Origin: Chloroflexota bacterium
Lineage (GTDB): Bacteria > Chloroflexota > UBA6077 > FW602-bin22 > JACPRP01
NCBI GenBank assembly: GCA_023480885.1
Contig: JAMCWX010000064.1
Coordinates: 1 to 64,000, forward strand
Length of the DNA: 64,000 nt
Direction: 5' to 3'
The notes under the pieces are model-generated. The model was not told the origin of the DNA. It saw nothing but the letters and a program-made list of their open reading frames with translations, and searched no databases. A program made the position numbers and the translations under genes. How positions within the stretch are numbered: position 1 is the first letter of the stretch; every line of letters starts with the position of its first letter. Positions 1-64,000 of this stretch are shown in pieces.

Positions 1-140
1 AGGGGTCACGAGCGGGATTAGTCTACCATGGCAGTCTATCCCAACGCTAATAGGATGCTATGCCAGCAGCTGGCCGAGCAGCAACACGTTTTGATAACTT
101 CGGCCACACCCAACGGCAACCGAATCTCGTATGTCCCGTC

Positions 141-169
141 TTGGCATCTCCAAAGGCAATTGCTATAAT
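141..169 (+). promoter_or_regulatory. Sigma-70-type promoter for the 218-976 lipoprotein gene
   Basis: A -35 box TTGGCA (141-146) is separated by 17 bases from a perfect -10 box TATAAT (164-169). Transcription would start near 176, about 40 bases before the ATG at 218. Nothing else is recognisable in the first 217 bases. Confidence 0.6.
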
Positions 170-217
170 AGGTCCCACCCGCCCTGAGCACCCCATACGC
201 TACTGGAGAGTGCGGCA

Positions 218-976
218 ATGAAGCTCCTGGCGGTCCTCTCTGTCGTTTTGTCCCTTGTCCTCGCGGGTTGCGGCGCGGCCGGCCAGACTCGTGCCGCGAC
301 CGCTACACCGGCTGCCGCGGCCGGAGCGGGAACACCAGCGGCGACAGCCCCGCGACCCCCTGCGACGACTGAAGCGCCGAGCAGCACGCCACGGCCGACG
401 TCGATTCAGACGGCCACTGTCGCCGCGCCCCGATCTTCGACACCAACGACCATTTCCAAGACGCCTTCGCTAGATTCGACGTCCGTCGGATTGATCTCCA
501 TACCCAACGCAACTGTCGTCTATTATGACATTGCCGGCTCGACCGAGCGCGAGCTCCGCGCCCAGCTAGATGCCCTCGGCCCAGTCGATCAGTCCGGTTG
601 GCTAGGAGACGCCTACACGGGTTGGAATATCTCCTGGCGCTGGCCGGCGTACGCCAACGGCTCGTGCCAACTGGCGAACGTCAAGGTCACGTACGAGATC
701 AAAGTCACGTTCCCTCGCTGGATCCCGCCCAGGAACGCGTCGCCAGAGATGGTCGCCAGGTGGGAGACATATACTCGCGCTTTGGCAGAGCACGAGAAAG
801 GCCACGTCGATTTCGTCGTGCAAACCATTCCGTCGGTGGCGGAAGCGATCAAGAAGGCGACCTGCAACACGGCTAATGCAGCCGCAGAGAAGGTGCTCGA
901 TCGCATTCGGCAGCACGACGTCGAATACGACGCCGCCACCAAACACGGCGCCACCCAGGGTGCGAGGTTTCCGTAG
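218..976 (+). CDS. Secreted DUF922-like lipoprotein, putative Zn-dependent protease
   Basis: Predicted 252-residue lipoprotein. The N-terminus is a type II signal peptide with lipobox LAGC (Cys near residue 18), followed by a Ala/Thr/Pro-rich low-complexity linker to about residue 85, typical of a cell-surface tether. The folded part (about 95-235) contains HEKGH near residue 192, an HExxH-type zinc-binding motif, in the context EHEKGHVDF that is characteristic of DUF922 proteins (described as bacterial secreted Zn-dependent proteases). Two further Cys (in GSCQL and ATCNT) could form a disulphide. The gene has its own promoter and stands alone. Catalytic activity is inferred from the motif only; the substrate is unknown. 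Confidence 0.75.
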   Translation: MKLLAVLSVVLSLVLAGCGAAGQTRAATATPAAAAGAGTPAATAPRPPATTEAPSSTPRPTSIQTATVAAPRSSTPTTISKTPSLDSTSVGLISIPNATVVYYDIAGSTERELRAQLDALGPVDQSGWLGDAYTGWNISWRWPAYANGSCQLANVKVTYEIKVTFPRWIPPRNASPEMVARWETYTRALAEHEKGHVDFVVQTIPSVAEAIKKATCNTANAAAEKVLDRIRQHDVEYDAATKHGATQGARFP

Positions 977-1059
977 GCGTAACGCTCAGCCTTGTTGGCA
1001 GATCTTCAGCGAGTCTGACATGCTGACTTTCAGAAGTGAACTCGCGGGAGGGACGCGAT

Positions 1060-1200
1060 ATGTTGGTAAAGATATGGGAGATGACGTGGTCGTTTTCCGG
1101 GCCCGATGGACGAGCGACTTTTGAACTGGCAAGCATCGACGGAGAGCCCGCCATTCGGTGGCGCCGCATCGGCAACCATCGGATATTCCGTGAGCCATAG
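1060..1200 (+). CDS. Small 46-residue protein of unknown function
   Basis: A short ORF with a strong ribosome-binding site: GGGAGGG at 1046-1052, seven bases before the ATG at 1060. It ends in TAG at 1198-1200. The peptide begins MLVKIWEMTWSF and continues with GRATFEL, then RWRRIGNHRIF. It is rich in Trp and Arg, with an orderly beta-strand-like pattern rather than random composition. No signal peptide or membrane segment is visible. It lies 84 bases after the lipoprotein gene and converges with the MBL gene ending at 1221. I do not recognise a characterised family; toxin or antitoxin status is possible but unsupported. Confidence 0.5.
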   Translation: MLVKIWEMTWSFSGPDGRATFELASIDGEPAIRWRRIGNHRIFREP

Positions 1201-1220
1201 GCATGGAATGCCAATCTTCG

Positions 1221-2060
1221 TCAATCTTCCGTAGATCCAGCCAATACAGTCATCAGGTCCTCACCGATGATGATCTCACTGGCAAACTCTTCGGCGCTCT
1301 CACGCGCTATCGCAGCAGTATCTACGCCAGGTAAGAAGTGTGTCAGAACAAGCTTGCGAACACCTGCTTCACGAGCAATCCTGCCGGCATCACGTGGCGA
1401 GGTGTGGTGCTCTCGCAAACTGCTCCACACCGTCTTGGCCTCGCCGGAGCGATATTGATCCGAACTCGCCAGGCTGCAATCTTGAATCAGCACGTCAGCA
1501 CCTCGCGCCAACGCCACCAGTTCGGGGCAATACGCCGTGTCCCCGGAGATCACAAGTGAGTGCTCTCCAAAATCGAAACGATAGGCGACGGTGTAAATGC
1601 TGTGCTTTACCTCGGCCGCAGTGATTCGGTAACTGTCAGCCTGGACTATACTTCCTGGCTCTATCTCGGTAACCTTGATATCCCATAGTCCAGAACTTGG
1701 CCGTCCAAGCGATAGACGATACTCAATATCCTGTTTGTATAGATCGGTGAAAAGGGCATCATTCAAGCGAGCTAAGCCACTCGGCCCCCATACCGAAAGG
1801 GCACGCCTTCCAAAGTTCCACCCTCCAAGGACAAACTGACCATAGCCGAGCGTGTGATCAGTGTGAAGATGAGTGAATAGCAGTTTCTTGACAGAGCCAG
1901 GATCGATGTTAGCCCGCAATAATTGCGAGGTAGTACCATCTCCACAATCCACCAAAAACAACTCATCGCCAACGTGCACAACTTGGCTGGGACCCGACCT
2001 ATACAGAGAGGGACGTGGACAGCCCGTTCCCAACAGCGTGACACTCAATTTCTTGTTCAA
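1221..2060 (-). CDS. Metallo-beta-lactamase-fold hydrolase (RNase Z / arylsulfatase-like)
   Basis: MBL-fold hydrolase of the RNase Z/AtsA-like type. The first strand carries VTLLGTGCPRP, then the metal motif THLHTDHTLGY (HxHxDH) and later ISGDTAYCPEL and LTHFLPG, giving the usual two-metal ligand set. I place the start at TTG 2060 because AAGGAAGG lies eight bases upstream; GTG at 2069 or 2111 would lengthen it by 3 or 17 residues. The start lies inside the 3' end of the ABC ATPase gene (stop at 1999), so translation is probably coupled. Position as last gene of a NitT/TauT-type import operon suggests it hydrolyses the imported compound or a derivative; the substrate is unknown. Confidence 0.8.
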   Translation of the reverse strand: MNKKLSVTLLGTGCPRPSLYRSGPSQVVHVGDELFLVDCGDGTTSQLLRANIDPGSVKKLLFTHLHTDHTLGYGQFVLGGWNFGRRALSVWGPSGLARLNDALFTDLYKQDIEYRLSLGRPSSGLWDIKVTEIEPGSIVQADSYRITAAEVKHSIYTVAYRFDFGEHSLVISGDTAYCPELVALARGADVLIQDCSLASSDQYRSGEAKTVWSSLREHHTSPRDAGRIAREAGVRKLVLTHFLPGVDTAAIARESAEEFASEIIIGEDLMTVLAGSTED

Positions 2061-2856
2061 TCTGTACACCTTCCTTATCCTCGTCTTCCAACGTATTGGG
2101 TAAAGCCGCACGCTCTTCGTAGAGAAGGGCCAGAATCTGCGCTTCCGTATCGCGCAGGTCCGGATCGGTCGCCTTTCGCATTGATTGAGGACGATCGATC
2201 TCGAAAGTAGCCTTTACGCGCACAGGCCGTTTCGTATACACGATTATGCGGTCACCGAGCAAGACAGCCTCTTGCGTATCGTGGGTCACGAAGATCACCC
2301 CCTTCGGTGACCGCTGCCAGATGTTGCTGAACAACTCGAGCAGATACAACCGCAACTGAGCATCGACCGATTTGAAAGGCTCGTCCATCAGCAGGAGATC
2401 AGGATTCATCGCGAAAGCCCTGCCGATGCAAACTCGTTGCTGCATACCCCCTGACAGTCTATTTGGATAGTGCTTCTCGAAGCCTGTCAGTCCGAGCAAG
2501 TCTATGTAGCGCTTGGCTACACTAAGTCGCTCGTTTTCAGAAACTCTCCGTGCGGCCAGTCCGAAGGCCACGTTGTCGATGACGCTCTTCCAGGGCAACA
2601 ACCGCAAATCCTGAAACATATAGCCAAGTACTATATCTGGATTCCCCGGCGGACGGCCGCCGACTTCGATCTTGCCATTCTGACACGGCAACAGGCCTGC
2701 GACGAGGTTGAGTGTGGTACTCTTGCCGCATCCAGACGGACCAACGATCACGACGATTTCTTCTCGACCGACCTCGAAGCTTACGCTGTCGAGAACCTGG
2801 TTATTGCCATAACCAAAGCGCACGTCGCTCAGTCCAACCAGAGGTTCTACTGCCAC
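1999..2856 (-). CDS. ABC transporter ATP-binding protein, NitT/TauT type
   Basis: 285-residue ATPase of the SsuB/TauB/NrtD group. Walker A is GPSGCGKST (about residues 39-47), signature LSGGMQQRV and Walker B LLLMDEPFKSVD, followed by the switch His in VTHDTQEA. A C-terminal extension of about 40 residues beyond the ATPase core is rich in Glu and Asp and overlaps the next gene. The start is GTG, overlapping the permease stop codon by ten bases, which indicates a tightly coupled operon. It should energise import of the ligand bound by the 3610-4596 lipoprotein. Confidence 0.9.
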   Translation of the reverse strand: MAVEPLVGLSDVRFGYGNNQVLDSVSFEVGREEIVVIVGPSGCGKSTTLNLVAGLLPCQNGKIEVGGRPPGNPDIVLGYMFQDLRLLPWKSVIDNVAFGLAARRVSENERLSVAKRYIDLLGLTGFEKHYPNRLSGGMQQRVCIGRAFAMNPDLLLMDEPFKSVDAQLRLYLLELFSNIWQRSPKGVIFVTHDTQEAVLLGDRIIVYTKRPVRVKATFEIDRPQSMRKATDPDLRDTEAQILALLYEERAALPNTLEDEDKEGVQIEQEIECHAVGNGLSTSLSV

Positions 2857-3638
2857 TTGACGATCATCCTTTCAATCGTACGGAAGATCCCATTATCCAC
2901 AATCAGGAACAGGAAAACGAAAACCAGCGTCCACACAAATACTTCGTCGGTCTTGATATAATCGCGAGCCTTCAGCATAGCGTAGCCTAAGCCGCTTGAC
3001 GAGCCCAACATCTCGGCAACAATCGCAATCTTCCAGGCGAAGGCCATGCTGACAGTCAGGGCCGAGAAGATATATGGGAGAATCGAGGGCAAGTACACAT
3101 CCCTGACAATCATCCAATAGGGAGCACGGTGTGTCCGGGCCATTTCGACCAACCGACGATCGACCTGCTGCACACCTTTTAGAGTATTGACCAGAGCGAT
3201 AGGAAGCGTGATGACAAAAATCACGAAAATTGGGCTGGCCTCCGTAAGACCGAACCAAATGACAGCCAGGAACGCCCAGGACAGGCCAGGAATTGCCATC
3301 ACAATCGTCACCGGCACGCGCACGAAATCCAGCAGATACTTGTTGCTGCCCATAGCAATTCCCAGACCGATGCCCAACACAGTGGCCACGCTGTAACCCG
3401 CAACTGTTCGATAAACGGTAGGCCAGAGTTGTTGCTCGATCTCGCCTTGCAACAGCAGCCTCAGGAATGTATGCGCCACTTCCACCGGGCCAGGCAAGAG
3501 ATACGATGGGTAGAGCAGCGATATTCCCTGCCAGATGCCGAGAATCGCTAAGACGCCAACCACATTCCGAAGCAAGGTCGGGTTGTAGAGCCTCGGCGCG
3601 AAAGCGAACCTATTGTACGCTGGCAAAGATCTTATCAT
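2847..3638 (-). CDS. ABC transporter permease, SsuC/TauC-like
   Basis: Membrane permease of the binding-protein-dependent type with about six transmembrane helices. The EAA-like loop is seen around EMARTHRAPYWMIVRDVYLPSILPYI, which contacts the ATPase. I favour the ATG at 3638, preceded by GGCAAGGTG, over the ATG at 3662 that lacks a ribosome-binding site; both overlap the 3' end of the substrate-binding gene. It is the second gene of a four-gene minus-strand operon. The family imports sulfonates, taurine, nitrate, or thiamine precursors; sequence alone does not say which. Confidence 0.88.
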   Translation of the reverse strand: MIRSLPAYNRFAFAPRLYNPTLLRNVVGVLAILGIWQGISLLYPSYLLPGPVEVAHTFLRLLLQGEIEQQLWPTVYRTVAGYSVATVLGIGLGIAMGSNKYLLDFVRVPVTIVMAIPGLSWAFLAVIWFGLTEASPIFVIFVITLPIALVNTLKGVQQVDRRLVEMARTHRAPYWMIVRDVYLPSILPYIFSALTVSMAFAWKIAIVAEMLGSSSGLGYAMLKARDYIKTDEVFVWTLVFVFLFLIVDNGIFRTIERMIVKWQ

Positions 3639-4596
3639 CGGGCACCTTGCCTGCAACAGCATCAGGCGTCGAATCGTTGATTATACGCCACAGGGTTCTC
3701 AAGGATTCCTTATCTGCCTCGGTCATAGGCCGGCTATAAAGCTTCACCCGCGTAAACGAGTCCTCGATAACCTCGGGCTTCATCTTGAGAGGCTCCGAGC
3801 CAATCTTAGCAGCTTCCTTGGGATTGTTATTTACCCACTCGATCATTTCTCTTTCGATCTGTAGCACCTTGCGCACCGTATTGGGATTCTTGGCCAGGAA
3901 ATCACCCTTCACCACGGTGACCCCGTGAATCCAGGGCTCTTTCCCCGTATCCTTTTTCCATTCTTCACCGCCGGACATGGCGATCTTATAGCGGCCAGTG
4001 GCAAGGGCTACCGAAGCGTTGGGCTCCCAGGCGGGGAAAGCATCGATGTCACCTTTGTCGGCAAACTGAACCAGCACAGGTGGAGGGCCATCGACAAAAC
4101 GAACGTCCTTATCGAGATCGAGCCCCGCGGATTTCATGAGGTATTTCTCGACAATCGCCGTAGTCCCCGCCAGCCCGGGCAGGCCAACTCTCTTGCCTTT
4201 AAGGTCCTTGTACGACGCAATAGTCGAGTTCTTGGGCACCATCATAAAATCCGGTGCAGGCAGTTGGCCCTGGATAATTTTGACATCCACACCCTTGTTG
4301 TACAGGTTAGCCGAAGTCGCCGAGCCCATCGTCGCTATGTCTATGGAACCGCCCATAATAGCCTGAATGAGCTCTGTTTCCTGTGCGAAGGGATAGAACG
4401 TGATGGCGAGACCTGCATTCTCGAACTTCTTCTGGTTTTGACCTGCCAACCAGAAGAGAGCCGCCGGCGCATTGACATAGCCAACGCGCAACGTAGTTGT
4501 CTCAGATTTCGCCGCTGGCCCCGATCCCGCACAGGCAGGAAGTAACAAGGCCAAGACAAGAAAGAGAACAGGGGCGACCGAAAGAGCTTTCCTCAC
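3610..4596 (-). CDS. ABC transporter substrate-binding lipoprotein, NMT1/SsuA-like
   Basis: 328-residue periplasmic-type binding protein anchored as a lipoprotein: the signal peptide ends in LLPAC (Cys near residue 22). The mature part begins TTTLRVGYVNAPAALFWLAGQ, typical of the SsuA/TauA/NMT1 family, followed by MGSIDIATMGSATSANLY and GLPGLAGTT ligand-pocket segments. It starts with GTG 4596 after AAAGGAG. It is the first gene of the operon SBP-permease-ATPase-MBL hydrolase. Ligand candidates from the family are alkanesulfonates, taurine or related organic anions; no sulfur-assimilation gene adjoins it, so this is uncertain. Confidence 0.88.
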   Translation of the reverse strand: MRKALSVAPVLFLVLALLLPACAGSGPAAKSETTTLRVGYVNAPAALFWLAGQNQKKFENAGLAITFYPFAQETELIQAIMGGSIDIATMGSATSANLYNKGVDVKIIQGQLPAPDFMMVPKNSTIASYKDLKGKRVGLPGLAGTTAIVEKYLMKSAGLDLDKDVRFVDGPPPVLVQFADKGDIDAFPAWEPNASVALATGRYKIAMSGGEEWKKDTGKEPWIHGVTVVKGDFLAKNPNTVRKVLQIEREMIEWVNNNPKEAAKIGSEPLKMKPEVIEDSFTRVKLYSRPMTEADKESLRTLWRIINDSTPDAVAGKVPDDKIFASVQ

Positions 4597-4660
4597 AGCG
4601 CGATGCTCCTTTCATACAGATATGCAGTTACGCTAAGTGCCAGAACAACCGCAATTCAGT

Positions 4661-4689
4661 TTAATACCACACCATTCGTAAAATAGCAA
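4661..4689 (-). promoter_or_regulatory. Putative promoter for the 1221-4596 ABC operon
   Basis: On the minus strand TTGCTA (4689-4684) is followed after 17 bases by TATTAA (4666-4661), about 65 bases before the GTG start at 4596. Both boxes match the consensus at four of six positions, so this is a moderate prediction. The rest of 4690-4940 holds no recognisable gene. Confidence 0.4.
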
Positions 4690-4941
4690 TAGGCTTTGCC
4701 AATTCTGCTACTAAACCACACTGAATATGCGTCACAGTATCGTTACTCGTTAATGTCAGGGGGCGCCTCGACTAATACTCTTTCCCTTCGCGCGTTTCAT
4801 GACTTTCGTGGTTCCGTTCGCTCGTGGCAATTGCGAAACGACCATCGGGAAATAGCAAGAGATCCGCCAACCCCTGCTGGAAACTGCTTTGTAGACAGCA
4901 CGTCCACTCTATGCTATCTTTATGCTGCCACGGACACGAAC

Positions 4942-4970
4942 TTGACACGAAATTGAGATAGTGATATGCT
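4942..4970 (+). promoter_or_regulatory. Sigma-70-type promoter of hrcA-grpE-dnaK
   Basis: A perfect -35 box TTGACA (4942-4947), a 17-base spacer, and a -10 box TATGCT (4965-4970). The predicted transcription start, about 4977, lies inside the CIRCE operator, so bound HrcA would block RNA polymerase directly. Confidence 0.8.
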
Positions 4971-4974
4971 GTTG

Positions 4975-5001
4975 TTAGCACTCAAAGGGTGAGAGTGCTA
5001 A
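4975..5001 (+). promoter_or_regulatory. CIRCE operator (HrcA binding site)
   Basis: A perfect inverted repeat TTAGCACTC, nine-base spacer, GAGTGCTAA matches the CIRCE consensus exactly. It overlaps the transcription start of the operon and lies just before the hrcA ribosome-binding site AAGGAG (5008-5013). Established knowledge: HrcA binds CIRCE and represses groE/dnaK operons until heat shock. Here it makes hrcA autoregulated. Confidence 0.95.
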
Positions 5002-5020
5002 CCAAGCAAGGAGTTTGCAA

Positions 5021-6046
5021 ATGCGCGAGCTAACCGAAAGACAACGAAGGCTCCTTGGTCTTATCGTCAAGGAGTATGTCGAGACTGCCGCTCCCGTAGG
5101 CTCCCAGGTCTTGGTGCGCAAAGGTGCGCTCAACGTCAGCCCGGCGACCATTCGCAACGAAATGATGGAGCTGGAGGAGACGGGTTACATCTACCAGCCC
5201 CATACTTCCGCTGGCCGGGTCCCAACGGATGCTGGTTATCGTCTTTTCATCGGAGATATGTTAGAGGAAAGCGAGCTAGATTCGAGCGAGCAGCGCACCA
5301 TCCTTCACCAGTTTCATCAGGTGGAGCTGGAGATGGAGCAGTGGACTCAACTGGCCGCGTCGATCCTGGTGCATATGGCGAATAACGCGGCGATCGTCAG
5401 CGCACCGTCGGCGCCGCAGTGCAGGCTGAAGCACCTAGAACTCGTGCCGGTTCAGGAGAAGCTGGCGCTGCTCGTGTTGGTGCTGGACGAGGGACACGTG
5501 CGCCAGAAGATGGTGGCCGTTGCCGATAATCTGGCCGAAGACGAGCTAGGCACGACAGCACGCAAGCTTACTGCACACTATCGCGGCCTTTCCGCCTCGG
5601 AGATCAAAGATAAGCTCGTACCCAACCACTCTTCCTTCGAGGGCGAGGTTCGCGACGCAGTGGTGCACACGATGCGGCAGGTCGACGCGAGCAGCTTCAC
5701 CGAGGTCATTTTCGATGGCCTGGTGATGATGCTGCGGCAGCCCGAGTTCTTCGGTACCGAGAAAATTCATCTAATACTGGAAGCCCTGCAGCAAAGAGAC
5801 GTGGTGGCCACCATCGCACCCGAGATAGTTCACTCCGAAGGCGTCAGGGTGATCATCGGCGAGGAGTTTAAGTCGCCATCCCTGCGCGAATGCACGGTCG
5901 TCATCTCGCGCTACGGCTCGACAGACAGAGCCGCTGGCGTCCTGGGCGTGCTCGGACCCAAGCGCATGCATTATGAGCGTGCCATTCCAGCGGTCCGCTA
6001 TGTCTCGCGCGTGATGACCGGCTTGCTGCAAGAGCTTTATAGCTAG
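5021..6046 (+). CDS. hrcA: Heat-inducible transcription repressor HrcA
   Basis: 341-residue HrcA. The N-terminal winged helix begins MRELTERQRRLLGLIVKEYVE and includes the family hallmark SPATIRNEMMELEETGYIYQPHTSAGRVPTD. The central GAF-like and dimerisation regions follow, with a C-terminal GPKRMHYERAIPAVRYVS motif. I chose ATG 5021, seven bases after AAGGAG, rather than the TTG six bases upstream. It is the first gene of hrcA-grpE-dnaK and is preceded by a perfect CIRCE, so it represses its own operon. GroEL, the usual helper of HrcA folding, is not in this window. Confidence 0.96.
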   Translation: MRELTERQRRLLGLIVKEYVETAAPVGSQVLVRKGALNVSPATIRNEMMELEETGYIYQPHTSAGRVPTDAGYRLFIGDMLEESELDSSEQRTILHQFHQVELEMEQWTQLAASILVHMANNAAIVSAPSAPQCRLKHLELVPVQEKLALLVLVLDEGHVRQKMVAVADNLAEDELGTTARKLTAHYRGLSASEIKDKLVPNHSSFEGEVRDAVVHTMRQVDASSFTEVIFDGLVMMLRQPEFFGTEKIHLILEALQQRDVVATIAPEIVHSEGVRVIIGEEFKSPSLRECTVVISRYGSTDRAAGVLGVLGPKRMHYERAIPAVRYVSRVMTGLLQELYS

Positions 6047-6078
6047 ATTCATCACCTTTCAGGAGGCTGGAAATAATA

Positions 6079-6672
6079 ATGCACGATAAGAAAGGAAGGG
6101 AGCACGAGAGCGGGCAAGCAGCAGCCGCTCGCCACGGGGAAGAGGCCGCTAGCGACTTCGAGGCTCTCAAGAGACAACTGGAGGAAGAGACTGCCAAGGC
6201 TGACGATTACCTCAAGCACTGGCAGCGAACTCAGGCCGACTTCATCAATTATAAGCGGCGGGTCGAGCAGGAGAGGGCAGATCAGCTCAAGTACGCGAAC
6301 GCCTCCCTCATTCTGAAGATACTGCCGGTCATCGACGATTTTGATCGCGCCTTCGCGAGCCTGCCCCACGAGGTCCAGCAAATGACCTGGTTTGACGGCA
6401 TCGCGCTCATCGACCGCAAACTGAGGTTCGTCTTGGAGCAGGAAGGCGTGACTGCTATCGAGGCGCTTGGCAAGGACTTCGACCCGACCCTGCATGAGGC
6501 GGTGATGTTCGAGGAGGGCGCAGACCCGCAGCATGGCAAGGTCGTCGCCGAGTTGCAGAAAGGCTACAAACTGCACGACCGCGTCGTTCGCCCCACGCTG
6601 GTTAAGGTCGGACAGTTGCCTCAGGAGGAAGCGCCCAAGGCCGACGAAGGCGACCAGGCAGACCAAGGCTAG
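6079..6672 (+). CDS. grpE: Nucleotide exchange factor GrpE
   Basis: 197-residue GrpE. An acidic, flexible N-terminus precedes the long coiled-coil (about 30-85, LKRQLEEETAKADDYLKHWQRTQADFINYKRRV), then the four-helix and beta-wing domain ending in the family signature VVAELQKGYKLHDRVVRPTLVKVG. It releases ADP from DnaK. The gene follows hrcA after 32 bases with an AGGAGG site and precedes dnaK by 33 bases, so all three genes are co-transcribed under CIRCE control. Confidence 0.96.
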   Translation: MHDKKGREHESGQAAAARHGEEAASDFEALKRQLEEETAKADDYLKHWQRTQADFINYKRRVEQERADQLKYANASLILKILPVIDDFDRAFASLPHEVQQMTWFDGIALIDRKLRFVLEQEGVTAIEALGKDFDPTLHEAVMFEEGADPQHGKVVAELQKGYKLHDRVVRPTLVKVGQLPQEEAPKADEGDQADQG

Positions 6673-6705
6673 CATCGTGATCTAATAGTTCAGGAGGAAG
6701 CAATT

Positions 6706-8622
6706 ATGGCAAAAGTGCTGGGCATTGATTTGGGAACAACTAACTCTTGTATGGCCGTGATGGAGGCTGGAGAACCCACGGTCGTCGAGAACGCCGAAGG
6801 CGGACGAATCACGCCTTCTATTGTGGGTATAAATACTAAGACGAGCGAACGGTTGGTTGGTCAGGTAGCCAAGCGCCAGGCGATCACCAATCCAGAGAAC
6901 ACTATCTTCTCGATAAAGCGGTTCATGGGCCGCAAGTTCAGCGATCCCGAGGTGCAGCGCTCGATGGGTCTCGTGCCCTACAAGCTGACCGGGGCGGCTA
7001 ACGGCGACGTCCAGGTGTGGATGGGCGGCAAGGCGTACTCGCCACCCGAGATCTCGGCCATGATCCTGCAAAAGATGAAGCTGGACGCCGAGGCCAAGCT
7101 GGGCGAGAAGATCACGCAGGCCGTCATCACCGTGCCAGCTTACTTCAACGACTCGCAGCGACAGGCAACAAAGGACGCGGGCAAGATCGCCGGACTCGAG
7201 GTGCTCAGAATTATCAACGAGCCGACGGCTGCATCCCTGGCCTATGGGCTGGACAAGGACAAGAAGAAGGATGAGACTATCGCCGTCTACGACCTCGGTG
7301 GTGGCACGTTCGACGTCTCCATCCTCAGATTGGGCGAAGGCGTATTCGAGGTCATCTCCACGAACGGCGATACACACCTGGGCGGCGACGATTTCGACCA
7401 GCGCGTGATCGACTGGATCATCTCCGAGTTCAAGCGCGACCAGGGCATAGACCTGAAGCAAGATCGCATGGCCTTGCAGCGCCTCAAGGAGGCAGCGGAG
7501 AAGGCTAAGTGCGAGCTGTCGACGGTTATGCAGACGGAGATCAACCTGCCATTCATCACCGCCGACGCCACAGGCCCCAAGCACCTGGCGATGACCCTGT
7601 CGCGAGCCAAGCTGGAGCAGCTCGTCGCCGACCTGATCGAGAGGACCGCTGGACCGTGCAAGCAGGCCCTATCGGACGCGGGGCTATCGCCGAACCAGAT
7701 CGACGAGGTCGTGCTCGTCGGTGGAATGACCAGAATGCCGGCCGTAGTGGACAAGGTCAAGACACTGTTCGGCAAAGAGCCTCACAAGGGAGTAAACCCC
7801 GACGAGGTGGTGGCCGTCGGCGCGGCCATCCAGGCTGGCGTGCTCAAGGGCGAGGTCAAGGACGTGCTGCTGCTGGATGTCACGCCGCTGACCCTGGGAA
7901 TCGAAACCCTCGGCGGAGTAATGACGCCACTTATTACACGCAACACGACGATTCCAACGTCCAAGAGCCAGATTTTCTCGACCGCGAGCGATAGCCAGAC
8001 CAGCGTCGAGATACACGTGCTGCAGGGCGAGAGGCCAATGGCCACCGAGAACAAGACCATCGGCAGGTTCATCCTCGACGGCATACTGCCTGCGCCGCGC
8101 GGCATTCCGCAGATCGAGGTTGCCTTCGACCTCGACGCCAACGGCATCCTGAACGTTTCGGCCAAGGACAAAGGCACCGGCAAGGAGCAGAAGATCACCA
8201 TCACGGCGAGCTCGGGCCTCTCGAAGGACGAGGTCGAGAAGATGGTTCGCGAAGCCGAGGCGCACGCCGAGGAAGACCGCAAGCGACGCGAGGAGATCGA
8301 GACCAAGAACCAGGCCGACACGCTAGCTTACTCGGCAGAGAAGATGCTGCAGGAGCACGGCGACAAGGTGCCAGCCGATTTGCGCAGCGAGATCGAGGGC
8401 AAGATAGCCGCCCTCAGGTCGGCGCTGCAGGGTGGAGACGTCAACTACATCCGTTCGACGATGCAGGATCTTTCCACCGCCATGCAGAAGGTTGGCAGCG
8501 CGGTCTACCAGCAGCAAGGTGGCCAGCCTGGGCAAGGCGGACCTGGCGACCAGCATGGAGGAGAGCAACCTGGAGGCAAGCCCGACGAGGGCACCATCGA
8601 GGGCGAGTTCCGCGAAGTATAG
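6706..8622 (+). CDS. dnaK: Molecular chaperone DnaK (Hsp70)
   Basis: 638-residue Hsp70. The N-terminal ATPase has [26 protein letters not shown] and [12 protein letters not shown]; the substrate-binding domain starts after the [19 protein letters not shown] linker. The C-terminal lid ends in a Gly/Gln/Pro-rich tail and GEFREV, usual for bacteria. It refolds and disaggregates proteins with GrpE and a J-protein. An AGGAGG site precedes the ATG. Unusually for a Gram-positive-style hrcA-grpE-dnaK-dnaJ operon, dnaJ does not follow; a VanZ-like gene comes next after a palindromic spacer. Confidence 0.98.
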
Positions 8623-8638
8623 AGACTAAATGAACCAC

Positions 8639-8776
8639 GGGGCGTTCGTGAATTGCAGTTTGACCTGCAAATCGAGTAATGTAAATAGCGTAGCGCGGGG
8701 GCTCGTCCCCCGCTAGGTTAGCAGTAGACAGGCTACATCTGACCAAGTCGTAGAGATTCATTATCACGAACGCCCC
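8639..8776. repeat. 138-bp element with 13-bp terminal inverted repeats
   Basis: GGGGCGTTCGTGA at 8639-8651 is matched by its exact reverse complement at 8764-8776. Inside sits a GC-rich hairpin, GGGGG-ctcgt-CCCCC, around 8697-8711. No ORF is present. It fills most of the gap between dnaK and the VanZ-like gene. It could be a miniature non-autonomous element or a long terminator-type structure; no target duplication is evident. Confidence 0.45.
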
Positions 8777-8819
8777 CACACCCGCCCTGCCGATTGAACA
8801 CCTTACGGAGGCCAGTTTA

Positions 8820-9188
8820 ATGTTGAAGCACCTCGTTTCCCGCTGGCTTCCAGTCCTTCTCTGGATGGGCCTCATCTTCTTCCTCTCCTCCCGATCAGAC
8901 CTGCCGACAATCGGCGATCACACCACGGATTTCATCGCTAAGAAAGACGCCCACGCCTTCGTCTACGCCGTTCTCGCCTTCCTTCTCCTTCGCGCAACGA
9001 GTGGCTCGACTCGGCCAGCGCTCTACGCCTTCGCCATCGCCGCGCTTTACGCGGTCTCCGACGAGTTCCACCAGACCTTCGTCTTCCGAAGGGAAGGAAC
9101 GCTGCGTGACATAGGCATCGACGCCGCGGCCGCGGCGTTAGCGTTGGTCGTAGTCGAGCGGCTGGGGCTGAGGCGAGCGCTGAAATGA
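8820..9188 (+). CDS. VanZ-like membrane protein
   Basis: 122-residue protein with three to four hydrophobic helices. The N-terminal WLPVLLWMGLIFFLSSRS, the central KKDAHAFVYAVLAFLLLRA and the motif AVSDEFHQTFVFRREGTLRDIGID are the conserved features of the VanZ-like family. VanZ itself gives low-level teicoplanin resistance, but most chromosomal relatives have no assigned role and should not be called resistance genes. It is preceded by a GGAG-containing site and stands between dnaK and the large regulator. Confidence 0.85.
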   Translation: MLKHLVSRWLPVLLWMGLIFFLSSRSDLPTIGDHTTDFIAKKDAHAFVYAVLAFLLLRATSGSTRPALYAFAIAALYAVSDEFHQTFVFRREGTLRDIGIDAAAAALALVVVERLGLRRALK

Positions 9189-9202
9189 GCAGCAAAACCA
9201 TC

Positions 9203-9231
9203 TTGACAGGCCCGGTTTCGGTGCCTAAAAT
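9203..9231 (+). promoter_or_regulatory. Sigma-70-type promoter for the large regulator gene
   Basis: TTGACA (9203-9208), 17-base spacer, TAAAAT (9226-9231). The start point would be near 9238, leaving a leader of about 95 bases before the GTG at 9334. Confidence 0.6.
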
Positions 9232-9333
9232 GAGTTAGAGTTACAACATACTCATTCATTCGAGAATCGAACGATAAACAGCGAAAGGCGGAGCCAGGAG
9301 CGAAGTCGCCAGAGATAGGTAGGTTGGTTTCTC

Positions 9334-12300
9334 GTGGAAACGGCCATCCCCATAGTCTCGACCAAGCTGCATCCTCCGATCATCCGCGACAACGTGCTGC
9401 GCCGGCCGCGCCTTCACGACGCGCTTGAGTTCGTCGTGAGGCGCAGGCTGACGCTGGTTTGCGCCGGCGCCGGCTACGGCAAGACTACCCTGCTTTCAGC
9501 TATCACCTATTCACACTTTCCCGTCATTTGGTACAGCTTGAGCCCAAGCGACTGGGACCTGGCTGTCTTCGTCTCATATCTAGCGCAGGGGATTCGACGC
9601 CATCAACCCGGCTTCGGCGATCGCGTGCTCCAGTTGCTTTCAGGGGAGAAGGGGTCCAGCGTGAACCCTGAAACCATCGCGGGCCAGCTCGTCAACTGCC
9701 TGAGCGAAGTCGAGGGCAGGGAGCTAGTTATCGTCCTGGACGACTATCACTTTGTAGATCGTAATCAGGCGGTCCGAAAAACCGTGGACTACTTGTTGAT
9801 CCACCTGCCAGCCAATTCGCACCTGGTGATTGCCACCAGGCGAGCTCCACGGCTGTCTTCGCTGCCACGCCTTCGCATGATTGGAGAGGTGAACGATGTA
9901 ACGGAAGCTGACCTTCGCTTCAGAGCTGACGAAGTGCAGGAGTTATTCAGCCAGTTCTATGGCCTGCGATTGAGTGGCGAGTCGGTCAACACTCTTGCCA
10001 GGCAGACCGAGGGCTGGATTATCGCCCTGCAACTGACAGCGCAGTCGCTCAGATCGAAGCACATGCAAAATGTGTACGATCCCCTGGCGAGCCTGGGAGC
10101 CGATAAGAGGCGACTGTTTGAGTACCTCGCGGAAGAGGTTTTCAAGCGCCAGCCGGCAAACGTTCAGCGTTTTCTCTGCGAATCGTCGATACTCTCGACC
10201 CTCTCGGCGGAAGGCTGCGATGCCATTTTCCGCCGAACGGATTCCGCGGCGATGCTTAGGCATATCGAGCAGAATAATCTCTTTGCCGTCGAGGTCGAAG
10301 AGGGGCACTGGCGCTATCATCACCTCTTCCGCGACTTCTTGCGCCAACTGATCGCCAGAGACGTGGGCCAGGTCAACGACCTTCATCGGCGGGCAGCCAT
10401 TTATTTTGAGGAACGAGGAGACCACATTCAGGCTATCCAACATTACCTCGTGGGCGCGGACTACCGAAGCGCGGCGACCCTGATAAGCAAGGTGGGCCAC
10501 TCCTTACTTCGCGCCAGCCGTTTCGATACCCTAACGTTCTGGATCAGCCAAATACCTGAACAAGACCTGCGTGGAGCGCCCGATCTGGTGTTCTTGCAAG
10601 CGCAGGTATTCGAGCTTCAGGGACATTACGACCGATCCTTGGAATGGTTGGAGCGAGCCGCTCAGGCATTTGTCGAAAATAAGAATGACCTTGGCCTTAG
10701 CAAAGTTCTGCGCAGCAAGGCATATATGGCCGCCTGGCGCCTGGGACGGCATGCCGAGGCCCAGACCCTATATCGTGAGGCGCTGGATCATTTGAGCCCT
10801 GAGAACACGATCGAAAGGGCCGATCTCCTGAGTTGCATCGCCCTGAGCCATTTGCCGGCTGCAAATCCAAAGGCTGCGCGCGAAGCCTTTGAGCAGGCGT
10901 TGCAGATTTACGAAGAAGCGGGCGACAAAGAAGGAACAGTCGCGACGTTGATCAACCCTGGCACCTGGATCTACTGGCTGCGGGGCGAATTCTCAGCGGG
11001 ACTAGTCTCGCTCAGCCGCGCGCTTGCCTTGGCCGAAGAGATTGGTAGCAAGCACATGCTTGCCGAATGTCTCGGCGGCCTGTCGGTGACGTTGCGCTAT
11101 CTTGAACGCTGTGAGGAGGCTAAGGAGTACGCGGAAAAGGCGGTGGCGCTCGGCCGCGAAATCGGTGCGGTTCAGCTCGAAGCCCACAACCTTACTTTTC
11201 TCGCCCTCGCGTGCCACGGCGGCCGCACTCCCGATCTGAACGCAGCCCGGCGTTACGCCGAGGAATCCGCACGGCTGGCAGAAAAAGAAGGGAACGAACG
11301 GATTCGGATCAGCGCCCTGAGCACGGAAGTCATGGTCCTTCGGCGTCTGGACGACCTGGTGGAGGCAGTCAGCATAGGCAATCTGCTGTTGGATATCGCC
11401 GAAAGGAGCACGGATCAATGGCTCATCGCCGCCTCGGAAATGAACGTTGGAGCCGCTCTCATCGATCAGGACGATGCGCGTGCCGAAGCTCTCCTGTTCC
11501 AGGCACGCGAGAGGTTCGAACGCCACGAAGACAAGTGGAACCTTGCTTGCGTCAACTTCTGGATCGCCGTGTTGCGCCTTCGCTCTAAACCTCGCCAGGC
11601 CCTGGAATACTTCCAGGTCAGCCTGGACCTGGCAAGAGCAAATAACTACGGTTTCTGGTTCATCGAGGAGCACAGGCACGCCGTGCCTTTGCTGGTGCTG
11701 GCCATTGGCAGCCACGTTTATCCTGAGTATTGCGCCCACTTGCTCGAGCGCATCGGTTTGGACGCTATCGATGACCTGAATGCCTTGCTGAATCACGAAG
11801 TCGCAGACGTTCGCCAGATAGCGGCGGAACAGGTCCGAAACCTTACGGGCGACGCACCAGGACCAGATTCTGTCGCGGTTCCCTCTGACCAACGCTACCT
11901 GACGGCGACGGCAGGGAAAGCAGCACCGAAGACGTTGCCAGGACGAGAGCTCGCGCCTCTACGTATCTGTTGCTTCGGCAATTTCAAGGTGTACCACGGC
12001 GATCGCCTTGTGCAGGAAGGCGCGTGGCGGCTCAAGAAAGTGAAAAGCCTGTTGAAATACCTGGCTGCGTGTCCAGACCACACCGTCACGAAGGATGAGG
12101 TGCTCGAGGTATTCTGGGGGGACCTGAAGCCAGAGGCTGCCAGGGCTGATCTAAGAAGGACCCTGCACTTGCTGCGTCGCGTGTTTGAACCGCGGGCGGA
12201 GGCTTGTTCTTCCAGGTATGTCGCCTCAGAGCACGGTATGCTGGGATTACGCCCTGAAATGATCGAGAGGATCGACGTCGACGAGTTTGTGCGGCACATC

Positions 12301-12726
12301 TCCGCCGCGCAAAAGGCGGAATGGCTGGGAGACCCGAGCCGAGCCGAGCAGGAATACGAAGCAGCCAGAACGCTTTACGTCGGCGACTTCCTGAGCGACG
12401 ACCCGTATGAAGACTGGACGATGGCCAGGCGCGAGCGCTTCAGGAACCTCTATCTCTCGGCGCTGGAGAAGATGGCGAAGTGGCGGATGGATGCTCGTGA
12501 CTACGAAGCCGCCATCACGTACCTGCAGAAGATACTCGACCAGGATTCCGCCCGGGAAGATGCTCACATACTCCTCATGCAGTGTCTCGCCAGGATCGGC
12601 CGGCGGCGTGAAGCGCTGGCCCAGTATGCGACTTGCCGCAGGATACTCAAGCAGGAGCTCGACCTGGAGCCCACGCCGGAAACTCAGGCGCTCTACGTCA
12701 GACTGGTGGCGGGCCAGACGATTTAG
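9334..12726 (+). CDS. Large SARP/MalT-type transcriptional regulator (AAA-TPR-BTAD)
   Basis: 1130-residue regulator. Residues about 20-330 form a STAND/AAA-type ATPase like MalT, with Walker A CAGAGYGKTT near residue 44 and LVIVLDDYHFVD as Walker B. A long TPR superhelix (about 340-830) would sense a ligand. The C-terminus reverses the MalT plan: instead of a LuxR helix-turn-helix it has an OmpR-like winged helix (about 876-975) and a bacterial transcriptional activator domain with TPRs (about 980-1130), as in SARP/AfsR proteins. Such proteins act as ATP- and ligand-gated activators. The start is GTG. It lies directly upstream of the transporter/AOR gene train and is the likely regulator of it, by position only. 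Confidence 0.88.
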   Translation: METAIPIVSTKLHPPIIRDNVLRRPRLHDALEFVVRRRLTLVCAGAGYGKTTLLSAITYSHFPVIWYSLSPSDWDLAVFVSYLAQGIRRHQPGFGDRVLQLLSGEKGSSVNPETIAGQLVNCLSEVEGRELVIVLDDYHFVDRNQAVRKTVDYLLIHLPANSHLVIATRRAPRLSSLPRLRMIGEVNDVTEADLRFRADEVQELFSQFYGLRLSGESVNTLARQTEGWIIALQLTAQSLRSKHMQNVYDPLASLGADKRRLFEYLAEEVFKRQPANVQRFLCESSILSTLSAEGCDAIFRRTDSAAMLRHIEQNNLFAVEVEEGHWRYHHLFRDFLRQLIARDVGQVNDLHRRAAIYFEERGDHIQAIQHYLVGADYRSAATLISKVGHSLLRASRFDTLTFWISQIPEQDLRGAPDLVFLQAQVFELQGHYDRSLEWLERAAQAFVENKNDLGLSKVLRSKAYMAAWRLGRHAEAQTLYREALDHLSPENTIERADLLSCIALSHLPAANPKAAREAFEQALQIYEEAGDKEGTVATLINPGTWIYWLRGEFSAGLVSLSRALALAEEIGSKHMLAECLGGLSVTLRYLERCEEAKEYAEKAVALGREIGAVQLEAHNLTFLALACHGGRTPDLNAARRYAEESARLAEKEGNERIRISALSTEVMVLRRLDDLVEAVSIGNLLLDIAERSTDQWLIAASEMNVGAALIDQDDARAEALLFQARERFERHEDKWNLACVNFWIAVLRLRSKPRQALEYFQVSLDLARANNYGFWFIEEHRHAVPLLVLAIGSHVYPEYCAHLLERIGLDAIDDLNALLNHEVADVRQIAAEQVRNLTGDAPGPDSVAVPSDQRYLTATAGKAAPKTLPGRELAPLRICCFGNFKVYHGDRLVQEGAWRLKKVKSLLKYLAACPDHTVTKDEVLEVFWGDLKPEAARADLRRTLHLLRRVFEPRAEACSSRYVASEHGMLGLRPEMIERIDVDEFVRHISAAQKAEWLGDPSRAEQEYEAARTLYVGDFLSDDPYEDWTMARRERFRNLYLSALEKMAKWRMDARDYEAAITYLQKILDQDSAREDAHILLMQCLARIGRRREALAQYATCRRILKQELDLEPTPETQALYVRLVAGQTI

Positions 12727-12877
12727 AGACATTCCCCACAGGCCGAGACCTGGACGTCCTGCCGACGTTTTGTCGACGTTTCACAGACGCCTCTGCTGTA
12801 GAATTCCCTCAATAAGCCAGGACCTGTTCGCCTATTGTCACCGCCGCGATGCTTTCCTTAGATTTTCTGTCATTTCT

Positions 12878-12908
12878 CCTTTGCGCTCTTGGCGGTCTTT
12901 GCGGTTCA
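12878..12908 (+). repeat. 31-bp dispersed repeat, copy 1
   Basis: A 31-base stretch, beginning CCTTTGCGCTCTTGG, is repeated exactly at 28677-28707 on the same strand. Each copy is followed by a T-rich run and lies a short way upstream of a gene start (12977 and 28746). It is the only notable feature in the 250-base gap between the regulator and the hydrolase. Confidence 0.7.
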
Positions 12909-12976
12909 CCTGTTTTCACACTAGTGGGGAGATCGTCAGGGATCTCCCGGAGAAGAATTCATCAAGGAGGGAGAGT

Positions 12977-13768
12977 ATGCCTAAGATTCGAGCTAACGGC
13001 ATCGATATCTACTACGAGGTATATGGCGCAGGAGAACCACTGATGCTGATCATGGGCCTGGGCGCTGACTGCCGCCAGTGGGCTTTCGTACTGCCAGCGC
13101 TGGCCCAAAAGTACAAGGTCATCGTCTTCGATAACCGAGGAGCCGGCCAGACAGATAAGCCTGAAACCCCATATTCCATCCCACTATTTGCCAGCGACAC
13201 CGCCGCCCTCTTAGATGCGCTTGATATCGACAAGGCCCACATCCTGGGAGCCTCCATGGGAGGCATGATCGCTCAAGAACTTGCGATTAGTCATCCCGAG
13301 CGAGCGCAAAGCCTCATCCTGGCCTGCACCTTCGCCAAGCCCGATAACATGTCGCGCGCCATATTGACGACGTGGCGGATGGTGGCTGAGAGGCTGGGGC
13401 CACAGGGCCTGGTGAAAACCATGTTTCCCTGGGGATTCACCGCGGACTTCTATGAGAACCACGCTGCTGAGCTAGAGATGGCCGAGGGTCTTTTCCTCGG
13501 CAATCCTCAGCCCCTTCACGCGTTCTTGAACCAGTGCGACGCCTGCCTGAACCACGACACGACCGCTCGCCTGCCACAGATTTCCGTGCCCACGCTAGTA
13601 ATGGTGGCTCGGGAGGACATACTCACACCCCCGCGACTGGCAAACGTGCTCTACCAAAGCATTCCTGGGGCCAAGTTGGCCGTCCTGGAAAGCGGAGGCC
13701 ACGTCTTCCTTGCCGAGGCGCCGGACAAAGCAGCAGCCGCGATCCTGGAATTCCTCGGCAGCCTCTAA
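12977..13768 (+). CDS. Alpha/beta hydrolase
   Basis: 263-residue alpha/beta-hydrolase-fold enzyme starting at ATG 12977 after AAGGAGGGAGAGT. Visible elements: oxyanion region LMLIMGLGADCRQW, nucleophile elbow LGASMGGM (Ser), acid Asp in VAREDILTPPR, and catalytic His in ESGGHVFLAE. It resembles MhpC/BphD and 3-oxoadipate enol-lactonase-type hydrolases, which cleave C-C or ester bonds. No signal peptide, so cytoplasmic. It opens the gene train that continues with a Liv transporter, AOR and 2-oxoacid dehydrogenase genes, and may process the imported substrate. Exact substrate unknown. Confidence 0.85.
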   Translation: MPKIRANGIDIYYEVYGAGEPLMLIMGLGADCRQWAFVLPALAQKYKVIVFDNRGAGQTDKPETPYSIPLFASDTAALLDALDIDKAHILGASMGGMIAQELAISHPERAQSLILACTFAKPDNMSRAILTTWRMVAERLGPQGLVKTMFPWGFTADFYENHAAELEMAEGLFLGNPQPLHAFLNQCDACLNHDTTARLPQISVPTLVMVAREDILTPPRLANVLYQSIPGAKLAVLESGGHVFLAEAPDKAAAAILEFLGSL

Positions 13769-13828
13769 ACAAAAGGCATGAGGACTTTTCTTTGAGAGAA
13801 CTGTTCAAGAACAAGGAGGAGAACAAGA

Positions 13829-15061
13829 ATGCGAAAACAGTCTCGGATCACGGTTATCCTGGCTGTCCTGCTGGGCATTAGCCTCCTGCTTAGCGCTTGC
13901 CAGTCAGCGCCAGCGCCAAGCGCATCCTCCAGCAAGCCTGAGGAGAAGGCGAAGACTGAGTCGAAGGAACCGTACAAGATCGGCGTCTTGACAACTCTCA
14001 CTGGCCCCCCGGCTTTCGTCGGGAACGACATCCGCGATGCGGCCGTGCTCGAGGTCGAGCGAATCAATGCCGCCGGCGGCATTGACGGACACCCTATCGA
14101 GCTACTAGTCGAGGATGATGGCGGCGACCCCAGTAAGGCGGTGACCGGGCTTACCAAACTGATCCGCCAGGACAAGGTGCTGGCGGTGACTGGGCCGTTC
14201 ATCGGTCCCCTTGAAGCATCCTTGCGCCCTGTGGCCGAACGTGAGCAAACCCCCTTCGTCGTCATCTGTCCGACGATCCCTGAGCTCCGGGCCAAGAAAG
14301 ACAAATACGCGTTCAATATCGCCCAGCCCGAGAGCGCTCGCGTTGGCGCCTGGCTCGACATCCTGAAGGGCAACAAGTACACCAAGGTTGCCGGAATTAC
14401 CAGCAATGACCCGGTGCTCCTGGCATCATTCAAATTGCTGCAAACGGAAGCGCGTGCTCAGGGAATCGAGGTTATCGTCCTGCCCGACGCCGTCGATCCG
14501 AACGCGGTTGACTTGACGCCCGAAGTTACCAAGCTGAAGGAACTCGTCGCCAGGGAAAAACCCCAGGCCGTAGTGAGCGGTGTTTGGCCCCCCAGCACTC
14601 CGACCCTGTTGAAAACTATGAAGCAACTGGGAGTCGAAATACCCACCATAACGTATGACGCTGCCGCTGATCCATTCTTATTCGCCATGGGCGGCGACGA
14701 GCTTAACGGGCTGTTGCTGCCCGGCGGCAAAGTGCTGGCTGGCGAGGCGTTGCCCGATAGCGAACCTCAGAAGGCCGTCATCATCGACTTTAAGAAGCGC
14801 TACGAGGGGAAGACGGGGCGGCCGGCCAGCGCACTTGCGGGAGACAGCCGCGACGCGATCAACATAATTGCGAATGCGCTCAAGGTGGCAGGCCCGGACA
14901 AGGCCAAGATTCGCGATGCGGTCGAAAAGACCACCAACTTCGTCGGCGTCAACGGCGTCTACAATTATAAGCCCGACGATCACGAGGGGGTCAGCAAGGA
15001 ATCCTTCGCCATTTACGAGGTCAAGGATAAGAAGTTCGTGTTCCTTAGGGTCGTCAAGTAG
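13829..15061 (+). CDS. Liv-type ABC transporter substrate-binding lipoprotein
   Basis: 410-residue type I binding protein (Peripla_BP_6 family). The signal peptide ends in LLLSAC, giving a lipid-anchored protein, and a Ser/Ala/Lys linker follows. The mature domain begins YKIGVLTTLTGPPAFVGNDIRDAAVLEVERINAAGGI, typical of LivJ/amide-urea binding proteins. It has GGAGG upstream and is followed by livH after 28 bases. Relatives bind branched-chain amino acids, urea, amides or aromatic and dicarboxylic acids. Given the enzymes downstream, an organic acid is at least as likely as an amino acid. Confidence 0.9.
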   Translation: MRKQSRITVILAVLLGISLLLSACQSAPAPSASSSKPEEKAKTESKEPYKIGVLTTLTGPPAFVGNDIRDAAVLEVERINAAGGIDGHPIELLVEDDGGDPSKAVTGLTKLIRQDKVLAVTGPFIGPLEASLRPVAEREQTPFVVICPTIPELRAKKDKYAFNIAQPESARVGAWLDILKGNKYTKVAGITSNDPVLLASFKLLQTEARAQGIEVIVLPDAVDPNAVDLTPEVTKLKELVAREKPQAVVSGVWPPSTPTLLKTMKQLGVEIPTITYDAAADPFLFAMGGDELNGLLLPGGKVLAGEALPDSEPQKAVIIDFKKRYEGKTGRPASALAGDSRDAINIIANALKVAGPDKAKIRDAVEKTTNFVGVNGVYNYKPDDHEGVSKESFAIYEVKDKKFVFLRVVK

Positions 15062-15089
15062 TCCGAGAGGTCCGAAGGGGGGCGAGTGC

Positions 15090-15971
15090 GTGAGCGCTGC
15101 CAATTTGCTCCAGTTGCTGGTCGCGGGCATCACTATGGGAGCCGTGTACGGCCTCGTCGCTCTGGGGTTCGTCACCATATACCGGTGTTCGGGCGTGGTG
15201 AACTTCGCGCAGGGAGAGTTCGTCATGCTCGGCGCTCTGCTGACGGTCTACTTGTTGAAGGTGGCCTACCTTCCATACCCCGCTGCGGCGGCCGTTGCCG
15301 TAGTGATCGTCGTCCTCGTCGGGGTGCTCGTATACCAAATGGTGGTCGCCCCCCTTCGCCAGGCATCTGTTCTCTCGCTCATTATGGCGACATTGGGCGT
15401 CAGTCTGTTTATCCAGAACGACGCCCTCGTCGCCTGGAGCGCCCGTCCCGCCGCTCTACCACCGTTCTCAGGCGATATCCCCATTCGCCTTGGCGAGGTA
15501 TCCGTCGTCCCTCAAAGCCTGTGGGTGATTCTGATGGCGGCGGTGGTTCTGGTGGCGCTCTATCTGCTGAACAACCGAACCCTCTTTGGCAAGAAAATGA
15601 CCGCCACCGCCACTCAGCCACTGGCGGCTGGCCTTGTCGGCATATCCACGGGTTCGATGATCCGCTGGTCGTTCGCCATTAGCGCCGCCGTCGGCGCGTT
15701 CGCCGGCCTGTTCCTGGCGGCAATGGTGCCCATGAACTTCGCCTCTGGCACGACCTTTGGCCTCAAGGGCTTTGTGGCCGCGGTTCTGGGCGGCTGGGGC
15801 AAGAGCACGGGCGCCGTCTTGGGGGGGCTTGCGCTAGGCATTGTGGAGGCTTTCAGCGCCGGGTTACTTCCGACGGGCTACAAGGACGCCATCGCTTTTC
15901 TCGTCCTCATACTCATTCTCTACTATCGACCGACAGGTATCTTGGGCGCGTCGCTGGCGGGGGCAGAGTAG
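15090..15971 (+). CDS. livH: Liv-type ABC transporter permease LivH
   Basis: 293-residue permease, about eight transmembrane segments. The N-terminus LVAGITMGAVYGLVALGFVTIYRCSGVVNFAQGEFVMLGA is the LivH signature. I take GTG 15090, preceded by a GGGGGG-rich site, because the open frame upstream has no start with homology and covers the preceding gene in another frame. The stop codon TAG abuts the ATG of the next gene (15972) with no gap, implying coupled translation with the fused partner. Confidence 0.9.
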   Translation: MSAANLLQLLVAGITMGAVYGLVALGFVTIYRCSGVVNFAQGEFVMLGALLTVYLLKVAYLPYPAAAAVAVVIVVLVGVLVYQMVVAPLRQASVLSLIMATLGVSLFIQNDALVAWSARPAALPPFSGDIPIRLGEVSVVPQSLWVILMAAVVLVALYLLNNRTLFGKKMTATATQPLAAGLVGISTGSMIRWSFAISAAVGAFAGLFLAAMVPMNFASGTTFGLKGFVAAVLGGWGKSTGAVLGGLALGIVEAFSAGLLPTGYKDAIAFLVLILILYYRPTGILGASLAGAE

Positions 15972-18719
15972 ATGCAGGCGGTATCAGGATTGAGAAGCCG
16001 TGCCAGCTTGCCCAGGTTAGCTTTCACGATAGTAATGATCCTCTGGCCGATGCTGCTGCGCAACGACTACGCGCTAAGCGTGATGGTGTTCGCCGGCCTC
16101 TATGCGATGCTGGCCCTCGGCCTTGGGCTCCTGCTCGGCCAGGCTGGCCAGATCTCCCTGGGCCACGCCGCCTTCTTCGGCATAGGAGCTTACACCAGCG
16201 CCCTCCTCACCACCAGGCTCGACGCGCCCCCAATTCTGGCGCTGGCCGCCGGCGGTGTACTGGCCGGGATCGTCGCCTACGTCGTCGGCAGGCCCGTGCT
16301 CCGTCTCAAGACCTACTTCCTTGCTCTGGCCACCCTGGGGCTTGGAGAGATCTTCGCGGTCTGTGCACGCGAGACAGGCTGGCTGACCGGCGGCCAGGTA
16401 GGAGTGGTGGGAATCCCGTGGCTGGAGGTCGGCGGCTTTGCCGTCGATGACTACTTCAAGCAATACTACGTCGTCTGGGCCCTCGTGCTCGTACTCTTGT
16501 TTCTGACGGAGCGGGCGATGAGATCGCGGGTGGGCAGGGCCCTCCGCGCCCTGGCGACCAGCGAGGTGGCAGCCTCGACGTTGGGCATCTATACGGCGGA
16601 CTGGAAGCTGCGCGCCTTCGTGGTGAGCGCCGTGTACGCGGGGATCGGAGGAGGCCTGTACCCCTTCGTGATATCGGCCATAAGCTGGAGGGATTTTGGC
16701 GCCATCCTGTCCATGCTGGTGGTGATCATGGTGATGATCGGCGGCGTGAGCAGCCTTTTTGGCGCGGTGGTCGGCGCCATCCTGATAACCTGGCTTGGGC
16801 GTGCTTTCTCCAGTTACCAGGAATTCAGCGGGAGTATTTATGCGCTCGTGCTGATCCTGCTGTTGTTGTTCCTGCCCGGGGGGCTAGCTGGGGGACTCCG
16901 ACCGAACCAGGCCGAACGCATCCGAGGCTTGCTGAAGGCGATTGGCCAATGGCTGTTGCCACGACCGCGACGTTCGCCGACGAGGAACGGGAGGGCGCCG
17001 GAGCCAGTCTCGGCTCTCCCCCCTGCAGTGGTCGCCGAGCAGGAATGGGCCGGGGAATTAGCACGACTCAAGTGCCAGCCAAAGATCGAAGCTATTCAAT
17101 CGGCTGATCGGGAGCCTTTGCTTAGGCTCGAAGGAGTGAGCGTGAGCTTTGGGGGGCTGCAAGCGCTGAGCCAGGTATCCTTGGCGCTCCCAGAAGGCGG
17201 CATCGCGGCGCTCATCGGGCCGAACGGTGCGGGTAAGACGACGTTGTTCAACATAGTCAGCGGCCTCCAGCGACCATCAGAAGGGAGGGTCTGTTTCGCA
17301 GGCCAGGAGATCACACGCCGACCGGCCGCAGACATCGCCCGGCTGGGAATGGCTAGGACCTTCCAGAGTCTCCGTGTCTTTGCAAACATGACTGTGCTGG
17401 AAAACGTGATGGTCGGGAGGCATCGACACGAGAGGGCGGGCTTCATCACGGCGGCAGTGGGGTTGGGCGCGCAGGCCCGAGAGGAGCAGGAGTCGCGGAA
17501 ACGTAGCCTGGAGGCGCTGGCTCTCGTGGGGCTGGATCACCTGGCCGAGTGGCCGGTGACAGCCCTGCCGTACGGGCAGCAGCGGCTGGTGGAGATCGCT
17601 CGGGCGCTGGCCACCGAGCCGCGCCTGCTGCTGTTGGACGAGCCGGCCGCCGGAATGAACGCACCGGAACGAGCGCAGTTGGTGGAGAAGGTGGCACGCA
17701 TCCGCAATGCGGGCGTGACGGTGCTGCTGGTCGAGCACGACATGGGCCTCGTCATGGGCATTTCGGACACAGTCAGCGTGCTCGACTATGGGAAGCTGAT
17801 CGCCGAAGGTGCGCCTGAAGACATACAGACGCATCCGGCAGTCATCGAAGCCTATTTGGGAGTCAACCACAGGGACAAGGAGGGTTTGTTAGTGGCGGTC
17901 GGGAGCCAAGTGCCAGGGGCAGGCTTGCCTGCGCAGCCCACTGGCGAGGGAAAACCGCTGCTGGAAGTTGAGCATATCTCCACATACTACGGTTCGATCG
18001 GCGCGGTGAGAAACGCCTCCCTGCAGGTGCGCCCCGGCGAGATCGTCGCCGTTCTCGGATCCAACGGCGCGGGCAAGACCACGCTCCTGCGCACCATCTC
18101 GGGCGTGCTCCGACCGCGAGGCGGGAGGATAATCTACGACGGCCGGGAAATAACACCTCTGTCGCCGCCGCAGATCGTGGCCTGTGGCATTGGCCACGTG
18201 CCTGAAGGGCGTCTCATCTTCCCCACGCTCAGCGTCCACGACAATCTCCTCCTCGGCACGTGCCTACGTCGAGATCGAGTGGAGATTGGCGTAGACCTGG
18301 AGTTTGTGTACGATCTGTTCCCGGCGCTGGCTGATCGTCGCCATCAGATTGCAGGAACGCTATCAGGAGGAGAGCAGCAGATGCTGGCGATAGGACGGGC
18401 GCTGATGGGCCATCCCAAGTTGCTGCTGCTGGACGAGCCATCGATGGGCCTCGCGCCGCTGGTCGTGGAGCACATCTTCGAGGCGTTGGTGACCCTCAAC
18501 CGGCGAGGTCTGACCCTGGTCATGGTGGAGCAAAACGCGGAAATGGCGCTTTCCATCGCCGATCAGGCGGTGGTTTTGCAAACGGGGACGGTGGCTTTAG
18601 CCGGACCTGCGACAGCGCTTCGGCAGGATCGACGAGTGCAGGGACTGTATCTGGGCGTGAAGGAGCCCGCGCAGGAAAATGGAGGTCGGCCACAGGCGCG
18701 CACCACAGTTTCGCTCTAA
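15972..18719 (+). CDS. LivM-LivG-LivF triple fusion (permease plus two ATPases)
   Basis: 915-residue chain joining three normally separate subunits. Residues 1 to about 300 are a LivM permease (GLGLLLGQAGQISLGHAAFFGIGAY). After a linker rich in Pro and Arg (about 305-370), residues 375-640 are LivG with Walker A GPNGAGKTT near 416 and LLLLDEPAAGMN near 551. A second linker leads to LivF (about 660-890) with Walker A GSNGAGKTT near 695, LSGGEQQML and LLLLDEPSMGLAP. All catalytic motifs are intact in both ATPases. Frame is continuous with no internal stop. LivM-LivG fusions are known; a single polypeptide carrying one permease and both ATPases is unusual. LivH is still separate. Confidence 0.93.
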   Translation: MQAVSGLRSRASLPRLAFTIVMILWPMLLRNDYALSVMVFAGLYAMLALGLGLLLGQAGQISLGHAAFFGIGAYTSALLTTRLDAPPILALAAGGVLAGIVAYVVGRPVLRLKTYFLALATLGLGEIFAVCARETGWLTGGQVGVVGIPWLEVGGFAVDDYFKQYYVVWALVLVLLFLTERAMRSRVGRALRALATSEVAASTLGIYTADWKLRAFVVSAVYAGIGGGLYPFVISAISWRDFGAILSMLVVIMVMIGGVSSLFGAVVGAILITWLGRAFSSYQEFSGSIYALVLILLLLFLPGGLAGGLRPNQAERIRGLLKAIGQWLLPRPRRSPTRNGRAPEPVSALPPAVVAEQEWAGELARLKCQPKIEAIQSADREPLLRLEGVSVSFGGLQALSQVSLALPEGGIAALIGPNGAGKTTLFNIVSGLQRPSEGRVCFAGQEITRRPAADIARLGMARTFQSLRVFANMTVLENVMVGRHRHERAGFITAAVGLGAQAREEQESRKRSLEALALVGLDHLAEWPVTALPYGQQRLVEIARALATEPRLLLLDEPAAGMNAPERAQLVEKVARIRNAGVTVLLVEHDMGLVMGISDTVSVLDYGKLIAEGAPEDIQTHPAVIEAYLGVNHRDKEGLLVAVGSQVPGAGLPAQPTGEGKPLLEVEHISTYYGSIGAVRNASLQVRPGEIVAVLGSNGAGKTTLLRTISGVLRPRGGRIIYDGREITPLSPPQIVACGIGHVPEGRLIFPTLSVHDNLLLGTCLRRDRVEIGVDLEFVYDLFPALADRRHQIAGTLSGGEQQMLAIGRALMGHPKLLLLDEPSMGLAPLVVEHIFEALVTLNRRGLTLVMVEQNAEMALSIADQAVVLQTGTVALAGPATALRQDRRVQGLYLGVKEPAQENGGRPQARTTVSL

Positions 18720-18753
18720 GTGCTAGCAGAAAAAGAACGGGAGGTTTACTGGA

Positions 18754-19263
18754 ATGGGTGCCAACGGCAAGCTGAACATCCAGGCAATCAATCAAATCGG
18801 CATCGTCGTCAGGGACGTCGACAAGGCGGTGGAACGCTATTGGAACGAGCTTGGCATCGGGCCGTGGATGATCTTCACGTTCGGGCCGGGCGTCAAGAAA
18901 ACGACCTATCACGGGGAGCCGTGCTCGTTCGCGCTCAGGATCGCAATGGCACAGGTTGGGCCGCTTTTCATTGAGTTGCTTCAGCCACTGTCAGGTCCGA
19001 CGCCTCACCAGGAGTTCCTGGACCAACATGGGGAAGGGGTCCAGCATTTGGGCGTGTTCGTCCAAAGCTTTGAGCAAGCCGCCGAGGAGATGCGGCGGCT
19101 GGGCTACGAGGAGATAACGGCCGCCCACGGCATCGGGCCTAAAGGCGATGGAGCAGCGGCATACTTCGATACGCAAGACAGCCTCGGAACGTTGCTCGAG
19201 CTAATCGAAATGCCGGGCGAGATGCCGCCCCCTGAAAAGGTGTATCCCGCGCCCGGTCTGTAG
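18754..19263 (+). CDS. VOC-family protein (glyoxalase / epimerase-like)
   Basis: 169-residue vicinal-oxygen-chelate protein. Two beta-alpha-beta-beta-beta modules are visible: INQIGIVVRDVDKAVERYWNELGIGPW near the start and GVQHLGVFVQSFEQAAEEMRRLGY in the middle, ending with LGTLLELIEMPG. His in the second module and Glu in the final strand (LLELIE) are likely metal ligands; the usual His of the first strand (xHIG) is replaced by Gln in NQIGIVV, as the methylmalonyl-CoA epimerase-like subgroup also allows. The gene lies between the transporter and the AOR gene in the same direction, so it probably isomerises or rearranges a pathway intermediate. Function otherwise unassigned. Confidence 0.8.
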   Translation: MGANGKLNIQAINQIGIVVRDVDKAVERYWNELGIGPWMIFTFGPGVKKTTYHGEPCSFALRIAMAQVGPLFIELLQPLSGPTPHQEFLDQHGEGVQHLGVFVQSFEQAAEEMRRLGYEEITAAHGIGPKGDGAAAYFDTQDSLGTLLELIEMPGEMPPPEKVYPAPGL

Positions 19264-19302
19264 CCGGCCTCGAGCGGGGAGGGAAAGGAGCACAAAGCGA
19301 AA

Positions 19303-21024
19303 ATGGGTAAGATCATTCGGATCAACATGAACAGCGCCACGGTCACATCTGAGGATGTTCCTCAGGAGTACGTGCTGCTTGGCGGCCGCGGGCTAACGTC
19401 GACCATTGTCGCGCGGGAGGTGCCGGCCACGTGCCATCCCCTCTCGGCGCAGAACAAGCTCGTGATCGCCCCCGGCCTCCTGACAGGGACATCAGCGCCT
19501 TGCTCAGGACGTCTCTCGATAGGCTGTAAGAGCCCCCTGACCAACACGATCAAGGAGAGCAACGTCGGCGGAACGGCCGGCGCCAAGCTGGCCAGGCTGG
19601 GCATAACAGCGCTCACCATCGAAGGGACCGCCAAGGACGGAGAGACCTACATCCTGAACGTTACAAAGGACCGAGCCGAGTTGGTGCCCAACGGGGCCTT
19701 TACGCGCATCGGCAATTACGCCTTTGCCAACCACATGCGCCAGAAGTACGGCGACAAGGTTAGCGTCATCTCGACTGGCCCTGCCGGCGAAATGAAGTTA
19801 TCCGTGGCCACTATCGCCGTCACCGATATGGATGGAAGGCCCTCACGCCACGCCGGCCGAGGTGGAACGGGGGCCGTGATGGGCAGCAAGGGTTTGAAGG
19901 GCATCGTGATCGACGATGCCGGAACATCGCCTGTACAGCCCGTCGACCGCGAGGGCTTTAGGGCTGGACAAGCCAAGATACTCAAGGCTCTGGCCGAACA
20001 CCCCGTGACCAGCCAGGCATTTCCTGCCCTTGGGACGGCAATGCTGGTGAACGTAATTAACACAGCAGGAGCTTTCCCAACCAGAAACTTCAGCGTGGGA
20101 CAGTTCGAAGGCGCGGAGAAGATCTCCGGCGAGGCCGTCAACAAGAATGCCACGTCGCGGCCAGGCGGCAAAATGGGCCATCCCTGCATGCCAGGGTGCG
20201 TCATTAAGTGCAGCAACGTCTACGTCGATGAGCACGGTGAGCACATCACGTCAGGACTGGAGTATGAGACGATCTGGGCCAATGGCGCCAATTGCGGCAT
20301 CGACGACCTGGACGCCATCGCCCGCATCGATCGTCTTTGCGACGATTTCGGTCTGGACACCATGGAAACTGGCGCAGCCATCGCCGTGGCGATGGCGGCA
20401 GGAGTGAAGAGCTTCGGCGACGCCCAGGGCGCCATACAGCTTATACGGGAAATCGCGGAGGGAACACCATTAGGCCGGATATTGGGGAGCGGCGCCGAAG
20501 TCACAGGCAAGGTTTATGGTATCGAACGCGTGCCGACGGTCAAGGGGCAAGCGATGGCTGCCTACGATCCGCGAGCGCTTAAGGGCAATGGCGTCACGTA
20601 TGCCACGTCGCCCATGGGAGCCGATCATACGGCCGCCAACGTCTTTGCGCCGAACCTCGGTGGCATCCCTGGGCTATCTGCTGAAGGGCAGGCCGAACTC
20701 AGCAAATCCGTACAAACCATAATAGCTGCCCACGATTACACCGGGCTTTGCACGTTCGTTACTGCCGTCGCAGCGGCCGACATACCGACGGGGTTGGATG
20801 GCATCGTCGAGATGCTGAGCGCCCTGCTTGGCGCCAACGTGACCATCGACTCCTATTCGGAACTGGGCAAAAGGATCCTCGCGGTGGAGCGCGAATTCAA
20901 TGCGAGAGCTGGCTTCAGCGCCGTTCACGACCGTCTGCCGTTGTGGATGACTCGGGAACCGCTCCCGCCTCACCACACCGTTTTCGACGTGAGTGAGAGC
21001 GACCTGGATTCAGTGCGTATGTGA
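19303..21024 (+). CDS. Tungsten-type aldehyde ferredoxin oxidoreductase
   Basis: 573-residue AOR-family enzyme. The N-terminal pterin-binding domain starts GKIIRINMNSATVTSEDVP and has LLGGRGLTS and FAPGL-like VIAPGLLTGTSAPCSGRLS. A [4Fe-4S] cluster set is visible as CMPGCVIKC near residue 290 (C-x3-C-x3-C, where Pyrococcus AOR has C-x2-C-x3-C) and a distal Cys in YTGLC. Established knowledge: AORs hold a tungsto-bispterin and oxidise aldehydes to acids with ferredoxin; some act on carboxylates or aromatic acids. It is about 30-40 residues shorter than the Pyrococcus enzyme. It is followed after nine bases by the lipoyl protein gene. A paralogue is at 26296. Confidence 0.9.
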   Translation: MGKIIRINMNSATVTSEDVPQEYVLLGGRGLTSTIVAREVPATCHPLSAQNKLVIAPGLLTGTSAPCSGRLSIGCKSPLTNTIKESNVGGTAGAKLARLGITALTIEGTAKDGETYILNVTKDRAELVPNGAFTRIGNYAFANHMRQKYGDKVSVISTGPAGEMKLSVATIAVTDMDGRPSRHAGRGGTGAVMGSKGLKGIVIDDAGTSPVQPVDREGFRAGQAKILKALAEHPVTSQAFPALGTAMLVNVINTAGAFPTRNFSVGQFEGAEKISGEAVNKNATSRPGGKMGHPCMPGCVIKCSNVYVDEHGEHITSGLEYETIWANGANCGIDDLDAIARIDRLCDDFGLDTMETGAAIAVAMAAGVKSFGDAQGAIQLIREIAEGTPLGRILGSGAEVTGKVYGIERVPTVKGQAMAAYDPRALKGNGVTYATSPMGADHTAANVFAPNLGGIPGLSAEGQAELSKSVQTIIAAHDYTGLCTFVTAVAAADIPTGLDGIVEMLSALLGANVTIDSYSELGKRILAVEREFNARAGFSAVHDRLPLWMTREPLPPHHTVFDVSESDLDSVRM

Positions 21025-21033
21025 GGACTATCT

Positions 21034-21582
21034 ATGGCTGTCGAATTCAAGATGCCCAAGCTGGGCATGACGATGAAGAAGGGAATTGTTTCCAAATGGC
21101 TCAAGCGTGAGGGCGACCCCGTGGCCCAGGGCGAGCTCATCGCCGAGATAATGACCGAGAAGATCACGATCGAGATCGAGTCGCCCGGCACAGGAATACT
21201 GAAGACTATCCTCGTACCCCTGAAAAAAGAGGTGCCTGTTGGCACTACGCTGGCGTGGATAGGCGCCGTCGATGAGGCGATGCCGGTGTCAGGATCGCAG
21301 CCACAGGTGGTCGCAGTTGCTGCGGCTGCTGCCTCTGCGCCTGCCATAGAGGAGGACGGCCGGATCAAAGCATCTCCCGCGGCAAGGCGCGTGGCCAAAG
21401 AGCACGGCATCGACATAGCGCTGGTATCCCCATCCGGCAGCGACGGACGCATCAGCAGCGAGGACGTCCTGTCACACGTCGCCGCCCAACAGGCCAGCGC
21501 TAAGGCCGCTGGAGCCATCGTCGCTTCGGAGGCGGCGAAAAGGCTGGCTCAGGAGAGGGGCGTCGACCTGGCGGCAGTATGA
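21034..21582 (+). CDS. E2 acyltransferase N-terminal part: lipoyl plus subunit-binding domain
   Basis: 182 residues up to an in-frame TGA. Residues 1-78 are a lipoyl domain with the lipoylated Lys at K43 in MTEKITIEIES. An Ala-rich linker leads to a peripheral-subunit-binding domain (about 108-150, KASPAARRVAKEHGIDIALV, then SDGRISSEDV). A second such domain begins at about 165 (AAKRLAQERGVDLAAV) and is cut by TGA at 21580-21582. Reading on in the same frame restores its missing half and the catalytic domain (next entry). So this is either the first part of a broken or read-through E2, or a separate lipoyl carrier. Neighbours use TGA as an ordinary stop. Confidence 0.8.
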   Translation: MAVEFKMPKLGMTMKKGIVSKWLKREGDPVAQGELIAEIMTEKITIEIESPGTGILKTILVPLKKEVPVGTTLAWIGAVDEAMPVSGSQPQVVAVAAAAASAPAIEEDGRIKASPAARRVAKEHGIDIALVSPSGSDGRISSEDVLSHVAAQQASAKAAGAIVASEAAKRLAQERGVDLAAV

Positions 21583-21690
21583 TCGGCTCCCGGGGAGAAG
21601 CGGAGGCTAACCACCGAAGACGTCGAGTCCTACCTTGAGGCCCGAGGAGCTCAGCTGGCGGCCAGTCCTCGCGCGATCCCCCTGGTTGGC

Positions 21691-22359
21691 ATGCGCAAGA
21701 TGATCGCCGATCATCTGGTGCAAAGCCTGCACAACGCGGCCCAACTCACCGTATCTCTAGAGGTCGACGCCACCGAGCTGGTGAGGGCGAGGGAACTCAT
21801 CCTCCCCGGCTTCCAGGCCGCCACAGGCATAAGGCCGACGTTCACCGATCTGCTGATCGTGCTCGTGGCCAGGGCGCTGCAGCAGCACCCGATCCTCAAC
21901 TCGACGCTGGTCGACGACGAGATCATCCTGCACGAGGACGTCAACATGGGCGTGGCGGTAGCGATCGACAGCGGGCTGATCGTCCCCGTGATTCATCAAG
22001 CTCAGACGAAGTCGTTGGGCGAGATAACGCAAGCTCGATCAGAGCTGGCGCGCAAGGCCCTCGAAGGACGACTTGGCTACGAGGAAATTCTGGGAGGAAC
22101 GTTCACGATAACTAATCCCGGAGGGGCAGGCTCGGATATCGCGACCCCGATCCTGAATTCGCCCGAGAACGCTATCCTCGGGGTCGGACGCATCGTCAAG
22201 AAGCCTGCGGTGCACGACGACGAGATTTGCATCAGGCACATGCTATGGCTGAACCTGACATTCGACCACCGCGCGATGGACGGCGTGCCCGCCGCGCGTT
22301 TTCTGGAGACGCTGAACGCAATGATTCAAGAACCGCTGAAGTTCCTGGAGAAGCTATAG
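21691..22359 (+). CDS. E2 acyltransferase catalytic domain (same frame, after TGA)
   Basis: 222 residues forming a 2-oxoacid dehydrogenase acyltransferase catalytic domain: GMRKMIADHLVQSLHNAAQLTVS at the start, GVAVAIDSGLIVPVIHQA, and the active-site motif DHRAMDGVPAARFL (His and Asp of HxxxDG). The first ATG is 21691, but no convincing ribosome-binding site precedes it. The frame is open back to the TGA at 21582, and the 36 codons between encode the rest of the subunit-binding domain (PGEKRRLTTEDVESYL). It is therefore best seen as the second half of one E2 gene interrupted once. Acetyl or other acyl transfer to CoA is the expected reaction. Confidence 0.8.
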   Translation: MRKMIADHLVQSLHNAAQLTVSLEVDATELVRARELILPGFQAATGIRPTFTDLLIVLVARALQQHPILNSTLVDDEIILHEDVNMGVAVAIDSGLIVPVIHQAQTKSLGEITQARSELARKALEGRLGYEEILGGTFTITNPGGAGSDIATPILNSPENAILGVGRIVKKPAVHDDEICIRHMLWLNLTFDHRAMDGVPAARFLETLNAMIQEPLKFLEKL

Positions 22360-22369
22360 GCAGGTGGTA

Positions 22370-23743
22370 ATGGAGAGCTTCGATCTTATCGTAACTGGTA
22401 GTGGCCCCGCCGGCTACGCGGCGGCGATCAGAGGAGCCGCGCTGGGCGCAAGAGTGGCCCTGGTGGAGAGAGATGCGCTGGGCGGCACGTGCGTGAACCG
22501 TGGCTGTATCCCTACAAAGTTTATGATGGAGGCCGCCGAAACCGCGGCAGCCATCGGCAGATCTGGCACATTTGGGCTCAGGGCCAGCCTGGAATCTGTC
22601 GACCTAAAAGGGATTAAGGAGAGAAAGAATGCGTTGATCGAAACCCTCGGCGAGGGCATGGTTGCAATGCTGGAAATGGCTGGCATCCGCGTCATCCGTG
22701 GCTCATCCTGCTTCACCTCGCCCCAAACGCTGATTGTGACCGATCCTGAGGGCGAGAAAGCGGAGATCACATCGCCGAAGACAATCATCGCCACTGGCGC
22801 CTCTTTTGCCCCTATTCGGGTTCCTGGCCTTAAGAACGACGAGATGCTCACGACGGAGAAGGCATTCGCATTGGAGAAGCTGCCTGAAAGCGTCGTGATC
22901 GTGGGAGGTGATGCTATTGCCCTAGAGTGGAGCTGTCTGTTCAACGCGCTGGGAAGCCAGGTGACTGTCGTAGAGGGAGGGAGCCACATCGCGCCCGGCG
23001 AGGACGTGGAGATGAGCGCATTATTTATGGAGGCCCTCGAACAAACAGGGATAAGCTTCGAAGTTGGGGCGAAGGTAGAGAGAGCACACGTCGACGAAGA
23101 GGGCGATAAGCATCTGCAGATCTCAGATGGACGGCAAATTCGTCAGATCACGGCTCAGGAAGTGTTCGTCGTGCCAGAGAGAATCCCTAACACGGAGAAT
23201 CTTGGGTTAGACGTCGCCGGGGTGACCGTGAGAGACGGCGTAATACTGGTTGACGACAAGATGGAAACTAACGTCGACGGCATTTATGCCGCGGGCGACG
23301 TGGCTGGAGGTCGTATGTTGTCCCACGTCGCGTCGGCACAGGGGCAAGTTGCGGCAGATAACGCGTTGGGAAGACACAGGTGGTTTGGCAGGCAGACCGT
23401 GCCCCGCTGCGTTTACACGATGCCCCAGTTCGCGGCAGTCGGGCTGACGGAAGAAGAGGCTCAGCGCAACGGACGGGAGGTGAAGATAGGGACCGCGTCC
23501 CTGGCGATGAATGCCAGAGCGGCTACTATTGCCAGACGAGAAGGTGTGATTAAGGTCATAGCCGATGCACGGCACGGCGATATCCTGGGGGTTCACATCG
23601 TTGGGGCGTTAGCCACCGAGACCATCGCGCAGGCTGTGTTGGCCATGAGTTTGGAATGCACGGTCGGCGATTTCAGCCGGGTGCTCCAGGCCCATCCGAC
23701 GCTAGCGGAGGCGCTGGTCGAGGCGATTAAGGCGGCTAAATGA
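22370..23743 (+). CDS. lpdA: Dihydrolipoyl dehydrogenase (E3)
   Basis: 457-residue flavoprotein disulfide reductase. FAD-binding GSGPAGYAAAIRGA at residues 10-23, redox pair C41/C46 in GGTCVNRGCIPTK, NAD-binding VIVGGDAIALEWSC (with Asp in place of a usual Gly, GGDAIA for GGGxIG) and C-terminal HPTLAEALVEA holding the His-Glu dyad. ATG 22370 is preferred to the GTG two codons earlier. It reoxidises the lipoyl groups of the neighbouring E2. It lies between E2 and E1alpha in one transcription direction. Confidence 0.92.
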   Translation: MESFDLIVTGSGPAGYAAAIRGAALGARVALVERDALGGTCVNRGCIPTKFMMEAAETAAAIGRSGTFGLRASLESVDLKGIKERKNALIETLGEGMVAMLEMAGIRVIRGSSCFTSPQTLIVTDPEGEKAEITSPKTIIATGASFAPIRVPGLKNDEMLTTEKAFALEKLPESVVIVGGDAIALEWSCLFNALGSQVTVVEGGSHIAPGEDVEMSALFMEALEQTGISFEVGAKVERAHVDEEGDKHLQISDGRQIRQITAQEVFVVPERIPNTENLGLDVAGVTVRDGVILVDDKMETNVDGIYAAGDVAGGRMLSHVASAQGQVAADNALGRHRWFGRQTVPRCVYTMPQFAAVGLTEEEAQRNGREVKIGTASLAMNARAATIARREGVIKVIADARHGDILGVHIVGALATETIAQAVLAMSLECTVGDFSRVLQAHPTLAEALVEAIKAAK

Positions 23744-23830
23744 GGCATCGTTCATCCCGCTCGACGGGACAGAGACACTGAGGAAACGAGGAAATAATGG
23801 ATTAGCCAGATCACGAAAGGGAGGGTACAA

Positions 23831-24790
23831 ATGGCATTCTCAGCAGAAGAAATGTTGGCGCTCTATCGCAAGATGCTGCTGGTCAGAAGAATGGAAGAGA
23901 AGCACGGCGAACTGCTGGCCTCTGGCGACATCTGGATGATGGGCCACTTTGGCACGGGACAGGAAGCCGTGGCCATCGGCATCACTGCCCCGCTCAAGAA
24001 AGAAGACTACCTCTTCCCGACTCACAGAGGGGTGGGCGAATTCATCGGCAAGGGGATGGTTCCTAAAGACATCTGGGCCGAGTACTACGGCCGGACTACT
24101 GGTCTGGCCAAAGGCAAGGGAGGATTACACCTGTCTGACGTCCGCGTCGGACTTATGGGCCTCGTGGGCAGCCTGGGAGCCGATTTTGCGGTGGCCGTGG
24201 GCACCGCTCTCTCTTCCAAAATGCGGGGCACCGGACAGGTGACGATGATCTATTTTGGCGACGGCACGTCTAACCAGGCCGACTTCCACCCATCGATGAA
24301 CCTGGCTGCCCTGTGGCAGTTGCCCATCGTCTTCGCTTGCGCCAACAACCAGTACTCCGAGCTAGCCCACTACCGGGAGACCACCTCCACGGAGCACATC
24401 GCGCCGCGGGCCGCAGGCTATGGCGTGCCCTGGAAGATCGTCGAGGATGGCAACGATATCCAAGCCGTCTACGCCGCGACTGCCGAGGCCGTGGACCGCG
24501 CCAGGCGCGGAGAAGGGCCCACCCTCGTCGAGTACAAGACTTATCGTATCGCGGCCCACTTCACAGGCGACCCGGGCGGCTACCAGCCAAAGGAAGAGAT
24601 CGAAGAGTGGAAGAAGAAAGATCCCATCGACAGGTTCAGGGCTCGTATTATCGAGCAGAAGGTCGCCACTGCAGACGATCTTGAAAACATGAATCGAGAG
24701 GTAATCGCCGAGGTTGAGGATGCGGTCAAGTACGCGCAGGAAAGCCCGTGGCCGGCCCCCGAGGATATCTATCAGGATTTGTATGCGTAG
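23831..24790 (+). CDS. Thiamine-dependent dehydrogenase E1 component, alpha subunit
   Basis: 319-residue E1alpha, similar to AcoA/PdhA/BkdA1. The ThDP motif is IYFGDGTSNQADFHPSMNLAALWQLPIVFACANNQ (GDG followed about 30 residues later by NN). Substrate-side motifs include THRGVGEFIGKGM and GKGKGGLHLSD. Gly-Lys-rich AKGKGG and the phosphorylation-loop-like region are of the acetoin-dehydrogenase/pyruvate type. A GGGAGGG ribosome-binding site precedes ATG 23831. With E1beta (next gene) it decarboxylates or cleaves a 2-oxo or acyloin substrate and passes the acyl group to lipoyl-E2. Confidence 0.92.
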   Translation: MAFSAEEMLALYRKMLLVRRMEEKHGELLASGDIWMMGHFGTGQEAVAIGITAPLKKEDYLFPTHRGVGEFIGKGMVPKDIWAEYYGRTTGLAKGKGGLHLSDVRVGLMGLVGSLGADFAVAVGTALSSKMRGTGQVTMIYFGDGTSNQADFHPSMNLAALWQLPIVFACANNQYSELAHYRETTSTEHIAPRAAGYGVPWKIVEDGNDIQAVYAATAEAVDRARRGEGPTLVEYKTYRIAAHFTGDPGGYQPKEEIEEWKKKDPIDRFRARIIEQKVATADDLENMNREVIAEVEDAVKYAQESPWPAPEDIYQDLYA

Positions 24791-24803
24791 GAGGTGAGCA
24801 GAG

Positions 24804-25775
24804 ATGACGAGAACGATCACATACCAGCAGGCGATCAACGAAACCCTCAGGCAGGAGATGGAGAAGGACAAGATGGTCTTCATCCTCGGGGAAGATGTAA
24901 GAGTGAGTCCCTTCGGGCAAACCGCTGGCCTGGTGGAACAGTTCGGCAAGGAACGCGTGCGCAACACCTGCATCGCCGAGTCGGCTATCGTCGGCACTGC
25001 CATCGGTGCGGCGATGACCGGGATGCGGCCGGTGGCCGAGATAATGTTCGCCGACTTCATGTACCTCGCTATGGATGCAATTGCGAGCCAGGCGGCTTCG
25101 TGGAGATATATGACAGGGGGCCAGGTCAAGTTGCCGCTCGTCATCCGAACGGTGTCTGGAGCCGGCTGGGCTATGGGCTATAACCACTCCCAGAGCACGG
25201 AGGCTTCGTTCATGCACCCCCCGGGCCTGAAGATCGCTGTTCCCTCGACACCACACGATGCTGCCGGACTATTGCGCACGGCAATCAGGGACGATAATCC
25301 AGTCCTCTTCTTCGAGCACAAGTTCCTGTTTCCCACGAGTGGAGAAGTGCCCGACGAGGAGTACGCTATCCCCTTTGGCCAGGCGGACGTGAAGCGACAA
25401 GGCAAACACGTGACCGTGGTGGCGACGCTGTTAATGGTCCACAAGGCGCTGGCCGCTGCCGATGAGCTCAGCCAGGAGGGGATCGAGGTTGAAGTCGTCG
25501 ACCCTCGCACGCTGACGCCTCTGGACAAGGAAACGATTCTGGCCTCAGTCAAGAAGACTGGGCGCCTGGTAACCGTCGAGGAAAGCCGTGCGCGAAACGG
25601 CGTCGGTGCAGAGATCGCCGCGATGGTAGCATCCGAGGGGTTCGATTTTCTCGATGCGCCAATCCAACGCGTGGGAGCGCCGGATGTGCCAATCCCTTAT
25701 AGCCCACCACTGGAGAGCACGTTCATTCCCAACGAGGATCGTATCATTGAGGCGGTCAGGAGGGTCCTGGGGTAA
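24804..25775 (+). CDS. Thiamine-dependent dehydrogenase E1 component, beta subunit
   Basis: 323-residue E1beta, similar to AcoB/PdhB. The N-terminus TITYQQAINETLRQEMEKDKMVFILGEDV and EQFGKERVRNTCIAESAIVGTAIGAAMTGMRPVAEIMFADF are typical, as is the C-terminal VEVVDPRTLTPLDKETILASVKKTGRLVTVEE. An AGGAGG site lies 9 bases before the ATG, 13 bases after E1alpha. It ends the dehydrogenase block. The E1/E2/E3 set is complete in one operon, but E1 sequences alone do not distinguish pyruvate, branched 2-oxoacid or acetoin as substrate. Confidence 0.92.
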   Translation: MTRTITYQQAINETLRQEMEKDKMVFILGEDVRVSPFGQTAGLVEQFGKERVRNTCIAESAIVGTAIGAAMTGMRPVAEIMFADFMYLAMDAIASQAASWRYMTGGQVKLPLVIRTVSGAGWAMGYNHSQSTEASFMHPPGLKIAVPSTPHDAAGLLRTAIRDDNPVLFFEHKFLFPTSGEVPDEEYAIPFGQADVKRQGKHVTVVATLLMVHKALAAADELSQEGIEVEVVDPRTLTPLDKETILASVKKTGRLVTVEESRARNGVGAEIAAMVASEGFDFLDAPIQRVGAPDVPIPYSPPLESTFIPNEDRIIEAVRRVLG

Positions 25776-26295
25776 CGCGCTCACCGAGTTGCGCGAGATC
25801 TTCGGAGACTGATTCGGCGTCGATATCGTCGAACGCCTCATCTTGCCCTAATTGTGAGCGTTTCGAGTTGGGGATATCTCGCGGCGGTCTCGGAGACCGA
25901 GGCGGTCTGCGCCGGGGAACGGCGAGTTGGTCGCGCATAATGGATTATCTGACGTCGCGGCGATGTCCCAAACCTGTAACGCCCCCTAATTCATAGTGAC
26001 AAGTTACGCCCCACGCGCTATAATATATTCGCTTAGGGGCTGCCGTGCGTTAGCCTCTTCCGATAATGGCTGGCCATGTGGCGCCGTCTCGGAAGTGCGG
26101 GCCGATCTGCTTCGTCCACGCCAGGACCTCAAGCAGGAGCACGTCGTTGCTCTCAAGAGTTTGCCCAAGGACATACATCGGTCACGGTCCGAGTGTCCGA
26201 CGAGACGCGAAGGGGGTGATTCAGCCGAAGATGCTTACCCTAGGGACCTGCTGATCCGCTTAACCAGAGCATTGCTGAAAAAGGAGTATTTCTGA
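25776..26295. other. 520-bp intergenic region before the second AOR
   Basis: No convincing gene. A palindrome CGGTCTCGGAGACCG lies at 25885-25899, and the promoter described separately is at 25996-26024. The remaining leader (26031-26280) contains short open frames without family features; a minus-strand frame at 25756-25938 has a disordered Arg/Pro-rich translation and no support. Confidence 0.5.
25996..26024 (+). promoter_or_regulatory. Sigma-70-type promoter for the second AOR and moaD-like genes
   Basis: GTGACA (25996-26001), 17-base spacer, perfect TATAAT (26019-26024). Transcription would begin near 26031, giving an untranslated leader of about 265 bases, long enough to hold a regulatory RNA structure. 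The tungsten AOR gene starts at 26296. Confidence 0.6.
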
Positions 26296-28032
26296 ATGAG
26301 CCGGATTCTGCGCGTCAATATGACCGATCTGTCTACTAAGTTCGAAGAGGTTCCTGAGAAATACAGGCTGCTTGGCGGCCGTGGCCTGACATCGAACATC
26401 GTCTTTGACGAAGTGCCTCCTGATTGCCATCCCCTCGGACCGAACAACAAGGTGATTTTTGCCCCTGGCCTAGTTACTGGCACCTCTGCGCCCAGTTCTG
26501 GCCGCCTCTCTGTCGGTGGCAAGAGCCCACTCACTGGTGGCATCAAGGAAGCTAACGCTGGCGGCATCGCCTCGCAAAAGATCGCCAGGCTGGGCATCAA
26601 GGCCATCATCGTCGAGGGCCAGGCTCAGGACGGCAAGTTCTACTCTCTCAAGGTAAATAAGGACGGCGCTTCCCTCGTCTCCGCCGACGATATCGTCGGC
26701 AAAGGCATGTACGAGGCCGACGAGATCATCTGGAGGAAGCACCCAAACAAGCCCGGCGTGATCGGCATCGGTCCCGCGGGCGAAATGCGCCTGGCCAACG
26801 CCGGCGTCTCGGTCAACGATTCCGAGAATGGCCCCGGCCGCTACGCTGGCCGCGGAGGCCTCGGCGCCGTGATGGGGTCCAAAGGGCTTAAGGCCATAAT
26901 CGTGGACGACAAGGGCGGACCGGGAGTGTCAGTCGCGAACCCGGAGCTCTTCAAGCAGGAAGCCAAGAAACTCGCCGATGCCCTTCTCACTCACGCCGTT
27001 ACTTCCCAGGCTCTGCCCAACTATGGCACGGCCGTCTTGATCAACATCTTAAACGAGGCCGGCGGTCTGCCAACTCGCAACTTCAGCTCTGGCCGATTCG
27101 AAGGTGCCGCCAAAGTCAGCGGCGAGATGATCAACGAGCTGGCTACCAAGGTCCGCAAGGGCGCAGGCAGGGTCGCTCACCCCTGTCACCCAGGCTGCGT
27201 CATCAAATGCTCCAACGTGTTCCCCAAGCCTGACGGTTCCTATCACGTCTCGTGTGTCGAGTACGAGTCCGACTGGGCCTTCGGACCCAACTGCGGCATC
27301 GACGATCTCGACGCTATCGCCGAGCTCGTCCGCATCAGTAACGACGTTGGGCTGGATACCATCGAAGCCGGCGTGACTGTCGGCGTCGCGATGGAAGCGG
27401 GAATAATCCCCTTCGGCGACGGACAGGCCGCGATCAACCTCTTGAGCGAGGTCGGCAAGGGCACGCCGCTGGGACGGATCATCGGCAACGGCGCTACCTT
27501 CACCGGCAGGGCCTTCGGCGTGACGCGAATACCTGCCGTGAAAGGACAGGCCATGCCTGCCTACGATCCACGGCCCATCAAGGGCATCGGCGTGACCTAC
27601 GCGACGTCGACGATGGGCGCCGATCACACCTCAGGCTATACCATTGCACCTGAAATCCTTGGCGTCGGCGGCAAAGCCGACCCATTCGCCGTAAACAAAG
27701 GGGAGCTATCAAGAGCATTCCAGGCAACGACTGCCTTTGTCGATGCCTCGGGCTACTGTCTATTCATTGCCTTCGCCATCCTGGACATCGCCAGTGGATT
27801 CGAGGGCATGGTCAATTCCGTGAACGCCATGTATGGCACCGATTGGACTGGCGACGACGTCGTCAAAATCGGCCAGCAAATCATCAAGACGGAGCGAACT
27901 TTCAACGAGCGCGCTGGTTTTACTAAGGAACACGACCGCGTGCCAGAGTTTATGAGACTGGAGAAGCTGCCGCCGCATAACGTCGTCTTCGACGTTTCTG
28001 ACGAAGAGCTCGACGCAGTATACGCATTCTAG
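26296..28032 (+). CDS. Tungsten-type aldehyde ferredoxin oxidoreductase, second copy
   Basis: 578-residue paralogue of the 19303-21024 enzyme, with the same start (RILRVNMTDLSTKFEEVPEKYRLLGGRGLTSNIVFDEVP), the same cluster motif CHPGCVIKC and distal Cys in SGYC. The two differ throughout, so the duplication is old or they were acquired separately. It has an AAGGAG site, its own promoter, and is followed by three MoaD-like genes, implying that pterin-cofactor supply is linked to it. Substrate unknown; by family an aldehyde or carboxylate, electron partner ferredoxin. Confidence 0.9.
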   Translation: MSRILRVNMTDLSTKFEEVPEKYRLLGGRGLTSNIVFDEVPPDCHPLGPNNKVIFAPGLVTGTSAPSSGRLSVGGKSPLTGGIKEANAGGIASQKIARLGIKAIIVEGQAQDGKFYSLKVNKDGASLVSADDIVGKGMYEADEIIWRKHPNKPGVIGIGPAGEMRLANAGVSVNDSENGPGRYAGRGGLGAVMGSKGLKAIIVDDKGGPGVSVANPELFKQEAKKLADALLTHAVTSQALPNYGTAVLINILNEAGGLPTRNFSSGRFEGAAKVSGEMINELATKVRKGAGRVAHPCHPGCVIKCSNVFPKPDGSYHVSCVEYESDWAFGPNCGIDDLDAIAELVRISNDVGLDTIEAGVTVGVAMEAGIIPFGDGQAAINLLSEVGKGTPLGRIIGNGATFTGRAFGVTRIPAVKGQAMPAYDPRPIKGIGVTYATSTMGADHTSGYTIAPEILGVGGKADPFAVNKGELSRAFQATTAFVDASGYCLFIAFAILDIASGFEGMVNSVNAMYGTDWTGDDVVKIGQQIIKTERTFNERAGFTKEHDRVPEFMRLEKLPPHNVVFDVSDEELDAVYAF

Positions 28033-28038
28033 CGAGAG

Positions 28039-28068
28039 GTGAGCCCGGCGCGGCCGCGCCGGGCTCAC
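28039..28068 (+). terminator. Perfect 30-bp palindrome after AOR gene
   Basis: Arms GTGAGCCCGGCGCGG and its exact reverse complement meet at the centre, seven bases after the AOR stop. The RNA would form a very stable hairpin. No T-run follows, so it may be a processing or attenuation structure that lowers expression of the MoaD-like genes relative to AOR rather than a full terminator. Confidence 0.6.
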
Positions 28069-28086
28069 GACATCTCTGCAACGCCA

Positions 28087-28344
28087 ATGATCGAAGTTCA
28101 CCTTTTCGGAAAGTTACGCCGGTTCGGCCCTCACGCCGACAAGGACCGAGAATGCGTGATTCAGACCTCGGCAGACGCGACCACTTCAGTTGGCGAACTG
28201 CTTATCAGCCTGGGCATCCCGCTTGAAGAGGTCTCGAACGTGTTTCTGGACGGCGTCTATACCAGGGCGGCCTTTGAGAAGCCAGTGGCTGGGGTGGCCA
28301 GGATTGGCCTATTCCCGCGCGATATGTGTTTGCTGTACGCTTGA
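28087..28344 (+). CDS. MoaD/ThiS-like beta-grasp protein 1 (no C-terminal GG)
   Basis: 85 residues from ATG 28087 (MIEVHLFGKLRRFG). The beta-grasp pattern is clear: first strand MIEVHLFGKLRRF, VGELLISLGIPLEEVSNVFLDGVY, and ARIGLFPRDMCLLYA. The family's C-terminal Gly-Gly, needed for thiocarboxylate chemistry, is missing; it ends LLYA. MoaD-like proteins beside AOR genes are known in tungsten-using organisms and are thought to help make the metal-pterin cofactor. Lacking GG, this one might bind or deliver rather than donate sulfur. Confidence 0.75.
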   Translation: MIEVHLFGKLRRFGPHADKDRECVIQTSADATTSVGELLISLGIPLEEVSNVFLDGVYTRAAFEKPVAGVARIGLFPRDMCLLYA

Positions 28345-28356
28345 TGGGGAATAGCG

Positions 28357-28629
28357 GTGATCGAAGTGTGGCTCTATGGCAAACACAGGCGGCTCGTTCC
28401 GAATTCGGCGCGCGATGCCAACTCAATTGTCTACGTCCCTGTTCAAGACGGGGACACCATACTCAGCGTGCTGGAGAGGATTGGCATACCTCTTGAAGAA
28501 ACCAGCAACATCTTCCTCAACGGCGAGCTGTCGGCGCCTTCGAGGAGCGTCGCCGAGGGCGATAGGCTCGGCGTGTTCCCCGACGATATGGCTCTCCTGT
28601 ACAAATGGTATTTCTCAAGGCTAGAATAG
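28357..28629 (+). CDS. MoaD/ThiS-like beta-grasp protein 2 (no C-terminal GG)
   Basis: 90 residues from GTG 28357 with GGGGA six bases upstream. It is a close relative of the preceding protein: MIEVWLYGKHRRLVPNS, TILSVLERIGIPLEETSNIFLNGEL, and RLGVFPDDMALLYKW. It also lacks Gly-Gly, ending in WYFSRLE. The shared LGIPLEE/IGIPLEE-(V/T)SN-(V/I)FL(D/N)G motif shows tandem duplication. The 12-base gap shows co-translation with the first copy. Confidence 0.75.
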   Translation: MIEVWLYGKHRRLVPNSARDANSIVYVPVQDGDTILSVLERIGIPLEETSNIFLNGELSAPSRSVAEGDRLGVFPDDMALLYKWYFSRLE

Positions 28630-28676
28630 TTCTCGGTGCGAAATACATCTCGTGGCGGCAGCCGTCTCTATAACTC

Positions 28677-28707
28677 CCTTTGCGCTCTTGGCGGTCTTTG
28701 CGGTTCA
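28677..28707 (+). repeat. 31-bp dispersed repeat, copy 2
   Basis: Exact copy of 12878-12908, ending 38 bases before the third MoaD-like gene. Both copies precede genes of the same putative pathway, in the same orientation. Confidence 0.7.
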
Positions 28708-28745
28708 GCGTATTTTAGTGTCAGGATAGGAAGGAGCGTTGCGCC

Positions 28746-28994
28746 GTGGTTCTTGCGAAAGTGAAGCTGTACGCTACCCTGCGAAGATACACTCCAGAAA
28801 CCCCGTTAGGGACAGCCGTCGAATTGGACCTGCCCGCAGGTTCCACAATCGCCGACATCTCGCAGCGCTTCCAGATGTCGCCCAGCGAGATCAAGCTCAT
28901 CTTCGTCAATGGCTTGCGCCAAGAAATCAGTTACGTTGTGCAGAATGGCGACGACATCGCATTTTTCCCACCCATCGCCGGGGGTTTCTGTTGA
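28746..28994 (+). CDS. MoaD/ThiS-like protein 3 with GG-Phe-Cys C-terminus
   Basis: 82-residue beta-grasp protein (VLAKVKLYATLRRYTPETP, GSTIADISQRF, IFVNGLRQEISYVVQNGDDIAFFPPIAGGFC). Here the MoaD Gly-Gly is present but followed by Phe-Cys, so it would need cleavage, or uses the terminal Cys, before activation. The PPIAGG context is exactly that of functional MoaD. A GGAAGGAG site lies ahead of the ATG, with overlapping start choices. Together with the two upstream copies it forms a three-gene set linked to the AOR. Confidence 0.8.
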   Translation: MVLAKVKLYATLRRYTPETPLGTAVELDLPAGSTIADISQRFQMSPSEIKLIFVNGLRQEISYVVQNGDDIAFFPPIAGGFC

Positions 28995-29063
28995 GCCCCA
29001 TGTGCAGCAACAATAGCCAATTGCCAATACCGCCTCTTTTGCCTTATACTCCCCGTAAAGCGT

Positions 29064-29855
29064 ATGTTGAACGACTCTTTTGGCTCCCGCGTTGCGAAAG
29101 GACTGAAAACTGCCTGGCTCGGACGAAGCATAGCCTTCACGCCAACTGTGAGCTCGACCAACGACGTCGCCAGGGAAGCCGCGCTCAGAGGAGAGCGCGA
29201 GGGCTTCGCGGCGTTGGCCGAGCGACAGACCATGGGCAGAGGGCGGCTGGGACGGCCGTGGTATGCGCCCAGGGGCAGCATCTTACTGTCTCTCCTGCTC
29301 CGTCCCAAGATTCCCCCCGCTCAAATCTTCTCACTTACCATGCTGGCCGGATCGGCCGTAGCCGCAGGGGTTGAGCGTGCCACCGGCGTAGCATGCGACC
29401 TCAAATGGCCGAACGACGTCCTGGTCGGAGGCAAGAAGCTTGGCGGAATCCTCACGGAGGCTTCTCTGGGCTCAGACGGCATCGAATTCGCCGTCGTCGG
29501 CCTAGGGTTGAACGTGAACCTGGATTTCGCCGGCCAACCGGAGCTTGCGGAGAAGGCCACAAGCCTGTCCCGCGAGCTCGGCAAGCGGGTCTCTCGCCTC
29601 CCATTGCTTCGAAGGATACTCGAAGAGATCGAGCGGCGCTACGAGGTATTGCAGTCTGGCGATTACGAGCGTATCCACGGTGAGTGGCGCTCCCGACTCT
29701 CGACGCTGGGCAAGCAGGTCATAGTGACCGACGGAAGCTGGAGCGAGACTGGCCTCGCGCACGACGTGGACCTGGACGGAGCGCTGATCCTACGCTGCCA
29801 GGACAATACCCTTTTGCGCGTGATCACCGGGGACGTGTCGCTGCGGGAGAAGTAG
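29064..29855 (+). CDS. birA: Biotin--[acetyl-CoA-carboxylase] ligase BirA (no DNA-binding domain)
   Basis: 263-residue class I (monofunctional) biotin protein ligase. VSSTNDVAREAA, the ATP/biotin loop GRGRLGRPWYAPRGSILLSLLLRP, KWPNDVLVGGKKLGGILTE and GLGLNVN are all present, and the C-terminal SH3-like domain (about 215-260) follows. The N-terminal winged helix of E. coli BirA is absent, so it should not act as a repressor. Its natural target here is the biotin carrier at 41093-41599. Confidence 0.92.
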   Translation: MLNDSFGSRVAKGLKTAWLGRSIAFTPTVSSTNDVAREAALRGEREGFAALAERQTMGRGRLGRPWYAPRGSILLSLLLRPKIPPAQIFSLTMLAGSAVAAGVERATGVACDLKWPNDVLVGGKKLGGILTEASLGSDGIEFAVVGLGLNVNLDFAGQPELAEKATSLSRELGKRVSRLPLLRRILEEIERRYEVLQSGDYERIHGEWRSRLSTLGKQVIVTDGSWSETGLAHDVDLDGALILRCQDNTLLRVITGDVSLREK

Positions 29856-29879
29856 GACGGGTTCCAGAGTCAGACGCGC

Positions 29880-30689
29880 TCACCGTCGATACTGCGGTTT
29901 GCGGGGCCGTTTGTCGAGCCGCTCGCCCATTTTCTTGGGGCGATAGTCGCTGGCCTGTATCTGGATGATCTCACACATCGCCTCGTCTGACATCCGAGAC
30001 CTGATGCGGTCATCCACGTTGCCCAACGGCCTGTTGGTCGTGATCACGGTCGGCATCTGCTCGTTGTAGCGATAGTTCAGAATCTGATAAAGCTTCTCTC
30101 CCGCCCAGGGAGTGGTATTCTCCGTGCCCAAATCGTCGAGCACGAGCAGCGGCACCGAGCGCACCCTCTCGAATAGCTCATCGTACTGCACGTCGCTGGC
30201 GGGAGCAAACGTCGAGCGCAAGTGGTCCAACAGGTCAGGCACTACCGTAAACAACGCCTGATTGCGATTGGCGAGGGCGTAGTTCGCGATTGCCGCGGCC
30301 AGGTGCGTCTTGCCACTGCCATAGGCGCCGATCAGCACAAACCAGCCCTGAGGATCCTGCGCAAACTTCCTGGCGTAATTATAGGCCTTGTCGACGCCAG
30401 GCACCTTGGGATCGAAGTTCTCGAACGTCTTGTGTCTGAACGGATCGAGCTGCGAAAAGCGCTCTAACTCGGTGAAGGCACGCTCATCCTGCTCGCGCGT
30501 CAGGCACTCACAGGGGAGCAGACGGCCAAAGAAGGGATGTCCGTAGGGCACGTCTACACGCAGGTGGCGAGCGCCCTTGCACATCGGACATTCCTCTACA
30601 GAGGGCGGTGGCTCGATGGCTCTTGTCTCGTCTGTATTAGTATTTACGTTGATCAGGTATCTGTTTGTTACTTCGCCAACTCTTTTCAT
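29880..30689 (-). CDS. DnaC/DnaI-like primosomal ATPase (helicase loader)
   Basis: 269-residue AAA+ ATPase. The N-terminus has a zinc-binding cluster CPMCKGA and CEC, as in DnaI-type loaders; the core has Walker A GAYGSGKTH, LLVLDDLGTENTTPW (Walker B) and TTNRPL plus RIRSRMSD (sensor and Arg finger). It should load DnaB onto DNA. It overlaps the dnaD-like gene by about 50 bases and has its own GAGGGC site. The cluster rplI-dnaB-dnaD-dnaC matches a Firmicutes/Chloroflexota-style primosome. An IstB (transposase helper) function is less likely because no IS is nearby. Confidence 0.85.
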   Translation of the reverse strand: MKRVGEVTNRYLINVNTNTDETRAIEPPPSVEECPMCKGARHLRVDVPYGHPFFGRLLPCECLTREQDERAFTELERFSQLDPFRHKTFENFDPKVPGVDKAYNYARKFAQDPQGWFVLIGAYGSGKTHLAAAIANYALANRNQALFTVVPDLLDHLRSTFAPASDVQYDELFERVRSVPLLVLDDLGTENTTPWAGEKLYQILNYRYNEQMPTVITTNRPLGNVDDRIRSRMSDEAMCEIIQIQASDYRPKKMGERLDKRPRKPQYRR

Positions 30690-31335
30690 CGGACTTGCCC
30701 TCTATAGCCCAGCGTTCGAGAATGCGCTGAATATACTTCCAGTTGCGCTTGTTGTACTCCACAGCCTGTTTGAAAGCGTCCTCAATCCATTCGGCGGGAT
30801 ACACCTTCTCCGCTTCCCGCAACTCGTCGGCAATGATGGGAGTGAGGAGCCCAACGTTCTGTTCGTACAAGGCAAAGATGTTGGGACGTTCCGGCCTCAC
30901 CGCAACGGGTTCGCCTGGCGAGCGTATTATCTGGCCCATATCAAGCTCGCCATTGCGAAGTTTCCGCACCACCTCGCGCCCATTAGCTGTGTTGAGAAGG
31001 TAAAGATCCTGTTCCTTCCCCCCGATTTCGGCGAACAGATGCAGCAGCGTCCCTCGCGTCGTCGCTAGCTCCAATGCCTCGCGAAGCTTATCTTCGGTTT
31101 TCTCCCCAGGGCTGCAGGTCTTCTTGAGCCCGCTGATCAGCGTTCCGTCCTCGGATAGCTCCCGCAGCGTCACGTATCGCGGAAAACCCTTCTTCTGATG
31201 CAGCATCCAGAAGATGTGCATCGTCACCTTCAGCTCGGCCAGGTTGTCGATTTGCGGCAACACTGCGCTGAAGAACAGGTTAGGCAACGGCGTGAACTTC
31301 ATCCCTCCAGCAGGAAAGCCAGCGAACCCTCTCAT
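30637..31335 (-). CDS. DnaD-domain primosomal protein
   Basis: 232 residues from ATG 31335, with GAGG eight bases upstream (a GTG nine bases earlier is less likely). The N-terminal half is winged-helix-like (NLFFSAVLPQIDNLAELKVTMHIFWMLHQKKG). The C-terminal half is a DnaD/DnaB_2 domain, IFALYEQNVGLLTPIIADELREAE through NWKYIQRILERW, with the YxxxIG-like helix and the conserved aromatic. It remodels DNA at origin or restart sites and hands it to the helicase loader encoded next. Confidence 0.82.
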   Translation of the reverse strand: MRGFAGFPAGGMKFTPLPNLFFSAVLPQIDNLAELKVTMHIFWMLHQKKGFPRYVTLRELSEDGTLISGLKKTCSPGEKTEDKLREALELATTRGTLLHLFAEIGGKEQDLYLLNTANGREVVRKLRNGELDMGQIIRSPGEPVAVRPERPNIFALYEQNVGLLTPIIADELREAEKVYPAEWIEDAFKQAVEYNKRNWKYIQRILERWAIEGKSDEKSWRSNKQIPDQRKY

Positions 31336-31371
31336 CCACCACACCTCGCGTCCTCGATACCTTGCTCGATC

Positions 31372-32709
31372 CTACTCGTCAGGCTGCCTGTACACCTCGA
31401 GGTCGGCGAACTTGGTCTGCGACGGCAAGAAGCGCAGCGGCACCTGCCCCACTGGCCCGTTGCGGTGCTTGGCGATCATGACCTCGGCGATGTTCTTCTT
31501 GTCGGTGTTGGGATTGTAAAGCTCTTCCCGATGGATGAACATCACAATATCGGCATCCTGCTCGATAGAGCCGGATTCGCGTAAGTCGCTCAGCATCGGT
31601 CTATGGTCGGCGCGGGACTCTACCGCCCTCGAAAGCTGCGACAGAGCGATGACTGGCACGTCCAGCTCGCGCGCGAGCCCCTTGAGACCGCGCGAGATCT
31701 CCGAAACTTCCTGAACGCGATTCTCCAATCCGCGACCCTGCATAAGCTGCAAGTAATCGATGACGATAAGCTGCAAGTCGTGTTCCGCCTTCAGTCGCCG
31801 CGCCTTAGTTCGGATCTCCATGGTCGAGATGCTGGCGGTATCGTCGATGAAAATAGGCGCCTCCGACAGGACGCCAAAGGACTGGCTGATGCGGTGCCAC
31901 TCGTACTCGTCGATGAAGCCCGTGCGCAGCCGCTGCGAATCGACGCTAGCCTCCATGCACAGGAGGCGCTGAACTAACTGCTCTACCGACATTTCCAGGC
32001 TGAAGATAGCGACCGTCGCGCTGTGCTTGACCGCGGCGTTGCGGGCGATGGACAAAGCGAAGCTCGTCTTGCCCACGGCGGGCCGGCCGGCGATGATGAC
32101 CAGATCAGACGCGTGAAGGCCCCCAAGCATCACGTCCAGGTCGCGGAAACCCATCGGCACGCCGAAAATCTCGCCCTTGTGCTGATGCAAGAAATCGATC
32201 TGGTCGAAATACTCCTTGAGAGCCATATGCAGAGGCACGACGTCTTGCGTCAGTCGGCGTTGCGAGATGCCGAAGAGTATTTGCTCGGCCTTGTCCAGCG
32301 CGCTGTCGACATCCGTCGGCTCCTCGTAGCCGATGGCGGCGATTTGCCCGGCTGCGCCAATCAGTCGGCGCATGATCGAGCAGCGCTCGACGATGCGGGC
32401 ATAATACTCCACGTGGACAGATGTGGGGACCGCGTTGATCAGCGACGTGAGGTAAGAAGCGCCGCCGACATCCTCCAGCTTGCCGCGGCGCTCCAGTTCG
32501 TCGCACATCGTGACGAAATCGCCGGGCTCGTGGCGGTTGTAAAGCTCGACCCGCACCTCGTAGATAGTGCGGTTGCGCTCGCGATAGAAATCTTGCGGAC
32601 GCAAAAACGGAGCAACTTTGGCGATGGACTCGCTATCGATCAAAAGCGCTCCGAGTACAGCTTCCTCAGCCTCCACATTTTGAGGAAGGGCCTTCTCCAC
32701 AACTGTCAT
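31372..32709 (-). CDS. dnaB: Replicative DNA helicase DnaB
   Basis: 445 residues. The N-terminal domain starts PQNVEAEEAVLGALLID; the RecA-like motor has Walker A GRPAVGKTSFA, the linker helix, IVIDYLQLMQGRG (Walker B) and the RADHRPMLSDLRESGSIEQDADIVMFIHRE motif. It forms the hexameric helicase unwinding the fork in the 5'-3' direction. It sits nine bases after rplI, a common arrangement, and is followed by the DnaD-like and DnaC-like genes, so its loaders are encoded alongside. Confidence 0.97.
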   Translation of the reverse strand: MTVVEKALPQNVEAEEAVLGALLIDSESIAKVAPFLRPQDFYRERNRTIYEVRVELYNRHEPGDFVTMCDELERRGKLEDVGGASYLTSLINAVPTSVHVEYYARIVERCSIMRRLIGAAGQIAAIGYEEPTDVDSALDKAEQILFGISQRRLTQDVVPLHMALKEYFDQIDFLHQHKGEIFGVPMGFRDLDVMLGGLHASDLVIIAGRPAVGKTSFALSIARNAAVKHSATVAIFSLEMSVEQLVQRLLCMEASVDSQRLRTGFIDEYEWHRISQSFGVLSEAPIFIDDTASISTMEIRTKARRLKAEHDLQLIVIDYLQLMQGRGLENRVQEVSEISRGLKGLARELDVPVIALSQLSRAVESRADHRPMLSDLRESGSIEQDADIVMFIHREELYNPNTDKKNIAEVMIAKHRNGPVGQVPLRFLPSQTKFADLEVYRQPDE

Positions 32710-32717
32710 AAATTCGC

Positions 32718-33164
32718 CTACTCCGGCTCGACGTTCACAGTTACCTCAGGCTCGACACCAGTGGCAAGATGAACCTTCACCTTGAAAGTCCCGAGGTGCT
32801 TTATAGGTTCCTCAAGCTCCACCTTCCGCTTGTCTATCGGCTGGCCTAGCTGGCGGCTCAACGCCTCGGCGATGTCAGCCCCGGTGATGGATCCGTAAAG
32901 GCGGTGTTGTTCTCCCACCTTTGCCTTGAGGGTCAGCTCGGTGGCGGCGACTCGATCTGCCAGCGTGCGCGCCTCTTTCGCAATCTTCTCCCCTCTCTTC
33001 TTGGCCGCTTCCTTCAGCTCGGCTGCCTTCTTTATCTCCGCCGGAGTCGCCAGCGCGATCAGCCCCTTCGGCATCAGGTAGTTGCGGCCGTAACCATCCG
33101 CGACCTCTTTGATATCACCTGCCTTGCCTAGGCCCTTGACGTCCTTTAGCAGCAAGACTTTCAC
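32718..33164 (-). CDS. rplI: 50S ribosomal protein L9
   Basis: 148-residue L9. The GTG start at 33164 gives the standard N-terminus ([35 protein letters not shown]-type) and has AGGGA six bases ahead; an ATG at 33182 adds six residues and has no binding site. The central helix is rich in Lys and Glu, and the C-terminal domain has [13 protein letters not shown]. Length is exactly that of most L9 proteins. First gene of rplI-dnaB-dnaD-dnaC. Confidence 0.96.
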
Positions 33165-33205
33165 TTTCTTTCCCTCACTCATTCACTATAGCAACGAACT
33201 TTGTG

Positions 33206-33224
33206 CCTACATTGCGAATGTAGG
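33206..33224. promoter_or_regulatory. Inverted repeat upstream of rplI
   Basis: CCTACATT-GCG-AATGTAGG forms an 8-bp palindrome 40 bases before the rplI start. It could be an operator or a leader hairpin. The remaining 33183-33479 shows no gene. Confidence 0.35.
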
Positions 33225-33479
33225 ATCGACATTACATCTCCCCTACGCCGTGCAGCGGAGGCTGTTCCATTGATCGTGCCACTGGATATGTTTCCTGTTG
33301 TTGCGGCGCTCGCCGCCGCGAGGCTGAGTCCGACAAGATTGCCTTGTAGCGCACGGTTGCGGATTAGCAGCACGGATAGCGAGGCTCTGGCCCGTGGTTG
33401 CTAACAGTATACAACAAAGGTGGGGCCAATTCTAGTAGCAGAGAGGGAAGTTTTCGACTGATTTTGGAAGCTCGTGAAG

Positions 33480-33508
33480 TTGAATCGCGCCAGTCACCGG
33501 CATATAAT
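33480..33508 (+). promoter_or_regulatory. Sigma-70-type promoter for the Cys-rich protein gene
   Basis: TTGAAT (33480-33485), 17-base spacer, TATAAT (33503-33508). The predicted start near 33515 fits the ATG at 33530 and excludes the longer open frame beginning at 33398. Confidence 0.6.
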
Positions 33509-33529
33509 ATAGGGGTTGGAAGGGGAAAT

Positions 33530-34081
33530 ATGCAGTTGTCACTTCAAAGCTCAGTAGAAGCATCGTGCCCGTGGCTGGCGCAACGTTGGGATCGCGAGCA
33601 ACGCGGCAGGTTCCCATCAGATGACAACGCCTGCTATCTCTGGGACGAGCTAGGCGTCCCGCCCGACGTCGTTCAGTATTGCGCCGGCGTTTTGCCCTGG
33701 CACGGCGAGCGCTTTGTCCCGGTGCCCGTTGAGACGCAATGGTCGATCTGCCTTACGAGCCATTACGGAAGCTGTCGCTGGCTGCGGCAGCGACAGTGGC
33801 ACACACGTGAGACGACCCTGGTCTGTCCGCTGCTCGGATCTCGGACCGACCGCCATCAAAAGTACCTCTATCCGTGCTCGCACAACGCCTGCCACGCGCG
33901 CCAACCCACCGGCCTACATGTTCCCACTCAACGCAGGATATTGAGCTTGATCGGCATCAAGGATAGACTGCTGGGGAGCAAGAGGAGCACGGCGCCCATT
34001 CCGGCAGAGACGCAGAGGACCATGTGCTTGAGCGAGCGCTATACCGAGTGCAAGATCTATCTGGATAGCTTGCCGGGATAA
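33530..34081 (+). CDS. Cys-rich repeat protein of unknown function
   Basis: 183 residues from ATG 33530, five bases after GGAAGGGG. It contains repeated units of the form CPWL..., FPSDDNACY, then ETQWSICLTSHYGSC, and later CPLLG, YPCSHNACH and ETQRTMCLSERYTECKIY. This 'C-P-x-L-G ... Y/FPS ... CY/CH ... C-L-S..Y..C' pattern recurs in Chloroflexota proteins, often fused to LysM or membrane parts, and the Cys/His spacing suggests metal or cluster binding. No signal peptide. Its last 25 bases overlap the convergent channel gene. Function not known. Confidence 0.75.
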   Translation: MQLSLQSSVEASCPWLAQRWDREQRGRFPSDDNACYLWDELGVPPDVVQYCAGVLPWHGERFVPVPVETQWSICLTSHYGSCRWLRQRQWHTRETTLVCPLLGSRTDRHQKYLYPCSHNACHARQPTGLHVPTQRRILSLIGIKDRLLGSKRSTAPIPAETQRTMCLSERYTECKIYLDSLPG

Positions 34082-35100
34082 GACGCATTTGCCCCGGCCT
34101 TAACACTGACGCCCACGTTCTCTAGCTCTTTGAGCTGGGTCGGCGTCCCGATGACGATGATGTGATCGCCCACCTCGATGCACGCGTCCGCTTCTGTGCT
34201 GACAACCATCTTGCCGCTCTTCTTCTGCACCGCGAGCACCGCGGCGGCGTTGGCCTCGCGCGCGCGAGCTTCCGCCATCGTCATTCCGATGAAAGGCGAA
34301 TCCTCTTTTATCTCGAGGCTTTCCAGAAGCAGTTCGAGGTTCCCTCTATACATCACCGTGTCGATGAAATCGATGACCACGGGACGTAGCGCCGACATCG
34401 CCATTCTGTGTCCGCCTATGTTGTAAGGCGATATAACCCTGTCGGCGCCCGCGCGCTGCAGCTTGGCCTCCGAGCCCTCTTTGTTCGCCCTGGCCACGAT
34501 GAAAAGGTCGGGACGGAGGCCGCGGGCCGACAACGTCACGTAGACGTTGTGGGCATCGTTGTCGATTGCCGCCACCAGGCCTCGCGCACGCTCGATACCA
34601 GCCGATCTCAACACCTCGTCGGTCGTGGCATCGCCGGGCACGAACAGGCATCCCTCTTCGCCGCAGCGCCGCAGCGAATCCTGATTGATGTCGATCACGA
34701 CGAAAGGCACGCCTTCCCGTTGAAACTCGGTAGCGATATGCTTCCCCACGCGGCCGTAGCCACACAGAATGTAATGGTCCTTCAACTGCTCGATCTGCCT
34801 CTTCATTCGTCGCCTCCAAACTGCGCCCCCGAAGTGTCCCTCGACGACGTATTGCATCACCGTGGTCAAGACGTACAGCACTCCCCCAACGCCGACGACG
34901 ATGAGAAAAATCGTGAAGCCTCGTCCAAGCGGGGAGAGCGGATGAATCTCGCCGAAACCAACAGTGGTAAGGGTCGTGATCGTCATGTACAGGGCATCGA
35001 AGACAGGCCAGCCCTCGATGAAGACGTAGCCCAGTACGCCCACGGTGACGATGGTGATCATCAATAAGACTACTCTGCGGAGTTGCTGCTCCTGTTCCAT
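34057..35100 (-). CDS. Potassium channel with RCK (TrkA-N/TrkA-C) domains
   Basis: 347-residue two-helix potassium channel. Residues 1-90 hold two membrane helices around a pore loop with selectivity filter TTVGFGE. An RCK/TrkA-N Rossmann domain follows (HYILCGYGRVGKHIATEF, then VVIDINQD at the NAD-contacting strand), and a TrkA-C domain completes it (about 255-335). It resembles MthK and Kch. It probably forms a ligand-gated K+ channel. It is the last gene of a minus-strand series after MeaB, 21 bases away, but no functional link to acyl-CoA chemistry is evident. Confidence 0.92.
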   Translation of the reverse strand: MEQEQQLRRVVLLMITIVTVGVLGYVFIEGWPVFDALYMTITTLTTVGFGEIHPLSPLGRGFTIFLIVVGVGGVLYVLTTVMQYVVEGHFGGAVWRRRMKRQIEQLKDHYILCGYGRVGKHIATEFQREGVPFVVIDINQDSLRRCGEEGCLFVPGDATTDEVLRSAGIERARGLVAAIDNDAHNVYVTLSARGLRPDLFIVARANKEGSEAKLQRAGADRVISPYNIGGHRMAMSALRPVVIDFIDTVMYRGNLELLLESLEIKEDSPFIGMTMAEARAREANAAAVLAVQKKSGKMVVSTEADACIEVGDHIIVIGTPTQLKELENVGVSVKAGANASYPGKLSR

Positions 35101-35121
35101 TCGAAACCAGCCATCAAAGCC

Positions 35122-36063
35122 CTACGATCCGTTGCGAAACTTCCTCACCAGCTCTTTCGCCGCCGAGCGAGGGTCCAGGTGGTGGTCGAGCATCGACTGC
35201 GTCAGAGTCGCGAGGTCACGCTGGCTGAGCTCAGCCCAAAGCTCGCCGATGAACTCCTCCTTGGCCGCGTCGACGAGCTCGCGCAGCGTGTTGGCCCGCA
35301 GGCGCTGCTCCAGCTCGCCGGAATCCCTCAAGTACCGCAGGTGCTTTTCGAGAGCGTCCGCCAGCTCGGCGATGCCCTTGTTCGACGTGGCGACGGTCTT
35401 GACGATGAGCGGGAACCAGGCGCCGGGCCTGGTATTCATCTGGAGCATCATTTCCAACTCCATCACCGTCCGCTCGGCGCCGGCTTTGTCAGCCTTGTTG
35501 ACCGCGAACACGTCCGCGATCTCGAGGATGCCTGCTTTGATTGCTTGTATCTCGTCGCCCATGCCTGGCACCTCGACGACGATGGTCGAATGGGCCGCCC
35601 GCGCGATGTCGACCTCGCCCTGGCCAGCCCCGACGGTTTCGACGAGGATGACGTTGCAGCCAAAGGCGTCCAGCACCTTCACCGCGTCAGCCGTGGCTCG
35701 CGAGAGTCCCCCCAGCGCGCCTCTGCTGGCCATGCTGCGAATGAAAACGCCCGAATCGGTGCTGAGCTCTTGCATGCGAATGCGATCCCCGAGGAGAGCG
35801 CCCCCTGTAAACGGGCTCGTAGGATCGACGGCGATGATGCCCACGGTCTTGCCTCGCCCACGAAGCTCCCTGGCCAGCGCGCTCACCAGCGTGCTCTTGC
35901 CAGCGCCAGGCGGCCCGGTTATGCCCACGATGTGCGCCTGCCCTGTGTGAGGGTAGATCTGCTTCAGTTCCAGCTCGACGCCGTCGGCTCCGTTTTCGAT
36001 GAGGGTAATCAAGCGCGCAGCAGCGCGCCGATCCCCGTCTAGCAATCGTTGCGCCAGGTCCAT
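35122..36063 (-). CDS. meaB: Methylmalonyl-CoA mutase-associated GTPase MeaB
   Basis: 313-residue G3E-family GTPase (ArgK/MeaB/MMAA). Walker A GPPGAGKST, then VDPTSPFTGGALLGDRIRM (switch), VETVGAGQGEVDIA and NKADKAG as base-recognition motif; a C-terminal dimerisation helix ends the protein. It escorts adenosylcobalamin into the mutase and protects or rescues it. It lies 14 bases downstream of the cobalamin-binding subunit gene, so it serves the adjacent mutase(s). Confidence 0.95.
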   Translation of the reverse strand: MDLAQRLLDGDRRAAARLITLIENGADGVELELKQIYPHTGQAHIVGITGPPGAGKSTLVSALARELRGRGKTVGIIAVDPTSPFTGGALLGDRIRMQELSTDSGVFIRSMASRGALGGLSRATADAVKVLDAFGCNVILVETVGAGQGEVDIARAAHSTIVVEVPGMGDEIQAIKAGILEIADVFAVNKADKAGAERTVMELEMMLQMNTRPGAWFPLIVKTVATSNKGIAELADALEKHLRYLRDSGELEQRLRANTLRELVDAAKEEFIGELWAELSQRDLATLTQSMLDHHLDPRSAAKELVRKFRNGS

Positions 36064-36077
36064 CTTCGTCCCTACCC

Positions 36078-36488
36078 CTAGCCCTTGTCCTGCGGCGCAT
36101 TGGACAGCACGAAGTCGACTATATCGGTCGTCGACGAGCCCGGTCCGAAAACAGCTCTGATGCCCATTTCCCTGACAGCCGGCATGTCTTCGTCGGGAAT
36201 GATGCCGCCGGCGACTATGAGCACCCGGTCCAGCCCCTGCTCTCTGGTAAGCTCGCCGAGGCGGGAAAAGAGCGGAAGATGCGCTCCCGAGAGAATGCTC
36301 AGGCCGATAACGTCCACGTCCTCCTGGATCGCCGTCTCGACGATCATTTCTGGCGTCTGTCGTAGCCCGCTGTAAATGACCTCCATCCCGGCGTCGCGCA
36401 GCGCCCTTGCCACCACCTTTGCGCCGCGGTCGTGGCCATCCAGGCCAGGCTTGGCAATCAACACTCTGATCTTTCGTCGCTCTTTCAA
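36078..36488 (-). CDS. Acyl-CoA mutase small subunit, cobalamin-binding
   Basis: 136-residue B12-binding domain as a separate subunit. The motif DGHDRGAKV supplies the lower axial His (DxHxxG), followed by [13 protein letters not shown] (SxL) and [10 protein letters not shown] (GG). This matches the stand-alone small subunit of archaeal-type or IcmB-type mutases. It is 24 bases from the large-subunit gene at 36513. It is the only such small subunit in the window, although two large subunits are present, so both may share it. Confidence 0.93.
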
Positions 36489-36512
36489 CTCAAACCTCCC
36501 AGGGCAGCCGAG

Positions 36513-38165
36513 TCATAGCACCGGCGTCTCCACATATTCTCCGAACACGTCGCGGAACACCTGCATAATCTCTCCCAGCGTCGCGTAGGCCCGCACCGCG
36601 TCGATGATGTAGGGCATAGTGTTCGCGTCGCCCATGGCAGCCTGCCGCAACCCCTGCAGCCGCCGGCGCACTTCGTCGTTATCTCTCTCCTGCCGCACCC
36701 TGTTCAAGCGCGCCAGATGCTTGCGCTCCCCCTCAGGGTCCATTTTCAGCAAAGGAATGCTCGTGGGCTCCTGCGTCTGGTAATCGTTCACGCCGACAAT
36801 CGTCCTTTTGCCTTCGTCGATCTCCTTCTGGTAGCGATGTGCGCTGTCCGCGATCTCTCTCTGGAAGAATCCTGCCTCGATGGCTGGAATCGCGCCGCCC
36901 AGCGCGTCGATCTTCTGGAAGTAATCTCGCGCGGCTCGCTCGGTGCGATCGGTAAGCGCTTCCACGAAATACGAGCCGGCCAACGGATCGATCGTGTTGG
37001 TCACGCCGCTCTCGTGGGCGATGATCTGCTGCGTGCGCAGCGCAACCCGCGCCGCCTTCTCGGACGGCAGCGCCAGCGCCTCGTCCATCGAGTTCGTGTG
37101 CAGCGATTGCGTACCGCCCATCACCGCCGCCAGCGCCTGTAGGGCAGTGCGCACCACGTTGTTCTCTGGCTGTTGCGCCGTCAGCGAGCATCCTGCCGTC
37201 TGTGTGTGGAAGCGCATTAACCAGGAGCGAGGTTCCTTTGCGTCAAAGCGGTCGCGCATCTCCTTTGCCCAGATGCGCCGCGCGGCGCGGAACTTGGCGA
37301 TCTCCTCGAAGAAGTCGTTGTGCGAGTTGAAGAAGAAGCTGAGGCGCGGCGCGAAGTCGTCCACGTTCAGGCCGCGGTCGATGGCCGCCTGGACGTAGGC
37401 GAGCCCGTCGTACAGCGTGAAAGCCAGCTCCTGCACAGCCGTCGCTCCCGCCTCACGGATGTGGTAGCCGCTGATGGAGATCGTGTTCCACAGCGGCATC
37501 TCCCTGGCACCGAATTCGATGGTGTCCACGATGAGCCGCATCGAAGGCCCGGGCGGGAAGATGTACTCCTTTTGCGCGATAAACTCTTTGAGAATGTCGT
37601 TCTGAATCGTCCCGCCCAGGCGCTGCCTGGGAATGCCGCGCTTCTCGGCGGCGACGACGTACATGGCCCAGATGATAGCGGCGGGACTGTTGATGGTCAT
37701 GGACGTAGTTATCTCGTCGACAGGGATGCCCGCGAACAGGACCTCCATGTCGGCGAGAGAGGAAATAGCGACACCGCATTTGCCGAACTCGCCACAGGCC
37801 ATCGGCTGGTCGGCATCGTAGCCGTAGAGCGTCGGCATGTCGAAGGCGACGGACAGACCGGTCTCGCCGTGCTCCAGCAGGTATTTGAAGCGGGCGTTAG
37901 TTTCCTCGGCAGTGCCGTAGCCGGCGAACATCCGCATGGTCCAGAGTTTCCCTCGATACATCGTCGGATGAACGCCTCGCGTGAACGGATACTCGCCGGG
38001 GAACCCCAGCTCCGTCGCGTAGTCTTTGCCGGCGATGTCGACGGGCGTATAGAGCCGCTCGACAGGAACGCCGGAGGTCGTGACGAACTGTTCCCTTCGT
38101 TCAGGCGCCCGCTGCAGCGACTTGCACAGCAGGCCCTCTTCCCATTCTTTTTGCTTCGAAGCCAT
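36513..38165 (-). CDS. Acyl-CoA mutase large subunit, isobutyryl-CoA-mutase-like residues
   Basis: 550 residues from ATG 38165 (AAAGGA ten bases ahead; a GTG 27 bases earlier is possible). TIM-barrel large subunit of the methylmalonyl-CoA mutase family. Two substrate-determining positions differ from methylmalonyl mutase: MRMFAGYG has Phe80 and IAQKEYIF has Gln198. These are the residues of isobutyryl-CoA mutase (Phe80/Gln198), where methylmalonyl mutase has Tyr/Arg for the extra carboxylate. The hydroxyisobutyryl-CoA mutase also has AQKEY, but Ile at the first site. I infer an isobutyryl- or similar mono-acyl-CoA mutase. Shares a 138-bp identical tract with the paralogue at 39311. Confidence 0.85.
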
Positions 38166-38242
38166 GCGTTCGATGTCCTTTCTGCGTCTCACTTTGCGCC
38201 TCTATAGCTAAAGGGACGGTTTTCGGCGGTGCCGAGACCCTT

Positions 38243-38262
38243 GGGCGCAATCGATTGCGCCC
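38243..38262. repeat. Perfect 20-bp palindrome
   Basis: GGGCGCAATCGATTGCGCCC is fully self-complementary. It lies in the 153-base gap between the two halves of the acyl-CoA cluster, 28 bases from a second related palindrome (38290-38309). It could be a weak terminator or a dispersed palindromic repeat. Confidence 0.6.
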
Positions 38263-38289
38263 CTGCGTTTGACGCCGTTCTATCTGTAG

Positions 38290-38309
38290 GGGCGCGATGA
38301 ATCGCGCCC
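38290..38309. repeat. GC-rich palindrome of a dispersed family
   Basis: GGGCGCGAT-ga-ATCGCGCCC, preceded by TAGG. Nearly identical to the copy after the encapsulin gene at 49715-49734 (loop AA instead of GA), so this is a repeated element type in the genome. Confidence 0.65.
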
Positions 38310-38318
38310 GCGCGCCCC

Positions 38319-38894
38319 CTAAAACTCGATCCCCTGTCTCGCCGAGATACCCTTCTCGAACGGATGCTTGATTTGCACCATCTCGGTCACAAGATCAGCC
38401 GCTTCGATGATCTCCTGTCGCGCGAGGCGACCGGTCAGGACAAGCTCCACGTTCCGCGGCTTGTCGCGAATCAGGTCCAATAGCCACTCCAATGGCACCA
38501 GATCCCAGGCCGTGGCGACGTTTATCTCGTCCAACACGACAACATCGTACTTGCCGCTAAGTACGGCCGCACGGGCCTCGTCAAATCCCTCACGCGCCGC
38601 CTTCCGATCATCCTCGGTAATATGTTCGGGCAGTACCCAGTGCGCTTGGCCGAACTGCTTGACGCTGATGTTCGAAATTCTGGCCAGGGTATTTAGCTCG
38701 CCGTAGTTCGCCCCCTTCATGAACTGGGCGATGAATACGCGCAGGCCGTGACCCGCGGCCCTGATCGCCAACCCAAGCGCCGCGGTCGTCTTGCCCTTGC
38801 CCGTGCCGGTGTAGACCTGCACCAGCCCGCGCTCGAAATGTCGAGCGGGCAGCTTCACCGCTTCCTTTGCCTTATCGGGCTTCTGCATCATCAC
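38319..38894 (-). CDS. cobO: Corrinoid adenosyltransferase CobA/CobO type
   Basis: 191-residue CobO/BtuR-type ATP:cob(I)alamin adenosyltransferase. P-loop YTGTGKGKTTAALGLAIRA, then FIAQFMKGANYGEL, VVVLDEINVA and LVLTGRLARQEIIEAADLVTEM, ending FEKGISARQGIEF. It makes the adenosylcobalamin required by the flanking mutases, or works in corrin biosynthesis. It is nine bases after the epimerase gene. B12 supply, mutase and MeaB are therefore encoded together. Confidence 0.94.
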   Translation of the reverse strand: MMMQKPDKAKEAVKLPARHFERGLVQVYTGTGKGKTTAALGLAIRAAGHGLRVFIAQFMKGANYGELNTLARISNISVKQFGQAHWVLPEHITEDDRKAAREGFDEARAAVLSGKYDVVVLDEINVATAWDLVPLEWLLDLIRDKPRNVELVLTGRLARQEIIEAADLVTEMVQIKHPFEKGISARQGIEF

Positions 38895-38903
38895 GCTCTT
38901 TCC

Positions 38904-39310
38904 CTATTCTTTGCCCAGTTCCAGCAGTTCGATGAGCACGCCGTGGGCCGACTTCGGATGCACGAAGGCCAGCTTGCGACCGCCTCGACCGTGGCGCGGC
39001 TTCTCGTCGATCAACTGCGCGCCGAAGGCCACCACCTGGCGCATCGCAGCTTCGATATCCAGGACCTCGAAACAGATGTGATGCATTCCCTCGCCCCTGT
39101 TGTCCAGGAACTTCCTGATGGCGCTGGCCTCGTTCACCGGCTCCAACAGCTCGACGAGTCCGCTGCTCGTGGGCAGAAAAGCGATCTTGACCCCCTCCGT
39201 CGGCTCGAACTCCGGTTCGGAGACCTCCACGCCGAGCGCCTCGGAATAGAATCTGGCAACTTCGACGACGTCATTCACGGCGATGCCGATGTGGTCTACC
39301 CTGTCGCTCA

Positions 39311-39314
<4 letters not shown>
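38904..39314 (-). CDS. mce: Methylmalonyl-CoA epimerase
   Basis: 136-residue VOC enzyme. [25 protein letters not shown] has the first His ligand, [20 protein letters not shown] the second, and VLIELLEL ends with the metal-binding Glu. It interconverts (S)- and (R)-methylmalonyl-CoA between the carboxylase and the mutase. The start overlaps the stop of the mutase gene at 39311 by four bases (ATGA), implying tight coupling to that mutase. Confidence 0.94.
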
Positions 39315-40978
<1,664 letters not shown>

Positions 40979-41092
40979 ACGAGTCCAATCTCCTTCTCCC
41001 CCACAGAGGTTTAGACTGCCGATACGAGCAAAGCTTCAAGCATTTCGGACAGGGCGCACAGAGTACAACAAGGGGACCAGATTCGAACGAGG

Positions 41093-41599
41093 CTACGTCA
41101 GCACCAGGAGCACGCGCCCGTTCTCGACCCTCTCTCCCTGCTGGACGTTCACAGATTTAATGGTGCCTGCCTGTGGGGCCCTGAGCTCGTTTTGCATCTT
41201 CATCGCCTCGAGCACCAGAAGGCCTTTGCCCTTCTCGACGACGTCGCCGGGACTAACGTCGAGCGAGATCACCAGACCCGGCATCGGCGCTCTAATGACC
41301 ACTTCGCCTTCGTTGGCGTGACCCTTCGGCGTGACCGCCGCCAGCCGCTTGGCGCGCTCGTCCTGCACTTTCGCGTGGCAAAGCTCGCCGGCGATCATGA
41401 CCACGTACTCGCCATTACGATTCTCGACGAAAACCTCGTGAGACTGGTTGTCCAAGATAAGGGAATAGAGCGAAGGCGGGCTCACCAACCGCAAGCTCGC
41501 CACCAGGGTCTCCCCGTCCAGAACGACCTTCAGGTCGTCGCCTTCGCCTTCGATGTCCATTTCGAGCATCTGGCCGTCAATTTGAGCGTAGTACCTCAT
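41093..41599 (-). CDS. Biotin carboxyl carrier subunit of acyl-CoA carboxylase
   Basis: 168 residues. The start ATG 41599 overlaps the biotin carboxylase stop (ATGA), so the two are coupled. After an N-terminal beta-rich region (BT-like, about 1-90) comes a biotinyl domain with EAMKM as the biotin-attachment site and VIRAPMPGLV before it. With the 41596 and 43127 proteins it forms an acyl-CoA carboxylase of the propionyl type. Biotinylation by BirA (29064). Confidence 0.93.
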   Translation of the reverse strand: MRYYAQIDGQMLEMDIEGEGDDLKVVLDGETLVASLRLVSPPSLYSLILDNQSHEVFVENRNGEYVVMIAGELCHAKVQDERAKRLAAVTPKGHANEGEVVIRAPMPGLVISLDVSPGDVVEKGKGLLVLEAMKMQNELRAPQAGTIKSVNVQQGERVENGRVLLVLT

Positions 41600-43101
41600 C
41601 GAGGTCTCAGCACCTCCCGTCTGGCGTTGAACTTCCACATGTTCGGTCCCGCCGACCCATCGGCAAGGCTCTTGGCGATGAGATCATGCCTGCTCCTATA
41701 GGCCACCAGCGCAGCGGCTATGGCCGCCAGCTTGGTGCGCGTGCTGGGACCGTCATTGGCCAGAACGTTTATTCGATCGAGGAAGGTGGTGTCTATCTTT
41801 CCGGTGATGAACCGGGCTGTCTCTAGCATGCGTAAGTGGAATGGAATGCTCGTACGAATGCCGATGATCTTGTACTCGTTGAGAGCCCGGCGCATTCTCA
41901 GAATAGCCTGCGCTCTGGTCTCGCCCCAGATGATGAGCTTGGCGATGAGTGGATCGTAATACAGCGTCACCTCGAAGCCTTCGAAGACGCCGCTATCTAC
42001 CCGCACGCCCGGTCCGCTGGGCTCGCTCAGGCTAACGATCTTCCCCACAGATGGCATGAAGTTATTATAAGGGTCTTCCGAGGTGATGCGGCATTCGATA
42101 GCCCAGCCGTTGATCTTCACGTCCTCTTGCCTGTAGCGTAGCTTGCGGCCAGCGGCCATGCGCAACTGCTCGATCACGATGTCGACTCCAGTCACCAGCT
42201 CGGTAACCGAGTGCTCGACCTGGAGACGCGTGTTCATCTCCAGAAAGTAGAAGTTCTTGTTCTTGTCGACCAGGAACTCGATGGTTCCCGCGCTCTCGTA
42301 GCCCACCGCTTTGGCGGCTGTGACAGCAAGCTCGCCCATCTTTCGGCGCATCTCGGCGTCGACGGCAGTGGACGGGGATTCCTCGATTAGCTTCTGATGG
42401 CGGCGTTGAATGGAGCACTCGCGCTCGCCCAGGTAGATGACGTTGCCGAAGCGGTCGGCGAGAAGCTGGACCTCGATGTGCCTGATCCCTTCGAGCATCT
42501 TCTCCATGTAGAGAGTGTCGTCGCCAAAAGCCGACCGGGCCTCGGCTGCCGCTCCCCGCAACGCGCCGGCCACCTCGTCCTTGCTTTTAATCACGCGCAT
42601 GCCCTTGCCGCCGCCTCCCGCCGCGGCCTTGATCACGACGGGATAGCCGATCTCCTCGGCAACGGTCAGCGCGTGGTCTTCGTCCTTTATGCTGTCGTAA
42701 CTGCCTGGCACGACAGGAATTCCTGCGTCTCTCATTGTGCGCCTGGCTACAAGCTTATCGCCCATTGCGCGAATGGTTTGCGCGGATGGTCCGATGAAGA
42801 TCAGGCCCGCGTCGTCGCAGGCATTGCGGAACTCCGCGTTCTCCGCCAGGAAGCCGTAGCAGGGATGAATCGCCTCGGCGCCCGCGCGCCTGGCAATGTC
42901 GATTATTCTATCTCCCCGTAAGTAGCTCTGGCGGGCGGGCGCCGAGCCGATGTTGTACGCCTCGTCGGCGTAGCGCACGTGCATGGAGTTGCGGTCCGCG
43001 TCGGAGTATACGGCCACGGTGGCGATGCCCAGCTCTTCGCAAGCTCGCAGCACCCGCACAGCTATCTCTCCTCGATTGGCGACCAGAACCTTTTTCAGCA
43101 C
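41596..43101 (-). CDS. Acyl-CoA carboxylase, biotin carboxylase subunit
   Basis: 501-residue ATP-grasp enzyme: KVLVANRGEIAVRVLRACEELGI at the start, GGGGKGMRV (Gly-rich loop), ERECSIQRRHQKLIEESPS, FLEMNTRLQVEHSVTE, and RIGIRTS-like IIGIRTSIPFH near the C-terminus. The C-terminal about 50 residues extend past the standard AccC end. It carboxylates biotin on the carrier encoded next. Context (epimerase, mutase) indicates propionyl-CoA carboxylase alpha half rather than fatty-acid synthesis. Confidence 0.94.
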   Translation of the reverse strand: MLKKVLVANRGEIAVRVLRACEELGIATVAVYSDADRNSMHVRYADEAYNIGSAPARQSYLRGDRIIDIARRAGAEAIHPCYGFLAENAEFRNACDDAGLIFIGPSAQTIRAMGDKLVARRTMRDAGIPVVPGSYDSIKDEDHALTVAEEIGYPVVIKAAAGGGGKGMRVIKSKDEVAGALRGAAAEARSAFGDDTLYMEKMLEGIRHIEVQLLADRFGNVIYLGERECSIQRRHQKLIEESPSTAVDAEMRRKMGELAVTAAKAVGYESAGTIEFLVDKNKNFYFLEMNTRLQVEHSVTELVTGVDIVIEQLRMAAGRKLRYRQEDVKINGWAIECRITSEDPYNNFMPSVGKIVSLSEPSGPGVRVDSGVFEGFEVTLYYDPLIAKLIIWGETRAQAILRMRRALNEYKIIGIRTSIPFHLRMLETARFITGKIDTTFLDRINVLANDGPSTRTKLAAIAAALVAYRSRHDLIAKSLADGSAGPNMWKFNARREVLRPR

Positions 43102-43126
43102 GCCTCTGCCTTCCCTCGTCGCAACT

Positions 43127-44677
43127 TTATAATGGGATGTTGCCGTGTTTCTTCGGCGGATTCGTGTCTCGCTTGTTCTTGAGCATTTCCAGCGCGATGA
43201 TCAGCTTTGGCCTGGTTTCCGCTGGCATAATCACGTCGTCGATGTAGCCACGAGCTGCCGCCACGTAAGGATTGGCGAACTTCTCGCGATACTCCTCGAT
43301 AAGCTGCTGGCGCGCTGCCTCTGGGTCCGCGGCCTCGTCGATCTCTTTCTTGAAGATCACGTTCACCGCGCCTTCGGGTCCCATCACCGCGATCTCCGCC
43401 GTGGGCCACGCGTAGTTGATGTCGCCGCGCACGTGTTTGCTGCTCATAACGCAATAGGCGCCGCCGTAGGCCTTGCGCGTGATGACGGTGAGCTTCGGCA
43501 CCGTCGCCTCGCAATAGGCGTACAGCAGCTTGGCGCCATTACGGATGACACCACCGTGTTCTTGAGCCACCCCAGGCAGGAAGCCGGGGACGTCGGTGAA
43601 AGTGATCAGCGGGATATTGAAACAATCGCAGAAGCGCACGAAGCGGGCTCCCTTGGTGGAAGAGAGGATGTCCAACACGCCAGCCAGCACGTTAGGCTGC
43701 TGGGCCACGATGCCGACAGAGCGGCCGTTGAGCCTGGCGAAGCCGACGACGATGTTCTGTGCGAAGTGTTCGTGCACTTCGAGGAAGTCGCCGTTATCCA
43801 CCACCCGCCGGATGATATCCCGCATGTCGTAGGGCTTGTTAGGATTGTCGGGCACGATGTAGTTCAGTTCCTCGTCCATCCGCCCAGGGTCGTCGGTGCA
43901 CGGAATAATCGGCGCGTCCTCCAGGTTGTTCTGGGGCACGAAGCTGAGAAGCCGCCGAAGGAGATACAGGCACTCCTCCTCGTTCTCCGCCGCGAAGTGA
44001 GCCACGCCGCTCAAGGAGTTGTGGGTCATGGCGCCGCCCAGCTCCTCGAACGAAACGTCCTCGTGCGTGACAGCCTTGATCACGTTGGGCCCGGTGAGGA
44101 ACATATGGCTGGTCTCTTTGACCATAAGGATGAAATCGGTGAGCGCTGGAGAGTAGACCGCGCCACCGGCGCACGGGCCCATAATAGCCGAGAACTGCGG
44201 GACGACGCCAGAGGCCATGACATTCCGAAGGAAGATATCGGTATAGCCCGCGAGACTGACCACGCCCTCTTGAATGCGAGCGCCGCCGGAATCGTTCAGG
44301 CCGATCACCGGCGCGCCGTTCTTCATAGCCAGGTCCATTACCTTACAGATTTTCTCCGCGTGGACCTCGGACAAAGAGCCGCCGAAGACCGTGAAATCCT
44401 GTGAGAAAACGTATACCAGCCGGCCGTCGATCTTGCCGAAGCCGGTGACCACGCTGTCACCCAGATACTTCTGGCTCGCCATGTCCGGGTCGTCCGAGCG
44501 ATGCGTAACGAACGCGTCAAGCTCCTGGAAACTGCCATCGTCCAGGAGGAACTCCAGGCGCTCCCTGGCGCTGAGCTTGCCCCGCTCGTGCTGTTGCTCA
44601 ATGCGCTTCTGGCCGCCTCCCAAACGCGCCTGTTCGCGTAGCTTCTTCAGCTTCTCAAACTTCTCTTCCAGAGACAT
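43127..44677 (-). CDS. Acyl-CoA (propionyl-CoA) carboxylase carboxyltransferase subunit
   Basis: 516-residue PccB/MmdA-type carboxyltransferase. [26 protein letters not shown] at the N-terminus, [21 protein letters not shown] and [12 protein letters not shown] form the first crotonase-fold half with oxyanion loop; the second half has [41 protein letters not shown]. It transfers carboxyl from biotin to propionyl-CoA. It belongs to the same operon as the biotin carboxylase and carrier, and may also be shared with other acyl-CoA substrates. Confidence 0.95.
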
Positions 44678-44712
44678 CGAGGTTACTCGCTCCCTACTAT
44701 CACAACTATTGA

Positions 44713-44733
44713 GGCAGGGCTCCAGACCCTGCC
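44713..44733 (-). terminator. GC hairpin between thiolase and carboxylase genes
   Basis: GGCAGGG-ctccaga-CCCTGCC forms a 7-bp stem with 7-base loop in the 84-base gap. It would fold in the mRNA downstream of the thiolase gene and could reduce read-through into the carboxylase genes; no T-run follows. Confidence 0.4.
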
Positions 44734-44761
44734 ACCCTGGCGAAAGGTCCGTGTGCTAATT

Positions 44762-45949
44762 CTACATAAGCTCGATGCTCATAGCAACGGCGCCGCCGCC
44801 GCCGAGGCAAAGCCCGGCCAGGCCCTTCTTGAGACCCCGCTGGCGCAGAGCGTAAATCAAGGTGACGAGAACGCGGGCACCGCTGGCGCCGATGGGATGC
44901 CCCATCGCCACACCGCCGCCGTTGACGTTGACCCTCTCCCAATCCCACTTCAGTTCCTTGCCATTGGCCAGGATCTGGGCGCTGAATGCCTCGTTAACTT
45001 CGATAAGGTCATAGTCGCCGATCGAGGCGCCGGTATTGGCCATCAGCTTGCGCACGGCCAGCGCGGGAGCGGCGAAAATCCACTTAGGCTCGATGCCAGC
45101 CGATGCGTAGCCGGTGATCCGCGCCAGCGGCTCGATGCCGTGCTCCTTAGCTGTGCCGCTGTCCATCACCACGACCGCCGCGGCACCATCGCTCAATCCA
45201 GGGGCATTGCCGGCGGTAACGGTGCCTCCGGCCTTGAAAGGCGTCGGCAGTTTCGACAGCGCCTCGAGAGAGGTATCCGCTCGCGGTGGCTCGTCGACCT
45301 CGAAGCGGATGGTCCCCTTCTTCTGTGGGATTTCCACCGCCACGATCTCATCCTTGAAGCTTCCATCCTGAATGGCCCTGATGGCCTTGCGATGGCTGTT
45401 GAAAGCAAACTCGTCCTGCATCTCCCGCGTGATGCCCATCTGCTCGGCGATGAACTCGGCGCTTACGCCCATATGCTGGTTCTCGAAGGCGCACCATAGG
45501 CCATCGTGCACGACGGCGTCGATCACCTCAGAGTTGCCCATGCGCAGGCCAGTTCGGGCCTGTTTGAGCACGTAGGGGCCGTTGCTCATGCTCTCCATTC
45601 CGCCCGCGACGTAGGCTTTGCCGTCGCCGGCTCTCACAGCCTGAGCCGCCAGCATCGTAGCCATGAGCCCCGAGCCGCAGATCTTATTTACCGTCACGGC
45701 AGAGGTCGAGACAGGTAGGCCAGCCCCCAGCGCCGCGATGCGCGCCGGCGCCTGGCCTATGCCAGCCTGCACAACATTGCCCATTATCACTTCTTCGATG
45801 AGGTTCGGGTCGATATTTGAGCGCTTGACCGCTTCACGAATGGCGATGGCCCCAAGTTGTGGTGCCGTGAGGGGAAGCAGTGAGCCAAGGAATCTGCCCG
45901 TAGGAATTCGGGCTGCGCCGACGATGACTGCCTCTCGCGTAGAAGACAT
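44762..45949 (-). CDS. Acetyl-CoA C-acyltransferase (thiolase)
   Basis: 395-residue thiolase. Nucleophilic Cys in NKICGSGLMAT near residue 89, GMESMSNGPYVL, the His motif GGGVAMGHPIGASGARV and the second Cys in GLCLGGGGAVAMSIE. It can condense or cleave 3-ketoacyl-CoA; in this cluster beta-oxidation feeding propionyl-CoA, or synthesis of short acyl chains, is plausible. First gene of the minus-strand acyl-CoA series. Confidence 0.94.
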   Translation of the reverse strand: MSSTREAVIVGAARIPTGRFLGSLLPLTAPQLGAIAIREAVKRSNIDPNLIEEVIMGNVVQAGIGQAPARIAALGAGLPVSTSAVTVNKICGSGLMATMLAAQAVRAGDGKAYVAGGMESMSNGPYVLKQARTGLRMGNSEVIDAVVHDGLWCAFENQHMGVSAEFIAEQMGITREMQDEFAFNSHRKAIRAIQDGSFKDEIVAVEIPQKKGTIRFEVDEPPRADTSLEALSKLPTPFKAGGTVTAGNAPGLSDGAAAVVVMDSGTAKEHGIEPLARITGYASAGIEPKWIFAAPALAVRKLMANTGASIGDYDLIEVNEAFSAQILANGKELKWDWERVNVNGGGVAMGHPIGASGARVLVTLIYALRQRGLKKGLAGLCLGGGGAVAMSIELM

Positions 45950-46089
45950 TATCTTTTCCTCGCTTTCGTCAGTTGCATTTGGTAGGCATCGGGTTGGACG
46001 TAAAAAAGCGCCGGTCCCAGGCAGCGTGCCTGAGCGCGCTCAAACGAACGCCTATATCATATCAGAAAAGCATAGGCAAGGCTAGGGGT

Positions 46090-46101
46090 TGTTGTACAAC
46101 A
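46090..46101. promoter_or_regulatory. 12-bp palindrome in divergent promoter region
   Basis: TGTTGTACAACA is a perfect palindrome between thiolase and the DNA methyltransferase gene. A second inverted repeat (GCTTGGTC 46111-46118 and GACCAAGC 46139-46146) lies beside it. Either may be an operator for one of the two diverging genes; none is tied to a known regulator. Confidence 0.35.
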
Positions 46102-46168
46102 GCGGAACTCGCTTGGTCGCGATCAGTAACCTGCACGAGACCAAGCTTAAGCGTTTGGCTGATTGCGC

Positions 46169-46196
46169 TTGACTTTTGGGCTGCCACACCTATAAT
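46169..46196 (+). promoter_or_regulatory. Sigma-70-type promoter for the methyltransferase gene
   Basis: TTGACT (46169-46174), 16-base spacer, TATAAT (46191-46196). The start site near 46203 leaves an 85-base leader to the GTG at 46289. Confidence 0.6.
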
Positions 46197-46288
46197 TAGG
46201 GCAGAGACGCCCTTCTTGTCTGGAAAAATGATCTGCAAATCAGCCGCCACCCAACGACACGACGTGTTTGATCACGGAGGGAGTGCAG

Positions 46289-47659
46289 GTGCTTGAGCCA
46301 AGAAATACTCTCCAACTGGACCTCTTCAATTTAGAAGAGCCGTTTGATAGTGGCGTTGCGACGGAACGTTCGAGCCTAGAGGCCCGTTATCAGCCCCTGA
46401 TGCGAGAGGATCTTCGACTCGGGAAGCTTGTAACTTATGTGTCAAATAAGAGCGAGCCAGTTTTCGGATGGTTTCGATACAAGGAAGGTTTTTCCAGGTA
46501 CCTGGTTGATCACATACTGAAGAAAGAGTGGCAACTCACCCAAGAGCACTTGGTCTTCGATCCATTTGCCGGCTGTGGCACGACTTTGTTAGCCTGTCAA
46601 TACATGGGTTACCCTGCCTTAGGAATAGATATCATGCCGATCGCGATCTTTATCGCGAAGGTAAAGCTCGCGCACTTTGCCTATGACATTCCCGCTCTGG
46701 AAGAAGCGACTGAACAGCTATTGTCGAGGGAGTACACTCCGACAGGGAAGTCCTGGCCAAAAGTCCAAATAGTGGACCTCGCGTTTTCCAGGGAAGTACA
46801 GGATAAGCTACTGTTCTACCGTGATCGAATTCAGGAGTTCGATGACCACCTAGTGCGCGATTTCCTTATGCTCGCACTGCTTGCAAGTGTGGAAGAGGCG
46901 AGCGCAACTTCAAAAGACGGGCAGTTCCTAAGAATCGTCGACCGTCCCCCGAAGGCATTGGAGTTTGTGCTAGCGGCGAATTTGAACCGGATGCTGGGCG
47001 ATCTTCGAAGCGAGCGACTGGGTACCACGCAACTTGAGGAGAAGGCCAAGGCCATTATATCGCTTGGCGATGCACGGCGCTTGCCTGGGGAACTCTCTGT
47101 TCATCAAGGGCGTGTATCCGGCGTCGTAACTTCCCCCCCATACTTGAATCGCTACGATTACTCACGGACGTATGCGCTTGAGCTCTGCCTAATGTATGGG
47201 GAGGATGGAAATCCTTGTGTACGAGACTTTGACGACCTCAAAAGCCTTCGCCACAGCTTGCTACGCTCCCATATCGAGTCCAAACCTGCCCCCACCAATT
47301 TGGTGCAGGTCCCAGCGATTCGCGAGGTACTAAATGCCCTGCGCCTCAAGAGGCTAAACAACGCACGAATTCCGATTATGATCGAGGGATACTTCGAAGA
47401 CATGAATCTCGTTCTAGAAGGCCTGTCAAGAATGCTGATGCCAGGCGGCCGCGTGGCGCTGGTCGTTGCCAATGCGCGTTTTGAAGGCGAGATGGTGCCA
47501 ACGGACTTGATATTGTCGGAAATCGCGGCCAGTCACGGGCTCGAAACCACAGAGATTCGCATCACACGTTACAAAGGCAACTCAAGTCAGCAAATGGGCC
47601 GGTACGGACGTGTCCCCGTAAGAGAGAGCATTGTCTTCTGGCAGAAGAGCAGGAGCTAA
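46289..47659 (+). CDS. DNA methyltransferase (probably N4-cytosine or N6-adenine)
   Basis: 456 residues from GTG 46289, seven bases after GGAGGG. Motif I is FDPFAGCGTTLLAC near residue 90 and motif IV is VTSPPYLNRYDYSRTYALEL near 280, so the order is I then IV; TSPPY is most typical of N4-cytosine enzymes. A long insert between the two could be the target-recognition part. Base composition and codon use are less GC-rich than in the neighbours, suggesting acquisition. No restriction endonuclease is recognisable next to it. An orphan regulatory or phage-defence methylase is likely. Confidence 0.85.
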   Translation: MLEPRNTLQLDLFNLEEPFDSGVATERSSLEARYQPLMREDLRLGKLVTYVSNKSEPVFGWFRYKEGFSRYLVDHILKKEWQLTQEHLVFDPFAGCGTTLLACQYMGYPALGIDIMPIAIFIAKVKLAHFAYDIPALEEATEQLLSREYTPTGKSWPKVQIVDLAFSREVQDKLLFYRDRIQEFDDHLVRDFLMLALLASVEEASATSKDGQFLRIVDRPPKALEFVLAANLNRMLGDLRSERLGTTQLEEKAKAIISLGDARRLPGELSVHQGRVSGVVTSPPYLNRYDYSRTYALELCLMYGEDGNPCVRDFDDLKSLRHSLLRSHIESKPAPTNLVQVPAIREVLNALRLKRLNNARIPIMIEGYFEDMNLVLEGLSRMLMPGGRVALVVANARFEGEMVPTDLILSEIAASHGLETTEIRITRYKGNSSQQMGRYGRVPVRESIVFWQKSRS

Positions 47660-47660
47660 G

Positions 47661-47822
47661 GTGAGCGAAGAACCTGACCTCCTTAAACAGTCGCAACGAT
47701 CTAACTACGGCCTCAGATCACTGTTCTTCTATCGCAAGCTCCAAGAAGGCAGATTTGCCGAGCTATTCGAGACGATTGCCCAACTTGACCCCAGCAAGCT
47801 GGACTTTTCAGACCGGAAATAG
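47661..47822 (+). CDS. 53-residue protein coupled to the methyltransferase gene
   Basis: GTG 47661, five bases after AGGAG that lies inside the last codons of the methylase gene, so translation is coupled. The protein (SEEPDLLKQSQRSNYGLRSL, then FFYRKLQEGRFAELFETIAQL) is helical and polar with no membrane segment. Not recognised. Possible roles are a methylase partner or controller, or the leftover N-terminus of a lost restriction gene. Confidence 0.5.
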   Translation: MSEEPDLLKQSQRSNYGLRSLFFYRKLQEGRFAELFETIAQLDPSKLDFSDRK

Positions 47823-47929
47823 TCCTCCCTCCCCCAGCCCGCAGCCTGGCACGTATCTTGCTATAGTAAACCTTGACGCGTTTCCACGACCCGTTCAATC
47901 CCCTGCCAGAATCTAAAGGAGGCTATTAG

Positions 47930-48352
47930 ATGCCCAAGTTGGAAGGCTCCAGGACACACGAGAACCTGAAAGCCGCTTTCGCTGGCGAATCGCAGGCCAA
48001 TCGTATGTATACGGCCTGGGCCCGCAAGGCCGATCAGGAGGGCTTTCCCGAAGTCGCCAATCTTCTCCGCGCCATCGCCGAAGGCGAGACTGCCCATGCG
48101 CTCGGACACATGCAGCACCTGGGGATGATCAAGAGCACCCCGGAAAACTTGCAGATGGCCATAGACGGCGAGCTCTACGAAACAGATAAGATGTATCCGG
48201 AGTTCGCCCGAGTTGCTCGCCAGGAGGGCTTCGCCGAAATCGCGGACTGGTTCGAGGCCCTTGCCAAGGCCGAGAGGGCTCACGCCCTTCGTTATCAGAA
48301 GGCCAAAGAAGATCTGGCCAAGGGATCGGGCCCGTCGGTCATTAACGTTTAA
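47930..48352 (+). CDS. Rubrerythrin-like ferritin-fold protein (no rubredoxin domain)
   Basis: 140-residue di-iron four-helix protein. Helices start RTHENLKAAFAGESQANRMYTAWARKADQEGF and contain the iron ligands in EGETAHALGHM and AKAERAHALRY, both ExxH-type. The C-terminal rubredoxin domain of classical rubrerythrin is absent, as in sulerythrin/erythrin. It reduces peroxide using electrons from another carrier. It lies 74 bases upstream of the encapsulated ferritin and has GGAGG ahead of its ATG. No clear encapsulin-targeting peptide ends it. Confidence 0.9.
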   Translation: MPKLEGSRTHENLKAAFAGESQANRMYTAWARKADQEGFPEVANLLRAIAEGETAHALGHMQHLGMIKSTPENLQMAIDGELYETDKMYPEFARVARQEGFAEIADWFEALAKAERAHALRYQKAKEDLAKGSGPSVINV

Positions 48353-48426
48353 CGCGCCAGGCTGAACATCCACATAACCCGCTAGCTGTAGACCCGACTG
48401 AACGAACCTGACGGAGGAAAAGCGCT

Positions 48427-48825
48427 ATGAGTTTTACAGACCCTTTCACAGGCATTACCCCAGGACGCAAGCTGAACGCGGAGGAGACATTGCGAGCGCT
48501 GCGCATCGACGTAGCCGCCGAGCTTGACGCCACCAACCTGTACCAGGCTCACATCGACGCCATCGACGACGAGCGGGTGAAAGCGGTCATTGCCCACATC
48601 CGCGACGAAGAAAAGGAACACATCGCCGAGTTCATAGCCCTCATCAACGAGCTTGACCCGACGCAAAGCCAGAAGTTCCAGGCCGAACACCCACAAACCA
48701 TCGAAAGTGGCCAGATGGGCGTCCTGCCAACGGAGCAGGGTGCGGCAGGGCAGACGGCAGAGGCACGCGCTCAAATAGGCATGCAACTGACTGTCGGCAG
48801 CTTGCTGGGCCAGGAACAGAGCTAA
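48427..48825 (+). CDS. Encapsulated ferritin-like protein with encapsulin-loading peptide
   Basis: 132 residues. The first 90 form the two-helix EncFtn fold (ALRIDVAAELDATNLYQAHIDAIDDERVKAVIAHIRDEEKEHIAEFIALINELDP) with metal-binding Glu and His. A flexible Gln/Gly-rich linker ends in LTVGSLLGQEQS, matching the LTVGSL-type cargo-loading peptide that docks to encapsulin. It stores or oxidises iron inside the nanocompartment. It is followed after 22 bases by the shell gene, which confirms the assignment. Confidence 0.93.
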   Translation: MSFTDPFTGITPGRKLNAEETLRALRIDVAAELDATNLYQAHIDAIDDERVKAVIAHIRDEEKEHIAEFIALINELDPTQSQKFQAEHPQTIESGQMGVLPTEQGAAGQTAEARAQIGMQLTVGSLLGQEQS

Positions 48826-48847
48826 TTACCAAAGCGGAGGTGCAACT

Positions 48848-49714
48848 TTGACCGACTTGCTGAATCGATCCCTCGCCCCATTGACAGAAGGCGAGTGGGC
48901 ACACCTTGACGAAATTGTCGTAGCAACAGCCAGACGGCAACTGGTCGGGCGCAGATTCATCAACGTCGTCGGACCGCTTGGCGCTGGCGTTCAGGAGGTG
49001 CCCACTTACGTCTATATCGGCATCGAGCCTGGCATCGTCGACGTTATCGGCGGCGATGACCCGACCCCGATCAGGGCAGCCTCCAGGCTGCATCCAGTCA
49101 TTCCATTGATATACAAGGACTTCATCGTCAACTGGCGCGATATCGAAACAGGCCGCAGGTTTGGCGTGCCTCTCAACCTGAGCGCGGCGGCCGCCGCTGC
49201 CGCATTCGTCGCTCAGCGCGAGGACGATCTCATCCTCAACGGCCACGCCGGCCTGGGCTATTCTGGTCTGACCAACGTCAGCGGACGGGAAACACTTTCA
49301 ATGCGTGACTGGGCGCAGATGGGGAACGCCTTCGCCGACGCCGTGGCCGCCATGCAGCTTCTCGTCTCGCGCGGCTTCTACGGCCCGTTCGCCATGGTCG
49401 TCAGCCCGACCAACTTTGCTCATATGGCCCGCGTTTACGAGAATACTGGCGTCCTGGAGATCGAGCAGGTGCGCAAGATCATGACCGCCGGTATCTTCCA
49501 GACGCCCGCCATGTCCGATGCGGCTGCGGTCGTCGTATCGACAGGACCGCAGAACTTCGACCTGGTGATCGCGCAAGACCTTATCACCGCTTATCTGGAA
49601 TCGCAAAACTTGAATCATCCCTTCCGCGTGCTGGAAACCCTGGTGCTCCGCGTCCATCGGCCCAACTCCATCTGCACGTTGGAAGGCGCCGCGCCCAAGA
49701 CCAGACGAGCGTAG
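48848..49714 (+). CDS. Family 1 encapsulin shell protein
   Basis: 288 residues with TTG start eight bases after GGAGG. Linocin-M18/HK97-fold: LLNRSLAPLTEGEWAHLDEIVVATARRQLVGRRFINVVGPLGAG at the N-terminus (also the cargo-docking face), IPLIYKDFIVNWRDIE, DGLTGL-like GLGYSGLTNV, and the C-terminal VLETLVLRVHRPNSICTLEG. It self-assembles into an icosahedral protein shell housing the ferritin-like cargo. The gene order cargo-shell is typical; the rubrerythrin gene upstream probably belongs to the same oxidative-stress unit. Confidence 0.95.
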   Translation: MTDLLNRSLAPLTEGEWAHLDEIVVATARRQLVGRRFINVVGPLGAGVQEVPTYVYIGIEPGIVDVIGGDDPTPIRAASRLHPVIPLIYKDFIVNWRDIETGRRFGVPLNLSAAAAAAAFVAQREDDLILNGHAGLGYSGLTNVSGRETLSMRDWAQMGNAFADAVAAMQLLVSRGFYGPFAMVVSPTNFAHMARVYENTGVLEIEQVRKIMTAGIFQTPAMSDAAAVVVSTGPQNFDLVIAQDLITAYLESQNLNHPFRVLETLVLRVHRPNSICTLEGAAPKTRRA

Positions 49715-49734
49715 GGGCGCGATAAATCGCGCCC
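49715..49734 (+). terminator. GC-rich palindrome after encapsulin gene
   Basis: GGGCGCGAT-aa-ATCGCGCCC starts one base after the encapsulin stop codon. It differs from the 38290-38309 palindrome only in the loop. Position suggests a 3'-end stabilising or terminator role in addition to being a repeat. Confidence 0.55.
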
Positions 49735-49851
49735 GCCCAGCCCTGCAGAAAGGAAATAGGCGGACCGGCATCTACCGTTCCGCCTATCACGTCTACTCAC
49801 TCGCCAGGTTGGATAAGACCTTCGACAGAAGGGTCCAGTATATAAAGCGAG

Positions 49852-50034
49852 CTACTGCTTGGTCTTAGAGTTCCTACTAACCCACTTCATCGAGTTAGTC
49901 GCACTGAATGGGATATCCTTCTCAGCCAGACACTTGATGCAGCGATGATGATAGTGGGAAACACCGTCGATCCTGATGGAGGTTACCTCCCAATAGTGAG
50001 GGGGGCAAAGGGCAGGCTGCTTTACTTCTGACAT
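49852..50034 (-). CDS. Small Cys/His protein (60 residues)
   Basis: ATG 50034, eight bases after AAGGAG. The product contains CPPHYWEV, then HYHHRCIKCLAEKDIPF: Cys and His pairs of zinc-ribbon type in a 60-residue chain. No homologous family is recognised by eye. It stands alone between the encapsulin and TorD genes, with about 190 bases of non-coding sequence (50056-50246) upstream that includes a repeated GCCTAGCG. Confidence 0.6.
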   Translation of the reverse strand: MSEVKQPALCPPHYWEVTSIRIDGVSHYHHRCIKCLAEKDIPFSATNSMKWVSRNSKTKQ

Positions 50035-50246
50035 CCACCTTTCTCCTTCTAGCACACCCTTAGCGTGAGGAAAAGCAAAAGGGAACGCGAAGCCACGATT
50101 CGCATTCCCCGTTATGGTATATGGATTCGTAGTCCCCGCTAGCGCTTAAAGTATACCACAGAAGAACTAGTAAGTCAAGCGTGCAGCCTAGCGTTGTAGC
50201 CTAGCGTAGCGAATAGTTCTGTAATTGCCTTTCCCTGAGGTTCTTG

Positions 50247-50954
50247 TTACTCGTCGCCGCCTAGCTCCAGAGACGCCTCTTCCACAACGGCCCTGTCGGC
50301 CTTCGCGAACGCCGCGGTCAGGAGGGCGAACGCTTTGTAGAATCCCGAACTGGCGTGGCGCGACGTATCGCGGCAGAAGGCCGGCACCCAGGTAAGCACG
50401 TGCTTATCGAGAAACTCCGCCTGCGACGAGAGCTGTTCGCGCGCCGTCGCCCTGTCCCCGCCCGCGATAGAGCAGGACGTGCCAGCCGCCAGGTGGCCCA
50501 AAAACTCCAGGACGCTGGCAACGTGGTCCTCTAGCTCGCTGGATCCAGCGGCAGCCTGAAATCCAGCTCGCTGGTAGAAGCGACGAATCTGAACGTAAGG
50601 CTCCTCCATCAGGGACTTGTCTCGACCCAGATAGACCGAGGCATAAGGCAGCGCCGAGCGCCCTTGCGAGCGGCCAGTCCCGAGGAAAAGATCGGCGTAC
50701 TCCACCGTCAGATCGTTCACCACGCTTTCCATCTGGACAGCGCTGATCTGGCGCAGGAAATCCTTCAACAAACTCTGGCCCTTGCGAGAAATCCCTCTCA
50801 GCGCCGCCAGCAGTTGCGTCTGGCCTGCAAGCGCCTCCAGGAACTCCGCGTCGACCTCCTTGCGGAACACGCGCGCCAACAGCCGATAGAAGTTGGCGCG
50901 CCCTTCCATCATCTCGATGAGCTCAGCCTCTAAAGTCAGCGTTTCTCCTCCCAA
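50247..50954 (-). CDS. TorD/DmsD-family molybdoenzyme chaperone
   Basis: 235-residue all-helical protein. The segment EGRANFYRLLARVFRKEVDAEFLEAL and the central VEYADLFLGTGRSQGRSALPYASVYLGRDKSLMEEPYVQIRRFYQRAGF carry the TorD/NarJ signature (YADLFLG...PYASVYL, then the YxxxGF segment); the rest is a four- to five-helix bundle. Start is taken as TTG 50954 after GGTGGA; a TTG at 50999 is possible. Such proteins bind twin-arginine leaders or catalytic subunits of DMSO-reductase-type enzymes during cofactor insertion. No such enzyme is in the window, so its client is elsewhere. Confidence 0.85.
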   Translation of the reverse strand: MGGETLTLEAELIEMMEGRANFYRLLARVFRKEVDAEFLEALAGQTQLLAALRGISRKGQSLLKDFLRQISAVQMESVVNDLTVEYADLFLGTGRSQGRSALPYASVYLGRDKSLMEEPYVQIRRFYQRAGFQAAAGSSELEDHVASVLEFLGHLAAGTSCSIAGGDRATAREQLSSQAEFLDKHVLTWVPAFCRDTSRHASSGFYKAFALLTAAFAKADRAVVEEASLELGGDE

Positions 50955-51095
50955 ACTAACTCCACCTGTTCTTAGATTCCACAGACACGTTGCCTGCAAC
51001 GACTCTGCCTACTCTTGCTCCCTGGCAATGCGCACCAATCGCACGTTGAACTGCACGAGGGCAGGCACCAGCAATGCCGGCTGCTGCACGCCCTT

Positions 51096-51692
51096 CTACC
51101 CGTACAGACCGTGCCTGTAAATGTACTCTTCGACAACCTCAGGAACCTGATACCTGATCGGCGCGCCTTCCTTGACTCTCTGCCGCAAGCTCGACGAGGA
51201 AATGCCGATTTGAGGGATGGGGACGATAGTAATGCGGTCTCCGCCTGCCCGCCGCATCTCAGGCGCCAGTTGCGACAGGTCTTCGTACCCGGGGCGCGTG
51301 ACTCCCACTACGCGGCACATGCGCAGCAGCTTCGCCGGCTCCCGCCAGCTACCCATCTCCAATAGCGAGTCCAGGCCGACGATGAAGTATATCTCCGCCT
51401 CGCGTCCCAGTTCCTTCCGCAACAGCGCCACCGTATCCACAGAGTAGTGGGGACCAGGCCGATCTATGTCCACTCTAGAAGAGCGGAAATGTGAATTCGA
51501 GGCGATGGCTAAGTTCACCATCTCCAGGCGACCCTCGGCCGGCGACACTGCCCGAAAAAGCTTGTGCGGTGGCTGCCCTGCTGGCACGAAGATAACTTCG
51601 CCAAGCTGCAGCCTGAAACGCACCTCCTCAGCCGCCACCAGGTGCCCGTAGTGAACAGGATCGAAGCTTCCCCCAAGTACGCCTACCTTCAT
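51096..51692 (-). CDS. nadD: Nicotinate-nucleotide adenylyltransferase
   Basis: 198-residue NadD: GVLGGSFDPVHYGHLVAAEEV (HxGH nucleotidyltransferase motif), FVPAGQPPHK, IYFIVGLDSLLEMGSW, and the terminal GISSSSLRQRVKEG (SxxxR motif). It makes nicotinic acid adenine dinucleotide in NAD synthesis. It follows obg closely (42 bases), as in many bacteria. Confidence 0.95.
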   Translation of the reverse strand: MKVGVLGGSFDPVHYGHLVAAEEVRFRLQLGEVIFVPAGQPPHKLFRAVSPAEGRLEMVNLAIASNSHFRSSRVDIDRPGPHYSVDTVALLRKELGREAEIYFIVGLDSLLEMGSWREPAKLLRMCRVVGVTRPGYEDLSQLAPEMRRAGGDRITIVPIPQIGISSSSLRQRVKEGAPIRYQVPEVVEEYIYRHGLYG

Positions 51693-51734
51693 CCACCGCT
51701 CCCTTCGACATCGAAGGGAATTATAACACCCGCC

Positions 51735-53015
<1,281 letters not shown>

Positions 53016-53249
53016 TCAGTTTCCTTATTAATGGATTCTACCACATGCTGTATGGGTATAGTAGTCGTAGCAATAGTGGGGAATATTACTGTGGAAAAAC
53101 CTAAAAAAGACTGATGTATCAGCAAAATATGTGCGGATGGTTTGGGAGAAGTAAGGGGAATTGCCGTGGAGAAACCGGTGGTCATGTGGTCGCCATGGTT
53201 CGCCGGGATAAGCCTGGCCTTATGGGAGGGGAGAACCAGTTCCACAAGG

Positions 53250-53299
53250 TTATCCACATTCGGGAGGAGTTATCCACAAAATCGGCGGAGTTATCCACA
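53250..53299 (+). promoter_or_regulatory. Three DnaA boxes in tandem (candidate replication origin)
   Basis: TTATCCACA, the exact DnaA consensus, occurs at 53250-53258, 53270-53278 and 53291-53299, all in the same orientation with 20- and 21-base steps (about two helical turns). A near-match on the other strand, TGTGGAAAA, is at 53090-53098. The stretch 53015-53130 is AT-richer than the surroundings and could be the unwinding element. No gene covers 52998-53629. A DnaA-regulated promoter is the alternative. Confidence 0.6.
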
Positions 53300-53363
53300 T
53301 GATTATGTCATCATGGCTGAAACAGGCCCTGGAACGACATGAAATGGGCGCCATGTCTTTAGA

Positions 53364-53383
53364 CTGGTCGCCATGGCGACCAG
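53364..53383. repeat. 20-bp palindrome among GGTCGCCATG repeats
   Basis: CTGGTCGCCATGGCGACCAG is perfect. Its half GGTCGCCATG recurs at 53188-53197 and 53398-53407 in the same 220-base stretch, flanking the DnaA boxes. It looks like a binding-site cluster for a dimeric DNA-binding protein. Confidence 0.5.
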
Positions 53384-53587
53384 CCAGGGCGGTCACAGGT
53401 CGCCATGTGGGGTAAATGAAGGCGCTAGCGGTTGTTAACGGCTGACATGTGAGTGAGAAGGGCCGCCATGGTGGTTAGCAGAGGGCGCGTCTTGGGCGAG
53501 AGGTCGCGTTTGGTAGCGATCGAGTAGGTGGCTCGCAGGTCATCCAGTTGTTGACCTCGCTGCCGACGAACATGGGGAGGCAGGTGG

Positions 53588-53613
53588 ATGTGGGGGCGTA
53601 GCCGCCCCCACAT
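53588..53613 (-). terminator. Hairpin downstream of the ferredoxin gene
   Basis: ATGTGGGGGCG-tagc-CGCCCCCACAT forms an 11-bp stem with a four-base loop, 16 bases past the ferredoxin stop on the minus strand. No T-run follows. It probably ends the flavoprotein-ferredoxin transcript. The stretch 53400-53587 has an open minus-strand frame with no family match. Confidence 0.55.
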
Positions 53614-53629
53614 GGCGGTGACACTACGC

Positions 53630-53836
53630 CTAAACTAAGAGCATCCTTGGCGGGAAAACTATCTCCACGGCTCCCTCTTTGCAATCAAGCCGGCACGAAC
53701 CACAGTGCCAGCACTCGTCGGGGTATTTCACCACTGCCAGCCGTTTTCCTTTGTCTAGCTCTATGACGTCGATGGGACAATGTCGATCGCAGGTTCCACA
53801 GCCATTGCATTTGGCTGCATCTATTCTTGGAGGCAT
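53630..53836 (-). CDS. Small 2[4Fe-4S] ferredoxin, AprB-like
   Basis: 68 residues with two clusters: KCNGCGTCDRHCP and ECWHCGSCRLDC, each C-x2-C-x2-C-x3-C followed later by Pro or a Lys/Glu-rich turn. The C-terminus ends VFPPRMLLV. It is shorter than true adenylylsulfate reductase beta subunits (about 150 residues) and lacks their tail. It lies 57 bases downstream of the flavoprotein gene and is its probable electron partner. Confidence 0.9.
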   Translation of the reverse strand: MPPRIDAAKCNGCGTCDRHCPIDVIELDKGKRLAVVKYPDECWHCGSCRLDCKEGAVEIVFPPRMLLV

Positions 53837-53893
53837 TGCGTTATCCTTTCTTGGTCATCTTTGAAGACCATGTAAAGCCTCGGTGGGTGAGAC

Positions 53894-55591
53894 CTAGGCT
53901 TCGGGAATCTCGTACGTTAAGGGGTTGAAAGTCACCTTCACCTCGCCCTGCCTTTTCTGCAAGACGATCTGCCCGCAGAAGTTGGCATCATCCGTTTCAG
54001 GATAGTCGACGCGGCGGTGGAAGACCCCAAACCGCGTTTCCTTGCGATGCAGCGAGGCCACGGCGCTCAACCTGCCAACCTGCAGCATCTCTTGCGCCTC
54101 GTTCACCCTCATCAACTCGTGCAGGTTCCGCGCGACAAGGCGGTCCTTGTACGCCTCCAACTTATCCAATTTGCTCAAGGCGTTGCGAATGCTGCCATCA
54201 GTTCGCACAACCCCCAGGTTTTCCCATAGTATTTTCCGCAGGATATCCTCGAACTCGCGGTGACTCAAGCCTTCCTCACGCTTCAGCGGGGCGAAAACTC
54301 GCTCTTTCGCGTTAACGATTTGCTCCTCGTCGACGGGCCGCAGCTCCGCCACGCTCTGAGCGTATTTTGCTGCCCCTTTGCCTGCCGCGTACCCTCCGGC
54401 TATCGTGGGACTGCAACATCGGGTTTGATCGGCGCAATCGCCCGCCGCGTACACTGCGGGGAGCGTAGAAGCGCACTCCTCGTCGATCTTTATGCCGCTG
54501 GCGCAGACCTCTGAAGGACCGGATTGCATCCCCTCAGATACCATCAGTTCGAGAAGGTCTTTGCTCAGATCCACCCCCTTCTGGCGGATGAAATCCGGCA
54601 GGGTATCCTTGTCGTAGCCTAAGGTCCGGTTCAGATGTTCCAGGTCTTCCCTTGACAGATGGCGGCAATCCATAAAGACGGGCCCGCGCCCGCTCTGGTT
54701 TTCGAACAAGACCCCCTCGACCAGCTTGAAGCGGGGAGCCTTATTCCCTGCCGGATGATAGCGCGGCATGAACTCCTCCCCCAGCGCGTTCAATAGCTTG
54801 CCTCCCATTCCTGTCAACGCATTCAATCCAGCCGCGCTGAAACCTTTGGGAACTACGGTAAGCCGGAGGTACTCCATGTTGGCCACGGCCGCCCCCGCCC
54901 GGAACGCCATCGACTGAGCAGCGCCTGTGTCTGCCGGACATTGCCAGGTATTGAATGGCAGGCCGGTGGGATTCTCGAACAGCCGATTGGTATTCCCCGT
55001 GGAGAGCACCAGCGCCTTGGCTCGGATGACGATCACTTCCCCTGTTCGGATATTGAATCCGATAACCCCGGAGACCGCTCCGTCGCTGGTCAAAAGGTCG
55101 GTCACGGCCACCTTCTCCAGCACACGGCATCCTGTTCTTCTGGCCTCTTTGGCCAGCCTTGGCTTGAGGTGCTTGCCATTGAAATTGATCATGTACGGAC
55201 CAGGTTGGCCCAGAGATTGAGTCCGGTAGTAAGTGCCATCAGGCTGAGTGAGTGGATTCCCAATGCGAGCCAGCCGCTCGATGGCCGCCGGAAGCTCGCC
55301 ACAGTATATCTTATCTATCACCCTCAGATTAACGGCGCCGCGCGCTATTTTCCCGGCGTATGCAAGGTAGGCTTGTCGCGTGTCCCATTGCTCGCCAGTT
55401 TCGAGATAAGCCGCGAAATGATCTATGCCACCACCCATCGATCCGCTCCGCTCGATCGCAGCCTTATCGACGATCGTGACTTTCGCTCCGTTTTCGGCGG
55501 CGGCGATGGCAGCGTTAACCCCTGCCAACCCGCCGCCAACAACCAGGACATCCGTCTCAAAGACCTTTCCGTATTGTTCTAAGCTGGACAT
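53894..55591 (-). CDS. FAD-dependent oxidoreductase, AprA / fumarate-reductase-like
   Basis: 565-residue flavoprotein. FAD-binding DVLVVGGGLAGVNAAIAAAENGAKVTIVDKA at the N-terminus, GGGIDHFAAY, GNTNRLFENPTG and the C-terminal AVYAAGDCADQTRCCSPTIAGGYAAGKGAA resemble adenylylsulfate reductase alpha (AprA) and fumarate reductase flavoproteins. Paired with the small ferredoxin it recalls the AprBA arrangement, but the usual sulfur-pathway neighbours (sat, qmo) are absent. Substrate is therefore open: APS, sulfite-related, or a carboxylic acid. It diverges from the second Liv operon. Confidence 0.85.
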   Translation of the reverse strand: MSSLEQYGKVFETDVLVVGGGLAGVNAAIAAAENGAKVTIVDKAAIERSGSMGGGIDHFAAYLETGEQWDTRQAYLAYAGKIARGAVNLRVIDKIYCGELPAAIERLARIGNPLTQPDGTYYRTQSLGQPGPYMINFNGKHLKPRLAKEARRTGCRVLEKVAVTDLLTSDGAVSGVIGFNIRTGEVIVIRAKALVLSTGNTNRLFENPTGLPFNTWQCPADTGAAQSMAFRAGAAVANMEYLRLTVVPKGFSAAGLNALTGMGGKLLNALGEEFMPRYHPAGNKAPRFKLVEGVLFENQSGRGPVFMDCRHLSREDLEHLNRTLGYDKDTLPDFIRQKGVDLSKDLLELMVSEGMQSGPSEVCASGIKIDEECASTLPAVYAAGDCADQTRCCSPTIAGGYAAGKGAAKYAQSVAELRPVDEEQIVNAKERVFAPLKREEGLSHREFEDILRKILWENLGVVRTDGSIRNALSKLDKLEAYKDRLVARNLHELMRVNEAQEMLQVGRLSAVASLHRKETRFGVFHRRVDYPETDDANFCGQIVLQKRQGEVKVTFNPLTYEIPEA

Positions 55592-56037
55592 TTCATTGCG
55601 CCTCCTTTACTATAGCCGAGCATATTATTGTCGGTCGAGAGCAGAAATCGACCGCGTTCCGACAGGTTCCATCGTAGGTAGGAAAGCTTGTGTCTCCCGT
55701 AGATCTCGGCGTTGATTTCGAGGATATCCTGCGGGCGCTCCTCGCCTGGCCATAAAGGAAACGATCGCAGGTCAGCGATACGCTTGACGCCGTGATCACA
55801 CATTCAATGCAACTTTGCGCTCTGGAAACGCGCGTGAGCTGTTCTCAAAGGCGATTCAGAGTCTTTCAGGGGAACTGGATTGGCAGCCAACGATGGCCCA
55901 CCATTTCACTGCGGGCTACCTCACGCCGTCACAGCCGTGGAGTGGCGACGATTCCGTCGGCAGCAAAGGCCCGCTGTCCACCTTTGGCTTTCGGTCAGCA
56001 GCCTACCACAAGGGTATGAGGGTTGTCAAGGTATGTA

Positions 56038-56066
56038 TTGACAAGCTACCTGCAGTGTGCTATATT
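56038..56066 (+). promoter_or_regulatory. Strong promoter of the second Liv operon
   Basis: Perfect TTGACA (56038-56043), 17-base spacer, TATATT (56061-56066); start near 56073. The -35 box is also one arm of an inverted repeat TTGTCAA (56023-56029) and TTGACAA (56038-56044), possibly a second operator. Confidence 0.75.
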
Positions 56067-56073
56067 GCGCCCG

Positions 56074-56089
56074 CACCAAACGTTTGGTG
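56074..56089. promoter_or_regulatory. 16-bp palindromic operator at the transcription start
   Basis: CACCAAACGTTTGGTG, a perfect palindrome with a central CG, sits at about +2 to +17 of the promoter. This position and symmetry suit a LacI- or TetR-type repressor. The cognate regulator is not encoded next to it. Confidence 0.65.
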
Positions 56090-56333
56090 TAAGTCGGACG
56101 AGCGCTCCGTGGGGCGCTGGCCGCATGCCAGGTTGGCTTCCTGTTGCGTCCGGTTGAAAGCACGCTCATTTACCTCACAGCGGCGACGCTTTTCAATCGA
56201 CTGAACCGTGCGATTTCAGGCTTCATCGAAGCCGTTTTCCCTAGGCCGGCACTTACGGCAAACGGGTGGTTGCGGTGGACACCGATCACACCGCGACGGA
56301 AGAGTCTTCAAGAAAAATGGCAAGGAGGCATCG

Positions 56334-57617
56334 ATGCTAAGGTCTATCAAGTCTCGGTCTTCGGCAATCCTCGGGATAGTCGTTATTGTCGCTCTCTTGG
56401 CAGGCTGTGCGCAGGCGGTGACGTCGACACCCACAGCAGCGCCTAAGACCGCGGCGACGGCTCCGGCGGGACCTGCTCCGACCAAAGCAGGGGAAGCGAC
56501 GAAACCGGCCGCGGCTAGCCCCACACCTGCTCCAGCGGCGGCCAAGCCGGCTGCCCCGACGGGAACGCCTTACAAAATCGGGGGCAACTTGATGCTGTCG
56601 GTCACAGGCGGCACAGCTATTGGACAGGACTACAAGGCGGGGATGGACAGCGCAACCGAGATGATCAACGCCGCGGGCGGCATAAACGGCCGGCCGATCC
56701 AGGTGGTCTACTACGACAACGAGAACTCCCAGGACAAGGCCCTGCAGCTTGCGAAGAAGATGATCCAAGAGGATAAGATCCTCGGAATGGTCACCGATCG
56801 AACGGCGCAAGCCCTGGCGCTCGGTCCGCTCGTGGAAGAGTCCGGCGTCGTTCTGATCAACGCCACCGGTGGCTACGATGCGACCAAGGGCAAGAAGTGG
56901 GTCTTCCAGAATGTGCCTCGGGAGGAAATCGAGTCGGATGTCCTTTCGGAGCACCTAAAGAACAACCTCAAGGTCAAAAGCTTCGCCCTCATCCACGACG
57001 AGAACCAGTACGGTACCACAGGGGCGAAGATTCACGAAGAGGTTGCCGCCAAGAAGGGCTTGAAGGTAACAGCGAACATAGCCTACAACAACAACTCACC
57101 CGATCTAAGCACGGAGGTCACCCGCGCCAAGGCGTCTGGCGCCGAGGCCCTTGTGATCTGGGGCATCCCGCCCGGACCAGCCAACATCGCCAAAGCCGCC
57201 CGCAACATGGGCTGGAACGTGCCTTTGGTTGGCAGTGTCGCCACCGCCAACCCGGTCCTGATCGACCTCGCAGGCAAGGCAGTGGATGGAATGACCTTTA
57301 CCGCTTGGTTCGATACCCAGAACCCGGACAAGAATGACAAGCCATTCGTCGATGCCTACAAGAAGAAGTTCAACAAGACCCCGGGCATCTTCGCGGCGCT
57401 AGGTTGGGATTCGGTCTTACTCCTCGCCGAGGGCATCAAGAAGGGCGGAGATGACCGCGCGAAGGTGCGCGACGCGTTGGAGAACTTGAAGGGCTTCGTG
57501 GGAGTGGTCGGCGAGTACAATATGTCGCCCACCGAGCATAACGGTCTGACCGCGGAGTCGATACTTCTGACCCAGATCAAGGACGGCAAGTGGACCGTCT
57601 TCAAGCAGACCAGATAG
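56334..57617 (+). CDS. Liv-type ABC transporter substrate-binding lipoprotein 2
   Basis: 427 residues from ATG 56334 after AAGGAGG. The signal peptide ends at VALLAGC (lipoprotein); a long Thr/Ala/Pro-rich linker follows to about residue 75. The binding domain begins YKIGGNLMLSVTGGTAIGQDYKAGMDSATEMINAAGGINGR. Same family as the 13829 protein but only distantly similar. It heads the complete operon SBP-livH-livM-livG-livF under a repressible promoter. Substrate probably a hydrophobic amino acid or organic acid. Confidence 0.92.
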   Translation: MLRSIKSRSSAILGIVVIVALLAGCAQAVTSTPTAAPKTAATAPAGPAPTKAGEATKPAAASPTPAPAAAKPAAPTGTPYKIGGNLMLSVTGGTAIGQDYKAGMDSATEMINAAGGINGRPIQVVYYDNENSQDKALQLAKKMIQEDKILGMVTDRTAQALALGPLVEESGVVLINATGGYDATKGKKWVFQNVPREEIESDVLSEHLKNNLKVKSFALIHDENQYGTTGAKIHEEVAAKKGLKVTANIAYNNNSPDLSTEVTRAKASGAEALVIWGIPPGPANIAKAARNMGWNVPLVGSVATANPVLIDLAGKAVDGMTFTAWFDTQNPDKNDKPFVDAYKKKFNKTPGIFAALGWDSVLLLAEGIKKGGDDRAKVRDALENLKGFVGVVGEYNMSPTEHNGLTAESILLTQIKDGKWTVFKQTR

Positions 57618-57630
57618 AGATCATTTAGGC

Positions 57631-58572
57631 ATGTCTGGTCTGACTATCGGTCCTGCTGAGGTAATACAGTTCACGATCGGTGGCTTGACAAACGGCGCCA
57701 TCTATGCCCTCGTGGCTTTGGGCCTGCACATCATTTTCAAAGCCACGAGGGTCCTCAACTTCGTTCAGGGCGAACAGGTGGTGATCGGTGGCCTGCTCGC
57801 CCTCACCGTCTCGACGACCCTGCACGCGCCCATCTTCCTCGCTTTCGTCGCCGCGATGATCATCGGGGGCGCAATAGGCTATGCCTTCGAGCGCATTGCC
57901 ATCAGGCCTGCTTATCGCCTTGGCGAACTGGCAACCATCATGGTCACGATTGGGGGGTTCGTGGTCTTCAAGAACGGCCACCAACTCATTTGGGGAAAGG
58001 AATCAATTCCGTTCCCCGATTTTGCGTTTGATTTCCCGTTCTCCCTCGCCACCCCCGCCTTCCAGGGATTCGCAGAAGCTTTCTTGAAGGCCACTGGTGC
58101 GGGCTTCAATCCTTTCGCAATTTGGGTGATTCTGCTTTCTATCCTGGGTGTGGTCGCGGTGCACCTGTTCTTCCAGAAGACCCTCTTTGGCAAGGCGATG
58201 CGCGCCGTGGCCGACAACACAAAGGCGAGCGAGCTAATGGGAATCGACTCAACGCAGGTAACGGCGGTGGCCTTTGCCATGAGCGCCGCCCTCGCCGCTG
58301 CCGCCGGAATTCTAGGCGGCCCTCTGCTGAACGCCGGCGGCTCGTACGGCATCGAGATAGCGGTAAAAGGCTTTTCCGGCGCTATCGTCGGTGGCTTCGG
58401 CAGCAGTCTAGGCTCTGTTGCCGGCGGATTCATCGTCGGGATCATCGAAGCCCTGTCTGGGGGCTTGATTTCGTCCTCTTACAAGGACGCCATCTCTTTC
58501 GGGATCATGTTGCTGGTCCTTCTCGTGCGGCCCTCCGGTATCTTCGGTGAGAAGGAGGTCAGGAGAAGCTAG
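57631..58572 (+). CDS. livH: Liv-type permease LivH
   Basis: 313-residue permease, about eight transmembrane helices, with FTIGGLTNGAIYALVALGLHIIFKATRVLNFVQGEQVVIGG at the N-terminus and GGFGSSLGSVAGGFIVGIIEALSGG near the end, both LivH signatures. Starts 14 bases after the binding protein; no strong ribosome-binding site is visible, so translational coupling is likely. Works with LivM (58575). Confidence 0.92.
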   Translation: MSGLTIGPAEVIQFTIGGLTNGAIYALVALGLHIIFKATRVLNFVQGEQVVIGGLLALTVSTTLHAPIFLAFVAAMIIGGAIGYAFERIAIRPAYRLGELATIMVTIGGFVVFKNGHQLIWGKESIPFPDFAFDFPFSLATPAFQGFAEAFLKATGAGFNPFAIWVILLSILGVVAVHLFFQKTLFGKAMRAVADNTKASELMGIDSTQVTAVAFAMSAALAAAAGILGGPLLNAGGSYGIEIAVKGFSGAIVGGFGSSLGSVAGGFIVGIIEALSGGLISSSYKDAISFGIMLLVLLVRPSGIFGEKEVRRS

Positions 58573-58574
58573 CT

Positions 58575-59672
58575 ATGCAAGCCAAACGTAACCTTGAAGC
58601 ACCAGTCGGAACAACGTCCAGAGCTGGCTCCTTGACCTCCACGGCGATAGAGCGCCTCAAGCAATCTACCGCGCTGTACACATTCCAGGGCGTGATTATC
58701 GCAGCCATCATCCTCTTGCCGTTCCTCACCGATAGCAACTACCTTATCACGATGGCGACGTTTATGGGTATGTACGCTATGTTGGCCATAGGATTGAACC
58801 TGGTGCTGGGTAACGCCGGCCAGATTTCGTTGGGCCAGGGAGCATTTTTCGGCATCGGGGCTTACACCTATGCCATCCTGACGAAGGACCATTTCCCCTT
58901 CTGGTTTGCGTATCTGGCCAGCCCCATCCTGGCCGCGATCGCCGGCTTTGTCGTCGGGTACATCGCGCTGCGGCTAAGGGGACACTACTTCGCGATGGCG
59001 ACCCTGGCATTCGCCCTCATTATGCACCGGCTCTTTCACGTCCTGCCCATCACTGGCGCTAGCCTCGGGCTCTACGATATCCCGCTGCCGGCCTTTCTCG
59101 CCACCACCAAGGGCACCATGGCCGATCCGCTTCGATTCTATTACTTCGTCTGGCTCATCGCGGCCTTGGTCGCCGTCTTCACCGCGAACGTGGTTCGCCA
59201 TCGCGTAGGTCGGGCGCTTTCAGCGCTTCGTGAAGATGAGGTGGCGGCGGCCATGCTGGGAATCAACGTGGCGAAGTACAAGATCGAGGTCTTCGTGATA
59301 TCGGCCATATACAGTAGCATCGCCGGCAGTCTTTTCGCCGGCTACTCCGGCCTTATCAGCTCTTCAGCCTTTCATCTCGACCGCTCCATGGATATCTTGC
59401 TGATGGTCGTCATCGGTGGGCTCGGGAGCGTGTTCGGCAGCATTCTGGGTGCGATTCTCTGGACCATTCTGCCGGAGATCTTCAGGATGTTCGAGTCGCT
59501 GCAGGGGTTGGAGCCGTATCGCCTGGTGACCTTCGGCATTATGATCATTCTAATCGTCATCCTCTGGCCTGGCGGGGCCGCGGGAGCGCTGCGTGGTCTT
59601 GCCGAGAAGTGGGATAGATCCAGATCAGGGGCAAACGCCTCAGGAGTAAAAGGCAGCAATGACACTGCTTGA
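58575..59672 (+). CDS. livM: Liv-type permease LivM
   Basis: 365-residue permease. The LivM hallmark GLNLVLGNAGQISLGQGAFFGIGAYTYAIL lies near residue 75 and ALREDEVAAAMLGINVAKYKIEVFVISAIYS is the ATPase-contact loop. An N-terminal tail of about 35 residues is polar. Two bases separate it from livH, and its end overlaps livG by 14 bases. Unlike the first Liv locus, LivM is here a separate protein. Confidence 0.93.
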   Translation: MQAKRNLEAPVGTTSRAGSLTSTAIERLKQSTALYTFQGVIIAAIILLPFLTDSNYLITMATFMGMYAMLAIGLNLVLGNAGQISLGQGAFFGIGAYTYAILTKDHFPFWFAYLASPILAAIAGFVVGYIALRLRGHYFAMATLAFALIMHRLFHVLPITGASLGLYDIPLPAFLATTKGTMADPLRFYYFVWLIAALVAVFTANVVRHRVGRALSALREDEVAAAMLGINVAKYKIEVFVISAIYSSIAGSLFAGYSGLISSSAFHLDRSMDILLMVVIGGLGSVFGSILGAILWTILPEIFRMFESLQGLEPYRLVTFGIMIILIVILWPGGAAGALRGLAEKWDRSRSGANASGVKGSNDTA

Positions 59673-60438
59673 ACTGGACAGGGTAAACAAATCCTTCGGC
59701 GGGCTGCTCGCGGTCTGTGGCGTCACGTTCAAGGTGCACGCCGGGCAGATCAAGGCGCTGATCGGCCCTAATGGCGCCGGCAAGACCACCATATTCAACC
59801 TGCTGAGCGGAATCGAATCCGTTTCCTCCGGTTCCATCACCTTCGACGGCCTGGAGATCACGCGCAAGCCACCGCACGTCATAGCGTCCCTCGGTCTGGC
59901 GCGCACGTTCCAGACCGTGCGTCTATTCGGCAAGATGACCGTCCTTCAGAACGTCATGGTGGGTCGCCACTGTCGCTCGAAGAGCGAAGTCCTGGCCACC
60001 GGCCTTCTTCTCCCAAGCGCGCTTCGAGAAGAGCGAGAGATAGGCGAGAAGTCGATGGAACTTCTCCGTTTCGTCGGGCTGGGGCATCGGGCTAGCGACC
60101 GCGCTCACGATCTCCCCTACGGCCAGCAGCGGCTTCTAGAGCTTGCCCGTTCCATGGCCACCGAACCGAAACTTCTCCTGCTCGACGAGCCTGCCGCCGG
60201 CCTGAACGACGCCGAAACCGAGGTTCTCTCGGACCTCATCTACCGAATTCGCGAGCAAGGGATTACCATACTTCTGGTGGAACACGACATGGGCCTGGTC
60301 ATGGATATATCCGACGAGGTGATGGTTCTGGATCACGGGGAGAAGATAGCGGAGGGCCCGCCCGACGTCGTCAGCAACGACGAGCGGGTGATCGAGGCCT
60401 ACCTGGGAGGAGGGCTGAAGAGTGCTCAGGCTGGATAA
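59659..60438 (+). CDS. livG: Liv-type ATP-binding protein LivG
   Basis: 259-residue ATPase: LELDRVNKSFGGLLAVCGVTF at the start, Walker A GPNGAGKTTIFN, YGQQRLLELARSMATEPKLLLLDEPAAGLN and VEHDMGLVMDISDEV. It overlaps livM at the start and livF at the end (17 bases), so subunit synthesis is coupled. Corresponds to the central domain of the fused protein at 15972. Confidence 0.95.
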   Translation: MTLLELDRVNKSFGGLLAVCGVTFKVHAGQIKALIGPNGAGKTTIFNLLSGIESVSSGSITFDGLEITRKPPHVIASLGLARTFQTVRLFGKMTVLQNVMVGRHCRSKSEVLATGLLLPSALREEREIGEKSMELLRFVGLGHRASDRAHDLPYGQQRLLELARSMATEPKLLLLDEPAAGLNDAETEVLSDLIYRIREQGITILLVEHDMGLVMDISDEVMVLDHGEKIAEGPPDVVSNDERVIEAYLGGGLKSAQAG

Positions 60439-61189
60439 GGTGTCGGCCTACTACGGACGAATCCAGGCCCTCCGCGAAGTTTCGCTCGAGGTGAGGGACG
60501 GGGAGGTCGTAACTATTATCGGCGCGAACGGCGCGGGTAAGACTACTCTGCTCAACACCATTTCGGGAGTGCTGCGCGCCCGCGAGGGGAGGATGGCTTT
60601 CGATGGAAAGGACATCGTCGGACAGTCTCCCAAGAACATCGTCGGGATGGGGATAGTCCAGGTTCCCGAAGGTCGACAGGTGTTCCCCACCATGACCGTC
60701 AAAGAGAATTTGGAGATGGGTGCCTACAGCCGCCGGAACAAAGCGAGCAAGAAAGAGCTCCTGGCCGAGTGCGAATGGATATTTGGTCTTTTCCCAGTTT
60801 TGCCACAGCGCCTGTCTCAGAAGGCTGGCAGCCTCAGCGGAGGTGAGCAGCAGATGCTCGCCATCGGCCGGGCTCTGTTGGCCAAGCCCAGGCTGCTCCT
60901 GCTGGACGAGCCCTCCATGGGGCTGGCCCCCAAGGTCATCGAAGCCATCTTCGCGGTTCTCGGCGATCTCAACCGCGCCGGCCTCACCATATTGCTCGTC
61001 GAGCAGAACGCCTCCGTCGCCCTCTCAGTCGCCCACCGTGGCTACGTCCTGTCGAACGGGCGCATAATCCTCGAAGACGCCTGCGACAACCTCATCAAGA
61101 ACGAGGAAGTCCGCCGAATCTACTTCGGCAAGCACACCCGCGAGCGCCGCGGCATTGTCCCCTCGCCCTCTCCCCTTCCCGAAAACTGA
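60422..61189 (+). CDS. livF: Liv-type ATP-binding protein LivF
   Basis: 255-residue ATPase with GTG start inside the end of livG. LRLDKVSAYYGRIQALREVSLEV, Walker A GANGAGKTTLLN, QVPEGRQVFPTMTVKENLEMGAY, LSGGEQQMLAIGRALLAKPRLLLLDEPSMGLAP. Last gene of the operon. A weak GGGCC-tc-GGCCC hairpin follows at 61225-61236 and may terminate transcription. Confidence 0.95.
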   Translation: MLRLDKVSAYYGRIQALREVSLEVRDGEVVTIIGANGAGKTTLLNTISGVLRAREGRMAFDGKDIVGQSPKNIVGMGIVQVPEGRQVFPTMTVKENLEMGAYSRRNKASKKELLAECEWIFGLFPVLPQRLSQKAGSLSGGEQQMLAIGRALLAKPRLLLLDEPSMGLAPKVIEAIFAVLGDLNRAGLTILLVEQNASVALSVAHRGYVLSNGRIILEDACDNLIKNEEVRRIYFGKHTRERRGIVPSPSPLPEN

Positions 61190-61224
61190 TCAGTGCCCAT
61201 ATCTCCTTGAGCGATTGCAAAAGA

Positions 61225-61236
61225 GGGCCTCGGCCC
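61225..61236 (+). terminator. Weak hairpin after livF
   Basis: GGGCC-tc-GGCCC with flanking GA and CCTAC, 36 bases past the livF stop, followed about 15 bases later by AGTTTTT. A possible terminator of the second Liv operon. Confidence 0.35.
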
Positions 61237-61351
61237 CCTACAAAACAAATAGTTTTTGCTGTAACCCTATGTCAATACAGATGAACCATTCCCTTGCAAG
61301 AAGCGGATGGCATAATAGTTGCTCGTCTCTTGGTTTAAGGAGATTTCACCT

Positions 61352-61687
61352 ATGCAAGGAAGAGATATTGCTACTATAATCGCAGTGGCCGTGCTGATCG
61401 TTCTGCTGTTTGGCCTACTGGGCGGAGGCATGATGATGGGGTGGGGGATGATGGGCGGCTTTGGCTTCGGCTTCAGCCCCGTGTACGGAATCATTATGGC
61501 GGTGTTCTGGGTGTCGATCGTCGTCGGTATCATAGCGCTCGTCGTCTGGCTGTTCCAACAGGGGCGGCCGACTGAGGCGGGCCCCGGCGCTGGGCTGGCC
61601 CTCGACATCCTGAGGGAGCGCTACGCCAAAGGCGAGATCACCCGCGAGCAGTTCGAGCAGATGCGACGCGACCTGGAAGGGAAGTAG
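61352..61687 (+). CDS. SHOCT-domain small membrane protein
   Basis: 111 residues from ATG 61352 (AAGGAG ten bases ahead). Two transmembrane helices flank a Gly/Met-rich turn (GGGMMMGWGMMGGFGFGF). The C-terminus LDILRERYAKGEITREQFEQMRRDLEGK is a SHOCT domain, a short oligomerisation helix pair. Function unknown; similar proteins often sit near stress or metal genes. The Met cluster could bind copper, which is speculative. Confidence 0.8.
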   Translation: MQGRDIATIIAVAVLIVLLFGLLGGGMMMGWGMMGGFGFGFSPVYGIIMAVFWVSIVVGIIALVVWLFQQGRPTEAGPGAGLALDILRERYAKGEITREQFEQMRRDLEGK

Positions 61688-61744
61688 GGACGGACTGTTC
61701 ACGCACACGCCGAAGCCATGGGTGGGGACTGGAGGAGGTTGGCA

Positions 61745-62383
61745 ATGAGTCGTTCGGAAGATGAGGACAGGAAAACCGCTACGGCGCGGGCGCGCTACGA
61801 CCGCATCGCGGCGATCTACGACTTGATAGAGGCGCCGATGGAGCGCGGCAGCTTCGCGCGATGGCGTCGGCGACTGTGGGCTGAGGTCAAAGGGCCGCGC
61901 GTCCTGGAAGTGGGCGTGGGCACAGGCAAGAACTTCGCCTACTACCCGAAGGATGTCAGCATCACGGCCGTCGACTTCAGCCCGAGAATGTTCGAAAAGG
62001 CGCGCCGACGGGCAGAACGTGAAGGGGTCCGGGTGGACCTGCGGGTGATGGACGTCCAACACCTGGACTTCCCCGACGATTCGTTCGACTCCACTGTGGC
62101 CAGCTTCGTCTTCTGCTCGGTCCCCGATCCTATCGAGGGTTTGCGAGAGCTAGGACGGGTAACGAAACCCGCGGGAAGCATCTACTTGCTCGAGCACGTG
62201 CGCCCTTCGGGCTTCCTCGGCAACGTGGCCGATATCCTGAACCCTCTGGTCGTCCGCATGCAAGGCGCTAACATCAACCGTTACACCGTGGAGAACGTGA
62301 TTAAGGCCGGTCTCACCATCGAGCGAGTCGAGGACCTCTGGCATGGGATCGTGAAGCTCATCGTAGCGCGCAGCGAAAGGTGA
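61745..62383 (+). CDS. Class I SAM-dependent methyltransferase
   Basis: 212 residues from ATG 61745 with GGAGGAGG ahead. Rossmann motif I VLEVGVGTGKNFAYYP, acidic strand 2 ITAVDFSPRMFEKA, VMDVQHLDFPDDSFDSTVASFVFCSVPDP and a C-terminal EHVRPSG match the UbiE/phospholipid N-methyltransferase group. Substrate not determined; quinone, phosphatidylethanolamine or arsenite-like targets are possible. Confidence 0.88.
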   Translation: MSRSEDEDRKTATARARYDRIAAIYDLIEAPMERGSFARWRRRLWAEVKGPRVLEVGVGTGKNFAYYPKDVSITAVDFSPRMFEKARRRAEREGVRVDLRVMDVQHLDFPDDSFDSTVASFVFCSVPDPIEGLRELGRVTKPAGSIYLLEHVRPSGFLGNVADILNPLVVRMQGANINRYTVENVIKAGLTIERVEDLWHGIVKLIVARSER

Positions 62384-62520
62384 TGAGCGATAGAGGCTCG
62401 TCTGGATACCGAGAAAGTCGGGGATTGACAGCCACACCTCCCCATCGATGCGAAGGAGAGGTGCGGCGTAGGACCAAACGGGCAGGCTTGTAGCGCGATC
62501 TTTGGGTCGCGACGAAGAGA

Positions 62521-63618
62521 CTACGCCGGTGGCGGACCCGGCGGACTGAAGGGCCAGCGATGGAATATCGCGTAATACAACACGATCACGGCCGTGAAGA
62601 AATTGAGAGACGCGATGCCAACGTAAAGCTGGGATGGCAAATCAGGTGGCCAAGCTGTGGTTGCCAGTGCAATGGCATTGAGAACGAAATACCATATCGC
62701 CGAGGTCGCAAAGGCCAGGATCATCAGCGTCAGCGCTCTGCCAGCTGTCAGCTGGCCCTGCACTGGCCAGGTTTCCAGAGCCATACCCCAGACGAAGGCG
62801 CCGAAGATTGAAGTTGCTCCGAGCGCAACCACCGCCGGGCCCCCTACGGTCGCCTGCAGGACGAAGTAGGTAACGATGCCCAGCGCTAGAACTGCAATAG
62901 TGCTCGTTGCAAGAGCAGTGGAATTGTCCTTAATAAGCTTGAAAGGCCAGCCTCCGAGAAGGACTCCAAGCACCATTTGCCAGGCGATTACCCAGATCGC
63001 CGCCGTAGTGGTGTCCATGGCAAAGAACAACCCACTCGGATTAGGCATCGAGCCCAGGGCTTGTGCCGGCAACGGATTCCAATTGCAAAGCGCGATGTAA
63101 AGGATGCCGCCGACAATCCACGAGGTGATGACTGCCACCACTCCGGCCAGGCGGTACTCAAGGTTCCTGAAGGGCCATAGGCCTAGAATAAATGTGAGGT
63201 GGAGCATCACGCCGAAGACCAGGGCAGCAAAGGGCATCAGGAACGGAAACATGCGGAACGGAGGATTGAACATCTCGGCCGTGTTGAAGGACCCGACCAC
63301 GAGAGACTGGGCAACGAATACGCCAATTGCAGTAAGAATTACCTGAAGAACCAGGTTGCCAATGCCGGCCAATGGCTGTGGCAACCCAGCAAATGGCCAA
63401 CCCCGCCACCAAACTGCATTCACGACCAGGAAGGGTAGCCAAATGGTCGTGAGTGGGCCCAGGACGAGGAGGGCGTTGACCAAACCGACGGAGAACGACA
63501 ACACGAATCCCACTATCAGAACGACGACCAGGAATAGCAAGCCGATGATAGGCTGACGTGATGCGGCGATTCCACCTAGAGCGCGAGATTCTGCCATTGA
63601 CGAGGAATTGCTGGACAT
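62521..63618 (-). CDS. Multi-pass membrane protein with repeated Trp-Pro-Phe motif
   Basis: 365 residues from ATG 63618 (AAGGAGG upstream). About nine to ten hydrophobic helices. A W-P-F/V motif recurs at helix ends: RGWPFAGL, GLWPFRNLE, GGWPFKLI, ETWPVQG and HRWPFSPPG, suggesting internal duplication of a two- or three-helix unit. No catalytic motif, no ATPase neighbour. Not recognised; a transporter or membrane enzyme subunit is possible. Confidence 0.65.
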   Translation of the reverse strand: MSSNSSSMAESRALGGIAASRQPIIGLLFLVVVLIVGFVLSFSVGLVNALLVLGPLTTIWLPFLVVNAVWWRGWPFAGLPQPLAGIGNLVLQVILTAIGVFVAQSLVVGSFNTAEMFNPPFRMFPFLMPFAALVFGVMLHLTFILGLWPFRNLEYRLAGVVAVITSWIVGGILYIALCNWNPLPAQALGSMPNPSGLFFAMDTTTAAIWVIAWQMVLGVLLGGWPFKLIKDNSTALATSTIAVLALGIVTYFVLQATVGGPAVVALGATSIFGAFVWGMALETWPVQGQLTAGRALTLMILAFATSAIWYFVLNAIALATTAWPPDLPSQLYVGIASLNFFTAVIVLYYAIFHRWPFSPPGPPPA

Positions 63619-64000
63619 AATTTCCTCCTTAATTTGACAGGGCACGAAACTACGATAACCGCAAGCTCGCAAAACTCAAGATCGCGCTACAAGGGTCCGT
63701 CAGAGCAAGACGGGTTGTTGAAATCGGTTAACCACCTCCTCGTCCAATACAAAGCAATATGCCATCGATTCGCATTTGTTCAGCGGACCATTCCCTTCCC
63801 GATCGCCGATTACCTGTAGCTTTTCACTGGAACCAAAGGTCGCCTGGCTAAGTGGTGCTATGTTTAGGGAAACGATTCTGTGTGCGCCCGGAAGTTGAGA
63901 GAAAAATGAGCTAAGCCAGTGATTGACGACGCTGCCGCAGGTTTGATAGTCACGAGCTTCACCCCCGAGGGGGGCGTACGATTGTACAGACGTGAAACCA
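63619..64000. other. End region without recognisable gene
   Basis: Short open frames only, none with family features or a ribosome-binding site. I see no RNA gene or strong promoter. Confidence 0.4.

Follow-up and report, generated by a model that had tools for sequence, protein, structure and literature searches.

A Lone In-Frame TGA Interrupts the Predicted E2 Gene of a Second Pyruvate Dehydrogenase-like Operon in a Chloroflexota Genome

The 64,000-nucleotide stretch of Chloroflexota DNA analyzed here (the window) carries a dihydrolipoyl acyltransferase (E2) gene, putatively encoding the core subunit of a second pyruvate dehydrogenase-like (2-oxoacid dehydrogenase) complex, that is interrupted by a single in-frame TGA codon (Table 1). 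This TGA is most likely a one-off nonsense base, the rest of the gene being sound: either a real and recent mutation or an error of the consensus. The stop stands alone in the sampled sequence of the genome, relatives are intact among the E2 matches listed, and no machinery for recoding was found. The finding matters mainly for annotation: the appropriate label is an interrupted gene, not two proteins or a recoded one.

Table 1. Coordinates of the interrupted E2 gene, its domains and the neighboring genes in the window
Feature	Position	Strand	Basis
Aldehyde ferredoxin oxidoreductase gene, upstream of E2	19303..21024		
E2 (dihydrolipoyl acyltransferase) gene, a single frame broken by one TGA	21034..22359	+	Translation, relatives and Pfam
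Lipoyl domain, residues 4-75	21043..21258	+	PF00364 (Biotin_lipoyl)
First E3-binding domain, residues 111-146	21364..21471	+	PF02817
Second E3-binding domain, broken by the TGA	21523..21627	+	PF02817, 29.7 bits across the TGA
In-frame TGA nonsense codon	21580..21582	+	Translation; relatives
Catalytic acyltransferase domain with DHRAMDG motif	21667..22344	+	PF00198
First ATG 3' of the TGA, without ribosome-binding site	21691..21693	+	Anti-SD duplex -2.2 kcal/mol
E3, dihydrolipoyl dehydrogenase, intact	22364..23743	+	Pfam; stop check
E1 alpha, intact	23831..24790	+	Pfam; stop check
E1 beta, intact	24804..25775	+	Pfam; stop check
Second aldehyde ferredoxin oxidoreductase gene, downstream of E1 beta	26296..28032		

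A sequence-only reading had described this gene as one continuous E2 frame with a single TGA, beyond which translation restores the second subunit-binding domain and the catalytic domain, and both descriptions hold. The TGA is the sole stop before the end of the frame, and once it is treated as a sense codon, a single frame matches the Pfam families Biotin_lipoyl, E3_binding (twice) and 2-oxoacid_dh (residues 212-437; score 242.5 bits, cut-off 23); only in this way do the lipoyl, E3-binding and catalytic domains of an E2 acyltransferase come together. The part of the second E3-binding domain that precedes the TGA reaches 21.9 bits alone, below the cut-off, versus 29.7 bits with both sides included. 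The continuity of the frame across the TGA reflects homology and not chance. The stop had also been placed in a linker-like turn; the alignment agrees with a loop position, at which the residue varies among relatives, but this loop belongs to the second E3-binding domain. Codon scores are alike on the two sides of the TGA (0.332 upstream, 0.363 downstream) and thus reveal no decay, and since neither codon usage nor domain scores have decayed past the stop, the lesion is either recent or an error. Tandem E3-binding domains, which here span 21364-21627, were also read from the alignment in the E2 of about eight relatives from the phylum (L004, L005, L008, L009, L012, L014, L016 and L025).

The same reading had proposed a comparison of orthologues at the TGA. 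Of 61 genomes searched, 53, of the same phylum, gave E2 matches, and no stop lies inside any match listed from these 53, the window's own excepted. The nearest relative, a member of the phylum with 46% identity, two E3-binding domains and adjoining E1 genes, carries a sense codon at the TGA position. A set of 400 genomes drawn from the phylum contained no closer relative, and the genomes searched included none other from the same genus. A scan of genome contigs returned only distant Bacteroidota E2s. Plasmids yielded matches only below 60% identity, and the same locus was not found in viral contigs.

The genome assembly, a draft, comprises 76 contigs and 3.09 Mb and is 88.7% complete and 2.4% contaminated. 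A codon-usage scan for in-gene stops, rough and able to miss weakly scoring genes, covered 383 kb sampled from the genome, about 12% of its length, and left five candidates, of which the E2 TGA alone has domain support; of the other four, three mark ordinary boundaries between genes and the last is a short frame of unclear nature. No stop occurs inside any of 92 domain matches (82 to ABC ATPases and 10 to short-chain dehydrogenases), nor inside the E3, E1 alpha, E1 beta and two aldehyde ferredoxin oxidoreductase genes around the E2. The latter two are paralogous and flank the operon of the complex on both sides. A further frame of 915 residues lies at 15972-18719 in the window; with its two ABC ATPase domains and its permease-like N-terminal portion, it resembles a LivM-LivG-LivF fusion. 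Elsewhere in the genome, contig C44 carries an intact PDH operon in which E1 alpha, E1 beta and E2 are followed by LipA-like and LipB-like genes, as named by reading the sequences, so that a real loss of the interrupted complex would be tolerable.

On balance, we cautiously favor a recent single-base nonsense mutation that struck the E2 gene of this second 2-oxoacid dehydrogenase operon and is now either fixed or carried as a strain variant. It is consistent with the confinement of the stop to the window's E2 among the matches listed, with the sense codon and corresponding pair of E3-binding domains in the nearest relative, with the rarity of such lesions in the sampled 383 kb and the undecayed codon score, with the second PDH operon on C44, and with the ordinary decoding apparatus described below. 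Ribosomes would stop at 21580 and release a 182-residue fragment that contains the lipoyl domain and the first E3-binding domain and breaks off halfway through the second; lacking the catalytic core, such a truncated E2 would probably leave the complex inactive apart from basal misreading. We infer that the TGA is genuine and the complex lost. The same evidence, however, fits a consensus error equally, with the nearest relative at 46% identity, and the other operon genes, all intact, offer no further lesion as a sign of real loss.

A lesser but considerable probability falls to a fault of assembly or consensus calling, or to an allele from a minority strain, in what is a metagenome-type draft, the gene of the population itself being intact. 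The fragmented, incomplete and slightly contaminated assembly is in keeping with such an origin, as are a single substitution in a whole operon with undecayed codon usage and the intact relatives among the matches listed; the scan, however, found no further lesion of this kind in 383 kb, and the draft is therefore not visibly error-rich. Mutation and sequencing error had been offered beside recoding and a split gene as sources of the TGA, and the data support the first two without choosing between them, whereas the last two gained nothing.

It is unlikely that the TGA is functionally read through or recoded to yield full-length E2, and the genome gives no hint of deliberate read-through. Release factor RF2 is present (504 bits, over its cut-off), TGA terminates 49 of the 134 long ORFs in the genome sample, and the UCA anticodon is absent among all 40 tRNAs read from this 88.7% complete genome; UGA reassignment (codes 4 and 25) was rejected on these three grounds. 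Selenocysteine insertion was rejected on the same anticodon result and on the lack of any SelB match over the cut-off (best match 196 bits against 242 bits, where all 14 control genomes give some such match and only 2 of the 14 pass). The anticodon stem of the sole tRNA-Trp is complete, at 5 bp (GCTGT/ACAGC), and position 24, the site of the Hirsh suppressor change, is a G. With this stem and G24, the known UGA suppression route through a tRNA-Trp with a 4-bp anticodon stem (PMC13092985) is not applicable, and it too was rejected.

The context of the stop argues in the same direction. The base that follows it is T (TGA-T), a neighbor that makes termination more efficient in E. coli (PMC11126739). 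The small CTCC-CGG-GGAG hairpin noted earlier after the TGA does exist, but it has no special significance, as a comparable hairpin occurs in 10.7% of the window's 20-nt stretches; the RNA downstream of the stop, in a 74-nt fold, does no better than shuffles (z = -0.38), and no Rfam family matches over threshold around the TGA. Conservation of the stop in orthologues, a mark of programmed read-through, is likewise lacking among the other matches listed, of which the nearest is only 46% identical, and the suggestion of programmed read-through or recoding falls for want of both machinery and a stop in the listed relatives. On the other side stand the undecayed half downstream of the TGA, the variable loop residue at the site, and the fact that UGA is the leakiest bacterial stop, Trp being the residue most often inserted at it in E. 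coli (PMC11126739). Background UGA read-through varies widely among bacteria: one reporter gave 12% in E. coli against 0.04-0.08% in pseudomonads (PMC9481147), and a small amount of full-length E2 is therefore possible. It is highly improbable that tRNA-Trp reads through this UGA in a regulated way in this lineage, adjusting how much soluble lipoyl/E3-binding fragment is made relative to assembled full-length E2; if read-through were shown, it would represent an unusual stop-codon control of a metabolic complex.

Equally far-fetched is a naturally split E2, in which a lipoyl/E3-binding protein and a separately initiated catalytic core would be made, as had been suggested with reinitiation at 21691. 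This ATG is the first in-frame start codon 3' of the TGA and opens a 222-residue frame, but no ribosome-binding site precedes it: its upstream anti-SD pairing is weaker than the mean for internal Met codons (-3.2 kcal/mol) and than that of the operon's annotated starts (-5.9 to -11.8 kcal/mol). It also falls inside the conserved catalytic domain (profile position 12), the break halves a 36-residue domain, and none of the listed relatives is split at the TGA position. The ATGA overlap at 21579-21582 opens the wrong frame, for 19 codons only; reinitiation at either site is unsupported.

A lone nonsense codon in an intact frame is an ordinary kind of event. The window's E2 shares its domain order (PF00364-PF02817-PF00198) and catalytic motif with known 2-oxoacid dehydrogenase E2s, such as the PDH E2 of PDB 3duf, and likewise lies in an operon with E1 alpha, E1 beta and E3, but it has two E3-binding domains and a stop in the second. 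UGA recoding systems (selenocysteine insertion, UGA=Trp codes and the tRNA-Trp with a 4-bp stem, PMC13092985) similarly present an in-frame UGA followed by a conserved domain, whereas here none of their machinery was found and TGA is widely used as a stop. With young bacterial pseudogenes that carry a single nonsense codon, the gene has in common one substitution, a frame otherwise open, intact relatives and a second complex elsewhere, although here the base is that of an assembly consensus.
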